This document shows positions 1 to 40,354 of a DNA stretch of 40,354 bases, piece after piece; positions within the stretch are counted from its first letter, which is position 1, and every line of letters starts with the position of its first letter. The translations under genes were made by a program, and so were the position numbers. Below the pieces are notes generated by a model that worked only from the letters and a program-made list of their open reading frames with translations, made no database searches and was not told where the DNA came from. Source of the stretch: a virus; IMG/VR virus record IMGVR_UViG_3300025437_000002, positions 1 through 40,354 of that record; one strand, written 5' to 3'.

Positions 1-1523
1 TGAAGGATGTCGGTTCTGCTGTGGGCGAGATCGGGCTTGGGGCCTTGCAGGGGGGCGCAAACGTTCTGGACCATGCCGCCAACTGGGTGCAGTCAGGCCT
101 CAACGCAGCCGGGCAAGCTGTTGCCGGCAGCAACTGGGGCGACAACGTCAACTCCCTGTGGGGCGACGGCAAGAACAACCTGCAGGGTGCTCTCCCGCAG
201 GGCAAAGAGGGTTTTGACACGCTCCGTAGTGTGGGCAAGATCGCTGGCGAAGGCGTCGGCCTAGCGCCCCTTGCTACGCTTGGTGGTGGCGCTCTCATTC
301 AAGGTGCTCTGGGCGGGGCCCTGCTTTCCGATAAAAACACCGTTGGCGGCGTCGCCATGGATGCTGGCATGGGCGGCCTTGCGTCGCGGATCGGTGAAGC
401 GGCATTCAACGGCGCTTCGGGTCTGATGCGGCCGCAGATCGATGACCGGGTACAGCGCCTGCTCAATGAGGGCGTTGATCTAACGTCGGGCCAGATCGCA
501 GGCCCCGGCCGCGCTATCAAGCGGCTTGAGGACATTGCGGCGACAGTACCTCTGGTGCAGACTCCAGTTGCTGACGCTCAGCGCGCCGCAACGGTAAGCC
601 TGAACCGGGCTGCTACCAACCGTGCCTTGCGGCCGATCGGTGAGAACCTGCCGCGCGATGTTCAGATTGGCCACGATAGCGTAGCATATGCCGGTGATCG
701 GCTGCGGCAAGCCTACAACGATGTGTTGCCGCGCCTGAGTGGGCAGCTCGATCGTCAGTTTGAAACGCGGATCAACACAATCCGTACCCGAGCGAATGTC
801 CCCGATGCCTATGCCCAGCAGATGGATCAGGTACAGCAGGAGCTTGGAAATGCGTTCACCCGCGCCGGTCCAGACGGAGCGTTCAGCGGGCGCACTCTGC
901 GTGATGCGAGCGAGCGCCTGGCTGACCTGTCAAGCGCGTGGGGCCGTAGCGATGACCCGTATCTGCGCCGGATAGGAGATGTAGCGCAGCAGTATCGCGA
1001 GCAGCTACACGCATTGGCACGCCGCCAGAACCCGGCCGATGCCGAGCGCTTGCGTAACATAGACCGGGGATATGCGAGCCTGGTCCGCGTAGAGAAGGCT
1101 GCTGCTGGCACTCCGGATGGGGTCTTCTCTGCGCGCCAGTACGACGGCGCAGTTCGCAATTCCGATCGGTCCGTTCGCCGTCGCATGTCAGGGCGGGGTC
1201 AAGCGCTTGATCAGCAGTTAAGCAGTGACGCCGCCTCGGTAATGCCCAACACCGCTGGACAGGGCGGCTCCAAGGACATCAACAGCCTATTGGCTCTTGG
1301 CGCAATCGGCAGCGGCGTCATCGGCATGCAGCCCGCAGCGCTAGCGGCAGGCGCGGGCATCATTGGCGGGAGGCAGCTGTATCGCCCGGGCGCGCAAGCT
1401 GCTGTCCGGGGGTTCATGGCCGCCCCTCCGGGCTTCGCACGAGAAAATCTAGGCCGGCTTCTTGCGGCAGGCGCGGCGGCAAGCCCGTACGCAGCGCCCG
1501 CTATTATAGAACAAGGACGATAG
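1..1523 (+). CDS. gp16-like ejection (internal virion) protein, 3' part of junction-spanning gene
   Basis: This is the C-terminal part of a 568-residue protein that starts at 40072 and crosses the contig junction; the frame is open through base 1. GTG at 21 is an internal valine, not the start. The sequence is rich in Ala, Gly and Arg, with a long helical middle (about residues 180-420 of the full protein) and two Gly/Ala-rich hydrophobic stretches near the C-terminus (LLALGAIGSGVIGMQP and LLAAGAAASPYAAP). It is the last of three consecutive ejection-type genes, the place held by P22 gene 16, whose product leaves the virion with the DNA and helps it cross the inner membrane. The assignment rests on gene order and composition; no catalytic motif is visible. 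It is followed by a 163-base gap and the tailspike gene. Confidence 0.75.
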   Translation, partial: KDVGSAVGEIGLGALQGGANVLDHAANWVQSGLNAAGQAVAGSNWGDNVNSLWGDGKNNLQGALPQGKEGFDTLRSVGKIAGEGVGLAPLATLGGGALIQGALGGALLSDKNTVGGVAMDAGMGGLASRIGEAAFNGASGLMRPQIDDRVQRLLNEGVDLTSGQIAGPGRAIKRLEDIAATVPLVQTPVADAQRAATVSLNRAATNRALRPIGENLPRDVQIGHDSVAYAGDRLRQAYNDVLPRLSGQLDRQFETRINTIRTRANVPDAYAQQMDQVQQELGNAFTRAGPDGAFSGRTLRDASERLADLSSAWGRSDDPYLRRIGDVAQQYREQLHALARRQNPADAERLRNIDRGYASLVRVEKAAAGTPDGVFSARQYDGAVRNSDRSVRRRMSGRGQALDQQLSSDAASVMPNTAGQGGSKDINSLLALGAIGSGVIGMQPAALAAGAGIIGGRQLYRPGAQAAVRGFMAAPPGFARENLGRLLAAGAAASPYAAPAIIEQGR

Positions 1524-1686
1524 CATCCTGCGCCGCCAATTACGCGAAGCCTTCCACCCATTGACGATAAGGGCAGATGTGCCAGTGGCGCCCGCTATTT
1601 CCCAAGCTGATGACATGCCAACACTATAGCGCAACCGCGCATCCCCTAAAATAGCTGTAACGCTATGCTTATTCAGGGATGCCGCG
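1524..1686 (+). promoter_or_regulatory. leader region upstream of the tailspike gene
   Basis: This 163-base gap separates the ejection genes from the tailspike and is the largest gap inside the virion cluster. It contains a short inverted repeat, ATAGC-TGTAAC-GCTAT, near 1653-1668, and an AGGGA ribosome-binding element about 8 bases before the GTG start. No convincing -35/-10 pair was found. Separate control of the tailspike is plausible but unproven. Confidence 0.3.
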
Positions 1687-3960
1687 GTGGCTTCTGTCGA
1701 CATTACCTTCCCGGGGAATTTGGCACAGGTCGCCAGCAATGACGATCTGCGCGCGGTGCCGTCGACCTACCAGGATGGCGATGTACTGTATGTCGTCAAC
1801 AATCCCCCCGGCCTTTTCGGCTTTGTGCCCGCATCCTTAGCCGCAGATGACGACGAGAATGTTCTGCGTCCGAACGATCGCACACCGCTGCAGGCCGGGC
1901 GATGGGTGCGCAATCCCGCGGGCTTTTCGCCCGGGCCGACTGGTGCGGCGGAAAACACCTACCACGACTTGGCTATCTTTCAGGCCAGCGACGTTGCGCG
2001 AACGAGGGCAACGCTTGTCGGCATCAGTGGCATCCCAAACGGCGACTTCTACTGGTCGCCTGGAGACACGACAGCCGCCGATGGAAAGAACGTAATCGCC
2101 TCGACGGTATCGGGAGCAAATGGGCGCTGGGTGCGCGCCGGCTCTCGAGCGATTGTCTACGTCAATAGCAGCCCAACTGCGACCGGGTCCCAGAATAAGC
2201 AGGCATGGGATGCTGCCTTTGCGGCTGTTGAGGTAGGCGGTCGGATTATCGACCCGCAAGGATCCGCGCGCTATCCGCTCGATACCAGCAACGGGCCTGT
2301 CCAGATCACGAAGTTCTGCACGATCCAGCAGGACGGGCAATGGTTTTCCACTGGTCACACATTCTCGAGCAGCTTCACTCCGCCGTTGGGCATGCCCTTC
2401 TGTGTGTTTGCCAGCGACGGCGTGCCGTTTGTCCTGAAAGGCAGCGGGCAGGCTGAAGGCGACGGCACCAAGGATGATGTGAACACGGGTGACATCCGCT
2501 CGCACCCGACGCTCTATTATCTGAAGGGTGTGACGGGAGCCGTCGCGGAGTCGCCGGCCCTGACGATCAAGAACGTGACCAAGGTTGGCTTTTCGCTTGA
2601 CCGCTGCACAAACTGCACCGTCGCTGTTGATTGGGAGGGCGGGGTCTTCCCGTACAACGACACGAGTTACTTCGGCATTGTCGCGGAAGGTGGCGGAGGA
2701 AAACACGACCTCAGCCGGAACACGGTTCGTCGTGGCGCAGATAACGGCCGCATCGTCAATTTCATCTTTACGGGCGGCTATTATGGCGTGTGCGCGCAAA
2801 ATCGCATCCGAGATAATTCCTATGATGTATGGGAAAAGCTAGCCTACCTGTATGGTGAGCGACAGGATGTAGGCAACAATTCTGGCGTTTGCGTAATGAC
2901 GGATTCCGTTCGCCTAAACAAGGCGACCGGCAGCAAGGTCTACAATCACAAGCTGGGCGACAACGCGGCCGGCATTGTTTCGATCTACGATTCGACTGAC
3001 ATTACGATTGAAAACGCTGTTGCCACCAAACTGCGGCAGATCGCATTTTATGCCGCCCGCAGCGATACTAGCTACACGGGGGGGCTGAAGAACATCCAGA
3101 TTGTGAACCCGACCGCGACGGGAAATCCGACGCAGGCAACCGTGACTGGCTCGATCAGCGGCAACATCCTGACCGTCACCGGCGTGGCGTCAGGCACTCT
3201 TCTGGAGGGGCATTTCCTGCAGGGTGCCGGCCTTGCCACTCCCACCCGAGTGGTAGGCTACGGCACGGTAAACCCGGATGGCACTGGCACCTATTACGTC
3301 AAGCCCGGCAGCCAAACCGTGGCGTCTACCACCATCGTCACCGTCTCCGAGCTTCTCCCAGCAGTGCGCTTCCTAGCGCAGGGCGCGGATGGTGAGGACA
3401 TCACCATCACAAACCCCAATTTCAGCAACTTTGCTACCGACTCTGGCGCTGGTGTGATCGAGTTCACCGGCATCTCTCCCTATGCGTTCCGCAGGGTCAA
3501 GGTTACCGGCTTTAAGGGAATGTCCACGGCCCAGCGCGCCGTCGTGCTGAACAGGGTTACGGATTCTACGATCAATGGCGTAGATTTTACCGGTACGGGG
3601 CCAAGCGCTGTCCAAGAGATCGGATGTGCTCGCAATCGGCATACCGGGATCTTCGCGCCTAACGTCGCCAACCCGGGCGTAGAAGGCCTGTCTGCCACGT
3701 CGACAACCGACACCAGCCAATACGGCATGACGGCGCTCCGCGGCTTGGTGACCCTTACCGGGCCAACGACGACGCTTCTCGGTCGATTCGCTCCGGAGGC
3801 ATGGGCCTCCTTCACGCCCGACAACGATGTCGCCTCTGATTGGCTCAAGACGGAGGGGTCGTTGATCTGGGCAGTTTCGGGCGGGAACATCACCATCCGC
3901 ACGAAAGCCGGCAATACGCCGCCTGCAAATACGAACTTCCGCTATGATGTGAGGAACTGA
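1687..3960 (+). CDS. Tailspike protein (parallel beta-helix, P22 gp9 position)
   Basis: A 757-residue protein starting at GTG, with AGGGA just upstream. The first 90 residues look like a particle-binding head (short hydrophobic strands, then a PNDRTP segment and GRWVRNPAG). From about residue 150 to 700 it is dominated by repeated short strands with Asn, Thr, Gly and Val turns (for example VDWEGG, ITIENA, IQIVNP, ITITNP), typical of right-handed beta-helix tailspikes that bind and often cleave surface polysaccharide. Around residues 478-560 sits an inserted module with the signature [23 protein letters not shown] and SQTVASTT, which seems separate from the helix repeat. Placed after the ejection genes, as gene 9 is in P22. 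Catalytic residues could not be identified, so the enzymatic specificity is unknown. Confidence 0.8.
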
Positions 3961-3963
3961 CGC

Positions 3964-4176
3964 ATGGATATTACGCCGCAGATGATCGACGCGGCTCGCT
4001 CGGTTCGGGCTACATTGCTCGATGTAGAGGCTGCTGTCGATCCTAACAGCATGACTATGCCTTCTGCCGTGGCGCGGCATCACAACGCGCTCGGTTCCCT
4101 TCTCGACCTGTTCAAGAGCGGAATAGACCCTGCGGTCTTCCGGGAACTGAACGGCGGAGTGGACAAGACCCTATAA
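3964..4176 (+). CDS. Small hypothetical protein
   Basis: A 70-residue protein starting three bases after the tailspike stop. It is mostly helical, with a hydrophilic N-terminus and a C-terminal segment around LGSLLDLFKSGIDPAVFRE. No membrane segment, cysteine cluster or known motif is seen. Its position between tailspike and lysis genes suggests late expression with them. Function not recognised. Confidence 0.6.
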   Translation: MDITPQMIDAARSVRATLLDVEAAVDPNSMTMPSAVARHHNALGSLLDLFKSGIDPAVFRELNGGVDKTL

Positions 4177-4197
4177 CCCTTCACCAAGGAGAAGACC

Positions 4198-4242
4198 ATG
4201 CACGACAAGCACCCGCGCCACGGGCACAAGCCTCGGCAATGA
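4198..4242 (+). CDS. His/Lys/Arg-rich 14-residue mini-ORF coupled to a membrane gene
   Basis: A very strong ribosome-binding site (AAGGAG at 4186-4191) sits seven bases before an ATG that opens only 14 codons: MHDKHPRHGHKPRQ. Its TGA overlaps the ATG of the next gene as ATGA, the usual translational-coupling arrangement. Seven of the 14 residues are His, Lys or Arg. It may be a leader peptide that delivers ribosomes to, or delays, the downstream candidate holin. That the site is translated is inference from the ribosome-binding site and the overlap. Confidence 0.45.
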   Translation: MHDKHPRHGHKPRQ

Positions 4243-4562
4243 CGGCCCTTCGGATCGCCAACGTCGTCGTATGGGCAGTGATGCTGTTATACATGACACC
4301 CGGCGCGGTTGCTTCGGTGACAAAGCGCGCGCGGTACGGCGATCCTATGCGCCTTGCGTGTGCACTGACTGCTATCCTTTTCATTGGGTTCAATGCGTTC
4401 TGGCTGTGGGGCGCATCAGATCAAGCGGACCTGAGACCTGCGGAAGCGACGACGCTGAAATTTCTGCTTGTCCTGAGCGCGGCGCTTGGCTGCTACATCC
4501 TGAGCCTTGGGCGGACCTACGGGCGGGGTTCCCTGCTCAAGCGGCGTGATAATGATGCCTAG
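4239..4562 (+). CDS. Three-TM membrane protein, candidate holin
   Basis: A 107-residue protein with three hydrophobic segments (about residues 5-25, 38-58 and 72-90) and a short basic tail (KRRDNDA). Length and topology fit a class I holin, which would form inner-membrane lesions and release the endolysin. It is first in the lysis cluster and translationally coupled to the 14-codon ORF before it, overlapping it by four bases. A second hydrophobic protein (5603-5917) competes for the holin assignment. There is no sequence motif to decide between them. Confidence 0.55.
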   Translation: MTALRIANVVVWAVMLLYMTPGAVASVTKRARYGDPMRLACALTAILFIGFNAFWLWGASDQADLRPAEATTLKFLLVLSAALGCYILSLGRTYGRGSLLKRRDNDA

Positions 4563-5010
4563 CCCCATACCGGTCACAGTCGCTTCGACTGGATTTACCT
4601 GGACCGCTGCCCTGATGGGGGTCGCAAATCTTCTGATTGGCGGCCTGCTGGTAGCGATCGTCCGCACCCGTCCTGCTCTCAAGAAAATCGCCAACGAGCG
4701 CGAGGCCAACCTTCTTAACGAGCGGGCGGAGGAAATGGAAGCGATGCGCGCTCGGGTAGATGCCTTGGAGGCGAAGCTAGAGCGGGAGCGCGCCCGCCAT
4801 GAGGCGGAACGTGCGCTCGATAGGCATCGGCTCAACAACATGGACCAATGTCTGAACTACCTCTTCATGGTCTTCGAAAAGATGCCCGAAAAAGTCCCGG
4901 AGGCCATGGCGGCTGTCAAGGACATGCGCGCTGAACAACTGAAGGCGGAGGCAATCGAAAAGGCCACGATCCACGCAGCCGAAATCCAGAAAGCGGGAGG
5001 CGAGGAATGA
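4552..5010 (+). CDS. Single-TM coiled-coil protein of the lysis cluster
   Basis: A 152-residue protein whose start lies inside the preceding gene (11-base overlap); tandem ATGs at 4552 and 4555 are both possible. One membrane segment (about residues 14-37) is followed by a long charged coiled coil (about 44-90, rich in Glu, Arg and Ala with heptad spacing), then a helical tail. The N-in, single-anchor and coiled-coil layout resembles inner-membrane spanins, but a better spanin pair lies at 5914-6460. It could be an accessory lysis or holin-regulating protein. It overlaps the endolysin by four bases. Confidence 0.55.
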   Translation: MMPSPIPVTVASTGFTWTAALMGVANLLIGGLLVAIVRTRPALKKIANEREANLLNERAEEMEAMRARVDALEAKLERERARHEAERALDRHRLNNMDQCLNYLFMVFEKMPEKVPEAMAAVKDMRAEQLKAEAIEKATIHAAEIQKAGGEE

Positions 5011-5606
5011 CCGTAGACGACGCGAAGCGCCTGCAAGAGCGGCTGGGACTGGTGCAGGACGGCATTGCCGGCCGCGACACTTACCGCGCTCTGTTCGCCC
5101 GATTTGGCGCGCTGCCGACGATCGCGCCGGAGCTTGGCCTGTCCGCCGCAGTGCATCTCAACGCCTATAGCATCGCAGATAAGCCGCTGCGCCTCGCGCA
5201 CTTCATGGCGCAGGTTGCTCACGAAAGCGGCGGCTTCCGGTACATGGAAGAAATCTGGGGCCCGACCGACGCACAGCGCGCCTATGAGGGTCGTGGCCTG
5301 CTCGGGAACACGCAACCCGGCGATGGTTACCGATACAAGGGGCGCGGGCCGATCCAACTCACCGGCCGGGTGAATTACCGCCTGTTCGGCCGCGCGCTGG
5401 GGCTCGACTTCGAACAGCATCCCGAGATCGTCGCTCTCCCCTCGGTAGGTCTGATGGCTGCCTGTCACTTCTGGCAGATGGGTGGCCTCAACGAGCTAGC
5501 TGACGCTGACGATGTGCTGACCATCACCAAGCGCGTGAACGGCGGCCAAAATGGCCTTGCCGATCGACAGGCGCAGCTTGCGCGAGCGAAGGAGTTGCTG
5601 CTGTGA
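5007..5606 (+). CDS. Endolysin, glycoside hydrolase family 19 (chitinase-like)
   Basis: A 199-residue protein of the GH19 type used by many phages to cleave the glycan strands of peptidoglycan. The catalytic-site signature AHESGGF is at residues 71-77, with Glu73 the likely general acid and Glu81/Glu82 nearby. The substrate-cleft segment YEGRGLLGNTQPGDGYRYKGRG and PIQLTGRVNY follow, as in the family. Length is typical for a single-domain enzyme; the first 35 residues form a small helical, possibly wall-binding, part. There is no signal peptide, so release needs a holin. It starts inside the previous gene (ATGA) and overlaps the next by four bases. Confidence 0.93.
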   Translation: MTVDDAKRLQERLGLVQDGIAGRDTYRALFARFGALPTIAPELGLSAAVHLNAYSIADKPLRLAHFMAQVAHESGGFRYMEEIWGPTDAQRAYEGRGLLGNTQPGDGYRYKGRGPIQLTGRVNYRLFGRALGLDFEQHPEIVALPSVGLMAACHFWQMGGLNELADADDVLTITKRVNGGQNGLADRQAQLARAKELLL

Positions 5607-5917
5607 AGATCCTCAACGCGTTGAAGGGCATCGGCGGGGAATATGAGGTCCAACGCATCTTGGGCGCGTTTGGCACCGTCGTCTATGTCGTCTCCGCCCC
5701 TGCTCTGATCTGGTTTGGCAAGGTCACGGCTTCGTTCGATAGCTTCTGCATCGCCTACCCTGCCGGCATCGCCGCGTGTGTCGGTGCAACGGCCGGTGCC
5801 ATCGCCCTCAAAGACCGCAACGTCGCCACCGCAAAGGTCGTGGAAAGCACCGGGTCCTTGCCCGCCACGCCGCCCATGCCTCCGGCTGGGCCGGCGACCG
5901 TGGATGCGTCGGCATGA
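5603..5917 (+). CDS. Two-TM membrane protein, candidate holin or antiholin
   Basis: A 104-residue protein with two hydrophobic segments (about residues 22-41 and 48-69) and a Pro/Ala-rich tail (PATPPMPPAGPA). It sits between endolysin and spanins and is joined to both by four-base overlaps. Size and topology fit a two-TM holin or an antiholin paired with the three-TM protein at 4239-4562. The assignment is based on position and topology only. Confidence 0.6.
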   Translation: MKILNALKGIGGEYEVQRILGAFGTVVYVVSAPALIWFGKVTASFDSFCIAYPAGIAACVGATAGAIALKDRNVATAKVVESTGSLPATPPMPPAGPATVDASA

Positions 5918-6276
5918 TCCCCGCGTGGATCCTCCGCTACGCTGCCCCGCCGCTGGTGGTGGCCGCGATCGTCGCTTGGCTATGGCTGGGCTGGAGCCAC
6001 GCCGTCAGCCGCGCTGACAAGCTCCAGACGCAGCTAACCGCTCAGACTGCCCGTGCTGATGCTGCCGAGCGTAAGGTCGCCGCCATGGCCCAAGCCGATG
6101 CCGAACGAGCGATGGACGACAGCAAGATAGACCAGATGAAGGACGATCTGACCCATGCAATCGCGACTGCGCCAAAGGGTACTGCTCCCGGCCCTGCTAC
6201 CCTTGCTTTGGGCTGCGCAAGGATGCGGCAGGCAGGACGTACCGCCTCCCCAGCCTATTCAGCTAAGTGCCGTTGA
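5914..6276 (+). CDS. Rz-like inner-membrane spanin (i-spanin)
   Basis: A 120-residue protein with an N-terminal anchor (about residues 10-28) followed by a coiled coil (about 33-80, SRADKLQTQLTAQTARADAAERK...). ATG at 5914 overlaps the previous stop as ATGA; an upstream extension of the frame reads out of register through the preceding gene and was discarded. The last 122 bases overlap, in another frame, a small proline-rich lipoprotein gene. This nested arrangement is the hallmark of Rz/Rz1, which bridge inner and outer membranes and fuse them at the end of lysis. Confidence 0.8.
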   Translation: MIPAWILRYAAPPLVVAAIVAWLWLGWSHAVSRADKLQTQLTAQTARADAAERKVAAMAQADAERAMDDSKIDQMKDDLTHAIATAPKGTAPGPATLALGCARMRQAGRTASPAYSAKCR

Positions 6277-6460
6277 TGCAGCCGCGGCATCCAGACCAAA
6301 GCCGGTCATGCCAGATGCCGCCCTCACCGACGATGCTGCGTCGGCTCAGTACAGCGCTGATCTTGAGCTATGGGGTGAAGGGATATCGCGTGCCTGGGGC
6401 CGTGTTTGTCGGTCGCTGGCTGCGCAGGGTATCGCGGTAAGTTGTCCGGTGGTGAAGTGA
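6155..6460 (+). CDS. Rz1-like outer-membrane lipoprotein spanin (o-spanin)
   Basis: A 101-residue protein starting inside the Rz-like gene in a different frame. It has a basic N-terminus (MQSRLRQR), a hydrophobic core (VLLPALLPLLWAAQG) and Cys24 followed by GRQ, consistent with a type II signal peptide, though the lipobox (AQGC) is not canonical. A proline run (DVPPPQPIQ) after the cysteine is typical of Rz1. Downstream it is longer than classical Rz1. It should pair with the 5914-6276 product. It is the last gene of the rightward late transcript. Confidence 0.78.
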   Translation: MQSRLRQRVLLPALLPLLWAAQGCGRQDVPPPQPIQLSAVDAAAASRPKPVMPDAALTDDAASAQYSADLELWGEGISRAWGRVCRSLAAQGIAVSCPVVK

Positions 6461-6471
6461 GGCGTCCGGCT

Positions 6472-6741
6472 ATCTGGCCCGTATTCCAGATCTAGGGGTG
6501 GAGGCCGAACGCCTCAATCTGTGAACCGCCTCGCGACAGCTACGAAACAGGCCGTAGCCTATTGCGCGGATTCGCGTCAAGGGGTACACCGCTTATGTGG
6601 CGGCGGGGAAAGGCATGCAGGCGGCTGGTCGAAGCCATCGGGAGCCGATAACGCCGTCACTCCTACCCGCCCTTGATCCGAACGGCCGGTCATGCGATTC
6701 TGGTTTTGCACACTGGAGTATCGCAGCGGGCGACCGTTCGG
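6472..6741 (+). ncRNA. Structured noncoding segment after the spanins (candidate 3'UTR or small RNA)
   Basis: No plausible gene lies between 6461 and 6816, but several hairpins are readable: ATCTGG/CCAGAT (6472-6477 with 6486-6491), GAGGC/GCCTC (6501-6505 with 6511-6515), GCTACG/CGTAGC (6539-6544 with 6553-6558), and a longer two-part stem, CCGAACGG/CCGTTCGG (6678-6685 with 6734-6741) enclosing TGCGAT/ATCGCA (6693-6698 with 6720-6725). A small competing hairpin, TTCGGA/TCCGAA (6737-6750), overlaps the long stem and touches the terminator. The RNA family is not recognised. It could be an untranslated tail, a processed small RNA or an attenuator. No tRNA fold was found. Confidence 0.4.
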
Positions 6742-6748
6742 ACTTCCG

Positions 6749-6780
6749 AAGGCCCGGCCCTAGGTCGGGCCTTTTGCTTT
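6749..6780 (+). terminator. Rho-independent terminator of the late transcript
   Basis: A perfect 8-bp stem, AAGGCCCG (6749-6756) with CGGGCCTT (6766-6773), a 9-base loop, and a T-rich tract (TTTTGCTTT) following on the + strand. It lies after the last late gene and just before the convergent leftward cassette, so it should end late transcription and protect the opposite-strand genes. Confidence 0.85.
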
Positions 6781-6816
6781 GCGGCTTCTCGCCTTCCGCT
6801 ACCGTGCCCGGCACCC

Positions 6817-7056
6817 TCACCGCAAAGTAGGGCTATCCACCATCGGTATGACGCCGGTATCCCCATGGTCCATCAGCCTGCGCACCCGAGCCCGGAAGAA
6901 CTGCCGCACCTCTAGCGGCGTCTCCTTCCACTGCCCCCATGGGTGAAGATGGGCTATCTCCGGTGCCTGATCCTTTGGCGTCCTGACCATCAGGTAGACA
7001 GCCCAATCGTCCTCTTGAGGGTCGGTCATGTCGGGAGGAAATCGTAGGCCGGTCAT
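6817..7056 (-). CDS. Small hypothetical protein, last gene of the ten-gene leftward cassette
   Basis: A 79-residue protein, acidic at the start (DPQEDDWAVYLMVR) and rich in Arg at the end (RQFFRARVRRLMDHG). ATG at 7056 is used; a second ATG nine codons later is possible, and neither has a good ribosome-binding site. Seventeen bases separate it from the gene upstream. No motif recognised. Confidence 0.55.
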   Translation of the reverse strand: MTGLRFPPDMTDPQEDDWAVYLMVRTPKDQAPEIAHLHPWGQWKETPLEVRQFFRARVRRLMDHGDTGVIPMVDSPTLR

Positions 7057-7073
7057 GGGGTGGTGATAGCAGG

Positions 7074-7397
7074 TTAGGCGGTCGGGGTATCGGCGGGGTT
7101 AGAGCGCTTGCGAAGGACGATCTTGTCCTCGTAAGTGTCAGGGTCTTCGATGATGTCATATTCGTAGCCAAGCATGGCGGCTACTTCCAGGTACGGATCA
7201 TCGGCGCGAATTGGTGCCCCCTCGACCCGGTCGGCGTCATTGTAGATGGGCTGGCTGCAATCACCAATCGATACATGCCCCCCGCGCGCCAACCACGCAA
7301 AGTCGGCGGAAGTTCGCGACGAGCCATCCCAATGCAGCCAAACCTCGGCATCGGCTGGCAAGCCCTGAAGCGCTGCGATTAGCTCGGCAACCGTCAT
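7074..7397 (-). CDS. Small acidic hypothetical protein
   Basis: A 107-residue protein beginning MTVAELIAALQGLPADAEVWLHW, an N-terminal pattern common in small phage proteins (helix, then the LPxDAEV turn and a strand). ATG at 7397 is preferred because GAGGGGGAAG precedes it; GTG at 7400 is an alternative. The middle is rich in Asp and Glu. It overlaps the gene upstream. Function unknown. Confidence 0.7.
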   Translation of the reverse strand: MTVAELIAALQGLPADAEVWLHWDGSSRTSADFAWLARGGHVSIGDCSQPIYNDADRVEGAPIRADDPYLEVAAMLGYEYDIIEDPDTYEDKIVLRKRSNPADTPTA

Positions 7398-7555
7398 CAC
7401 TTCCCCCTCACCTCATCAAGCGCGATGATCGCGGCGCGGGCCTCTTCTGCGAAGTCCTGCCACTCGTAAAAATTGCCGGTATCTACAGCGCTTGTAACCG
7501 CTGACAGCATAACACGCGCCACAGCCTCGACCTCAGCGTCTGTCGGCTCTCGCAT
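7397..7555 (-). CDS. Short hypothetical protein (52 residues)
   Basis: Begins MREPTDAEVEAVARVMLSAV and ends IIALDEVRGK. It is helical and acidic, with an FYEWQDFAEEAR segment that looks like a short amphipathic helix pair. Its ATG overlaps the previous stop by one base (TGATG on the minus strand), and its own stop overlaps the next start. The tight packing and unbroken frame support it as a real gene. Confidence 0.65.
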   Translation of the reverse strand: MREPTDAEVEAVARVMLSAVTSAVDTGNFYEWQDFAEEARAAIIALDEVRGK

Positions 7556-7845
7556 CACTCTACATCCATGCTGCGGATGGCGGCGTCCATTCTACTCTGC
7601 AACTCAGCAGCCAGTGCGGGATCGTAGAACTCATCGTCAGGCACGACGCCTTTTGGGCTACAGATCGCAACGTGGTAGGCGATCGCCAGCTTCGCCGCAC
7701 GCTCCCGCATCGCCTCCTCGGCTTGGCGGCGGACCCGAGCCACCAGATCGGCAAGGTTGTCGCGGTTGATGACGTTCAAGGCAACCTGATCGCGGTAGGC
7801 ATCGGCAATCAGGTAGTCGCCAGCGGTAGGCGTCACCTTATCCAT
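7555..7845 (-). CDS. Small helical hypothetical protein
   Basis: A 96-residue protein, mostly predicted helix, with a charged middle (LVARVRRQAEEAMRERAAKL) and an acidic tail (DDEFYDPALAAELQSRMDAAIRSMDVE). The start overlaps the end of the DUF551-like gene by eight bases. No motif recognised. Confidence 0.65.
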   Translation of the reverse strand: MDKVTPTAGDYLIADAYRDQVALNVINRDNLADLVARVRRQAEEAMRERAAKLAIAYHVAICSPKGVVPDDEFYDPALAAELQSRMDAAIRSMDVE

Positions 7846-8119
7846 GGGTCACCTCGGGAGCCGTAGCACGTTCCCACATCGTCGGGCGGCCATCAGGGAA
7901 AGACGCGCGGAAAGGATTGGTCGGGATATCACGAGGAAGCCAATGCGTCGGCACAAAGTCCAGGTCGACCAGCTCTTCATCGGTGGAATGACCCAGATAC
8001 CATGCGCCGCCCCGGCGATACGCGACCGCCGCCCACGCTAGTCCATCACCGACTATGCAGTCGCTTCCGTCTGCCGTCTCGATCGGCTCCCACCGTCCAA
8101 ATGCAGGGGCTTCAGTCAT
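7838..8119 (-). CDS. DUF551-family protein
   Basis: A 93-residue protein with the family signature WEPIETADG near the N-terminus and PTHWLP about 50 residues later. DUF551 proteins are small phage and prophage accessory proteins of unknown role. ATG at 8119 places the signature close to the N-terminus; the frame extends further upstream but that part reads like a shadow of the next gene. A second DUF551-like protein of exactly the same length is encoded on the other strand at 21505-21786. Confidence 0.75.
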   Translation of the reverse strand: MTEAPAFGRWEPIETADGSDCIVGDGLAWAAVAYRRGGAWYLGHSTDEELVDLDFVPTHWLPRDIPTNPFRASFPDGRPTMWERATAPEVTHG

Positions 8120-8333
8120 GGGAGGGGTCCGACAAAACGACCTCTGGCTGGTTGAGCGTCTCTCGCCACCATTCCTCAGCAAATTGTTTCTCGTGCGGCG
8201 TTCCGTCCAGAAGCAACCGCGCTGCCGCCCTCGCTCTGCTATTCCACCGTTCTGCTCGCTTTACCCGGCGCTCAAGGCCAGCGGCATAGCTTGACGGCTC
8301 GAAGGGTGGGTTGCCTCGCTTGTTCGAGTCCAT
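8112..8333 (-). CDS. Small basic hypothetical protein
   Basis: A 73-residue protein, MDSNKRGNPPFEPSSYAAG..., with an Arg-rich helix (LERRVKRAERWNSRARAAARLLLDG) and a Trp-containing acidic tail (FAEEWWRETLNQPE). ATG at 8333 has AAGGAG seven bases upstream; GTG at 8336 is an alternative. The basic helix could bind nucleic acid, but no family is recognised. Confidence 0.65.
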   Translation of the reverse strand: MDSNKRGNPPFEPSSYAAGLERRVKRAERWNSRARAAARLLLDGTPHEKQFAEEWWRETLNQPEVVLSDPSHD

Positions 8334-8344
8334 CACTCTTCTCC

Positions 8345-8527
8345 TTATCGTGTAGGGGCGTCAGAAGGGGTGGGTTTGCGTTCGAGCGAGCATGCGCGCT
8401 CAAGCCACTGGTTGCGGAGGCCATGCAAGTATGACTTGTCAGGAAATTGCCGAGCCCGCTGTTCGCATTCTTCCGCCATATGCAGAGCGGTCAGCATATC
8501 CTTATCATGCGTGTTGGGTGGCCTCAT
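8345..8527 (-). CDS. Small hypothetical protein
   Basis: A 60-residue protein, MRPPNTHDKDMLTALHMAEECEQRARQFPDKSYLHGLRNQWLERACSLER with a polar tail (split here: KPTPSDAPTR ends it). It is a helical, charged protein with two cysteines. ATG at 8527 follows GGGAGAGGGG and overlaps the previous stop. Function unknown. Confidence 0.55.
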   Translation of the reverse strand: MRPPNTHDKDMLTALHMAEECEQRARQFPDKSYLHGLRNQWLERACSLERKPTPSDAPTR

Positions 8528-8775
8528 CACCCCTCTCCCACTTCCGCAAAATACAGCCCCGTCTCATTGAACGAGGCAGGCTTGTCACTCAGCCGGTACA
8601 CCTTGGGTCTATCCTCTCCATACCGTAGGAAACGGTACTGACGGTCGCGCGAGAAGCCCTGCGCAAAGCCGCTCAGCTCACCTGGATCGAGTACCCGCCT
8701 GTAGCCCTCTGGTGCTTCCCAGCGGTTCGATGCCGACAGGCGGAGTAGGTCGGACAGGATGCGTCGGAGGCGCAT
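8527..8775 (-). CDS. Small hypothetical protein, Arg/Tyr-rich
   Basis: An 82-residue protein with a basic N-terminus (MRLRRILSDLLRLSASNRW) and a strand-rich C-terminal half containing YRVYRL-like patterns (RQYRFLRYGEDRPKVYRLSD). It is joined to both neighbours by overlaps of one to four bases. No known domain. Confidence 0.6.
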   Translation of the reverse strand: MRLRRILSDLLRLSASNRWEAPEGYRRVLDPGELSGFAQGFSRDRQYRFLRYGEDRPKVYRLSDKPASFNETGLYFAEVGEG

Positions 8776-9017
8776 TAGGCGGCTCCTTCGTCGAGGCTGC
8801 GAGCAGGGCCATAGATTGTGAAGCCAGCTTTATTGCGACGGCAGCCGAAGTGCCGTCCCTCCCAAGGCTGATCGCCGGGCCGCTGGAACGCGATGCTAGC
8901 GATGCCGTCCGCGGGCCATTCATAATCGGGCGCGGAAAGGCGTTTCGCGACGCGAGCGGCGAGAATATAATCGTCGGGCTCTGCGTAGATGATGACGCGC
9001 GGTGTCTTGCCCATCAT
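8775..9017 (-). CDS. Small hypothetical protein
   Basis: An 80-residue protein beginning MMGKTPRVIIYAEPDDYILAARVAKRL. The first strand-turn-helix (VIIYAEPDDYILAARVA) has the look of a small alpha/beta fold. A centrally placed PGDQPWEGRHFGCRRNKAGFTIYG segment is strand-rich. AGGAAG just upstream of tandem ATGs supports 9017. The gene starts four bases inside the upstream gene. Confidence 0.6.
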   Translation of the reverse strand: MMGKTPRVIIYAEPDDYILAARVAKRLSAPDYEWPADGIASIAFQRPGDQPWEGRHFGCRRNKAGFTIYGPARSLDEGAA

Positions 9018-9202
9018 AGCTTCCTAATATTAGGAAGCGAGCCCTGCCCGTAGACGCGCTGATTGCGGATCACGTCAAGAATGAAGTGCCGCTGCACTTT
9101 TCCCGAGCGAATATCATCCGGCAGCGGGTCAGCATTGCCAAGAAAAAACCTAGCGATCACCCAAGCGGTATCGCGATCTGCTTGCGTGACGGTATCATCC
9201 AT
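9014..9202 (-). CDS. Small hypothetical protein
   Basis: A 62-residue protein, MDDTVTQADRDTAWVIARFF..., with one amphipathic helix and a C-terminal basic tail. The codons for its last residues contain a perfect 20-bp palindrome (9019-9038), which also supplies the ribosome-binding site of the next gene. Function unknown. Confidence 0.6.
   Translation of the reverse strand: MDDTVTQADRDTAWVIARFFLGNADPLPDDIRSGKVQRHFILDVIRNQRVYGQGSLPNIRKL
9019..9038. repeat. Perfect 20-bp palindrome
   Basis: GCTTCCTAATATTAGGAAGC reads identically on both strands and is AT-rich in a GC-rich genome. It lies at the end of one small gene and contains the AGGAAG ribosome-binding element of the next. It may be a protein-binding site, or an RNA hairpin that hides that element. 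Confidence 0.6.
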
Positions 9203-9560
9203 GATCCGTCTCCCGGCCGAAGCAAGGCGGCATACGCCCTTGGATTGTTCGGCAATCTAAACCGGCGGGAGCGCCGCACACCTTGCAGGGCGGCAGATTG
9301 TTCTCTTTTTCGTCCAGCCATGCGTGGCCAGCCTCGGTCCAGCCTTCGTGTCGGATCAGCTTCCGCGCTGCCGCCATCTCGATACTGTTGTGAAAGCCGG
9401 TGTCTTTCAGCAGCGTCACTAGATCGCGCAGGCCGCCTTCGAGCGCTGCAATGCGATCCGCGGCCTCGCCGCAAAGCTCGATGTTGCGGATCGTGCCGTC
9501 ATCGTTGCAGCCGATGGTGTTGTCGTCGCGTAGTCTGGAGATTAAGTCAGTATCAGCCAT
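9195..9560 (-). CDS. Ead/Ea22-like small protein, first gene of leftward cassette
   Basis: A 121-residue protein starting MADTDLISRLRD, with ELCGEAADRIAALEGGLRDLV: the pattern seen at the N-terminus of many Ead/Ea22-type phage proteins. A C-terminal cysteine cluster (PPCKVCGAPAGLDC and a later PPCFG) could bind zinc. A consensus ribosome-binding site, TAGGAGGG, lies just upstream. It is the first gene after attP in the leftward direction. The role of such proteins is unknown; they are accessory early genes. Confidence 0.7.
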   Translation of the reverse strand: MADTDLISRLRDDNTIGCNDDGTIRNIELCGEAADRIAALEGGLRDLVTLLKDTGFHNSIEMAAARKLIRHEGWTEAGHAWLDEKENNLPPCKVCGAPAGLDCRTIQGRMPPCFGRETDHG

Positions 9561-9676
9561 GTGACCCTCCTACGGTCGCTTGGTCGGGGTCGTCAGCGAG
9601 CAAGGCTGGCGGCCCCTGTTTCGGTTTACGGAGGACCGCTAAGCTATTGATTCATATGGGGCGCTTTTGCCGATGG

Positions 9677-9706
9677 TTTACACGGCAGACCGCGAATAAC
9701 TGACAA
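9677..9706 (-). promoter_or_regulatory. Candidate promoter for the ten-gene leftward cassette
   Basis: On the minus strand TTGTCA (9706-9701) and TGTAAA (9682-9677) are 18 bases apart, resembling sigma70 -35 and -10 boxes. The -10 overlaps one integrase arm site, so integrase binding could affect it. The site lies between the attachment core and gene 9560, hence stays with the cassette after integration. Weak evidence only. Confidence 0.3.
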
Positions 9707-9716
9707 ACACATCAGC

Positions 9717-9762
<46 letters not shown>

Positions 9763-9831
9763 AAAATCAATCACTTAGCGGCTTCCTGCCGCAGTCGGTT
9801 TACAGCCGGTTTACACGCACCGGCTCCGTTC

Positions 9832-10902
9832 TCACACTTTAGCAGCCGCGATTCGCTTGCCAAGCTCAATCACGACACGGGTTTGATCGACGTATTTTAC
9901 CCGGATCGCAGCCACCTCCGTCGTCTTCCAGCCGAGGATGTCGGCAATCTCTTGGTCGTTCAGTCCTGCCAGCATGCACCGGGTGGCGAACGTGCCGCGC
10001 AGGTCGTGAAAATTGCGCTCTACCTTGCTGGCAATCTTGGCGTCGTTGAACCGGCTGCCAAAGCCAGAGGGCGTCCACGGTTGCCAATGGCTGTTCGACA
10101 GGATCGTCTCTGGCAGCGGCTTGCGCCGATCCTCCCGCTTGCCAGCCATCTCGGCAGCATGGCGGTCACGGATGCGCTGGAGCAGTGCCTGCGTATCTCC
10201 TAGCACCGGAACGCGCGCGGTAGCCTTGCCCTTGCTTTTACCGGTCTTCCAGAGGATCGCGTGTTCCCCCACTGCCGACCACGGCAGCCGGATCAGATCG
10301 CCACGCCGCAAGCCGGTGAGAGAAGCAAGCTCCACTGCCTCCTGCATCTCGACAGAGGCATGAGGCATGAATGCGGCTATATCGCCTGCTTCCCAGATCA
10401 CATCGGATCGATCCGCCTCGTAAAGCCGGTCTATGCCTGTCAGGACGCTGGGTGGCAGCTTTCCGCGGTCGTGAGCCCATGAAAGAAGCCGTGTGAAGCA
10501 GGTGATCGCCGCATCCGCGCTACGGGGCTGATGCGCCCACCGATCGCGCCAAGCTAAAACATCCTGCCGCACCCGCCGGTCGGTAAAGACGGCTAGCGAT
10601 ACCGTTCCAAACTCGGCCGATATGCGATCAAGCCAAGTGCCATAGTTGACCCTGGTTGCTTTCGACACGCGACCCCATTCAGCGCTACGGCGGAATTCCT
10701 CGATCAGCGAATCGATCGTCTCGACCGCTACGCGCGGCAGTTCGCGCCGCTTTTCGGCAGCGGCATCGGTCAGTGCAGCAGTGATCTTCGGCCGCGCCCC
10801 CTCAGCGCGCAGGATGCAGGGACCGCCGCGCCAAGCGTAGACGTACCAGACGGCAGCCTGCCCCTTGCGCAGTTTCCTGACGATATGAAGCCCGGCGACC
10901 AT
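9832..10902 (-). CDS. int: Tyrosine recombinase integrase
   Basis: A 356-residue integrase of the phage tyrosine recombinase family, which joins attP to the host tRNA-Pro gene. From the ATG at 10902 the catalytic residues are Arg199 (GLRRGD), a Lys near 222-226 (KTGKSKGK), His299 and Arg302 (HDLRGTFAT), Trp325 (GWKT, replacing the second His) and nucleophile Tyr337 (VKYVDQ). A SAM-like core-binding domain covers about residues 60-150 and a short N-terminal domain may bind the arm sites. ATG at 10902 overlaps the upstream stop as TGATG; an ATG eight codons earlier is less well placed. It is the last gene before attP. Confidence 0.95.
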   Translation of the reverse strand: MVAGLHIVRKLRKGQAAVWYVYAWRGGPCILRAEGARPKITAALTDAAAEKRRELPRVAVETIDSLIEEFRRSAEWGRVSKATRVNYGTWLDRISAEFGTVSLAVFTDRRVRQDVLAWRDRWAHQPRSADAAITCFTRLLSWAHDRGKLPPSVLTGIDRLYEADRSDVIWEAGDIAAFMPHASVEMQEAVELASLTGLRRGDLIRLPWSAVGEHAILWKTGKSKGKATARVPVLGDTQALLQRIRDRHAAEMAGKREDRRKPLPETILSNSHWQPWTPSGFGSRFNDAKIASKVERNFHDLRGTFATRCMLAGLNDQEIADILGWKTTEVAAIRVKYVDQTRVVIELGKRIAAAKV

Positions 10903-11087
10903 CAGCTTGCCTGTTGCGCCTTCCATGCGTCATAGGGGCTCAGCGCCGCGTGACTGGTGTCGGCCGGGAGTGTCAGAATCGATCCATCAGGGCCGATCTT
11001 CACGCTACCGACCTTTACGCCTGCATCTCGCACAGCCTTGATAGCCCGCTTGATTGCGACCGCGCTCGGGTAATGCGCCTCACCCAT
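10902..11087 (-). CDS. Small protein upstream of integrase, possible excisionase/DNA-binding
   Basis: A 61-residue protein beginning MGEAHYPSAVAIKRAIKAVRDAGVKVG, a basic helix pair followed by a short strand section (SVKIGPDGSILTLP). It has an excellent ribosome-binding site (AAAGGAGGGG) and is translationally coupled to int. Position and size would suit an excisionase, but no winged-helix motif is evident, so this is only a possibility. Confidence 0.7.
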   Translation of the reverse strand: MGEAHYPSAVAIKRAIKAVRDAGVKVGSVKIGPDGSILTLPADTSHAALSPYDAWKAQQAS

Positions 11088-11268
11088 CCCGCCCCTCCTT
11101 TATCTCGATACTCGCAAGCAGCATCTTCTCTTGCCATTTGGACAGGACAGCGGCTTCAGCATCTGGGCCGGTGCCGACGCAGACGACCTGATGATCGCCT
11201 TTGACGGTAAGCCGGGTATAGCCTTCGGTGTCCCGGTTCGCTGGAGTGATGTCGAAGGGGGGTGTCAT
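11080..11268 (-). CDS. Small hypothetical protein
   Basis: A 62-residue protein, MTPPFDITPANRDTEGYTRLTVKGDHQVVCVG..., strand-rich then helical (DAEAAVLSKWQEKMLLA). ATG at 11268 is chosen because GGGGAG precedes it and it overlaps the upstream stop; the frame extends ten codons further without support. Unknown function. Confidence 0.6.
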   Translation of the reverse strand: MTPPFDITPANRDTEGYTRLTVKGDHQVVCVGTGPDAEAAVLSKWQEKMLLASIEIKEGRDG

Positions 11269-11522
11269 GGCTGCTGCTCCCCAAGACGGGTAGCGCACCG
11301 CGTTGCAGCACTTTCGTCGTCAGTGATCGCGAACAGCACCCGATTGGCCCAACCGCAATCATTGTTACCAGCCACCTGCCACGTCGCAATCGCGCACAAG
11401 ACGCTGAACATTGCTGCAAAGAAAGATAATACCCCACAGATGGCCGAGAAAATCTGGTTTCCGGCCGACTCAGGTTCTGCCTGCTCGTTATCAGCAGGAC
11501 GGTTGTCGCGGTTAGGTGTCAT
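11265..11522 (-). CDS. Small membrane protein
   Basis: An 85-residue protein with a polar N-terminus rich in Asn, Glu and Asp, one strong hydrophobic segment (about residues 23-47, FSAICGVLSFFAAMFSVLCAIATW), and a polar tail with two cysteines. GAAGGAG precedes the ATG. It is early-expressed in the leftward operon; lambdoid phages often place membrane-acting accessory proteins here, but no family match is recognised. Confidence 0.6.
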   Translation of the reverse strand: MTPNRDNRPADNEQAEPESAGNQIFSAICGVLSFFAAMFSVLCAIATWQVAGNNDCGWANRVLFAITDDESAATRCATRLGEQQP

Positions 11523-11761
11523 CGTTCCTGCTCCTTCAGGAGAGCGGCGCGGGGCTTGTACGTCGCCAAAGCTGCGCCGCGGCGTTGGTCTGCCTGCTCT
11601 TCCGTGCACCCTTCCCAAATGGCGCTACAGCCCGAATGATGCAGGAGATGGCCGCACCAAGCGCACTCGCGCCGCGATAGCCATTTGCGCTCCAGGCGCG
11701 TCAGGCTTTCAACGGTGCGCGCTGCTATCCCTTCTACGTTGAGGGTTGTGGGATTGGTCAT
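11519..11761 (-). CDS. Small Cys/His-rich protein, possible zinc binder
   Basis: An 80-residue protein with a compact cluster CAWCGHLLHHSGCSAIWEGC around residues 33-52, which could coordinate zinc, flanked by basic segments (LERKWLSRRE and KPRAALLKEQER). AAGGAGAGG precedes the ATG. It overlaps both neighbours by four bases. No family recognised. Confidence 0.65.
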   Translation of the reverse strand: MTNPTTLNVEGIAARTVESLTRLERKWLSRRECAWCGHLLHHSGCSAIWEGCTEEQADQRRGAALATYKPRAALLKEQER

Positions 11762-12138
11762 GCGCCCTCTCCTTGGGCGATGCCTTCGGCCCGCGCTGTC
11801 GTGCTTTGCACAGAGCCAGCTTCGCCGTCTCCGCCCTTCGGGCTTCCATCGCTATCGCGGGCAAGGCTACTGCCTCCAATGATGCCGACACACATACCCC
11901 TGAGGCAGCAGTCTACTAAAATCTCGCTGCTTTCGAATGACAGGCTTTCGAAACGGAGAGCATGACCGCGATGTTCTAACCACACTGATGCCGCAAGAGC
12001 GCGAGCTTTTGACCGGAGGATGCCGTCAAATTCCTCATCGAGGCGCGAGGGATCGAAGCCCGAAGGGGCAAGACCCGCAGGGGCTTGATCGGAGACGAGA
12101 GCCCGGTCCGCAGGACGCGCCGTATCCTTGACGCTCAC
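11758..12138 (-). CDS. Hypothetical protein (126 residues)
   Basis: The GTG at 12138 overlaps the upstream stop (GTGA) and follows GGAGAAGGGGG, so it is preferred over a longer open frame whose extra 76 codons are Arg/Pro-rich shadow sequence. The protein has an acidic segment (FDPSRLDEEFDGILRSKARALAASVW), then EHRGHALRFESLSFESSEILVDCC, a short hydrophobic patch with glycines, and a Ser/Gly tail. Function unknown. Confidence 0.55.
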   Translation of the reverse strand: MSVKDTARPADRALVSDQAPAGLAPSGFDPSRLDEEFDGILRSKARALAASVWLEHRGHALRFESLSFESSEILVDCCLRGMCVGIIGGSSLARDSDGSPKGGDGEAGSVQSTTARAEGIAQGEGA

Positions 12139-13055
12139 ACCCCCTTCTCCTGTGCAGCGCAGCTGTCGATGGGGTGGAGGGCGGCGATGACGCGGGCCAA
12201 GCCGGCTTGTGCGTCCTCGTAGCTCCGCCAGCCGCATTTGCCGACCATATCCGACACCGAGACGCGCGCTAAGACGTGCGCGGCTTCCTGAATTGCGGCC
12301 TCCCCCACGCTTCCCGCATGATTGGACGGGCTGGCGGCGGGGATGCGCGCGACCAGCTTTTCCCATACGCCGAACCCCGGCTTTTCCTTGGCCGCGTAGA
12401 GAATGGCAGCATCAACGGCCTCCTGCTCGGTGCCGCCAGTCCGCCATGTCATGGACATGGAATAGGTCGTCGTCGGCCCGTTCGCCTTGGACAGCGCAAG
12501 AGCAACAACGAACACGTCCCCCTCCCCGCTCGTCAGCCCCTCTAACGGTTGGGCGGCGGGGGGAAGCGTGCCGTCAGCCTGATACGCTGCACCGGAGCAA
12601 AATGCGTCGCGCAATGCGGCTTGATCGACGCCGGGATAGCAGGTGCAAGCCGCATCGGACGCGCAGGCGTATGCCGCCTCGGCCCTGTCGACCGGGGTCG
12701 GTGATGCGAGGGCGGACACGCGATCAGCGGCAGAATAGGCTTCTGCACGCCGCATGTTGCGACTAGCGCGCTGATCGTAATTATCAGTGGCCTCAAAGGC
12801 TTCGGGGTCGATAGCCCTTGCCAGCGCCTCCCGCGATTTTTCTCCCCCGTGTGAGGGAGTACGGGTGTTCCAGGCGGCAGCCGCCTCGGCAAAGTGGGTT
12901 CCGTCTGCGCAGACTTTAACGGACGGCGAGACTTCGCAGTAATTGCAGCTTATGCGGGTCCAAGCGTCACCCTGGATAGCAGGGTTTTCCGGCTCGACCC
13001 ATGGTTCACTTCCGCAAAACGGACACGGCAGTAGCTCTACCTTGGTGCTAGGCAT
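12135..13055 (-). CDS. Lar-like restriction alleviation domain fused to a long unknown region
   Basis: A 306-residue protein starting MPSTKVELLPCPFCGSEP. The first 65 residues match the Lar type: CPFCG at 11-15, a second Cys pair (SCNYC, about 38-42) and the closing AAAAWNTR. Lar-family proteins are usually 60-100 residues; the Rac prophage member relieves EcoKI restriction. Here the zinc domain is followed by about 240 residues not recognised, including a cysteine-rich stretch (ACASDAACTCYPG), a VALALSKANGPTTTYSMSMTW strand region and a C-terminal helical region (VGEAAIQEAAHVLARVSV). ATG at 13055 with TAAGGA upstream is preferred. The phage could use it against host restriction; the fused part is undetermined. 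Confidence 0.75.
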   Translation of the reverse strand: MPSTKVELLPCPFCGSEPWVEPENPAIQGDAWTRISCNYCEVSPSVKVCADGTHFAEAAAAWNTRTPSHGGEKSREALARAIDPEAFEATDNYDQRASRNMRRAEAYSAADRVSALASPTPVDRAEAAYACASDAACTCYPGVDQAALRDAFCSGAAYQADGTLPPAAQPLEGLTSGEGDVFVVALALSKANGPTTTYSMSMTWRTGGTEQEAVDAAILYAAKEKPGFGVWEKLVARIPAASPSNHAGSVGEAAIQEAAHVLARVSVSDMVGKCGWRSYEDAQAGLARVIAALHPIDSCAAQEKGV

Positions 13056-13260
13056 GGGGATGGTCCTTAGAATAGAGGGGTGCCGCGCCCTGACGGGCCG
13101 GGCTGGCGGGCTTCGCCCCAAGCCCCTGCGGGTCTTGGCCAGAGGCGCTCATCCCTCGCGGGGCGAAAAAGCCGGAAAAGTCGGCGTTGGTGAGAGGCCA
13201 CACAGGCGAGCCATCGGGCCGCTTGCGCTCCGAACGCGCCAGAATGTCGCGGTAGGTCAT
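13048..13260 (-). CDS. Small hypothetical protein
   Basis: A 70-residue protein, MTYRDILARSERKRPDGSPVWPLTNADFSGFF..., whose C-terminal half is Pro/Ala/Gly-rich and probably disordered. ATG at 13260 overlaps the ninB-like stop (ATGA). It lies between the recombination genes and the Lar fusion gene. Function unknown. Confidence 0.5.
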   Translation of the reverse strand: MTYRDILARSERKRPDGSPVWPLTNADFSGFFAPRGMSASGQDPQGLGAKPASPARQGAAPLYSKDHPHA

Positions 13261-13691
13261 GCTGCTTGGCCCTCCCGCAAGAGGTCTTCCACCTGCACGC
13301 CCAGCCATTTGCTCAGCGTGGCCAGCGCCCAATCCACGAAGGCGGCGCGCTCGTTCTCCGGCATCTTGGCGAACGACGTACTGTCGTAGTCCTTGATCGT
13401 GTCACCGCTCGGGAGCGTGATGGTGCGGACGAGGCCCCGCCGATCCTTGAGGATGCGGTGAAGCATCTCCGCGTCGATCGCGTCGCCCTCGATACGCTCC
13501 GACAGCATCGGAGCCGCGATGCCGAGGCAAGACCAGTACAAAGCATTCCGTCTTACGTTGCCTGCCGTCCGGGTGATCCGGACGCGCACCGGGCCATCAT
13601 CCAGCGCGCGGATAGCAGCTTCTGCGATCGGCCCGACCGGGCGCAGACCGCCTAGAACCTTACGGAAGATCAGGGGCGCTTGATCAGACAT
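13257..13691 (-). CDS. ninB: NinB-like recombination protein
   Basis: A 144-residue protein resembling NinB (lambda Orf), which binds single-stranded DNA and assists RecFOR-like functions in phage recombination. Features are the central RNALYWSCLGIAAPMLSER, the LHRILKDRRGLVRTITLPSGD segment and the C-terminal WLGVQVEDLLREG, with the length usual for the family. In lambda ninB lies in the rightward nin region; here it sits in the leftward recombination module beside an HNH protein and RecT. It overlaps its neighbours by four to eight bases. Confidence 0.7.
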   Translation of the reverse strand: MSDQAPLIFRKVLGGLRPVGPIAEAAIRALDDGPVRVRITRTAGNVRRNALYWSCLGIAAPMLSERIEGDAIDAEMLHRILKDRRGLVRTITLPSGDTIKDYDSTSFAKMPENERAAFVDWALATLSKWLGVQVEDLLREGQAA

Positions 13692-14097
13692 TGCGAGCCT
13701 CCCATGCTTGGCCCATCGTCGTGCGCAGCCATGCAGACCAGTAGCCCGTTGCGACCGTGACGGCGTTGAAGCCGTATTTCAGTTCGAAGGATTGCCACCC
13801 GCCGCGCTGGCGGAATGCTCCTATCTTGCCGCTCTGCTCATCGTGATGGCGTTGGCACAGGGGGATGGCGTGCTTGTCGCTCGCTTTGGTCCCCATGCCC
13901 TTATCCCCACCATGATCGACATGAGCCGCTTCCACCGGGGATTTCCGCGGCGGGTCGCCCTCCCCACAACCGCCGGCCTTATGGCCATGGAGGTAGCAGG
14001 GGCGGCCGCGAAGCCATTGCAGATAGCCGGGCGCGCTCTTTTCAGCGGGGCGACCAGCATTCGACCGGCGTGGCGCTGTGTGCTTGCTAGTTAGCAT
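13684..14097 (-). CDS. HNH-type nuclease-like protein of the recombination module
   Basis: A 137-residue protein with the pattern AAHVDHGGDKGMGTKASDK (about residues 57-75) followed by PLCQRHHDEQ (79-88): a His-Asp-His plus CxxHH arrangement seen in small phage HNH proteins near nin and recombination genes. A cysteine pair upstream (PCYLHG...GGCG) may help bind zinc. ATG at 14097 has GGAGG upstream. It may cleave recombination intermediates; the substrate cannot be read from sequence. Confidence 0.7.
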   Translation of the reverse strand: MLTSKHTAPRRSNAGRPAEKSAPGYLQWLRGRPCYLHGHKAGGCGEGDPPRKSPVEAAHVDHGGDKGMGTKASDKHAIPLCQRHHDEQSGKIGAFRQRGGWQSFELKYGFNAVTVATGYWSAWLRTTMGQAWEARNV

Positions 14098-14249
14098 TAC
14101 AGCCTCCACTCACGGCCGCCAGCAACACGGCGGTTGCGCAGCCCGGCGCGTCGGTAGGCCTCGCGATCCTCCCAATTCGCTTTCAGCTTCGACAGCCGGT
14201 ACAGAGGATCTGTCGCGTACAGGTGGCGACGGTGTTCGGCGCGGGTCAT
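14097..14249 (-). CDS. Small Arg-rich protein
   Basis: A 50-residue very basic protein, MTRAEHRRHLYATDPLYRLSKLKANWEDREAYRRAG..., mostly one or two helices. ATG at 14249 overlaps the recT-like stop, and GGAGAACG precedes it. It may bind nucleic acid. No family recognised. Confidence 0.55.
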   Translation of the reverse strand: MTRAEHRRHLYATDPLYRLSKLKANWEDREAYRRAGLRNRRVAGGREWRL

Positions 14250-15073
14250 GCGCCGTTCTCCATCGCGATCAGCTCGCGACGGCGGGCAATCTCCTTTTCC
14301 AGGCCAAGGAAGTCGGCGCCATCGCCTTCCCAATAATACCGGACCTCAGCCTGCACCTGGTCGAGCAGCGGCTTTTCGGCGGCCAGCAGCGCGTCAAGCA
14401 TGTCGTCGTCGGCGCAAGCCTCAAGCCCGCGGGCAAACTGGCCGCAGGCCGTACGGATGCCAGCGCGCGTCTTGATCGGCCCGGTCAGAGGGGGTGGCTT
14501 CTGGCGACCTTCCTGCTGCTGCTCTGTCTGATGCTCGATAGCCACCGGCTCAGGCGCAGCGTTCCGTGCCGGCTGGTCGGCAACGATGTCCTGCACCTCG
14601 CCAACCTCGTACAAGCCGCTGGTAGCGCCCGGGTAGACCGACCGGACGCCTTCGCTGATGACGCGGCTGCGAAGCATCTGACGGGGGTATTTGCGCCACA
14701 TGTCGGTGGTTAGCTGAGCTTGGCGAGCGCGTTCCATCGTCCAGTCGATGCGGACAGTGCCGCCGCCCGGATGGCTAAACGTCGCATCCGCTTTGTGATC
14801 ATCCAGAGCGTGCCACTCAACCTTGCCGCCAGCCTGAACGAAGTCGCGCAGCATGGCATCCGCCTTCTTGGCAGGCTTGCCCTTGATGATGTGGTAATCG
14901 CGGAACACGACGGCCGGGTGTTGCCCTTCAGCCTGCGCCAGAAGACACAGCGTCAGGACGGCATTGGGGTCATTCGACCCGAACAGGCCGCCTTTGGCGA
15001 TAGCAAGCGCAACGCGCTCAATGTCAGCGATCGGCAGCATAGGCGCGCCGGTCATCGGGACGATGGCGTTCAT
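14246..15073 (-). CDS. recT: RecT-family single-strand annealing protein
   Basis: A 275-residue protein. The N-terminal two thirds match RecT-type annealing proteins: VLTLCLLAQAEGQHPAVV, YHIIKGKPAKKADAML, a GGKVEWHALDDHKADATFSHPGG strand region and WRKYPRQMLRSRVISEGVR. The C-terminal third is Gln/Pro-rich then helical. These proteins anneal complementary strands and usually work with a partner exonuclease; none is recognisable next to it here. It heads the recombination block recT, small basic ORF, HNH, ninB. Confidence 0.85.
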   Translation of the reverse strand: MNAIVPMTGAPMLPIADIERVALAIAKGGLFGSNDPNAVLTLCLLAQAEGQHPAVVFRDYHIIKGKPAKKADAMLRDFVQAGGKVEWHALDDHKADATFSHPGGGTVRIDWTMERARQAQLTTDMWRKYPRQMLRSRVISEGVRSVYPGATSGLYEVGEVQDIVADQPARNAAPEPVAIEHQTEQQQEGRQKPPPLTGPIKTRAGIRTACGQFARGLEACADDDMLDALLAAEKPLLDQVQAEVRYYWEGDGADFLGLEKEIARRRELIAMENGA

Positions 15074-15228
15074 GCCCGCGTTCCTTTCTTGTCAAACAGG
15101 GAGGATGCTGACGACAGGGTGGACAGCACCTCTTGGGTGAGGTGAAGGGCAGGCCTGGCCCATGCGAACACAGCAATGCTGCCGATGAACATCAGGGTCA
15201 TGCCGATCTGTGCGAGGTCAGGAGCCAT
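15070..15228 (-). CDS. Small single-TM protein
   Basis: A 52-residue protein with one hydrophobic segment (about residues 5-24, LAQIGMTLMFIGSIAVFAWA) and a polar tail. ATG at 15228 follows GGGGAGACG and overlaps the previous stop by one base. Early-expressed membrane peptide of unknown role. Confidence 0.55.
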   Translation of the reverse strand: MAPDLAQIGMTLMFIGSIAVFAWARPALHLTQEVLSTLSSASSLFDKKGTRA

Positions 15229-15392
15229 CAGGCGTCTCCCCGCGGCTTGCCGGCAGCTTCCCAAGACGCGACGGCCTCAAGCCAGCTTTCCTGCTCATCA
15301 ATGAGGTCGCGCGCCTGATCGGTTTCGCGTTCGATCTCTTCGTCGCTCATCGCACTAAAGTCAGCGGCGTATTTCTTCCACGCGTCTTCCAT
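15228..15392 (-). CDS. Small acidic hypothetical protein
   Basis: A 54-residue acidic helical protein, MEDAWKKYAADFSAMSDEEIERETDQARDLIDEQESWLEAVASWE..., ending GKPRGDA. It is preceded by the same start context (GGGAGACGCCTGATG) that its own 3' end provides for the next gene. No family recognised; acidity could suit a DNA mimic but there is no direct evidence. Confidence 0.6.
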   Translation of the reverse strand: MEDAWKKYAADFSAMSDEEIERETDQARDLIDEQESWLEAVASWEAAGKPRGDA

Positions 15393-15661
15393 CAGGCGTC
15401 TCCCTGAGTGGCGAGAGACCGGCTGAACTTGGCGAATGTCTCGTAATGCTGCCGAGAAGCGCCCTGATAGGTCAGCGTGTCATTCTTGCGCTTGTAGACG
15501 ATGTGCGTGGATGGCCGTCCTTTGTCGGTCGGAACCCACATACGATAGCGGACGACCTCAAACGGATTGGTGACTTCGGTCAGCGTCGCGCCATTGCGCT
15601 CCAGCCAGGTCATAAAGTCGTCGCGCTTGAAGCTGCGAAGGAAGTGAGGGGCGCCAGCCAT
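15392..15661 (-). CDS. Small hypothetical protein
   Basis: An 89-residue protein, MAGAPHFLRSFKRDDFMTWLERNGATLTEVTNPFEVVRYRMWVPTD..., basic, with a mixed helix-strand pattern. ATG at 15661 overlaps the upstream stop; the longer frame lacks support. It ends GDA like its neighbour because both end in the repeated GGAGACGCCTGATG cassette. Confidence 0.6.
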   Translation of the reverse strand: MAGAPHFLRSFKRDDFMTWLERNGATLTEVTNPFEVVRYRMWVPTDKGRPSTHIVYKRKNDTLTYQGASRQHYETFAKFSRSLATQGDA

Positions 15662-15969
15662 CACGCCCTCCACGCATCGGGGTTGAGAGGAACGGCGCGG
15701 GTCGTGATCGTCGGCAACCGCGGGAAGTGCCACGGGTCGGTCGCCTGCTGCTCTTCGGTGCGCAGATCGTCCTCGACCATGTCGCACCCTTTTTCGATGC
15801 GATCAGAGCCGTAGGAGAACGACAGGTTCTCGTTGAGCGAGCGGATCAACTCGACCTGCGCCATGGCTGGCAACTCACGCGCCAAGCCAAGCGCCATGTC
15901 CTTGATCTGGTCGATCGTCAGGGCTGCGGTGTCACCCGTCCAGCCGGTGGGGCTTGGGATGTGGGTCAT
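15661..15969 (-). CDS. Small hypothetical protein
   Basis: A 102-residue protein, MTHIPSPTGWTGDTAALTIDQIKDMALGLARELPAM..., helical through the middle with an acidic DMVEDDLRTEEQQ segment and a Pro-rich tail. It starts inside the upstream gene. Function unknown. Confidence 0.6.
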   Translation of the reverse strand: MTHIPSPTGWTGDTAALTIDQIKDMALGLARELPAMAQVELIRSLNENLSFSYGSDRIEKGCDMVEDDLRTEEQQATDPWHFPRLPTITTRAVPLNPDAWRA

Positions 15970-16391
15970 TTCGCAGACACCACGATCAAGCCAGAACGCT
16001 CACCGCCCGCGACGTTTTTGCGTCCAGCCATGTCAGGAAATTCCAGCACGACGTTCGCGCGTTCATAGTCGTCGTCTTCGCTGCGACGCCGATTGGCCCA
16101 ATAAGGCTGATTGCCGAACGACGAGAAAACGACCCCCTCGCCACGGATCAGCACGTAAGCAAAATCCGTCGTTCGGCTATTGTCCCAAGGCCACGGCCAG
16201 CCCGCAGCAGGCAGGGTAACGTCATTGCGATCATCGGCGAAGAATGCAGCCATCGCATCGGCGAACTGCTTCTCAGTAGTGGCTGCTAGGACAGCATCAT
16301 CAATGCCTTCAGGATAGCCATCCCAGGCTATCGAGCCGAGCCATTCCAACCCATCATCTTGGGCGATGTAGAAGTCTGCCCGAGTTCCCAT
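15966..16391 (-). CDS. Hypothetical protein, first gene of the leftward early operon
   Basis: A 141-residue protein beginning MGTRADFYIAQDDGLEWLGSIAWDGYPEGID, with a PWPWDNSRTTDFAY segment and a strand-rich C-terminus. Similar small proteins of unknown function occur as single genes in phages. CAGGAGACGCAGG precedes the ATG. It is nearest to the paired operators at 16430-16481, so it should be made first on induction, the place where lambdoid phages put anti-host genes. Confidence 0.65.
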   Translation of the reverse strand: MGTRADFYIAQDDGLEWLGSIAWDGYPEGIDDAVLAATTEKQFADAMAAFFADDRNDVTLPAAGWPWPWDNSRTTDFAYVLIRGEGVVFSSFGNQPYWANRRRSEDDDYERANVVLEFPDMAGRKNVAGGERSGLIVVSAK

Positions 16392-16429
16392 CCTGCGTCT
16401 CCTGCCGGCTCAGTGCCGGTGTGGAGATG

Positions 16430-16446
16430 GTTTGCACTATGCAAAC
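16430..16446. promoter_or_regulatory. Repressor operator, left pair, site 1
   Basis: GTTTGCACTATGCAAAC is a perfect 7-bp inverted repeat with a 3-base centre. It is one of four such 17-bp sites and lies upstream of the leftward early operon, with a minus-strand TTGACC (16457-16452) just beside it. Binding here would repress the leftward promoter. Confidence 0.8.
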
Positions 16447-16464
16447 TGGCAGGTCAAGAAAAAA

Positions 16465-16481
16465 GTTTGCGAGTTGCAAAC
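16465..16481. promoter_or_regulatory. Repressor operator, left pair, site 2
   Basis: GTTTGCGAGTTGCAAAC differs from a perfect palindrome at one position per half-site pair. It is centred 35 bp from site 1 and abuts the stop codon of the repressor-linked membrane gene. The -35-like TTGACC lies between the two sites. Confidence 0.75.
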
Positions 16482-16751
16482 CTACATGTTGAGCCGGCTT
16501 TCTACCTCGGAAAGACGGCGCTCAAGGTCGTCCGCGCGCCGGCGCGCTTCAGCCGCCTGCGCATCAAGTTGGTCGATAAGATGCTGGCATGTCGGCTGAC
16601 CATCAATGCCGTGCCACCGATCAAACAGAGGCGTTTCACGGTTTCGGCAGACCTGGTCCTTGCTTGGCGCCGTTATCCACCAAAGGCCCGCTATCGCAGC
16701 GATGACGAACGCAACGCACCCGCCCACGTCTTCGCCTGTTTTATTAGCCAT
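16482..16751 (-). CDS. Membrane protein co-transcribed with the repressor (possible superinfection exclusion)
   Basis: An 89-residue protein with one membrane segment (about residues 11-28, GCVAFVIAAIAGLWWITA) followed by a coiled coil (57-88, CQHLIDQLDAQAAEARRRADDLERR...). It overlaps the repressor stop by eight bases in the same direction, so it should be expressed in the lysogen from the repressor promoter. Its stop lies directly against a repressor operator. Genes in this position (for example lambda rexA/rexB) often protect the lysogen against other phages; that role is inference from position and topology. Confidence 0.65.
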   Translation of the reverse strand: MANKTGEDVGGCVAFVIAAIAGLWWITAPSKDQVCRNRETPLFDRWHGIDGQPTCQHLIDQLDAQAAEARRRADDLERRLSEVESRLNM

Positions 16752-17112
16752 CCGTACCAGTGCGGTCGTTAGCAGGCTTAACCGGAGACAGTCCTTCTAG
16801 CCGTTCTTGCGTACGGACTACCTGGATCGCATCCTTGCGAAGCTGGCGGAGGCTCATGGCGTCCTGTGGATCCATGAATAGTTCGTAGACAGCGATATTC
16901 AGGGCGTGCGCTACGTCGCGGACGATGGTCGGGCTGTAGTCCTGCCGATCATTGACCAGAAGCGACACGACGCCTTTGCTCAGCTCCGTCTTCTCGATGA
17001 TGTCTTTTTGGCTGACGTGCAGCGTCGCCATCCACTCGCGCAGAAACCAGTTGGTATAGCGTTTGGGTCGGCTGTGGCTCACCGGCCGAATATAGCGCCG
17101 CGTCGGACGCAT
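16744..17112 (-). CDS. Short XRE-type phage repressor (CI-like)
   Basis: A 122-residue protein from the ATG at 17112, with an XRE-type helix-turn-helix at about residues 22-78 (FLREWMATLHVSQKDIIEKTELSKGVVSLLV recognisable as helices 1-3; NIAVYELF closes the domain). It is divergent from the Cro-like gene with operators between them. There is no LexA/CI-type peptidase domain, so RecA-stimulated self-cleavage is not expected. A TTG at 17172 extends the frame but lies inside the operators and is rejected. No ribosome-binding site precedes the ATG, which lies only 3 bases from an operator, so the message may be leaderless, as lambda cI is from PRM. Confidence 0.82.
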   Translation of the reverse strand: MRPTRRYIRPVSHSRPKRYTNWFLREWMATLHVSQKDIIEKTELSKGVVSLLVNDRQDYSPTIVRDVAHALNIAVYELFMDPQDAMSLRQLRKDAIQVVRTQERLEGLSPVKPANDRTGTDG

Positions 17113-17115
17113 GTC

Positions 17116-17132
17116 GTTTGCATGGCGCAAAC
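17116..17132. promoter_or_regulatory. Repressor operator, right pair, site 1
   Basis: GTTTGCATGGCGCAAAC, a near-perfect 17-bp palindrome, lies three bases from the repressor start codon and should govern the repressor promoter. Its centre is 34 bp from the next site. Confidence 0.8.
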
Positions 17133-17160
17133 TTGCCACTTGAATTTCTGTTTGCATTAT
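17133..17160 (+). promoter_or_regulatory. Candidate rightward early promoter (PR)
   Basis: TTGCCA (17133-17138) and CATTAT (17155-17160) are spaced 16 bases apart. The -10 lies inside an operator, so repressor binding would block it. The transcript would start only about 7 bases before the Cro-like ATG, giving a leaderless or near-leaderless message. Box matches are moderate. Confidence 0.4.
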
Positions 17161-17166
17161 GCAAAC
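17150..17166. promoter_or_regulatory. Repressor operator, right pair, site 2
   Basis: GTTTGCATTATGCAAAC, perfect in both 7-bp half-sites, ends eight bases before the Cro-like start codon and covers the candidate -10 of the rightward promoter. Confidence 0.82.
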
Positions 17167-17174
17167 TGACAATC

Positions 17175-17414
17175 ATGGAAAAGCCCGACACTCCTACGGC
17201 TTTGGCGAATGCGGCGGGCATCAGCCTTCCATATGCCAGCCAGTTGCTGAGCGATAATCCGATCCAGCGACGAACGCCATCGCGCCCGCTGGCAATCCAC
17301 ATCTATCGCACAACGGGATGGCGTCACCCGATGCTCTCCGAGTTAAGCGACGACCAGATCGCGGTCTTTGAGCAGGTCGAGCCGTGGACGCCTCGGCAGG
17401 ACGCGGCCGCATGA
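17175..17414 (+). CDS. Cro-like regulator
   Basis: A 79-residue protein with a helix-turn-helix at the N-terminus (TALANAAGISLPYASQLLSD, then PSRPLAIHIYRTTGW as the closing helix), resembling the YdaS/Cro-type regulators. It is the first gene of the rightward early operon and divergent from the repressor; by analogy it competes for the same operators and favours lytic growth. ATG at 17175 is chosen over an upstream start that lies within the operators. No ribosome-binding site is visible. It overlaps the next gene as ATGA. Confidence 0.75.
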   Translation: MEKPDTPTALANAAGISLPYASQLLSDNPIQRRTPSRPLAIHIYRTTGWRHPMLSELSDDQIAVFEQVEPWTPRQDAAA

Positions 17415-17572
17415 TCGCTTTTTGCGCTATTGCCGGCATTGCCTTTGGCTGGGTGATCCACGCCGTCCGCCATGATCGCTGGCACGCCCGGCATGGCGTT
17501 TCGCCTCGTCTGCACGACGGCGCTGATCAGGACCGGTTCGAAAATCATCATCACAATGGGAGCGTATACTGA
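17411..17572 (+). CDS. Small single-TM protein with His-rich tail
   Basis: A 53-residue protein, MIAFCAIAGIAFGWVIHAVRHDRWHARHG..., with one short hydrophobic N-terminal segment and a tail containing ten histidines, including HHH near the end. It is joined to both neighbours by overlaps of one to four bases. Function unknown. Confidence 0.5.
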   Translation: MIAFCAIAGIAFGWVIHAVRHDRWHARHGVSPRLHDGADQDRFENHHHNGSVY

Positions 17573-18045
17573 TGCCTCTCGCCAATGGCTTGCCCCGTCG
17601 CAGCCGCCCCACCACAAAGTCCTACCGCGCTGCGGTAAAGCAGATCATCATCGGCGTTCAGGCTGCGCACGGCCTGCATGACGCTGAGCTTGCCGAGCGT
17701 CTCGGCTGCTCCGCTGGTACGGTGAAGAACGCCCGCAACGAAGCGGGTAACCTCGACGCTGTCACCCTGATCAACGTGGAATACGAGTTCGGCCCGGCTG
17801 CGGTCGATCCCTACCTCGCGCTCGGTGGCTCGCGTGCCATCCCGACCGACTGCACCAACGACGACGCGCAGGACGCGACCATGAGCCTGTCGGGCGTGCT
17901 GCATGCCCTGATCGCGGCGCAGTCCCCGTCTAGCGAAGGCGGCGTCAAGATCACGCTCAACGAGCTGCGGGTGCTTGCCCCCAAGCTGCGCGAGGCCCGG
18001 CAGGCGCTGGACGTGCTGATCGAGCAATCGAGGTTCGCGGCATGA
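17572..18045 (+). CDS. CII-like helix-turn-helix regulator
   Basis: A 157-residue protein with a helix-turn-helix at about residues 33-62 (GLHDAELAERLGCSAGTVKNARNEAGNL) and a helical C-terminal part (KITLNELRVLAPKLREARQALDVLIEQS) that may mediate multimerisation. Second regulatory gene after cro, the place of cII in lambdoid phages, where the product activates repressor and integrase promoters. Activation by this protein is inferred from position only. Confidence 0.65.
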   Translation: MPLANGLPRRSRPTTKSYRAAVKQIIIGVQAAHGLHDAELAERLGCSAGTVKNARNEAGNLDAVTLINVEYEFGPAAVDPYLALGGSRAIPTDCTNDDAQDATMSLSGVLHALIAAQSPSSEGGVKITLNELRVLAPKLREARQALDVLIEQSRFAA

Positions 18046-18155
18046 CGCCCGCCATCGTCCTCCCTGCCCTTCTGGTCGTCAACACCCGCAGCGGCACTTT
18101 CACCTTTCACCCTGTCAGCGAGCCCCTGCCGGTTCGCAAGGAGGCTCGGGCATGA
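18042..18155 (+). CDS. Small hypothetical protein (37 residues)
   Basis: MTPAIVLPALLVVNTRSGTF then TFHPVSEPLPVRKEARA: a short peptide with a hydrophobic start, four-base overlaps on both sides (ATGA and ATGA), and the ribosome-binding site of the next gene (AAGGAGG) in its last codons. Real translation is likely from the unbroken chain of overlaps, but function is unknown. Confidence 0.45.
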   Translation: MTPAIVLPALLVVNTRSGTFTFHPVSEPLPVRKEARA

Positions 18156-18307
18156 GTTGGCTAAGCCGTCCCCATCTGCGCGCTCTATTTTTTGCCGCAC
18201 AGGTACAGCGAGATCCGTTCGGCATCAACGCCGCCCTCGCCGAACGCAAGGCCGCCCGCCCTGCCCGTCAGGCCGCTGCAAAGCGTGGCCGGGAGGCGCG
18301 CAAGTGA
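18152..18307 (+). CDS. Small basic protein (51 residues)
   Basis: MSWLSRPHLRALFFAAQVQR then DPFGINAALAERKAARPARQ and a Lys/Arg-rich tail. AAGGAGG lies eight bases upstream of the ATG. Highly basic, perhaps nucleic-acid-binding. Overlaps the next gene as GTGA. Confidence 0.5.
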   Translation: MSWLSRPHLRALFFAAQVQRDPFGINAALAERKAARPARQAAAKRGREARK

Positions 18308-18654
18308 CCGTCGCGCCACAGGAAATGGTGGATAAGCTGCTGCTCAACAACAGCTCGGCATCCGCTTATCGCGCGCTGAAGGACATGGGCTACAGCGTGA
18401 CGCTGTCGCATCTCGATGTCCGCATCGCGCAGCTTCGCGCCGCAGGAAAGCGCGGCACGATGCCCAAACCGACCGAGTTTGCACCGGAGGATACGGGCGT
18501 TGCTGACGCTGCTTCGGGCAGCGCTTGGCTGCTACGCGCCTGCCTCAACCTCTACGCCCGCAAAGCCTTCGCCAAGCGCATGACGCTGGAAGAGGCGATG
18601 CTGACGACGCTGTACAGCCCCGAGCAGGTGCAGGCCTGGAGGCGCGCGGCATGA
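18304..18654 (+). CDS. Hypothetical protein with possible HTH N-terminus
   Basis: A 116-residue protein from the GTG at 18304 (overlapping the previous stop). The N-terminal half (MVDKLLLNNSSASAYRALKDMGYSVTLSHLDVRIAQLRAAG) looks like a helix-turn-helix or a small helical bundle, and the C-terminal part is helical (AWLLRACLNLYARKAFAKRMTLEEAML). An upstream extension of the frame is Pro/Arg-rich shadow sequence. It lies between the regulators and RusA. Confidence 0.6.
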   Translation: MTVAPQEMVDKLLLNNSSASAYRALKDMGYSVTLSHLDVRIAQLRAAGKRGTMPKPTEFAPEDTGVADAASGSAWLLRACLNLYARKAFAKRMTLEEAMLTTLYSPEQVQAWRRAA

Positions 18655-19088
18655 GCAACTGCGGCGACACCGATCTGGTCACTTTCCGGGTGGAGGGGGC
18701 GCCTGTGGCAAAGGGCCGAGCTCGCGCTGCGGTGATCGGCGGCATGGCGCGGCTCTACACTCCGCAGAAGACGCGGAAGTACGAAGATCAGGTCCGCATT
18801 GCTGCGGCCTGCGCAATGGGGGCACGCCGGCCGTTTGAGGGTGAGGTCATCATGACCGTCACGGCTCTGGTGCCGATCCCCAAGAGCTTCAGCATCAAGA
18901 AGCGTGCGACCGCCATTGCCGGGATCATCCGGCCGACGACGCGCCCTGATGCGGACAATTACGCCAAGGCTGCCCTCGATGGCTGCAACGGCATCCTGTT
19001 CCGCGACGATAGCCAGATCACGGATCTGATCATCCGCAAGCGCTTCGCCACGGAACCTCACCTGATCATCACCATGGAGGCGATGTGA
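18651..19088 (+). CDS. rusA: RusA-type Holliday junction resolvase
   Basis: A 145-residue protein of the RusA family, which cuts four-way DNA junctions formed in phage recombination and replication. The metal-binding signature RPDADNYAKAALDGCNGILFRDD with Asp100, Asp102, Lys106, Asp110 and Asp119/120 is intact, and PVAKGRAR near residue 18 matches the N-terminal conserved strand. Length is typical. ATG at 18651 overlaps the previous stop (ATGA). Confidence 0.92.
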   Translation: MSNCGDTDLVTFRVEGAPVAKGRARAAVIGGMARLYTPQKTRKYEDQVRIAAACAMGARRPFEGEVIMTVTALVPIPKSFSIKKRATAIAGIIRPTTRPDADNYAKAALDGCNGILFRDDSQITDLIIRKRFATEPHLIITMEAM

Positions 19089-19738
19089 GCCGCTGGTTCC
19101 GCATGTATGACGAGCTCCTGGACGATCCGAAGGTCCAGCGCCTGTCGGGCGACGATTTCAAGGCATGGGTCAACATCCTGTGCCTGGCGTCTCGCAAGGA
19201 CGGTGCGCTTCCCCCGGTTGCGGACATAGGCTTTGCCCTGCGCATCGACGGCAAGAAGGCTGCTGCGATCGTCGGGCGCCTCGTTGCAGCCGAGCTCCTT
19301 GATCAGGATGGTGACCGTTACACCCCGCACGGGTGGAACGCGCGCCAGTACAAAAGCGACGTTTCAACTGGTCGGGTAAAGGCGTTCCGAGAACGCAAGA
19401 AGGCCGTTGCAGGAAACGGCGATGAAACGTTTCACGAAACAGCACCAGATACAGATACAGATACAGATGTTTCGTTAGCTAAAGCTAACGCGCCGGCTGC
19501 GCCAAAATCCGAAGATGCCGACACGGCGTTTTGGACCAACTCGAAGGCATACCTGAAGGCTGCCGGCGTCAAGAACCCAGGCGCGGTGGTGGGCGGATGG
19601 ATCCGTGATCACGGCAAGGTCGAAACCGCCAGCGCCCTCACCCGAGCTCAACTCGACCGCGCGGTTGAACCGATCGCCTTCGTGCAGGGCTGCTTTCGAT
19701 CTGGCAAATCACAGCGTCAGCCGGCGGTCCCGCTGTGA
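19085..19738 (+). CDS. O-like replication initiator / replisome organizer
   Basis: A 217-residue protein. The N-terminal 90 residues have the winged-helix pattern common to phage initiators (WFRMYDELLDDPKVQRLSGDDFKAWVNILCLAS, then a LRIDGKKAAAIVGRLVAAELLDQDG wing). Between it and a helical C-terminal domain lies a polar linker with DTDTDTD (residues 122-128) encoded by a hexamer repeat. It is followed directly by the primase-helicase, as lambda O is by P. GTG at 19085 overlaps rusA. It probably binds the repeats within its own gene. Confidence 0.75.
   Translation: MSRWFRMYDELLDDPKVQRLSGDDFKAWVNILCLASRKDGALPPVADIGFALRIDGKKAAAIVGRLVAAELLDQDGDRYTPHGWNARQYKSDVSTGRVKAFRERKKAVAGNGDETFHETAPDTDTDTDVSLAKANAPAAPKSEDADTAFWTNSKAYLKAAGVKNPGAVVGGWIRDHGKVETASALTRAQLDRAVEPIAFVQGCFRSGKSQRQPAVPL
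19424..19490 (+). other. Candidate replication origin inside the initiator gene
   Basis: Within 67 bases lie the palindrome GAAACGTTTC (19424-19433), a 7-bp inverted repeat CGAAACA (19435-19441) / TGTTTCG (19468-19474) that brackets four tandem AGATAC-type hexamers (about 19447-19468), and the hairpin CGTTAGCT-AA-AGCTAACG (19473-19490). The patch is AT-rich against a GC-rich background. In lambdoid phages the origin iterons lie in the central part of gene O, the same relative position. Confidence 0.55.
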
Positions 19739-20160
19739 CCGAATGGCTCCCCAGGCGACCGGGCAAGCAGCTTTGCCCCGAGTGCTCCCACAAGCGGAAG
19801 CACAAGAAAGACCCATGCCTCTCAGTCTCAGCCATCGACGGCGGACTCGTCTGGCACTGCCACAACTGCGGATTTTCAGGAGGAAACGGTGCTTCACGAT
19901 CGGCACAAGGACTGGCTCGAGCAACGCGGCATCCGATCCGATACAGCGGAGGAGCTCGAGGTTTCGACGGTACGGGACGACCGGGGCAACTGGCTGTGCT
20001 TCCCATATCGGCAGGACGGCGTGCTGGTGAACCGGAAGTATCGGCTCACGTCCGAAAAGTCGCACCGCATGGACAAGGGTGGGCGTCTCTGCCTGTGGAA
20101 CGAAGCCGTTTTGCGGTCGCCCCTGGTTGCCGCGGGCAAGGCATCCGTCATCATCACTGA
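19735..20160 (+). CDS. Primase zinc-binding domain, in a different frame from the primase-helicase
   Basis: Begins MTEWLPRRPGKQLCPECSHKRK and contains CPEC (14-17) and CHNC (42-45, in WHCHNCGFSGG): the zinc ribbon found at the N-terminus of T7 gp4-like primases, which reads the template trinucleotide. In this frame only the first 52 residues look genuine; the following 89 residues are the out-of-frame reading of the primase-helicase gene. Therefore either the domain is a separate small protein with an accidental tail, or a +1 shift near 19880-19892 joins it to the helicase, or the sequence has an indel. The GTG start overlaps the initiator stop. Confidence 0.65.
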   Translation: MTEWLPRRPGKQLCPECSHKRKHKKDPCLSVSAIDGGLVWHCHNCGFSGGNGASRSAQGLARATRHPIRYSGGARGFDGTGRPGQLAVLPISAGRRAGEPEVSAHVRKVAPHGQGWASLPVERSRFAVAPGCRGQGIRHHH

Positions 20161-21313
20161 AGGCGAGTTCGACGCCCTGGTTGCGATCCAGTGCGGCTTT
20201 GTGGCTACCGTCTCGGTCCCGAACGGGACGAGCTCGAGCTCCGCTAGCAGCGACCCGTTCACCGGCAACGCCTATTCCTACCTGTGGGAAAGCAAGAACG
20301 AGCTCGAGCGGGTTTCGCAATTCGTGCTGGCGGTCGACGGTGATGCGCCCGGCCTAGCGCTGGCGCATGACCTTGCGTCGATCCTTGGCGCAGAGCGCTG
20401 CCGCTTCGTCACCTATCCGGAAGGCTGCAAAGACCTGAACGAGGTGCTGCTTGCCTATGGGCAGGACGCGGTCGTGAGGGTGATCGACAGCGCGAAGCCG
20501 TTCCCGGTGAAGGGGCTCTACAGCCTCGAGGATTTTCCAGACGCCCCGCCGGTGCAAGGCATGCCGATCGGCATCGAGTGCATGAGCGAGCATTTGGAGC
20601 TCGTCCTTGGCACGCTCACCGTCTTCACGGGCTATGCGAACATGGGCAAGTCGACGGTGATCAACACCGTCTTGGCGCATGCGGTTGCTCGAGGTGTCAC
20701 AGCGTGTGTCGCCAGCTTTGAGACGGCGCCCAAGCCGATCCTGCGGGATGGCATCGCCAAGGCCCTCATCGGTTGCAACAATCACGATTTCCCAGGCCAC
20801 CCTCAGCGCCGCGATGCGTACGCGTCGATTGAGCGGCATATAAAGATCATCAGCAACGCTCTGGACGAAGACCTGGAGCTCGACATTGACGCGTTCCTCG
20901 AGACGGCGCGCATCTCGGTTCTGCGGGATGGTGCCAAGATCATCGTTCTGGATCCGTGGAACGAGCTCGAGCACAAGCGCAACCGCGACGAGACGATGAC
21001 CGAGTACGTCGGCCGCGCGATCCGCAAGGTGAAGTCATTCGCCCGCCGCTACAACGTGGCGTTCTGGATTGTGGCGCACCCGACCAAGCCGGTGAAGGGC
21101 ACGAACAGCGTCCCGAGCCTTTACGATATTTCGGATAGCGCCAACTGGTCGAACAAGGCGGACTATGGGCTGGTCTATCACCGCCCGGACAAGACGGTAA
21201 ATGAGGCGAGTCTTGCGGTCGTGAAGGTCCGCATGGGACTGCCTGGTCAGTGCGGTGTCCAGACGGTGAAGTTCGATCACCGCGTCAACCGCATCAACGG
21301 GTTCACGGCGTGA
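19889..21313 (+). CDS. TOPRIM primase / DnaB-type helicase (T7 gp4-like)
   Basis: A 474-residue protein combining a TOPRIM catalytic domain (Glu91 in TEGEFDAL, Asp150/Asp152 in VDGDAPG) with a RecA-like hexameric helicase domain (Walker A GYANMGKST at 248-256, Walker B IIVLDPW around 351-357, then the H-containing FWIVAHPTKP motif). It lacks the N-terminal zinc domain, which sits upstream in another frame. The GTG at 19889 has a full AGGAGG five bases upstream. T7 makes both a zinc-containing and a shorter gp4 form; here the separate start gives the short form. Codons for Glu-Leu-Glu repeatedly use GAGCTCGAG. Confidence 0.88.
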   Translation: MLHDRHKDWLEQRGIRSDTAEELEVSTVRDDRGNWLCFPYRQDGVLVNRKYRLTSEKSHRMDKGGRLCLWNEAVLRSPLVAAGKASVIITEGEFDALVAIQCGFVATVSVPNGTSSSSASSDPFTGNAYSYLWESKNELERVSQFVLAVDGDAPGLALAHDLASILGAERCRFVTYPEGCKDLNEVLLAYGQDAVVRVIDSAKPFPVKGLYSLEDFPDAPPVQGMPIGIECMSEHLELVLGTLTVFTGYANMGKSTVINTVLAHAVARGVTACVASFETAPKPILRDGIAKALIGCNNHDFPGHPQRRDAYASIERHIKIISNALDEDLELDIDAFLETARISVLRDGAKIIVLDPWNELEHKRNRDETMTEYVGRAIRKVKSFARRYNVAFWIVAHPTKPVKGTNSVPSLYDISDSANWSNKADYGLVYHRPDKTVNEASLAVVKVRMGLPGQCGVQTVKFDHRVNRINGFTA

Positions 21314-21314
21314 C

Positions 21315-21485
21315 ATGCCCGCGAACAATGGCGAGCGACCAAAGCTCGATCTGGTCGATGTCCGGTACCGCAACGGCATCGTTGACCGCGGCATCAAGCC
21401 GTCAGCCCGCCGCTGGACCCTCGATGATCCAGCCTACCCCCCAAACTACGCCTGGGATGTCGTCGACTGGCAGCCCAGCAAATGA
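21315..21485 (+). CDS. Small hypothetical protein (56 residues)
   Basis: MPANNGERPKLDLVDVRYRN then GIVDRGIKPSARRWTLDDPA and YPPNYAWDVVDWQPSK. It starts one base after the helicase stop region and uses aromatic-rich C-terminal codons, with a strand-turn pattern. The frame is uninterrupted and codon use matches its neighbours. Possibly a small regulatory or nucleic-acid-binding protein; unknown. Confidence 0.6.
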   Translation: MPANNGERPKLDLVDVRYRNGIVDRGIKPSARRWTLDDPAYPPNYAWDVVDWQPSK

Positions 21486-21504
21486 ACCCACAGGAGACAA
21501 CACG

Positions 21505-21786
21505 ATGACGGAGATGGGGTGTACGGCTGATTGGCAGCCGATCGAGACGGCGCCGCTCGGCAATGAAACCAACGGCCCATTCTTTGATGTGTGCTGGCAG
21601 GGTGAAACGCATCGTTACCTGCCGGTTCTGCGACGGGAAATGGACTGCTTCAATGATGGCCGCGGTATCAAGCGCGAGCATGGATATCCGTCCATGACGA
21701 CGGTCTTTCTGCGCAAACCGACACACTGGATGCCATCGCCTCGGAACCCCCTCCCCACCCAACAGACAAAGGAGCAGGGGGAATGA
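21505..21786 (+). CDS. DUF551-family protein (second copy)
   Basis: A 93-residue protein with WQPIETAP near residue 10 and PTHWMPSP near the end, the DUF551 signature. ATG at 21505 follows AGGAG. Same length as the minus-strand DUF551-like product at 7838-8119, but the sequences between the motifs differ greatly. Role unknown. It overlaps the next gene as ATGA. Confidence 0.75.
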   Translation: MTEMGCTADWQPIETAPLGNETNGPFFDVCWQGETHRYLPVLRREMDCFNDGRGIKREHGYPSMTTVFLRKPTHWMPSPRNPLPTQQTKEQGE

Positions 21787-22070
21787 GCGGGGCGCCCGAA
21801 TATCCGATCGCGACGCTGATCCAGATGGCAGCCATACCGGTAGACGCTGAACCGCGCTTTCTCGCTGAACTGCCGTCCATCCTTTCTGAGATCCGGCGTC
21901 TGAACGAGATGTCGGCCGCGTTTGAGCAAGTCGGTTTGAAGATCGACCTTGCGGCTGCCGGCGATCCGACATGGACCGACGATGACAAGGGGCTGGCTAC
22001 GATCAGCATGGCGCTCCCTGACGGCGAAAAGATCGTAATTGAGCGCAAGATGCAGGGAGACCCCGCATGA
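21783..22070 (+). CDS. Hypothetical protein
   Basis: A 95-residue acidic protein, MSGAPEYPIATLIQMAAIPVDAEPRFLAELPSILSEIRRL..., helical N-terminal part followed by strands (GLATISMALPDGEKIVIE). It has four-base overlaps with both neighbours. Not recognised. Confidence 0.65.
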   Translation: MSGAPEYPIATLIQMAAIPVDAEPRFLAELPSILSEIRRLNEMSAAFEQVGLKIDLAAAGDPTWTDDDKGLATISMALPDGEKIVIERKMQGDPA

Positions 22071-22609
22071 CGACCCAAGATACGAAGGTCGATTGGGGGG
22101 ATGGGCCGGTTCCGATTGAGCGGCTGGCCGGGCGCATCGTGCCAGTCGAGCCTACAAGCCGCATGATCGGCGAAGGCATGCGTGCTCACATGAGAGCGCT
22201 TTACGACGGCAAGGTGGCTGTGAACCGTGGTATTGAAGATGCCACGAGAGCTGCTGCCGAAATTTGGACGGCCATGGTTCGCGCTGCACCTGATGTATCC
22301 ACCCCCACCGACGAGGTCAGGGAGCGGATGGAGGCGCTGGTGCGGCGGGTCGCAGACGACAAGCATGAAACAGTGCCGGCGTGGTATGTCGATCTTTACG
22401 ACGAAGCCCGCGCCATCGTCGCCCTGCTTGAGCCGGTGGATGAGGATTTGATTGAGGTTCGCCGGATCGTAGCCGAGGGCGTTCGAGGTCCATGGCCTGA
22501 AAAGGATATTGAGCACCTGCTTTCTGGCGAGAGAGATGACAGCCCCAGCATTCAGATTCCACTAGCATGCCTGAAACGCGGCCGCGCTCTTGCGGAGGCG
22601 GGGAAGTGA
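22067..22609 (+). CDS. Hypothetical protein
   Basis: A 180-residue acidic protein. Residues 25-80 contain PTSRMIGEGMRAHMRALYDGK and ATRAAAEIWTAMVRAA, a pattern seen in phage accessory proteins of unknown role that also carry a C-terminal acidic helical tail. A low-complexity middle (VRERMEALVRRVADD) suggests helices. Joined to neighbours by four-base overlaps. Confidence 0.65.
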   Translation: MTTQDTKVDWGDGPVPIERLAGRIVPVEPTSRMIGEGMRAHMRALYDGKVAVNRGIEDATRAAAEIWTAMVRAAPDVSTPTDEVRERMEALVRRVADDKHETVPAWYVDLYDEARAIVALLEPVDEDLIEVRRIVAEGVRGPWPEKDIEHLLSGERDDSPSIQIPLACLKRGRALAEAGK

Positions 22610-22866
22610 GCGGGGTAGAGCATCCAGACGGCAACGTCATTTGGATGGAAGATAAGGCGCTCGGCCGCCTGATGTTTCAGGGCCACATCAGCTTCCAGAA
22701 AGTCGCTCAACTCGATCTGGATGCCTTTGACCGCGCCGTCATCAGCCAGCCGATCAATAGCGCTGCGGACCTGTTCCAGACGCTCGAAATCCTGTTTCGG
22801 CGTGCTGCCGAGCAAGACGGGCAGAACGGCGTAAGTAGCCACTCACACGCCGAAAGGGAGGGGTAG
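22606..22866 (+). CDS. Hypothetical protein
   Basis: An 86-residue protein from GTG at 22606 (overlapping the preceding TGA and following GGAGGCGGGG); a start at 22567 would read through the end of the previous gene. Contains VIWMEDKALGRLMFQGHISF and a helical DLFQTLEILFRRAAEQD. Function unknown. Confidence 0.6.
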   Translation: MSGVEHPDGNVIWMEDKALGRLMFQGHISFQKVAQLDLDAFDRAVISQPINSAADLFQTLEILFRRAAEQDGQNGVSSHSHAEREG

Positions 22867-22867
22867 G

Positions 22868-23152
22868 ATGCCGAGGCCAACGCTTCCGGTACCAGACGAC
22901 TTCGCGATGTATGCGAGCGTCGAGGGCAACCTCAAATTGCGCAAGCGCTTCAACGTCGGGGGGGCTACGATAGAGCGCTGGCGTGCTATCATCGGGGCAC
23001 GGTACAATCGCCCGGCTATGCCTAAATCGATCAAGATTGCTGCTAAGAAGCGCATCCGCGCGCGATGGCAGGCACAGGAGCGCATAGAGGACCTGGACGA
23101 CGGTTTTGACCTTGGCTTCTGCGTCCGTAGCGGCGGATATGGAGATTGGTGA
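22868..23152 (+). CDS. Small putative DNA-binding protein before the terminase genes
   Basis: A 94-residue protein with an HTH-like pattern at about residues 13-42 (FAMYASVEGNLKLRKRFNVGGATIERWRAIIG) and a basic helix (MPKSIKIAAKKRIRARWQ). GGGAGGGG lies just upstream of the ATG. It directly precedes the small terminase and might help recognise the packaging site or regulate late genes. One copy of the GACAAT...GCTATGCCT motif lies inside it (23003-23023). Confidence 0.55.
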   Translation: MPRPTLPVPDDFAMYASVEGNLKLRKRFNVGGATIERWRAIIGARYNRPAMPKSIKIAAKKRIRARWQAQERIEDLDDGFDLGFCVRSGGYGDW

Positions 23153-23541
23153 TGGGTGCCGATAATACGGCACGGGAACGGCTCGCAGAGGTTGGGGCCG
23201 CAACACGCTTCGGACCCGGTAATCCCGGTCGCCCCAAAGGGGCCCGCAACAAGCTGGGTGAGGCGTTCATCGAAGCGCTGCACGACGACTTCAACCAGTA
23301 TGGGGTCGAGGCTATTCAAAAGACCCGCACTGAGAAGCCCGATCAGTACCTGAAGGTCATCGCATCTCTGCTGCCAAAGGACGTGAACCTGAACATCACC
23401 GACGACACTAGTGAGATGAGCGATGACGAGCTTGCCGAGCGGATCCAGCGCCTCACAGCGACAGTTGCTCCTTTCCTCGATCGCAGAGCTGGAAGCGCTG
23501 AGGAAACAGCTAGCGAGGCGTCGGCTTCTCGCGTTCACTGA
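23152..23541 (+). CDS. Putative terminase small subunit (DUF5681-like N-terminus)
   Basis: A 129-residue protein with the N-terminal motif RFGPGNPGRPKGARNKL, typical of DUF5681 proteins encoded just before phage large terminases. The middle is helical (LGEAFIEALHDDFNQYG and QYLKVIASLLP) and the C-terminus acidic. Position directly before the large subunit supports recognition of the packaging start site. ATG at 23152 overlaps the previous stop (TGATG). Its last 119 bases overlap the large terminase gene in another frame. Confidence 0.72.
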   Translation: MGADNTARERLAEVGAATRFGPGNPGRPKGARNKLGEAFIEALHDDFNQYGVEAIQKTRTEKPDQYLKVIASLLPKDVNLNITDDTSEMSDDELAERIQRLTATVAPFLDRRAGSAEETASEASASRVH

Positions 23542-24877
23542 GTACACGAACCCGGTCTATACACCCGCCGGCCATCACCAGCGCATTGCCGAAAAGCTCG
23601 AGGCGGTAGAGCGTGGCGAGATAGACCGGCTGATGATCTTCATGCCGCCGCGGCATGGCAAGTCAGAGCTAGCCTCGAAGCGCTTTCCTGCATGGTGCCT
23701 TGGCCGCAATCCCAAGCGGCAGATCATCGCAGCGAGCTACAACAGCGACCTAGCATCTGACTTTGGTCGCAACGTGCGCAACATCGTGGCAGCGCCTGAG
23801 TTCGGGCAGGCCTTCAGCGGGGTTAGCCTTGCGCCTGACAGCCAAGCCGCCAACCGCATGAATACCAACAAGGGCGGTACCTATGTGGCTGCAGGCGTTG
23901 GCACGGCGGTCACTGGGCGCGGCGCTGACATCGCCCTGATTGATGACCCGTTCAAGGATCGCGAGGAAGCGGACAGCGAACGGAGACGCGAGCTTGTGTG
24001 GGACTGGTATCGCTCCACGCTGTACACGCGCTTGATGCCTGGCGGTGCCGTAGTGCTGATCCAGACGCGGTGGCATGAGGACGATCTTGCCGGCCGGTTG
24101 CTCGAGCTTGAGCGGAATCAGTGGGATGTGCTGGAGCTTCCCGCTATCGACAGCGCGGGTAGGGCCCTGTGGCCTGAGTGGTACGACGTGCCCGCCCTCA
24201 CCCGCATCAAGGATACGATCGGGCAGCGTGAATGGTCCGCGCTCTATCAGCAGCAGCCGCAGCCGGACGAGGGCACGTACTTCAAGCGCGAGTGGTTCAA
24301 GGAATGGGATGCGCTGCCCCCGCTGAACTACTACGGCACCAGCGACTATGCGGTGACCGATGGCGCGGGCGACTACACCGTGCACCGCATCTGGGGCGTG
24401 GACCAAGACGGCACGATCTACCGCGTTGATGGATGGCGCGGACAATCGACTTCGGACGTGTGGATTGAGCGCAAGCTGGACCTGATGGCCAAGTGGAAGC
24501 CGCTCGCATGGTTCGGTGAGGCTGGCGTGATCCAGAAGGCGATTGAGCCCATGCTGCGCCGTCGCATGATCGAACGCGCCGTGTTCTGCCGCCTCGAATG
24601 GATGGCAAGCATCAGCGACAAGCCGACACGCGCCCGCGGCTTTCAGGCTCGCGCAGCAATGGGAAGGGTGCGCCTTGAACCCGGCGCCGACATCAGCGAG
24701 CACCTCATGTTTCCCGCTGGTAAGCATGATGACGACGTGGATAATTCATCCCTGATTGGCCGGGCACTGGATGAGATGCACCCGGCGATCGTACGCAGCC
24801 CTGCGCCACAGCGAGATCCGCAACCCGGTGACTACCGGCCTCGCAAGCCTCAAAACACAGCTTCAGCATGGGGCTAA
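23423..24877 (+). CDS. Terminase large subunit
   Basis: A 484-residue DNA-packaging motor. ATPase Walker A is PPRHGKSE at residues 75-82 and Walker B ALIDDP at 171-176, with coupling motif VVLIQTRWHEDD. The nuclease domain begins near YYGTSDYAVTDGAGDY (about 307-322), with further acidic residues around DDDVDNSS near the C-terminus. Length and order are normal for the family. It cuts and pumps DNA, most likely by headful packaging as in P22. The start overlaps the small subunit by 119 bases. Confidence 0.95.
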   Translation: MTSLPSGSSASQRQLLLSSIAELEALRKQLARRRLLAFTEYTNPVYTPAGHHQRIAEKLEAVERGEIDRLMIFMPPRHGKSELASKRFPAWCLGRNPKRQIIAASYNSDLASDFGRNVRNIVAAPEFGQAFSGVSLAPDSQAANRMNTNKGGTYVAAGVGTAVTGRGADIALIDDPFKDREEADSERRRELVWDWYRSTLYTRLMPGGAVVLIQTRWHEDDLAGRLLELERNQWDVLELPAIDSAGRALWPEWYDVPALTRIKDTIGQREWSALYQQQPQPDEGTYFKREWFKEWDALPPLNYYGTSDYAVTDGAGDYTVHRIWGVDQDGTIYRVDGWRGQSTSDVWIERKLDLMAKWKPLAWFGEAGVIQKAIEPMLRRRMIERAVFCRLEWMASISDKPTRARGFQARAAMGRVRLEPGADISEHLMFPAGKHDDDVDNSSLIGRALDEMHPAIVRSPAPQRDPQPGDYRPRKPQNTASAWG

Positions 24878-24881
24878 AGTT

Positions 24882-24982
24882 TGTCCGAGAAGAACGGTTA
24901 TCGGACACAAGTGGGCCTAGATTGCAGCGTTGACGTATCCGACAATTCTCGTCGCTATGCCTGAACGCTTGGAAGACGAGAA
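24882..24982 (+). promoter_or_regulatory. Two hairpins at the portal gene start
   Basis: TGTCCGA (24882-24888) pairs with TCGGACA (24901-24907) across a 12-base loop; no T-run follows. A second perfect 8-bp stem, TTCTCGTC (24946-24953) with GACGAGAA (24975-24982), places the portal ATG (24957) in its loop, together with GCTATGCCT. These could attenuate transcription or control portal translation. Confidence 0.4.
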
Positions 24983-26927
24983 CCGCGACGGTATCGCCCT
25001 TACTGGCGAGACGCAGACGCTGCCCGAATACATCAAGGGCGAGCCGCCCCGGATCGAGGAGTTGCGGCGCAGGGCGGAGGAAGCGCGATCGGATCCCAAG
25101 GCTCGCCGGTCCAAGTCGAAGAAAGCGCGCCAGTATTACGACGGCCCAGGACAGCTAACGAGCGAGGTGCGCGAGACGCTGCGCCTGCGTGCCCAGCCGG
25201 CGATCTATACCAACCGTGTCCGCCCAGCCGTCAACGGCATCCTTGGTGTTCTCGAGCAGGGGCGCAGCGATCCGCAGGCCTATCCGCGTAACCCTGATGA
25301 CCAGAACGCGGCCGACGTGGTTACCAAGGTGCTGCGGTTCATCGCGGACAAGTGCGACTTCAACGACATCAAGCTCAGCGTCGGGGAGAACCATTTCATC
25401 GAGGGCACGGGTGCGTGTATCGTGGAGATGGACGGGGACGATATCTGCCCGACCCAGATCCGCTGGGAAGAGTTCTATTACGACCCGTACAGCCGGCGAC
25501 ATGATTACCAGGACGCGCGGTACATGGGAATAGCCAAATGGGTTGATGCAGACATGGTGCGTGGCCGCTGGGCGGAACGACTGGCGCAGATCGGGGACCC
25601 GATGCACCCGTCCGGCGAAACCATGTTCTCCGAGACGTTCGAAGACCGTGGCGACAACGGCATGGGGTGGATCAACACCAAGCGCCGTCGCGTCCTGCTG
25701 TGCGAAGAATATGCCCTCGATAAGGAGGGCTGGAAGCGCATCATGTACATTGCGTCGGGCGTGCTGGAATATGGACCCTCGCCTTACCTTGACGAGAAGG
25801 GGCGCCCGTCAAACCCCATCGAGGCAACGAGCTGCTACATCGACCTGGATAATGGCCGGTACGGCATCGTTGACGACATGATGCCCATCCAGGACGAGAT
25901 CAACGCGTCCCGTTCGCGCTCGCTGCACCTGATGAACTCGCGGCAGGTCCAGTATGACCCGAAGTCCGGAGGCAATCCCGTCGACAGCGATGTTGCCCGC
26001 ATGGAAGCCGCGAAGGCGGATGGCGTGCTGCCGCTTGGCTGGACGATCATACCGACCAATGACCTGACGCAGGCCAACATGGTCCGCAATCAGGAGGCGA
26101 AAGCCGAGATTGAGCGCATGGGGCCGACGCCGGCCGTGCTGGGCCGGAATGAGGCTGGGTCGCAGTCAGGGCGGGCACGTCTCGTATCGCAACAGGCAGG
26201 GCTTACCGAACTTGCCCGTCCGATCGGACGGCTGAACAACTGGGAACTTCGCGTCTATCGCCAGATGTGGGCACGCGCTCGCCAGTTCTGGACGGACGAG
26301 ATGTTCATCCGCATCAGCGATGACGTTCGCGCGCCGGAGTGGCTGAAGGTCAATGAGCCGCAGATGGGCATGGTCATGCAACCGCAGCCCATGGCGGGAC
26401 CTGATGGGCAACCGATGGTCGATCCGTCGACGGGTCAGCCGGCAATGCAAATGGTGCCCAGTGTCGGTATCGTCGGTTACAACAACCGACTGGCGGAGAT
26501 GGATGTCGATATCATCCTTGACACCGTCCAGGACACGGCAACGCTGGCGCAGGAGGTATGGGCCGAGCTGGTGCAGCTAGTCGGTCAGGCTGGCGGCCTC
26601 GAGGCGGTCTATAGCCCTGCGTTCGAGCTGATGATTGAAGCGTCGCCATTGGCGGACAAGACGCGGGTGATCGAACTCATCAAGAAGGGCCGCGACGAGC
26701 AGCAGCAGAATCAGGTCGCAGCATTGACGCAACAGGTCCAGTCGCTGACCGAGCAGCTACAGGCCAAGCAGCAGAAGGATGCCGCAGTCGTACAGGCCGA
26801 TGTCGTGCATCGGACGGCACAGGCAACCCTTGCCAACACCAAAGCCAATCAGATCGCGGTGGAGACCGAAAAATCCGCGCTTGATGCCCTGCTGCCCAAT
26901 CATCTGCAGAAAGAAGACGCTGACTAG
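24957..26927 (+). CDS. Portal protein (P22 gp1-like)
   Basis: A 656-residue protein that forms the dodecameric ring through which DNA enters the capsid. It has a helical N-terminus (PRIEELRRRAEEARSDPKARRSK), the conserved GTGACIVEMDG, EEFYYDP and RRVLLCEEY segments of P22-type portals, and a Gln-rich coiled-coil C-terminus (QQQNQVAALTQQVQSLTEQLQAK), as in the P22 barrel. ATG at 24957 is used; TTG at 24930 would add nine residues. Neither has a good ribosome-binding site. It follows terminase and precedes scaffold and coat. Confidence 0.9.
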   Translation: MPERLEDENRDGIALTGETQTLPEYIKGEPPRIEELRRRAEEARSDPKARRSKSKKARQYYDGPGQLTSEVRETLRLRAQPAIYTNRVRPAVNGILGVLEQGRSDPQAYPRNPDDQNAADVVTKVLRFIADKCDFNDIKLSVGENHFIEGTGACIVEMDGDDICPTQIRWEEFYYDPYSRRHDYQDARYMGIAKWVDADMVRGRWAERLAQIGDPMHPSGETMFSETFEDRGDNGMGWINTKRRRVLLCEEYALDKEGWKRIMYIASGVLEYGPSPYLDEKGRPSNPIEATSCYIDLDNGRYGIVDDMMPIQDEINASRSRSLHLMNSRQVQYDPKSGGNPVDSDVARMEAAKADGVLPLGWTIIPTNDLTQANMVRNQEAKAEIERMGPTPAVLGRNEAGSQSGRARLVSQQAGLTELARPIGRLNNWELRVYRQMWARARQFWTDEMFIRISDDVRAPEWLKVNEPQMGMVMQPQPMAGPDGQPMVDPSTGQPAMQMVPSVGIVGYNNRLAEMDVDIILDTVQDTATLAQEVWAELVQLVGQAGGLEAVYSPAFELMIEASPLADKTRVIELIKKGRDEQQQNQVAALTQQVQSLTEQLQAKQQKDAAVVQADVVHRTAQATLANTKANQIAVETEKSALDALLPNHLQKEDAD

Positions 26928-26943
26928 CGCTTGACCCCTATTC

Positions 26944-27000
26944 CCCCCGCTCCGGACAATAGTCGCGTCGCTATGCCTAATTGCGACGTTCGAGCGGGGG
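26944..27000 (+). promoter_or_regulatory. Two-tier RNA hairpin between portal and scaffold
   Basis: The outer stem CCCCCGCTC (26944-26952) pairs with GAGCGGGGG (26992-27000); the inner stem CGTCGC (26966-26971) pairs with GCGACG (26983-26988), leaving the 11-base loop TATGCCTAATT. It lies in a 151-base gap between portal and scaffold genes. It could act as a processing, termination or protein-binding site. No T-run follows. Confidence 0.5.
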
Positions 27001-27078
27001 AACTCGAAAACTCCTCCCATGCCGCCGGTGTACGGGCGCTGCGTCAGTGGCCGACGATACAGGCCGGGAGGAGTCGAG

Positions 27079-27846
27079 ATGACGGATCAGGACTTTCTTG
27101 GCGGGATCATTGCAGACGAAGAGCCGGTGTTCGCCGATGCTCTGGAGGCTGCGCCTGCTGAGACTGAGGTTCAGGCACCGGAAGCCCCGGTAGAGCCCGA
27201 GCCGACACCCGAGCCCGTTTCCACGCCGGAGCCCGAAGCCGAAGCGCCCAAGGAAGAGCCTCGCACTGTACCGCTGGCGACGTTCCTGGATCAGCGCGAC
27301 GAACTTCGCGAGCTAAAGCGGCAAAAGGAACAGTGGGAAGCGCAGCAGCGCCAGCCCCAGCAGCGGATCGACCCCTTCGATGATCCGGAAGGGTTTGCGG
27401 CTCAACAGCAACAGATGATTGAGCAGCGCCTGACGCAAGAGCGGTTCGCCTTGAGCGATCGTTTCGCGCGGAAGGAGCATGGCGCAGAAGCCGTGGATGC
27501 AGCGGTGGCGTGGGCGCAGCAGCGTGCCGGCCAAGATCCGTCGTTTGCCATGAGCTACATGCGCGAGGCCGACCCTGTCGACTGGATCGTCCAGCAGCAC
27601 AAGCGCGACGCGCTGCTGTCGGACATTGGGGGCAATGTGGACGATTGGTTCGCCCGCGAAGCCGCCAAGCGAGGATATGCAGCGATTAGCGCGCCCGTTG
27701 AGGCGGCCCCCGTGGCCGCTCCTGTTCAACCGGCGACGAAGCCCACCCCTCCCCCGCGATCCATTGCGTCCGAACGCGCACCAGCGCCGGCCGTGACCCC
27801 GCAGGGCGACAAGGACGGCTTTTTCGCTTCCATTCTCGGGAAGTAA
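27079..27846 (+). CDS. Scaffolding protein
   Basis: A 255-residue acidic, Gln-rich protein with a Pro/Glu/Ala-rich N-terminal third (EPEPTPEPVSTPEPEAEAP), a helical middle (QRDELRELKRQKEQWEAQQRQPQQ; MIEQRLTQERFALSDRFAR) and a C-terminal basic/proline section ending GFFASILGK. It lies between portal and coat, the invariable place of P22-type scaffolding protein, which directs coat assembly and then leaves. ATG at 27079 has GGGAGGAG upstream; a longer frame is unsupported. Confidence 0.85.
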   Translation: MTDQDFLGGIIADEEPVFADALEAAPAETEVQAPEAPVEPEPTPEPVSTPEPEAEAPKEEPRTVPLATFLDQRDELRELKRQKEQWEAQQRQPQQRIDPFDDPEGFAAQQQQMIEQRLTQERFALSDRFARKEHGAEAVDAAVAWAQQRAGQDPSFAMSYMREADPVDWIVQQHKRDALLSDIGGNVDDWFAREAAKRGYAAISAPVEAAPVAAPVQPATKPTPPPRSIASERAPAPAVTPQGDKDGFFASILGK

Positions 27847-27849
27847 GAA

Positions 27850-29019
27850 ATGGCAGAAGTTCAGCTTGCATCGGCGCTGGAGCGTCAGGAGTGGGCCACC
27901 AAGCTCACTTACGAATATGTCCGTGAGTCCGGCCTGAAGCCGTACATGGGCACCGAAGACACCTCGATCATCCGTCTCGACTACACGCTGGTTTCGCAGG
28001 CCGGCGACACGATCAACTTTCCGCTCGCGCAGCGTATCCAGGGTCGCGGTGTCCGCGGTTCGGAAACCCTGAAGGGCAACGAAGTCGATCTGGGCCTGGC
28101 GAACACCAAGGTCACGGTGAACTGGATCCGTCAGGGCGTGAAGCTCCCCAAGTCGACCACGTTCCGCACCGCGATCGATATGTGGAACGCCTCCAAGACG
28201 CAGCTGCGCCTCTGGTCGTCGGAACTTCTCCGCGACGAAACGCTGCTTGCCATGGGCTCGGTGATCGTCCCCGGCACTGTCGACGTAAAGGGTCTCCCCG
28301 GCACGGACTCGCAGGTGCTTTATAGCCTGTCGACTGCCTCGCAGCGCAACACGTACCTCGCCAACAACAGCGACCGTATCGTGATGGGCAATGCCCGTTC
28401 GAACATCTCGAGCGGCAACTGGGCGACCTCGCTGGGCAACGTCAACACGTCGTCGGGTCAGTCGTCGGCAGCGCACGTTCGCCTGCTGAAGACCATCGCC
28501 AAGACGGCGGGCTCGAGCGTCCCGACCGGCAGCACCACCGGCTTCACGACCAACATCCGTCCGTTCAAGTCGGACATGACGGCGGGTCGTGAGTGGTTCG
28601 TCTATTTCGTCGGCAGCCGCGAGTTCTCGGTCCTGTCGCAGGATCCGACGATCGTCAACATCAACACGTCCTCGCGTCCGCGTGAGGCTGGCGGTGTCGA
28701 TAGCAACCCGCTCTTCCAGGACGGGGACCTGATGTACCTGGGCGTCGTGATCCGCGAAGTGCCGGAGATCGACAACTTCTTCGTGCTGCCGGGCGCTGGC
28801 GGTTCGGGTGCGGACCTCGCGATGGGCTTCTTCTGCGGTCAGTCGGCCATCTGCGTCGGCTACGGCCAGCGTACGCAGGTCCGTGAGGACATGCAGGAGG
28901 ACTATCAGTTCCGCCCGGGCATGGCCGTCGAAGAACTCCGCGGCATCGCCAAGACCAGCTTCGGTGGTGCGCAGTACGGCATGGTCACCTCGATCACCGC
29001 CGTCCCGGCCCTCGTCTAA
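27850..29019 (+). CDS. Major capsid (coat) protein
   Basis: A 389-residue protein following scaffold by three bases. Strand-rich with evenly distributed Gly, Asn and Thr. The first 140 residues contain LKPYMGTEDTSIIRLDYTLVSQAGDTINFPLAQRIQGRGV, the region conserved in coat proteins of this group, and the C-terminal part contains FQDGDLMYLGVVIREV. Codon use is strongly biased to C/G third positions, as expected for the most abundant product. It forms the icosahedral shell. Confidence 0.92.
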   Translation: MAEVQLASALERQEWATKLTYEYVRESGLKPYMGTEDTSIIRLDYTLVSQAGDTINFPLAQRIQGRGVRGSETLKGNEVDLGLANTKVTVNWIRQGVKLPKSTTFRTAIDMWNASKTQLRLWSSELLRDETLLAMGSVIVPGTVDVKGLPGTDSQVLYSLSTASQRNTYLANNSDRIVMGNARSNISSGNWATSLGNVNTSSGQSSAAHVRLLKTIAKTAGSSVPTGSTTGFTTNIRPFKSDMTAGREWFVYFVGSREFSVLSQDPTIVNINTSSRPREAGGVDSNPLFQDGDLMYLGVVIREVPEIDNFFVLPGAGGSGADLAMGFFCGQSAICVGYGQRTQVREDMQEDYQFRPGMAVEELRGIAKTSFGGAQYGMVTSITAVPALV

Positions 29020-29031
29020 GGAGCATCAGAC

Positions 29032-29466
29032 ATGGCACAGTACAACAGCCTTCAGATGACCCCGCCGCGCTATCCGGTGTCGGGTCCGCTCGGTGCGGGG
29101 CGCACGCTGCAGAACTCGCGTGGTATTTTCAATCTCGGCACGCAGTCCACGGGCGCCATCAACTCCGGCGACACGGTCTTGATGTTCAAGGTGCATCGCA
29201 ACTTCCTGGTCCGCTCCGGCGCCTTGAAGTGGGATGCTCTGGGAACGGGCGTCACCCTGTCGCTGGGCGATGCCGCCAACCCGACCCGCTATTTCAACGC
29301 GGTGTCGGCGGCAACGGCCGGCAGCACGACGGCCATCGCGGACACCGGTCGCGACTACAACAACACCGCGCTCACCACGATCATCCTGACCATCGGCGGC
29401 GGCACGACCAACGCCACTGGCCAGATCTTGGCTGAGCTGACCGGCGTCATCGAAAACCCCGCGTAA
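29032..29466 (+). CDS. Capsid-associated (decoration or minor head) protein
   Basis: A 144-residue protein rich in Gly, Thr and Ala strands (GTGVTLSLGDAANPTRYFNAVSAATAGSTTAIAD), directly after coat with AAGGAG before the ATG. Highly biased codons like coat indicate abundant expression. It may bind the outside of the capsid; no specific family is certain. Confidence 0.65.
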   Translation: MAQYNSLQMTPPRYPVSGPLGAGRTLQNSRGIFNLGTQSTGAINSGDTVLMFKVHRNFLVRSGALKWDALGTGVTLSLGDAANPTRYFNAVSAATAGSTTAIADTGRDYNNTALTTIILTIGGGTTNATGQILAELTGVIENPA

Positions 29467-29476
29467 GGAGGCCAAT

Positions 29477-29818
29477 ATGGCGAAGTCGTTCAAAGCAACG
29501 TGGCTCGGTGACGAGGACCCCGGAGCGCAGATCATCCGCATGGGTGACTTGCGTTTCATCAAGGGGGAGCCGACCGATGTTCCTGAAGACCATGCGATGG
29601 CGGAAACGCTGCGCAGTAATCCGATGTTCGCCATCGATGACGCGAAGGCGAACGTCGTACAGGCAGACGAGCCGACCGACGACGAGCAGAGCGCGAATGC
29701 GGATCGGGGAACCGAGCGCGGCGAACTCAAGGCTCAGCTTCGCGCGCTCGGGGTGGACGTGAAGGGCAACCCGAGTGTCGAGACGCTTCGCCAGAAGCTC
29801 GCGGACGCAACCGCGTAA
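29477..29818 (+). CDS. Small head-region protein
   Basis: A 113-residue acidic protein with a strand-rich start (MAKSFKATWLGDEDPGAQIIRMGDLRFIKGEPTDVP) and a C-terminal helical repeat (LKAQLRALGVDVKGNPSVETLRQKLADA) that resembles a SAP/Rho-N-like small DNA- or RNA-binding fold. TAAGGAGG precedes the ATG. Position suggests head completion. Identity uncertain. Confidence 0.6.
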   Translation: MAKSFKATWLGDEDPGAQIIRMGDLRFIKGEPTDVPEDHAMAETLRSNPMFAIDDAKANVVQADEPTDDEQSANADRGTERGELKAQLRALGVDVKGNPSVETLRQKLADATA

Positions 29819-30498
29819 TGGCGACCTGCCGCCACATCGTTAATTCCGCCCTGCGCAAGATTGGAAGACTTGGCGCAGGGCGGGAGCCGCGCGTGGCGGA
29901 CCAAACGGACACGCTGGCGGCGCTTGAGGGCCTGTATGGTTCTTGGGTGTCGTCCGGCGCGTTCGGGCGGCTGCAGGATGTTGTGCCGACCGGCACGACC
30001 TATACGGCCCGCGGTGGGGAGCGGATCCTGCGGCAGGACACGTTGGACGTGGTTCTGCCTGAACTAGTGTCAGATGCTTCCTACAACGATTATGGCCGCC
30101 ATCGTGACGGCTATTACGGAACCGTCGTCTCGATTTCGACGGTAGGCAACCAGACGATCATCGACGTGAAGCCGGGGCAGCCTATTGGCTATGCGCTTCC
30201 GCCACGCGATGCGTCTGCAGTAATCATCACGGACACGCAGGGCGGCAATACCGCCTCGTGGCTGTACGACGGGCATATCAAGCGCTGGGAGCGGCTGGAA
30301 ACGCTGCAACTGGACGATGAGGCTCCGCGCTCCAAGAGCGACCCTGAAGGCCTGAGCGCCGCGCTCGCCATGGAAGTCGCAGACCAGTTCGGTGCCGAGA
30401 TAGGCCCCACCACGCTACGGCAGGGCAATCGCTACCTCGCCGCCCTCACCCAACGGTTCGGCATGCGCTCCGAGCCTGCTGCCGGAGTGTACTGCTGA
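29818..30498 (+). CDS. gp4-like head-tail adaptor protein
   Basis: A 226-residue protein. The N-terminal helical part (CRHIVNSALRKIGRLGAGREPRVADQTDTLAALEGLYGSWV) is the hallmark of P22 gp4-type adaptors, which attach beneath the portal and close the head. ALAMEVADQFGAEIGP near the C-terminus is also typical. It starts by overlapping the previous stop (TAATG). Confidence 0.8.
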   Translation: MATCRHIVNSALRKIGRLGAGREPRVADQTDTLAALEGLYGSWVSSGAFGRLQDVVPTGTTYTARGGERILRQDTLDVVLPELVSDASYNDYGRHRDGYYGTVVSISTVGNQTIIDVKPGQPIGYALPPRDASAVIITDTQGGNTASWLYDGHIKRWERLETLQLDDEAPRSKSDPEGLSAALAMEVADQFGAEIGPTTLRQGNRYLAALTQRFGMRSEPAAGVYC

Positions 30499-30797
30499 TG
30501 GGCGCGACCCTAAGCCGCAGCCTCAACGCTGCGCCAGTCTACATCGTGAACAAGGACGGGCAGGATGTCGACTTCATCCAGCTTCTATCGAACCTCGCGC
30601 GCGTTGGCGGCGGGTCCGCAGATACGACCGACACGGCCGGCAATGCCGTCCCCACCTATCGGGCGCATACCTTCACCTACGACAATTCCGGCAATCTCGC
30701 CACGGACACGGTGACGGACGGGACCAATACCTGGGTCCGAACCTACACTTACACCCCGTCTGGCCCGGCGACTGACAGCGGGTGGGTAAAGCAATGA
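30498..30797 (+). CDS. Small structural protein
   Basis: A 99-residue protein, rich in Thr, Asp and Tyr strands (TYDNSGNLATDTVTDGTNTWVRTYTYTPSG). Such short repeat strands occur in phage tail decorating proteins. It overlaps its neighbours by one and four bases. It begins the 4.9-kb insertion between gp4- and gp10-like genes. Confidence 0.55.
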   Translation: MGATLSRSLNAAPVYIVNKDGQDVDFIQLLSNLARVGGGSADTTDTAGNAVPTYRAHTFTYDNSGNLATDTVTDGTNTWVRTYTYTPSGPATDSGWVKQ

Positions 30798-31195
30798 GCG
30801 ATCCGAACCGCGTCATTCCGTTCATGCGGAATAGTGACGTTAACCCTGCGATCGTGCCGATCGCCATCGCACCGGCTGCGTACCAAATTCCGGGCGGAGC
30901 CGCTGGGCTCAACGCCGCAGGTGTCACGGCGTTCACGGCCACGAACCCCAACCCGTTTGCCATCTGGCTTCGCGGTTGGTCCGGCAGCATGACGCCTGTC
31001 CCTGACCCTACTGACAAGGGCAACTACATCCCGCCTGGCGCGCAAATCACGCAGTCCAGCGTGCGCCCAGACTATCTAGTCGCTACCCCTGACACCAAGT
31101 CCCTGCTTTGGCCTTATTACGGAGCAGACGGCACGACGCCGCTCTATGACATGAGCAAGGCGCGGCTGGTCATCGTGTTTGGATCGGGGCTGTGA
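30794..31195 (+). CDS. Structural protein of the tail insertion
   Basis: A 133-residue protein, Pro/Ala/Gly-rich with strand segments (GVTAFTATNPNPFAIWLRGWSGSMTPVPDPTDKGNYIPPG). ATG at 30794 overlaps the previous stop. The pattern fits a small beta-sandwich attached to the tail; not matched to a named family. Confidence 0.55.
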   Translation: MSDPNRVIPFMRNSDVNPAIVPIAIAPAAYQIPGGAAGLNAAGVTAFTATNPNPFAIWLRGWSGSMTPVPDPTDKGNYIPPGAQITQSSVRPDYLVATPDTKSLLWPYYGADGTTPLYDMSKARLVIVFGSGL

Positions 31196-31749
31196 CCGTC
31201 AAGGCTCCGGGCATTGGAACGCAGGTGACGTGGACGACCCTGCCCGGCAAGCCATCCGTGTTCGCGCCGGCAGCCCATACGCATCCATGGATCGATATAA
31301 CCGGCAAGCCGACGACCTTTGCGCCATCGGCTCATACCCACTTGTGGGCGGATATCACGGACCGCCCCACCATTCCTGCTGTGACCCCGCTCGCAACGGC
31401 GACACCCCAGCCGCTCGGCACGGCCGCAGTCGGCACGTCCACCAATGCCGCCCGCGAAGATCACGTGCATGCCAAGCCTGTGGGCCTACTAACGCTGCTC
31501 GGTACGGCGACGGTAGGCGAGACGATGACGGTGGGCGTGGCTCTGGGGGTGCGGCGCTACACCCAGACCATCACTGGCGCTGCGGTGGGGGATCGCTTGG
31601 TCATCGCCCTGACCGGTGCGCCATCCAACGGCACGATCCAGGACGCCTACGTCTCGGCGGCCAACACAGCGAATATTGGCCTGCTGGTACCTGCCCTGTC
31701 CATCGGCGCGGTCGTTGCCGTGCCCCTCGCAGTCTACAAGGTAAGCTGA
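31192..31749 (+). CDS. Tail fibre-like protein with FAPxAHTH repeats
   Basis: A 185-residue protein with two copies of a tail-fibre repeat, GKPSVFAPAAHTHPWIDI and GKPTTFAPSAHTHLWADI, then SLGTAAVGTS-like and EDHVHA segments, features of phage fibre shafts and receptor-binding adaptors that trimerise through His pairs. A strand-rich C-terminal domain follows. GTG at 31192 overlaps the previous stop. Confidence 0.75.
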   Translation: MTVKAPGIGTQVTWTTLPGKPSVFAPAAHTHPWIDITGKPTTFAPSAHTHLWADITDRPTIPAVTPLATATPQPLGTAAVGTSTNAAREDHVHAKPVGLLTLLGTATVGETMTVGVALGVRRYTQTITGAAVGDRLVIALTGAPSNGTIQDAYVSAANTANIGLLVPALSIGAVVAVPLAVYKVS

Positions 31750-33971
31750 TGGTCACGCAGGTCATCCAGGCGGGAAGCAGCCTGCGGGTCGTCATTGAGG
31801 CTCGAGGCATCGAGAGTACGTCAATCGTCAACGGCCGGCTGATGGTGTCGTACTCGGACGGCTCCGTAGAGGATGCTGGCGCGGTTGGCGGTGGGACGCC
31901 TACCCCAACGCCTGGTCCGACCCCAACCCCGACGCATACCCTGCTGGCGCCTGTCGTCACCACGGCAACGGGCGACGACGCCTACAGCGTGGCGTTCAAC
32001 GTCGTGCTGCCGCAGGACAATGCCCTGCCCGACACCGGGTACATGGGCTTTGGCCTCAAGGCGGAGCGGGCGACCAACCCGCTGTTTACGATCGGGTACA
32101 CCACCGAAACGAACCTGCTGAACAGCACCACGATCAGCGCGGGCGATGCGGACTTCCTGATCGCGAACAACCTGACGCCGGGTACGGGCTACTATTTCCG
32201 GTTCAGCGTCATTCCGCCGATCGGGGACGCGGTCAACCTGCCCTCGCCCACCACGGCGGTTGGACCGTTGACGGTCGCAGGCAATCCCACCTCCACGTTG
32301 AACCCTGTTTCTGCGCTTTTGGCGGATAGCTGGGTCTCGGCAGGCAACCCGCCGTACCCTGGGTATTTCGCAGGCGCCTATTACGCTGCGCACCCGGAGC
32401 ATCAGGTTTCCAACTTCTCGATGGGCGGCCAAGGTCTCGGCTACGCCGCGTCGAAGATTCCTGACGTCGTTGCCATCCGGCCTTACGTCATCTTCCTGAG
32501 CTTCGGTCCGAACGACTTCATGAACAGCGGCGTCACGCTGTCTCAGTACATCGCGAGCTACGCAGACATCATCAACCAGTTCAAAACTCAGCTACCGGGC
32601 GTCGCTATCGCTGTCCGCACGCTGACTGAGCGTCACGCGTCTGATGGCGGCGCGGATGGCAGCGGCGGCTACAACGACCTCTACAACGCCAACCGCAAGG
32701 CGTTCAACGCTCAGGTCCGTCAGTGGAAGACGGACGGCTTCATCGCCCAAGTTGTCGACATCGGCGCTGACCCGGTGATCGGCCGCGATGGTGGCATGGA
32801 AATCGGATCGCCTGAGTCTGCAGACGGCTTGCATCTCACCGAAGGCCCGACGCCCGCCGGTCAGGGCTACGCCATCCCGATCTTCGCCAACGCCATGAAT
32901 GCGCTCTACGCCGCCACGCCTTTGCCGAGCGGTGGATCCACAGGAGACCCCGACGTGTCCAGTTTTGCGATCAGTCCCACGTCGCTGTCGCAGCCTGAAG
33001 GCAACAGCGGCACAACGCCTTTCGTCTACACCGTCACCCGCACGGGCGGCACGACCTACGCCGCTGCGATCGATTGGGCCGTGACGGGAACGGGCACCAA
33101 CCCGGCAGCAGCTACCGACTTCGTAGGCGGCACCTTCCCATCCGGCACGGTGACGTTCGCTGCCGGCGCAACCACGGGAACGATCACGGTCAATGTGGCC
33201 GGCGATACCAGCATCGAGTCCGACGAGACGTTTACGGTTACCCTGACCAACGGCCGCACGACGGGCACGATCACGACCGCGGCGGCTACCGGCACGATCA
33301 CCAACGACGATACGAGCGGCAGTGGTGGCGGTGGAGGCGGTACGCAGCCTGTCGGCTATGCCTCGACCTACAGCTATGAGGGCGCACCCGGCTTCGCCAC
33401 GTCGTTCACCTTCCCGACCAATCAGGTCTACGCGACGGCAGGCAAGGCGCTGGTCTATATCGACAGCTTCGGGGACGCCTCGCGCCAGCCCGCAACGGTC
33501 ACCCTCACGCCCACTGGCGGCGGCACAGCGGTCAGCCTCACCCGCGTCAATTCCTCTGAAGGCTTGTGGCACGCCAACGTTTCGGCAGGCACCTATACGC
33601 TGTCGATGACAGCAACGAGCGCCGGCTTTGCGTACGTCGGCATGGTTTCGGTTCTCGCGACGAACGCGGCGGCTACGCTGGGGGCAACCCAGGTCCAGCC
33701 TGGCGCCAACCGCAACAACCCCATCTCCTTCCCCGGCTCGCAGGTCGTCGGGACGAACGCGCTGGGCTTCTACATCGTCAACAGCACCTCGACCGTTGCC
33801 TCGCGTAGCGACGGCTCAACCGAGCGGGTCGCGCTGATGATCAACGACACGCAGTTTGGCGGGGTTCACTACGTCAGCCTTGCAACGCTGCCGGCCACGG
33901 CCACGCCGACCTACAGCCTGTCGGCCAACCCTGGCGACCGTGGCATTGCCGTCACGGTGAACGCGGCATGA
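31749..33971 (+). CDS. Virion-associated SGNH hydrolase with Calx-beta module
   Basis: A 740-residue multidomain protein. Order: N-terminal attachment segment (1-48), a Pro/Thr linker PTPTPGPTPTPTHT (51-64), a fibronectin-like beta domain (about 65-180), an SGNH esterase domain (about 185-395), a Calx-beta domain (about 403-525, ending GTITNDD), a Gly/Ser linker and a C-terminal beta domain. SGNH residues: Ser194 in ADSWV, Gly229 in MGGQG, Asn255 in GPNDF, Asp359/His362 in DGLHL. Such enzymes on virions often remove acetyl or other esters from surface polysaccharide. ATG at 31749 overlaps the previous stop; the longer open frame is a shadow of the fibre gene. Confidence 0.85.
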   Translation: MVTQVIQAGSSLRVVIEARGIESTSIVNGRLMVSYSDGSVEDAGAVGGGTPTPTPGPTPTPTHTLLAPVVTTATGDDAYSVAFNVVLPQDNALPDTGYMGFGLKAERATNPLFTIGYTTETNLLNSTTISAGDADFLIANNLTPGTGYYFRFSVIPPIGDAVNLPSPTTAVGPLTVAGNPTSTLNPVSALLADSWVSAGNPPYPGYFAGAYYAAHPEHQVSNFSMGGQGLGYAASKIPDVVAIRPYVIFLSFGPNDFMNSGVTLSQYIASYADIINQFKTQLPGVAIAVRTLTERHASDGGADGSGGYNDLYNANRKAFNAQVRQWKTDGFIAQVVDIGADPVIGRDGGMEIGSPESADGLHLTEGPTPAGQGYAIPIFANAMNALYAATPLPSGGSTGDPDVSSFAISPTSLSQPEGNSGTTPFVYTVTRTGGTTYAAAIDWAVTGTGTNPAAATDFVGGTFPSGTVTFAAGATTGTITVNVAGDTSIESDETFTVTLTNGRTTGTITTAAATGTITNDDTSGSGGGGGGTQPVGYASTYSYEGAPGFATSFTFPTNQVYATAGKALVYIDSFGDASRQPATVTLTPTGGGTAVSLTRVNSSEGLWHANVSAGTYTLSMTATSAGFAYVGMVSVLATNAAATLGATQVQPGANRNNPISFPGSQVVGTNALGFYIVNSTSTVASRSDGSTERVALMINDTQFGGVHYVSLATLPATATPTYSLSANPGDRGIAVTVNAA

Positions 33972-35362
33972 TGCGCTGGATCCTCGCCCTCGCCGCGCTG
34001 ATCGCGACGCCTGCCGCCGCGCAACTCAACCTGCCGGCGCAGCTCACCTATACGCTGACCGACCCGACGCCGACCTATCCGGTGCCGGCCGATGCGGAGA
34101 TGCCAGCGGCCATCAGCGAGACATACGACGTGTCGGCGCTGACCAGCACGTCCGCCACGCTCTACAAGGCGTCCAACTACGCAGGGTCACAGGCGAAGGC
34201 TCGTTTCACCTGCGTTCCGAACGACGTTGTCGGCTATATCGATCAGCTTCGCGGCCCCGGTCAGCAGCCGTTCGGCCATGGTCACGGCCCGTTCTTCGGT
34301 GGCACCAGCGTCAGCAAGGATATCACGACTTGGACGCAGCTACGCACCGCTGCGGCAGCCAAGAGCGCGGCTGGCATGCTTGCCTCGACCTGCCCCGGCG
34401 ACCGCATCAACGGCTCGCTGTACTGGCAGCCTTGGGTGATGAAGGCGAATGCGCTGGGTGACGGCGTCACGCGGCTGAAGAAGGTCAACCTGATCACGCT
34501 GTACTACGTGATCGATGACCCGAACGCTGCGGCGACGACGGAGCGTCTGCGGCGGGGTTTCGGAGCCGTGTTCGGGATGAACATGGACGACCCCGACATG
34601 CTGGCGTTCAAGGCGCTGATCAACGCCGCGAACCAGCGCAATACCCAGATCCAGCTTCAGTTTACCGAGGCAAGCCACGGTGAATGGGTCTGCGACGGCG
34701 ACAGCAACGTCTACAGCTATCTCGCGAATTACGATGGCACGCCCGCGTTCAACTGCCCTGCCGGCAATACGCTGTACGCTCGCGTACAAAGCAACGTGTG
34801 CTGGAACGGACATCTCCGCTCGACGGACGGGTATAGCCATATCATCCCGCAGGTCCGCGCAGGGCAGGACGGCAAGCTGCATTGCCCAGCCGAATATCCC
34901 TACAAGCTGCCGCAGATTGAGACCATCTTCCGCTACTCGCACATGGGTCCGAGCGACTACAGCAAGTGGCGACTGTCGAGCGATGACCACGCCGCGATGA
35001 TCACCGGGCGGGCCTTCCGCAACGGGGAAAGTCTGCACACCGACTATATCTTCGGCTGGGACGAGCGCTTCAGCGACGATTGGCAGTGCGCCATCGGCAT
35101 GAAAGTGCCGAACCGCCTTTGCACGATCGCAGAGGGCGGCACGGGACCGCACGACCTCGATTACAGCACGACCGGCCCGCGCGGCAACGGCGGCCCTGTC
35201 ACGCGCCTGCTGTCCGATAGCGTCGTGCCGAACAGCGGCGGGAACCTGCTGATAGACCTTAGCCGTAGCTTCCCGGGCAGCCAGCCCAGCGATTGGCTCG
35301 CGATGCCTGCGCTCGGCACCAGCCAGCCGGTCAAGGGGCCGGTGACCATCCATGTCCATTGA
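33968..35362 (+). CDS. Secreted DUF1996-domain protein inside the tail cluster
   Basis: A 464-residue protein with a classical signal peptide (MMRWILALAALIATPAAAQ). The mature part has DUF1996 features: a histidine-rich GHGHGPFFGG (103-112), the WQPW...ALGDG stretch, the TDGYSHIIPQVRAG segment and YKLPQIETIFRYSH, with six or more cysteines that could form disulphides. DUF1996 is best known from fungal and actinobacterial secreted proteins of unknown role. It overlaps the SGNH gene and precedes gp10-like. A signal peptide is unexpected for a virion component; it may be exported by the host or handled with the particle. Confidence 0.8.
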   Translation: MMRWILALAALIATPAAAQLNLPAQLTYTLTDPTPTYPVPADAEMPAAISETYDVSALTSTSATLYKASNYAGSQAKARFTCVPNDVVGYIDQLRGPGQQPFGHGHGPFFGGTSVSKDITTWTQLRTAAAAKSAAGMLASTCPGDRINGSLYWQPWVMKANALGDGVTRLKKVNLITLYYVIDDPNAAATTERLRRGFGAVFGMNMDDPDMLAFKALINAANQRNTQIQLQFTEASHGEWVCDGDSNVYSYLANYDGTPAFNCPAGNTLYARVQSNVCWNGHLRSTDGYSHIIPQVRAGQDGKLHCPAEYPYKLPQIETIFRYSHMGPSDYSKWRLSSDDHAAMITGRAFRNGESLHTDYIFGWDERFSDDWQCAIGMKVPNRLCTIAEGGTGPHDLDYSTTGPRGNGGPVTRLLSDSVVPNSGGNLLIDLSRSFPGSQPSDWLAMPALGTSQPVKGPVTIHVH

Positions 35363-35371
35363 GGCAGCAGC

Positions 35372-36709
35372 ATGGCGGTAATCCCGCTCGGTATCGGTTC
35401 CTACAGGCGCGCGTCTGGTTTCGTGCCGGAGGTAGTGCTGCGCAACCTGTACCTAGAGAAGGATCAAAGCGGCATCAGCCCAGATAATACTCTGCGGATC
35501 CAACGCCCGGGGCTTACCCGCATTGCCTCAGTAGGGGCGTATCCCATTGAGGGGCTGCACTACCGCACCTCTACGGGGGAGCGGCTAGCCGTCTCTGCGG
35601 GAACCTTTTACGTAAACGAGGTTGCCAGCGGCATGTTGGGCAACCTTGGTCGCGTTGCGATGGTGTCCACTCCGTTTGCATCTCTGATCGTTAGCGGCGG
35701 TGATCTGTATATCTGGGATACGGTTCTCACCGGCCTTCAGCTTCCCGATGACGCGCCGTCCAACGGCTACGTCCAGGATGTCGACCAGCTCAATGGGTAT
35801 GGTATCGTTCTGCAGCCCAACGGACGGTTCTACTGGATCGTGCCGGGGCAGACGACGATCGACCCGCTGAACTATGCCACAGCGGAGAGCCTGCCCGACA
35901 AGGCCAAGGCTGTACGTCGGCTTGGTGACGAGTTCTGGATCTTCGGGGACGAGAACGTCGAAGTATGGCAGGCCACCGGCGACCTTGATGCGCCTTTCCA
36001 GCGCGCGAACGGCCGCAACTACGAACGCGGGTGTCTCTATCGCGATGCCGTGCGCCGCTTCGACAATACGCTGGTCTGGATCGGGGATGACAACCAGGTC
36101 TATCGCGGATCGTCCGTCCCTCAAGTAATCAGCGATAGCGGCATTGCCGAGCGTATCCGCCGCGCTGCCGGGGACTGTTCCGCAACGACCTTCGGCATTG
36201 ATGGTCACAGCTTTTATGTGCTGACAATCCCGGGACAGGGCACGTTCGCCTATGATGCTGCGACGCAGGCATGGAGCGAATTTTCTACCGCGGCGACGGG
36301 CGGCTGGATTGCCCAGACTGGTTATCAGGTCAATGGCTCAATCATCATGGGCTCGGGCCTAGACGGGCGGTTGTTCCGCGTCGATGCCAACGCGTTCACG
36401 GACGATGGTGCTGCTTTCGAACGCGCAGTGACGGGCTTGGTCGCGATCAGTGGCAAGCGGCCTCGCAATGACAGCCTTTCAGTCGGCGTTGGGGCTTCGG
36501 ATCAGGCGACGATCCGTATCCGGTGGCGCGATGGGCAGGACGACTATCCCGCCGTGTACGAGGAAGTCGACGCATTCGCGCCGTACGACATCGCCACTAT
36601 TTGGCGGCTGGGCATGCCAGAGCAACCCTATCGCGAGGTAGAGGTAAGCTGCGTGGATCCGGTAGGCGTTCGCTTCTCCGGCATGATGGCGAACGAAGCA
36701 TGGCGGTAA
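35372..36709 (+). CDS. gp10-like tail hub / DNA stabilization protein
   Basis: A 445-residue protein of the P22 gp10 type, a hexameric plug below gp4 that closes the DNA channel and carries the tailspikes. Repeated blade-like segments support a beta-propeller (GLHYRTSTGERLAVSAG, FWIFGDENVEVWQATGD, LVWIGDDNQVYRGSSVP, FYVLTIPGQGTFAYDAATQAWSEFST). It starts after GAGG and is the first gene after the insertion, restoring P22 order. Confidence 0.85.
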   Translation: MAVIPLGIGSYRRASGFVPEVVLRNLYLEKDQSGISPDNTLRIQRPGLTRIASVGAYPIEGLHYRTSTGERLAVSAGTFYVNEVASGMLGNLGRVAMVSTPFASLIVSGGDLYIWDTVLTGLQLPDDAPSNGYVQDVDQLNGYGIVLQPNGRFYWIVPGQTTIDPLNYATAESLPDKAKAVRRLGDEFWIFGDENVEVWQATGDLDAPFQRANGRNYERGCLYRDAVRRFDNTLVWIGDDNQVYRGSSVPQVISDSGIAERIRRAAGDCSATTFGIDGHSFYVLTIPGQGTFAYDAATQAWSEFSTAATGGWIAQTGYQVNGSIIMGSGLDGRLFRVDANAFTDDGAAFERAVTGLVAISGKRPRNDSLSVGVGASDQATIRIRWRDGQDDYPAVYEEVDAFAPYDIATIWRLGMPEQPYREVEVSCVDPVGVRFSGMMANEAWR

Positions 36710-37317
36710 AGCCCTTCGTCAAGACATCGCAGCTTCAGCAGAGCCAGCCGATCGTTGATAAGGATGGGCGGCCGGCAGCGTGGTTCGTGCGTCTGCTCAA
36801 CGACAACAACGCCAACGTAACAAACGCGATCAATGTTCTTGCGCAGATACCTGAAATTCAAACTGCATTGAAGAACCTGGACAGCGCGACAAAGGCAGCT
36901 CAGAGCGCGGCTGACGCAGCGCAACAGGCGGCAGACAACACCAAGAAGGAGGCTGCTCTACAGGGCAGCTATATCGAGCCCTCAAGCGTGCTGACGGCAA
37001 CGCCCACCACTATCACGATCGCCAGCCACACCCGCTACTACCCGCAAACGACTGGCGCTCCAATCAGCGTTTCCGTCAACGGCGGTACAGTCGCTGCTAC
37101 CACGGGCGGGGACACGGATTACATCTTCTATAGCGACCCAATGCGCGCAGGCGGCAACGTGACCTATCAGGTATCGACGGAAGCGCCTGTCCAGACGGGC
37201 AACACGCATGTCGTTGGGGCGGTTCTTGTGCCGACGACCGGTACGGCTGATGGTGGCGAAGGGCCCCGTCGCCCTGGCTACGTCACCGCCAAGTTCGATA
37301 CCCAGCCCGCCGTATGA
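36700..37317 (+). CDS. Tail needle-like or fibre protein with coiled coil (gp26 position)
   Basis: A 205-residue protein with a central coiled coil (ALKNLDSATKAAQSAADAAQQAADNTKKEAALQ, about 54-87) and a strand-rich C-terminal domain. It lies between gp10- and gp14-like genes where P22 has the trimeric needle gp26, and its N-terminus (QSQPIVDKDGRPAAWFVRLLNDN) may attach to the hub. Sequence similarity to gp26 is not evident. ATG at 36700 overlaps the previous gene by ten bases. Confidence 0.6.
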   Translation: MAVKPFVKTSQLQQSQPIVDKDGRPAAWFVRLLNDNNANVTNAINVLAQIPEIQTALKNLDSATKAAQSAADAAQQAADNTKKEAALQGSYIEPSSVLTATPTTITIASHTRYYPQTTGAPISVSVNGGTVAATTGGDTDYIFYSDPMRAGGNVTYQVSTEAPVQTGNTHVVGAVLVPTTGTADGGEGPRRPGYVTAKFDTQPAV

Positions 37318-37733
37318 TCAGGCGGGAGCATGATGCCGAACTGATCAACAGGGTGTCGAACCTGCCGGGCGTTCATGAGAACATAAATTACGGTGATCAT
37401 TCCATGGATTGGTCCCCTGCCTTTCCAGCTAGTGACACTGGCATATTGGTGCTGTCGAACGGTGAAGACGCGTGCGGAGTTTTCGTCCTCGGTGAGGCAC
37501 GGCGCTGGCAGGTCCATACGATCTTTGCCCCGACCTGCCGGGGACGCAGGGCACTGGAAACAGGCCGTGCGATGGTCGAGTTCATGCGTCCTGCCGCATC
37601 TGTTCTGTGGGGCGCAACCCCTGTCAGGAATTGCGCCGCGCGTTGGTTCAACCGACAATTAGGCGCCATGCCTATACGCCGTGATCAATACGAGGCGGAG
37701 GGCGAGGTGGAGATATTCGAGATCAGGATGTAG
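37314..37733 (+). CDS. gp14-like (GNAT-fold) assembly protein
   Basis: A 139-residue protein with an acyltransferase-like core (GEARRWQVHTIFAPTCRGRRALETGRAMVEFM, then a WGATPVRNCAARWF helix). P22 gp14 and its relatives share this GNAT-like fold and act in assembly of the ejection machinery. Position directly before the gp7-like gene matches. The acetyl-CoA loop (normally RGxGxG/A) is replaced by CRGRRA, so catalysis is uncertain. Confidence 0.65.
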   Translation: MIRREHDAELINRVSNLPGVHENINYGDHSMDWSPAFPASDTGILVLSNGEDACGVFVLGEARRWQVHTIFAPTCRGRRALETGRAMVEFMRPAASVLWGATPVRNCAARWFNRQLGAMPIRRDQYEAEGEVEIFEIRM

Positions 37734-37736
37734 CTC

Positions 37737-38351
37737 ATGGCCGGATCACTCATTGGCGATATCGTCGGAGGCGTTACCGGCGGCAAGGGCGCGAAGAAAG
37801 CTGCTCAGATACAGCAGCAGACAACGCAAATGCAGATTGCGGCGAACAACGCCAATCTGGCCAAGATCACGGGGCTTTCACAACCGACAATTGATCGTGG
37901 CAATTGGGCTGGCGATACCTACGCTGGCTTGCTCGGCAAGGGTGACCAGACCGCAGCAGCTTCAGCGCTGGCGACCTATCGCAACTCGAGCGGTTATCAG
38001 GACCTACTCAATACCGGTCTGGGGGCCGTAAACGCAAACGCGTATGCTCGGGGTATGGGTGATAGCGGCGCGACGCTGAAAGCCCTCCAGTCCAAGGGTA
38101 TGGCGCTGGCAGATCAGAACCAGCAGCAGTACCTTGGGAACCTCGCCAACCTGATTGCATCCGGCAACAGCGCAATCGGTAGTGTCGCGGGCGTCAACAC
38201 CAGCACCACAATGGCGAACAATCAAGCCCTGCAGTCTAGTGCAGATGCTCGCGGCAATGCGGCCCTGATCAGCTCGGCGGCCTGGCAGAATGCTTTCAAG
38301 AACGCTGACAACCGGATCAACAACTTCGCGTCCAGCTACGGGGGCTACTGA
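37737..38351 (+). CDS. gp7-like ejection protein
   Basis: A 204-residue protein, Ala/Asn/Gln-rich and helical (IQQQTTQMQIAANNANLAKIT, YLGNLANLIASGNSAIGS), starting MAGSLIGDIVGGVTGGKGAKKAA. The Gly-rich hydrophobic N-terminus and Gln/Asn-rich helices are typical of P22 gp7-type proteins that leave the virion with DNA. It overlaps the next gene by one base. Confidence 0.8.
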   Translation: MAGSLIGDIVGGVTGGKGAKKAAQIQQQTTQMQIAANNANLAKITGLSQPTIDRGNWAGDTYAGLLGKGDQTAAASALATYRNSSGYQDLLNTGLGAVNANAYARGMGDSGATLKALQSKGMALADQNQQQYLGNLANLIASGNSAIGSVAGVNTSTTMANNQALQSSADARGNAALISSAAWQNAFKNADNRINNFASSYGGY

Positions 38352-40072
38352 TGGCCATTGACTTTGGCCTTGGGCTACGCGCCCTGCAGACCTTCGGCGA
38401 GGATGCCCAGCGCTCGCAGGAGATGCAGGCGCAGCAACAGGTCATGCAGCAGCGCGGCTATGCTTTTCAGCAGCAGCAGGCTCAGGACCGCGCTCGTATC
38501 GGCATAGGGCAACAGGTACGGGCGGGGGATTACGCTGGAGCGCAGCAGCAGGCGACGCTCGGTGGAGACTTCGACTTCGCCAAGGCGATCGGCGGGCTGC
38601 AAGATGCACACGTTGAACAATTGCAGCGCGAGTTGGATGCTATCGGTACTCTGCACCCACAACTGAAAGCCCTGCCAGTGGAAGCGCGGGCTGCAGCAGC
38701 CATCCCAGTGCTCAAGCAGGCTGGATTTAGCGATGCCGAACTAGCCGGCGTAAACTGGACGGATGCAGGGCTAGATAACGCCTATGCCATGTCCAAGGCT
38801 GGGCAAGTAGCCTTGGCCGCTCGCATGAAGGCTGCGGAGCCTTACACACTGGCTCCCGGTTCGCGGCGATATTCGGGCGCTCAGGTGCTGGCCGAAAACC
38901 CCGCGGAGCCGAAATATCAGTCCGTACCGGAAGGTGGTATGCTCGTCCGTGTCGACGGCGGCAGCGCTACGCCGGTGTACGGGGCCCCAAGCGCAGCGGG
39001 CGGCTCCCCTGCCCCATCGGCGCCGGGTGGTCGCTACCAGTACGGCTGGACACCTCGGCAGCGTAATGGCGGCGACAACAGCGACGCCGCGGTGGATAGC
39101 AAGATCAGCGGCATGTCGCAGGCTCTTGGTATCAGCCCGGATGCCGACCTTACGGGCATGGATCCTATGAAGATCGCTCGAGCCCTAGCGCTGTCGGAAG
39201 GTGGCGCGGGATCGTTGGCTGACCGCAACAACAACCCTGGCAACCTGCGCGACCCCAAGACGGGGGCGTATCGCCAGTTTGCCGACAAGAACGCCGGTCT
39301 GCAGGCCGCAGCCTCACAGGTGCGTCGCAACATCGCGCGCGGGCAGACCTCAATCCGTACCATGGTCGAAGGGCTGCCAGTCGGCGGTCAGCAGCAGGCA
39401 GCGGCACCGGGCGCCCCGGGGGTGATTATGGGGCGCCCCAAGCAGGCCAATGCCCCGTCTGGCTACCAGTTCGGACCAGATGGTCGAACGCTGCAGCCCA
39501 TTCCGGGCGGACCGGCTGATCCTCAGACCGCAACGACGCGCACCGTCCAAAGCAATCGCAAGGCTGAAGGCGACCTGCGGCAGAAGTTCGACGCGGAAAA
39601 GGAGGTGCAAGCCTTCAAGACCGCCCGCACGCAATTCTACACCATTCGCGACTTGGCGAACAAAAAGAACCCCACCGCACAGGACGATATCGCGCTGGTC
39701 TATGCGTTCATGAAGACGCTGGATCCTACCTCGGTCGTGCGCGAAGGCGAGTTTGCCACCGCGCAGAATGCTGGCGGTCTGGGGGACAATGCCCGCAACC
39801 TCGTCAACAAGGTCATCAGCGGGCAGCGTCTCAACCCCGAACAGCGACAGAACATGACCCGCGCTGCCTATGCCAGCTACAACCAATTCCGGGCGGCGTA
39901 CAATACGACAGCGGAGCGATATCAGGGCTACGCGCGCGACTACGGGCTTACGCCACAACACGTTGCGGCAAGGGCGATCATTGATCAGCCCAAGGGGAAT
40001 AGCGCGCCAAGCGCGTTGGGCATGGGACAGTCGACGCAGATCGGCGGCTTCAAGGTCACGAGGATCAAATAA
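38351..40072 (+). CDS. gp20-like ejection protein with a lytic-transglycosylase-like segment
   Basis: A 573-residue protein, Gln/Ala-rich and helical at the N-terminus (1-60), then a linker and a central segment KIARALALSEGGAGSLADRN-NNPGNLRDPKTGAYRQF (about 274-310) resembling the NNPGNL motif of phage peptidoglycan-active proteins; Glu283 is a candidate catalytic residue. The C-terminal half is helical (LRQKFDAEKEVQAFKTARTQFY; QRLNPEQRQNMTRAAYASYNQFR). Second of three ejection genes. It probably helps open the wall during DNA entry. Confidence 0.78.
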   Translation: MAIDFGLGLRALQTFGEDAQRSQEMQAQQQVMQQRGYAFQQQQAQDRARIGIGQQVRAGDYAGAQQQATLGGDFDFAKAIGGLQDAHVEQLQRELDAIGTLHPQLKALPVEARAAAAIPVLKQAGFSDAELAGVNWTDAGLDNAYAMSKAGQVALAARMKAAEPYTLAPGSRRYSGAQVLAENPAEPKYQSVPEGGMLVRVDGGSATPVYGAPSAAGGSPAPSAPGGRYQYGWTPRQRNGGDNSDAAVDSKISGMSQALGISPDADLTGMDPMKIARALALSEGGAGSLADRNNNPGNLRDPKTGAYRQFADKNAGLQAAASQVRRNIARGQTSIRTMVEGLPVGGQQQAAAPGAPGVIMGRPKQANAPSGYQFGPDGRTLQPIPGGPADPQTATTRTVQSNRKAEGDLRQKFDAEKEVQAFKTARTQFYTIRDLANKKNPTAQDDIALVYAFMKTLDPTSVVREGEFATAQNAGGLGDNARNLVNKVISGQRLNPEQRQNMTRAAYASYNQFRAAYNTTAERYQGYARDYGLTPQHVAARAIIDQPKGNSAPSALGMGQSTQIGGFKVTRIK

Positions 40073-40354
40073 TGGGCAAGTACCGCATCACGGCGCCCAA
40101 CGGTCAGACCTTCGATGTCGAGGGGCCCGATAACGCCTCTCAGGCCGATCTAGAGCATATTGCCCGTCAGGCCGCGGGAGTTGGTGGGAATTACCCCGTC
40201 GACAGCAGCGGCGTTCAGCATCAGCAGCCGCAACAGGATCCGGAAACGGCGCTTGTGAAGGATGTCGGTTCTGCTGTGGGCGAGATCGGGCTTGGGGCCT
40301 TGCAGGGGGGCGCAAACGTTCTGGACCATGCCGCCAACTGGGTGCAGTCAGGCC
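40072..40354 (+). CDS. gp16-like ejection protein, 5' part of the junction-spanning gene
   Basis: The ATG at 40072 overlaps the previous stop (TAATG). The N-terminus MGKYRITAPNGQTFDVEGPD then NASQADLEHIARQAAG is a conserved leader of internal virion proteins in alphaproteobacterial podophages. The frame runs through the end of the window and continues unbroken at base 3 to the stop at 1523, giving 568 residues. See the entry at 1-1523 for function. Confidence 0.8.
   Translation, partial: MGKYRITAPNGQTFDVEGPDNASQADLEHIARQAAGVGGNYPVDSSGVQHQQPQQDPETALVKDVGSAVGEIGLGALQGGANVLDHAANWVQSG
40256..40354 (+). repeat. 99-base overlap identical to bases 1-99
   Basis: The final 99 bases equal the first 99, with the same gene frame. 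This indicates a circular contig with an assembler overlap of 99, giving a 40,255-bp unique genome. Physical ends of a headful-packaged virion would be permuted and are not represented here. Confidence 0.95.

Follow-up and report, generated by a model that had tools for sequence, protein, structure and literature searches.

A predicted exported DUF1996 protein in an accessory late-gene cassette of a probable Sphingomonadales podophage

Phages are usually considered to attack capsule and slime by means of virion-fixed enzymes. The exopolysaccharide depolymerases and deacetylases concerned, namely tailspikes and SGNH tail esterases, are virion parts without signal peptides. The DUF1996 protein described here would share their class of target and is encoded beside a gene for an SGNH protein, but its catalysis is only putative. 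We know of no DUF1996 protein with a known biochemical activity. A study of fungal secretomes found the domain often alongside CBM1, CBM6 and WSC domains and proposed that it may relate to polysaccharide degradation (PMC7679414), and those fungal DUF1996 proteins whose genes have been deleted reside in the vacuole and influence stress tolerance (PMC4738358). Fungal PF09362 proteins, such as the Beauveria VLPs and Wsc1I, have the same domain and signature residues as the phage protein and show the CBM/WSC association (PMC4738358, PMC7679414, PMC9148135), but they are cellular and stress-related, whereas the phage protein is a late gene product with a bacterial Sec signal. No published description of a phage or Sphingomonas DUF1996 protein was found in the literature searched. 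Among phages, Pseudanabaena phage Pam1 shares the virion gene order TerL-portal-scaffold-MCP-cement-adaptor-needle head with the genome analysed here, but lacks its fibre-SGNH-DUF1996 cassette, the needle-head (Hc3) gene coming immediately after that for the adaptor.

The phage genome and its accessory cassette

The window, that is, the whole stretch of DNA analysed, carries the same 99-base direct repeat at both ends (1-99 and 40256-40354), and the genome, circularly permuted in appearance, is therefore probably complete. As such, the window probably represents a complete, Pam1/P22-like podophage genome of 40 kb, and the presence of an integrase gene (Table 1) indicates that the phage is probably temperate. 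The best match of the window MCP in the phage collection was that of Pam1 (38% identity), while a search of 398 genomes from the order to which Sphingomonas sediminicola belongs identified prophages in five genomes, with MCP identities of up to 50%. On the basis of this difference Sphingomonadales represent the best guess, and the probable host by sequence. A defence-system reading of the window proteins was dropped, as PADLOC gave no match.

In four Sphingomonadales prophages Hc3 directly follows the adaptor, as in Pam1, and DUF1996 was not found in the 20 kb read. Given this shared arrangement in Pam1 and the four prophages, the region located between the two genes in the window (30498-35362) is considered an accessory insert. 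The cassette genes overlap end to start, with the DUF1996 gene in last position and its ATG start overlapping the TGA stop of the SGNH gene as ATGA. A scan of region 30300-36000, based on the sigma-70 consensus only, revealed no promoter-like sites and no terminator-like site on the plus strand. With this overlap and the negative sigma-70 scan, the promoter and terminator of an independently transcribed moron were not found for the DUF1996 gene. The first-pass annotation had placed the gene in a phage tail cluster, which agrees with its overlap with the preceding gene and its location in the late operon, extending from TerL to the DNA ejection gene, but its neighbours form an inserted fibre/esterase cassette outside the conserved core tail genes.

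Table 1. Features of the window and of related viral contigs
Feature	Position	Strand	Basis or remark
IMG/VR record IMGVR_UViG_3300025437_000002	1-40,354		whole window; 40,354 bases
Phage integrase	9832-10923 (or 10926)	-	PF00589, E=6e-15
TerL	start 23423	+	late operon
Portal	start 24930	+	late operon
Scaffold	start 27019	+	assigned by position
MCP	start 27850	+	late operon
Cement gene	between MCP and adaptor	+	late gene order
Adaptor, left cassette border	29818-30498	+	homology to adaptors directly preceding Hc3 in four prophages; Pam1 order
First accessory-cassette gene	30498-30797	+	no family match (Pfam, PHROG)
Small cassette gene	30782-31195	+	overlaps both neighbours
Tail-fibre shaft-like protein, HxHxWxDITGKP repeats	31192-31749	+	several tail PHROGs
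SGNH/GDSL hydrolase and Calx-beta protein, 742 aa	31743-33971	+	domain match; motifs ADS, GPND and DGLH present
DUF1996 gene, 464 aa, ATG start	33968-35362	+	PF09362 match
Sec signal peptide, MMRWILALAALIATPAAA	33968-34021	+	read from sequence; predicted cleavage before Q19
DUF1996 domain	34253-35059	+	residues 96-364
Head-closure Hc3/needle-head protein, right cassette border	35372-36709	+	phrog_578, E=6e-63
DNA ejection protein	start 37737	+	PHROG match
Thioredoxin-family genes of other viral contigs	L015: 249-566; L016: 3818-4108; L020: 9678-9995; L021: 9445-9894		directly upstream of DUF1996

The DUF1996 protein and its viral relatives

The window protein belongs to the DUF1996 family by its match to the PF09362 profile (E=1e-18; 68.7 bits; cut-off: 27), while a PHROG search gave no match. 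All blocks of the published family signature, D-x4-P-x5-6-HxH-x3-G ... DxSxYWxP ... CP ... HxDx3GW (PMC4738358), can be recognised (D92-x4-P97; HGH 104-106; NGSLYWQP 148-155; CP 306-307; HTDYIFGW 357-364), the deviations being N148, where the fungal formula has D, and an HxH-to-G spacer that exceeds that of relatives by one residue. Conserved positions of the domain include H104/H106, H291, H357-x-D359, W153, W279 and W364, along with at least five cysteines (82, 142, 242, 278 and 306), and H104/H106, H291, H357 and D359 may contribute to a metal or catalytic site. Two AlphaFold2 models (pLDDT: 73 and 80; pTM: 0.76 and 0.82) gave nothing significant in Foldseek searches against the PDB and viral models, VIA-align second looks reached best Z values of 2.7 and 2.0 with no recognisable solved relative, and a sequence search of the PDB with the family profile gave no match. 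A likeness to jelly-roll glucanases was set aside (Foldseek E about 0.5 or worse). Since neither model resembles a solved fold, an enzymatic role cannot be claimed.

The N-terminus shows a positive charge at R3, a hydrophobic stretch at residues 4-13 and AAA followed by Q at 16-19, and thus has a Sec/SPase-I signal peptide by sequence criteria (charged n-region, hydrophobic core and AxA). Neither a lipobox with +1 cysteine, the first 81 residues being free of cysteine, nor another anchor was seen in the window protein. Both elements reported by the first-pass annotation, a DUF1996 protein and its signal peptide, are thus confirmed.

A scan of viral contigs with the single window protein gave no match, alignment-based queries being needed, and an alignment-based scan of IMG/VR identified 59 viral loci with DUF1996. 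A profile search with start choice gave 71 matches, of which 59 were distinct and one of these bacterial; PF09362 was matched by 53 of the 54 viral proteins scanned, and two also carry Calx-beta. One annotated phage relative, labelled hypothetical, was recovered from INPHARED. Siphovirus ctgwJ031 (UOF76731; MW202423) encodes a DUF1996 protein with a signal peptide, but it is another phage type and its product, annotated as a hypothetical protein, has an N-terminal extension. Signal peptides were called by one fixed in-house rule, not SignalP, and only untruncated, distinct viral proteins were counted. By this rule a signal peptide is predicted in 49/56 viral DUF1996 proteins, 45 of them when the frame is read from its first ATG, and most homologues have an n-h-c N-terminus with an AxA cleavage site; among neighbouring genes of at least 150 aa the same rule was positive for 40/570 (96/570 if the start slides by 100 codons), which rules out a chance signal peptide. 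The signal is thus not absent from all homologues, an absence that by the first-pass annotation would have refuted its interpretation. Among the seven rule-negative proteins, the N-terminus of L009 is long and hydrophobic and that of L033 is likely a signal peptide if translation starts at a GTG, while L015, L016, L020 and L021 form a single clade. A thioredoxin-family gene (PF00085, CxxC) is located directly upstream of DUF1996 in all four members of this one clade, where its product could possibly act as a cytoplasmic folding helper replacing export and periplasmic disulfide formation.

The phage DUF1996 genes, for which the first-pass annotation had proposed a survey, lie near tail, spike, endolysin, spanin and Hc3 genes. 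Their position varies, from before Hc3 in the window to after the spike gene (L023) or before TerL (L054/L068), and the neighbour is an endolysin gene in L030, L033 and L037. L005 encodes a homologue of the SGNH partner (44% identity), and its gene overlaps the DUF1996 gene by ATGA as in the window. Ratios of dN/dS are approximately 0 to 0.22 in eight of ten close phage pairs, mostly 0.06-0.14 in pairs with unsaturated dS, and most close pairs are under strong purifying selection; two distant phage pairs have ratios of 0.44 and 0.58.

The closest relative of the window protein shares only 33% identity with it and its terminal tree branch is long (1.78), indicating that the gene is not a recent pick-up; these values, together with the late-operon position, rule out recent host cargo; such cargo, if lacking late expression, had been named as a refutation by the first-pass annotation. 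Given the long branch, the exact place of the window protein in the tree is unsure. Viral and Sphingomonadales sequences are intermixed in the tree of 141 proteins, and at least 13 label changes indicate several exchanges of DUF1996 genes between phages and hosts.

Chromosomal DUF1996 genes and exopolysaccharide loci

The chromosomal comparison comprised 27 Sphingomonadales genomes, which were picked via their DUF1996 loci and are mutually related. All 27 contain between one and four DUF1996 copies, and by the same signal rule the chromosomal proteins are mostly secreted or lipoproteins (76/87). Neighbouring genes encode sugar transferases (Bac_transf), Wzx-type, Wzy-type (Wzy_C), WecG, GT1, acyltransferase, PilZ and Poly_export proteins. 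A Poly_export gene is found within 20 kb of 22/70 DUF1996 loci, in 18/27 genomes, where 2.5 would be expected by area, and within 10 kb of 15/70 (expected: 1.3). For OmpA, used as a control in the same genomes, the corresponding counts are 5/123 within 20 kb and 0/123 within 10 kb, and the difference between DUF1996 and OmpA (Fisher p=3e-7) is only indicative, as the genomes are related and DUF1996-selected, so that independence is overstated. A search near host DUF1996 loci found no gene related to the SGNH gene of the cassette. The chromosomal proteins share the domain and predicted export with the window protein, to which they are up to 33% identical, but they are encoded in exopolysaccharide loci and are often lipoproteins, whereas the window protein has no lipobox and is encoded in a late operon.

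Possible roles of the exported protein

We suggest, with moderate confidence, that the window DUF1996 product is a non-virion accessory protein which would be exported late in infection and bind or process host surface polysaccharide. Translation would take place late, coupled via the ATGA overlap to that of the upstream SGNH-esterase fibre gene. The strongly patterned Sec signal peptide would direct the protein to the periplasm and beyond, where the conserved cysteines could pair, and the mature domain may then bind, cleave or modify the exopolysaccharide of the probable Sphingomonadales host, as the host gene neighbourhoods suggest. Together with the virion-borne esterase it could loosen or mask the sugar coat, such that progeny would exit and disperse, or phage would no longer be trapped by debris and infected cells, with the gene itself being carried in a swappable cassette outside the conserved virion core. 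Of the options raised by the first-pass annotation, export for action on the host surface is the best supported, because chromosomal Sphingomonadales DUF1996 genes cluster with exopolysaccharide genes, and its purpose may be release from slime, a reinfection block or a change of the lysogen. The link to polysaccharide is drawn from host homologues no more than 33% identical to the window protein, and the vacuolar, stress-related nature of the fungal DUF1996 proteins studied counts against it (PMC4738358).

A different purpose for the same export would be the blocking of superinfection or of debris, the protein remaining attached to the envelope or to polysaccharide that has been shed and masking or removing the receptor, which would keep further phages from adsorbing. 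It is this purpose alone that separates it from the explanation preferred above, and the export signal, the late position, the surface-sugar link and the temperate phage with its integrase would all fit. The window protein is, however, unlike classic exclusion lipoproteins in having no lipobox or anchor, and late expression comes late for exclusion, such that we regard this purpose as rather unlikely. Expression in the lysogen, with an altered exopolysaccharide benefiting the host bacterium, would suit a temperate phage and the prophage-like Sphingomonas copies that are near-identical to phage ones (L123, the BK235 copy, = L026; L070/L071 proteins with 89-90% identity to the L005 protein), but translational coupling inside the late operon, with no separate promoter in the sigma-70 scan, makes such lysogenic conversion improbable. 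Least probable is a virion-associated receptor-binding or depolymerase protein that keeps its hydrophobic N-terminus and anchors in the particle or acts at entry, since the n-h-c layout and AxA cleavage sites of most homologues are of a cleavable type, which also disfavours the role on released particles considered in the first-pass annotation, and export would take the protein away from cytoplasmic assembly, even though fibre and esterase genes share the cassette, some phage DUF1996 proteins carry Calx-beta or a module of the tail-spike-position protein, and the four homologues without signal peptide could stay cytoplasmic.

Should the preferred explanation, late export and action on surface polysaccharide, hold true, this widespread phage family would represent a second, public-good-like route against capsule and slime, and exopolysaccharide would provide a function hypothesis for a domain common to bacteria and fungi. 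A broader and doubtful extension is that DUF1996 constitutes an unrecognised glycan-active class of unsolved fold, repeatedly taken up by Sphingomonadales phages as a secreted, non-virion late factor for exopolysaccharide processing, with the signal-less lines pairing with thioredoxin for cytoplasmic disulfides.

The module mentioned above comprises approximately 80 residues and is found in the tail-spike-position protein of the window (gene 1687-3960; residues 475-554) and, inside or beside the domain, in the DUF1996 proteins L058, L059 and L064 (residues 236-321; 35-39% identity); by sequence it appears to be mobile, and common to virion and predicted exported proteins. Two different DUF1996 genes are present on each of three viral contigs, in tandem in L036 (8700-9983 and 9993-11567), at 5122-6327 and 8882-10780 in L037, and at 4775-6091 (minus strand) and 9566-11161 (plus strand) in L056. 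The Sphingomonas genome MA1305 contains three copies (L070, L071 and L073) with 76-90% identity to the viral L005, which probably represent several related prophages. Many Sphingomonas exopolysaccharide loci furthermore harbor two diverged DUF1996 genes a few kb apart, one coding for a lipoprotein and the other for a secreted protein, as in L103 (9806-11056 and 12419-13708) and similar loci elsewhere.
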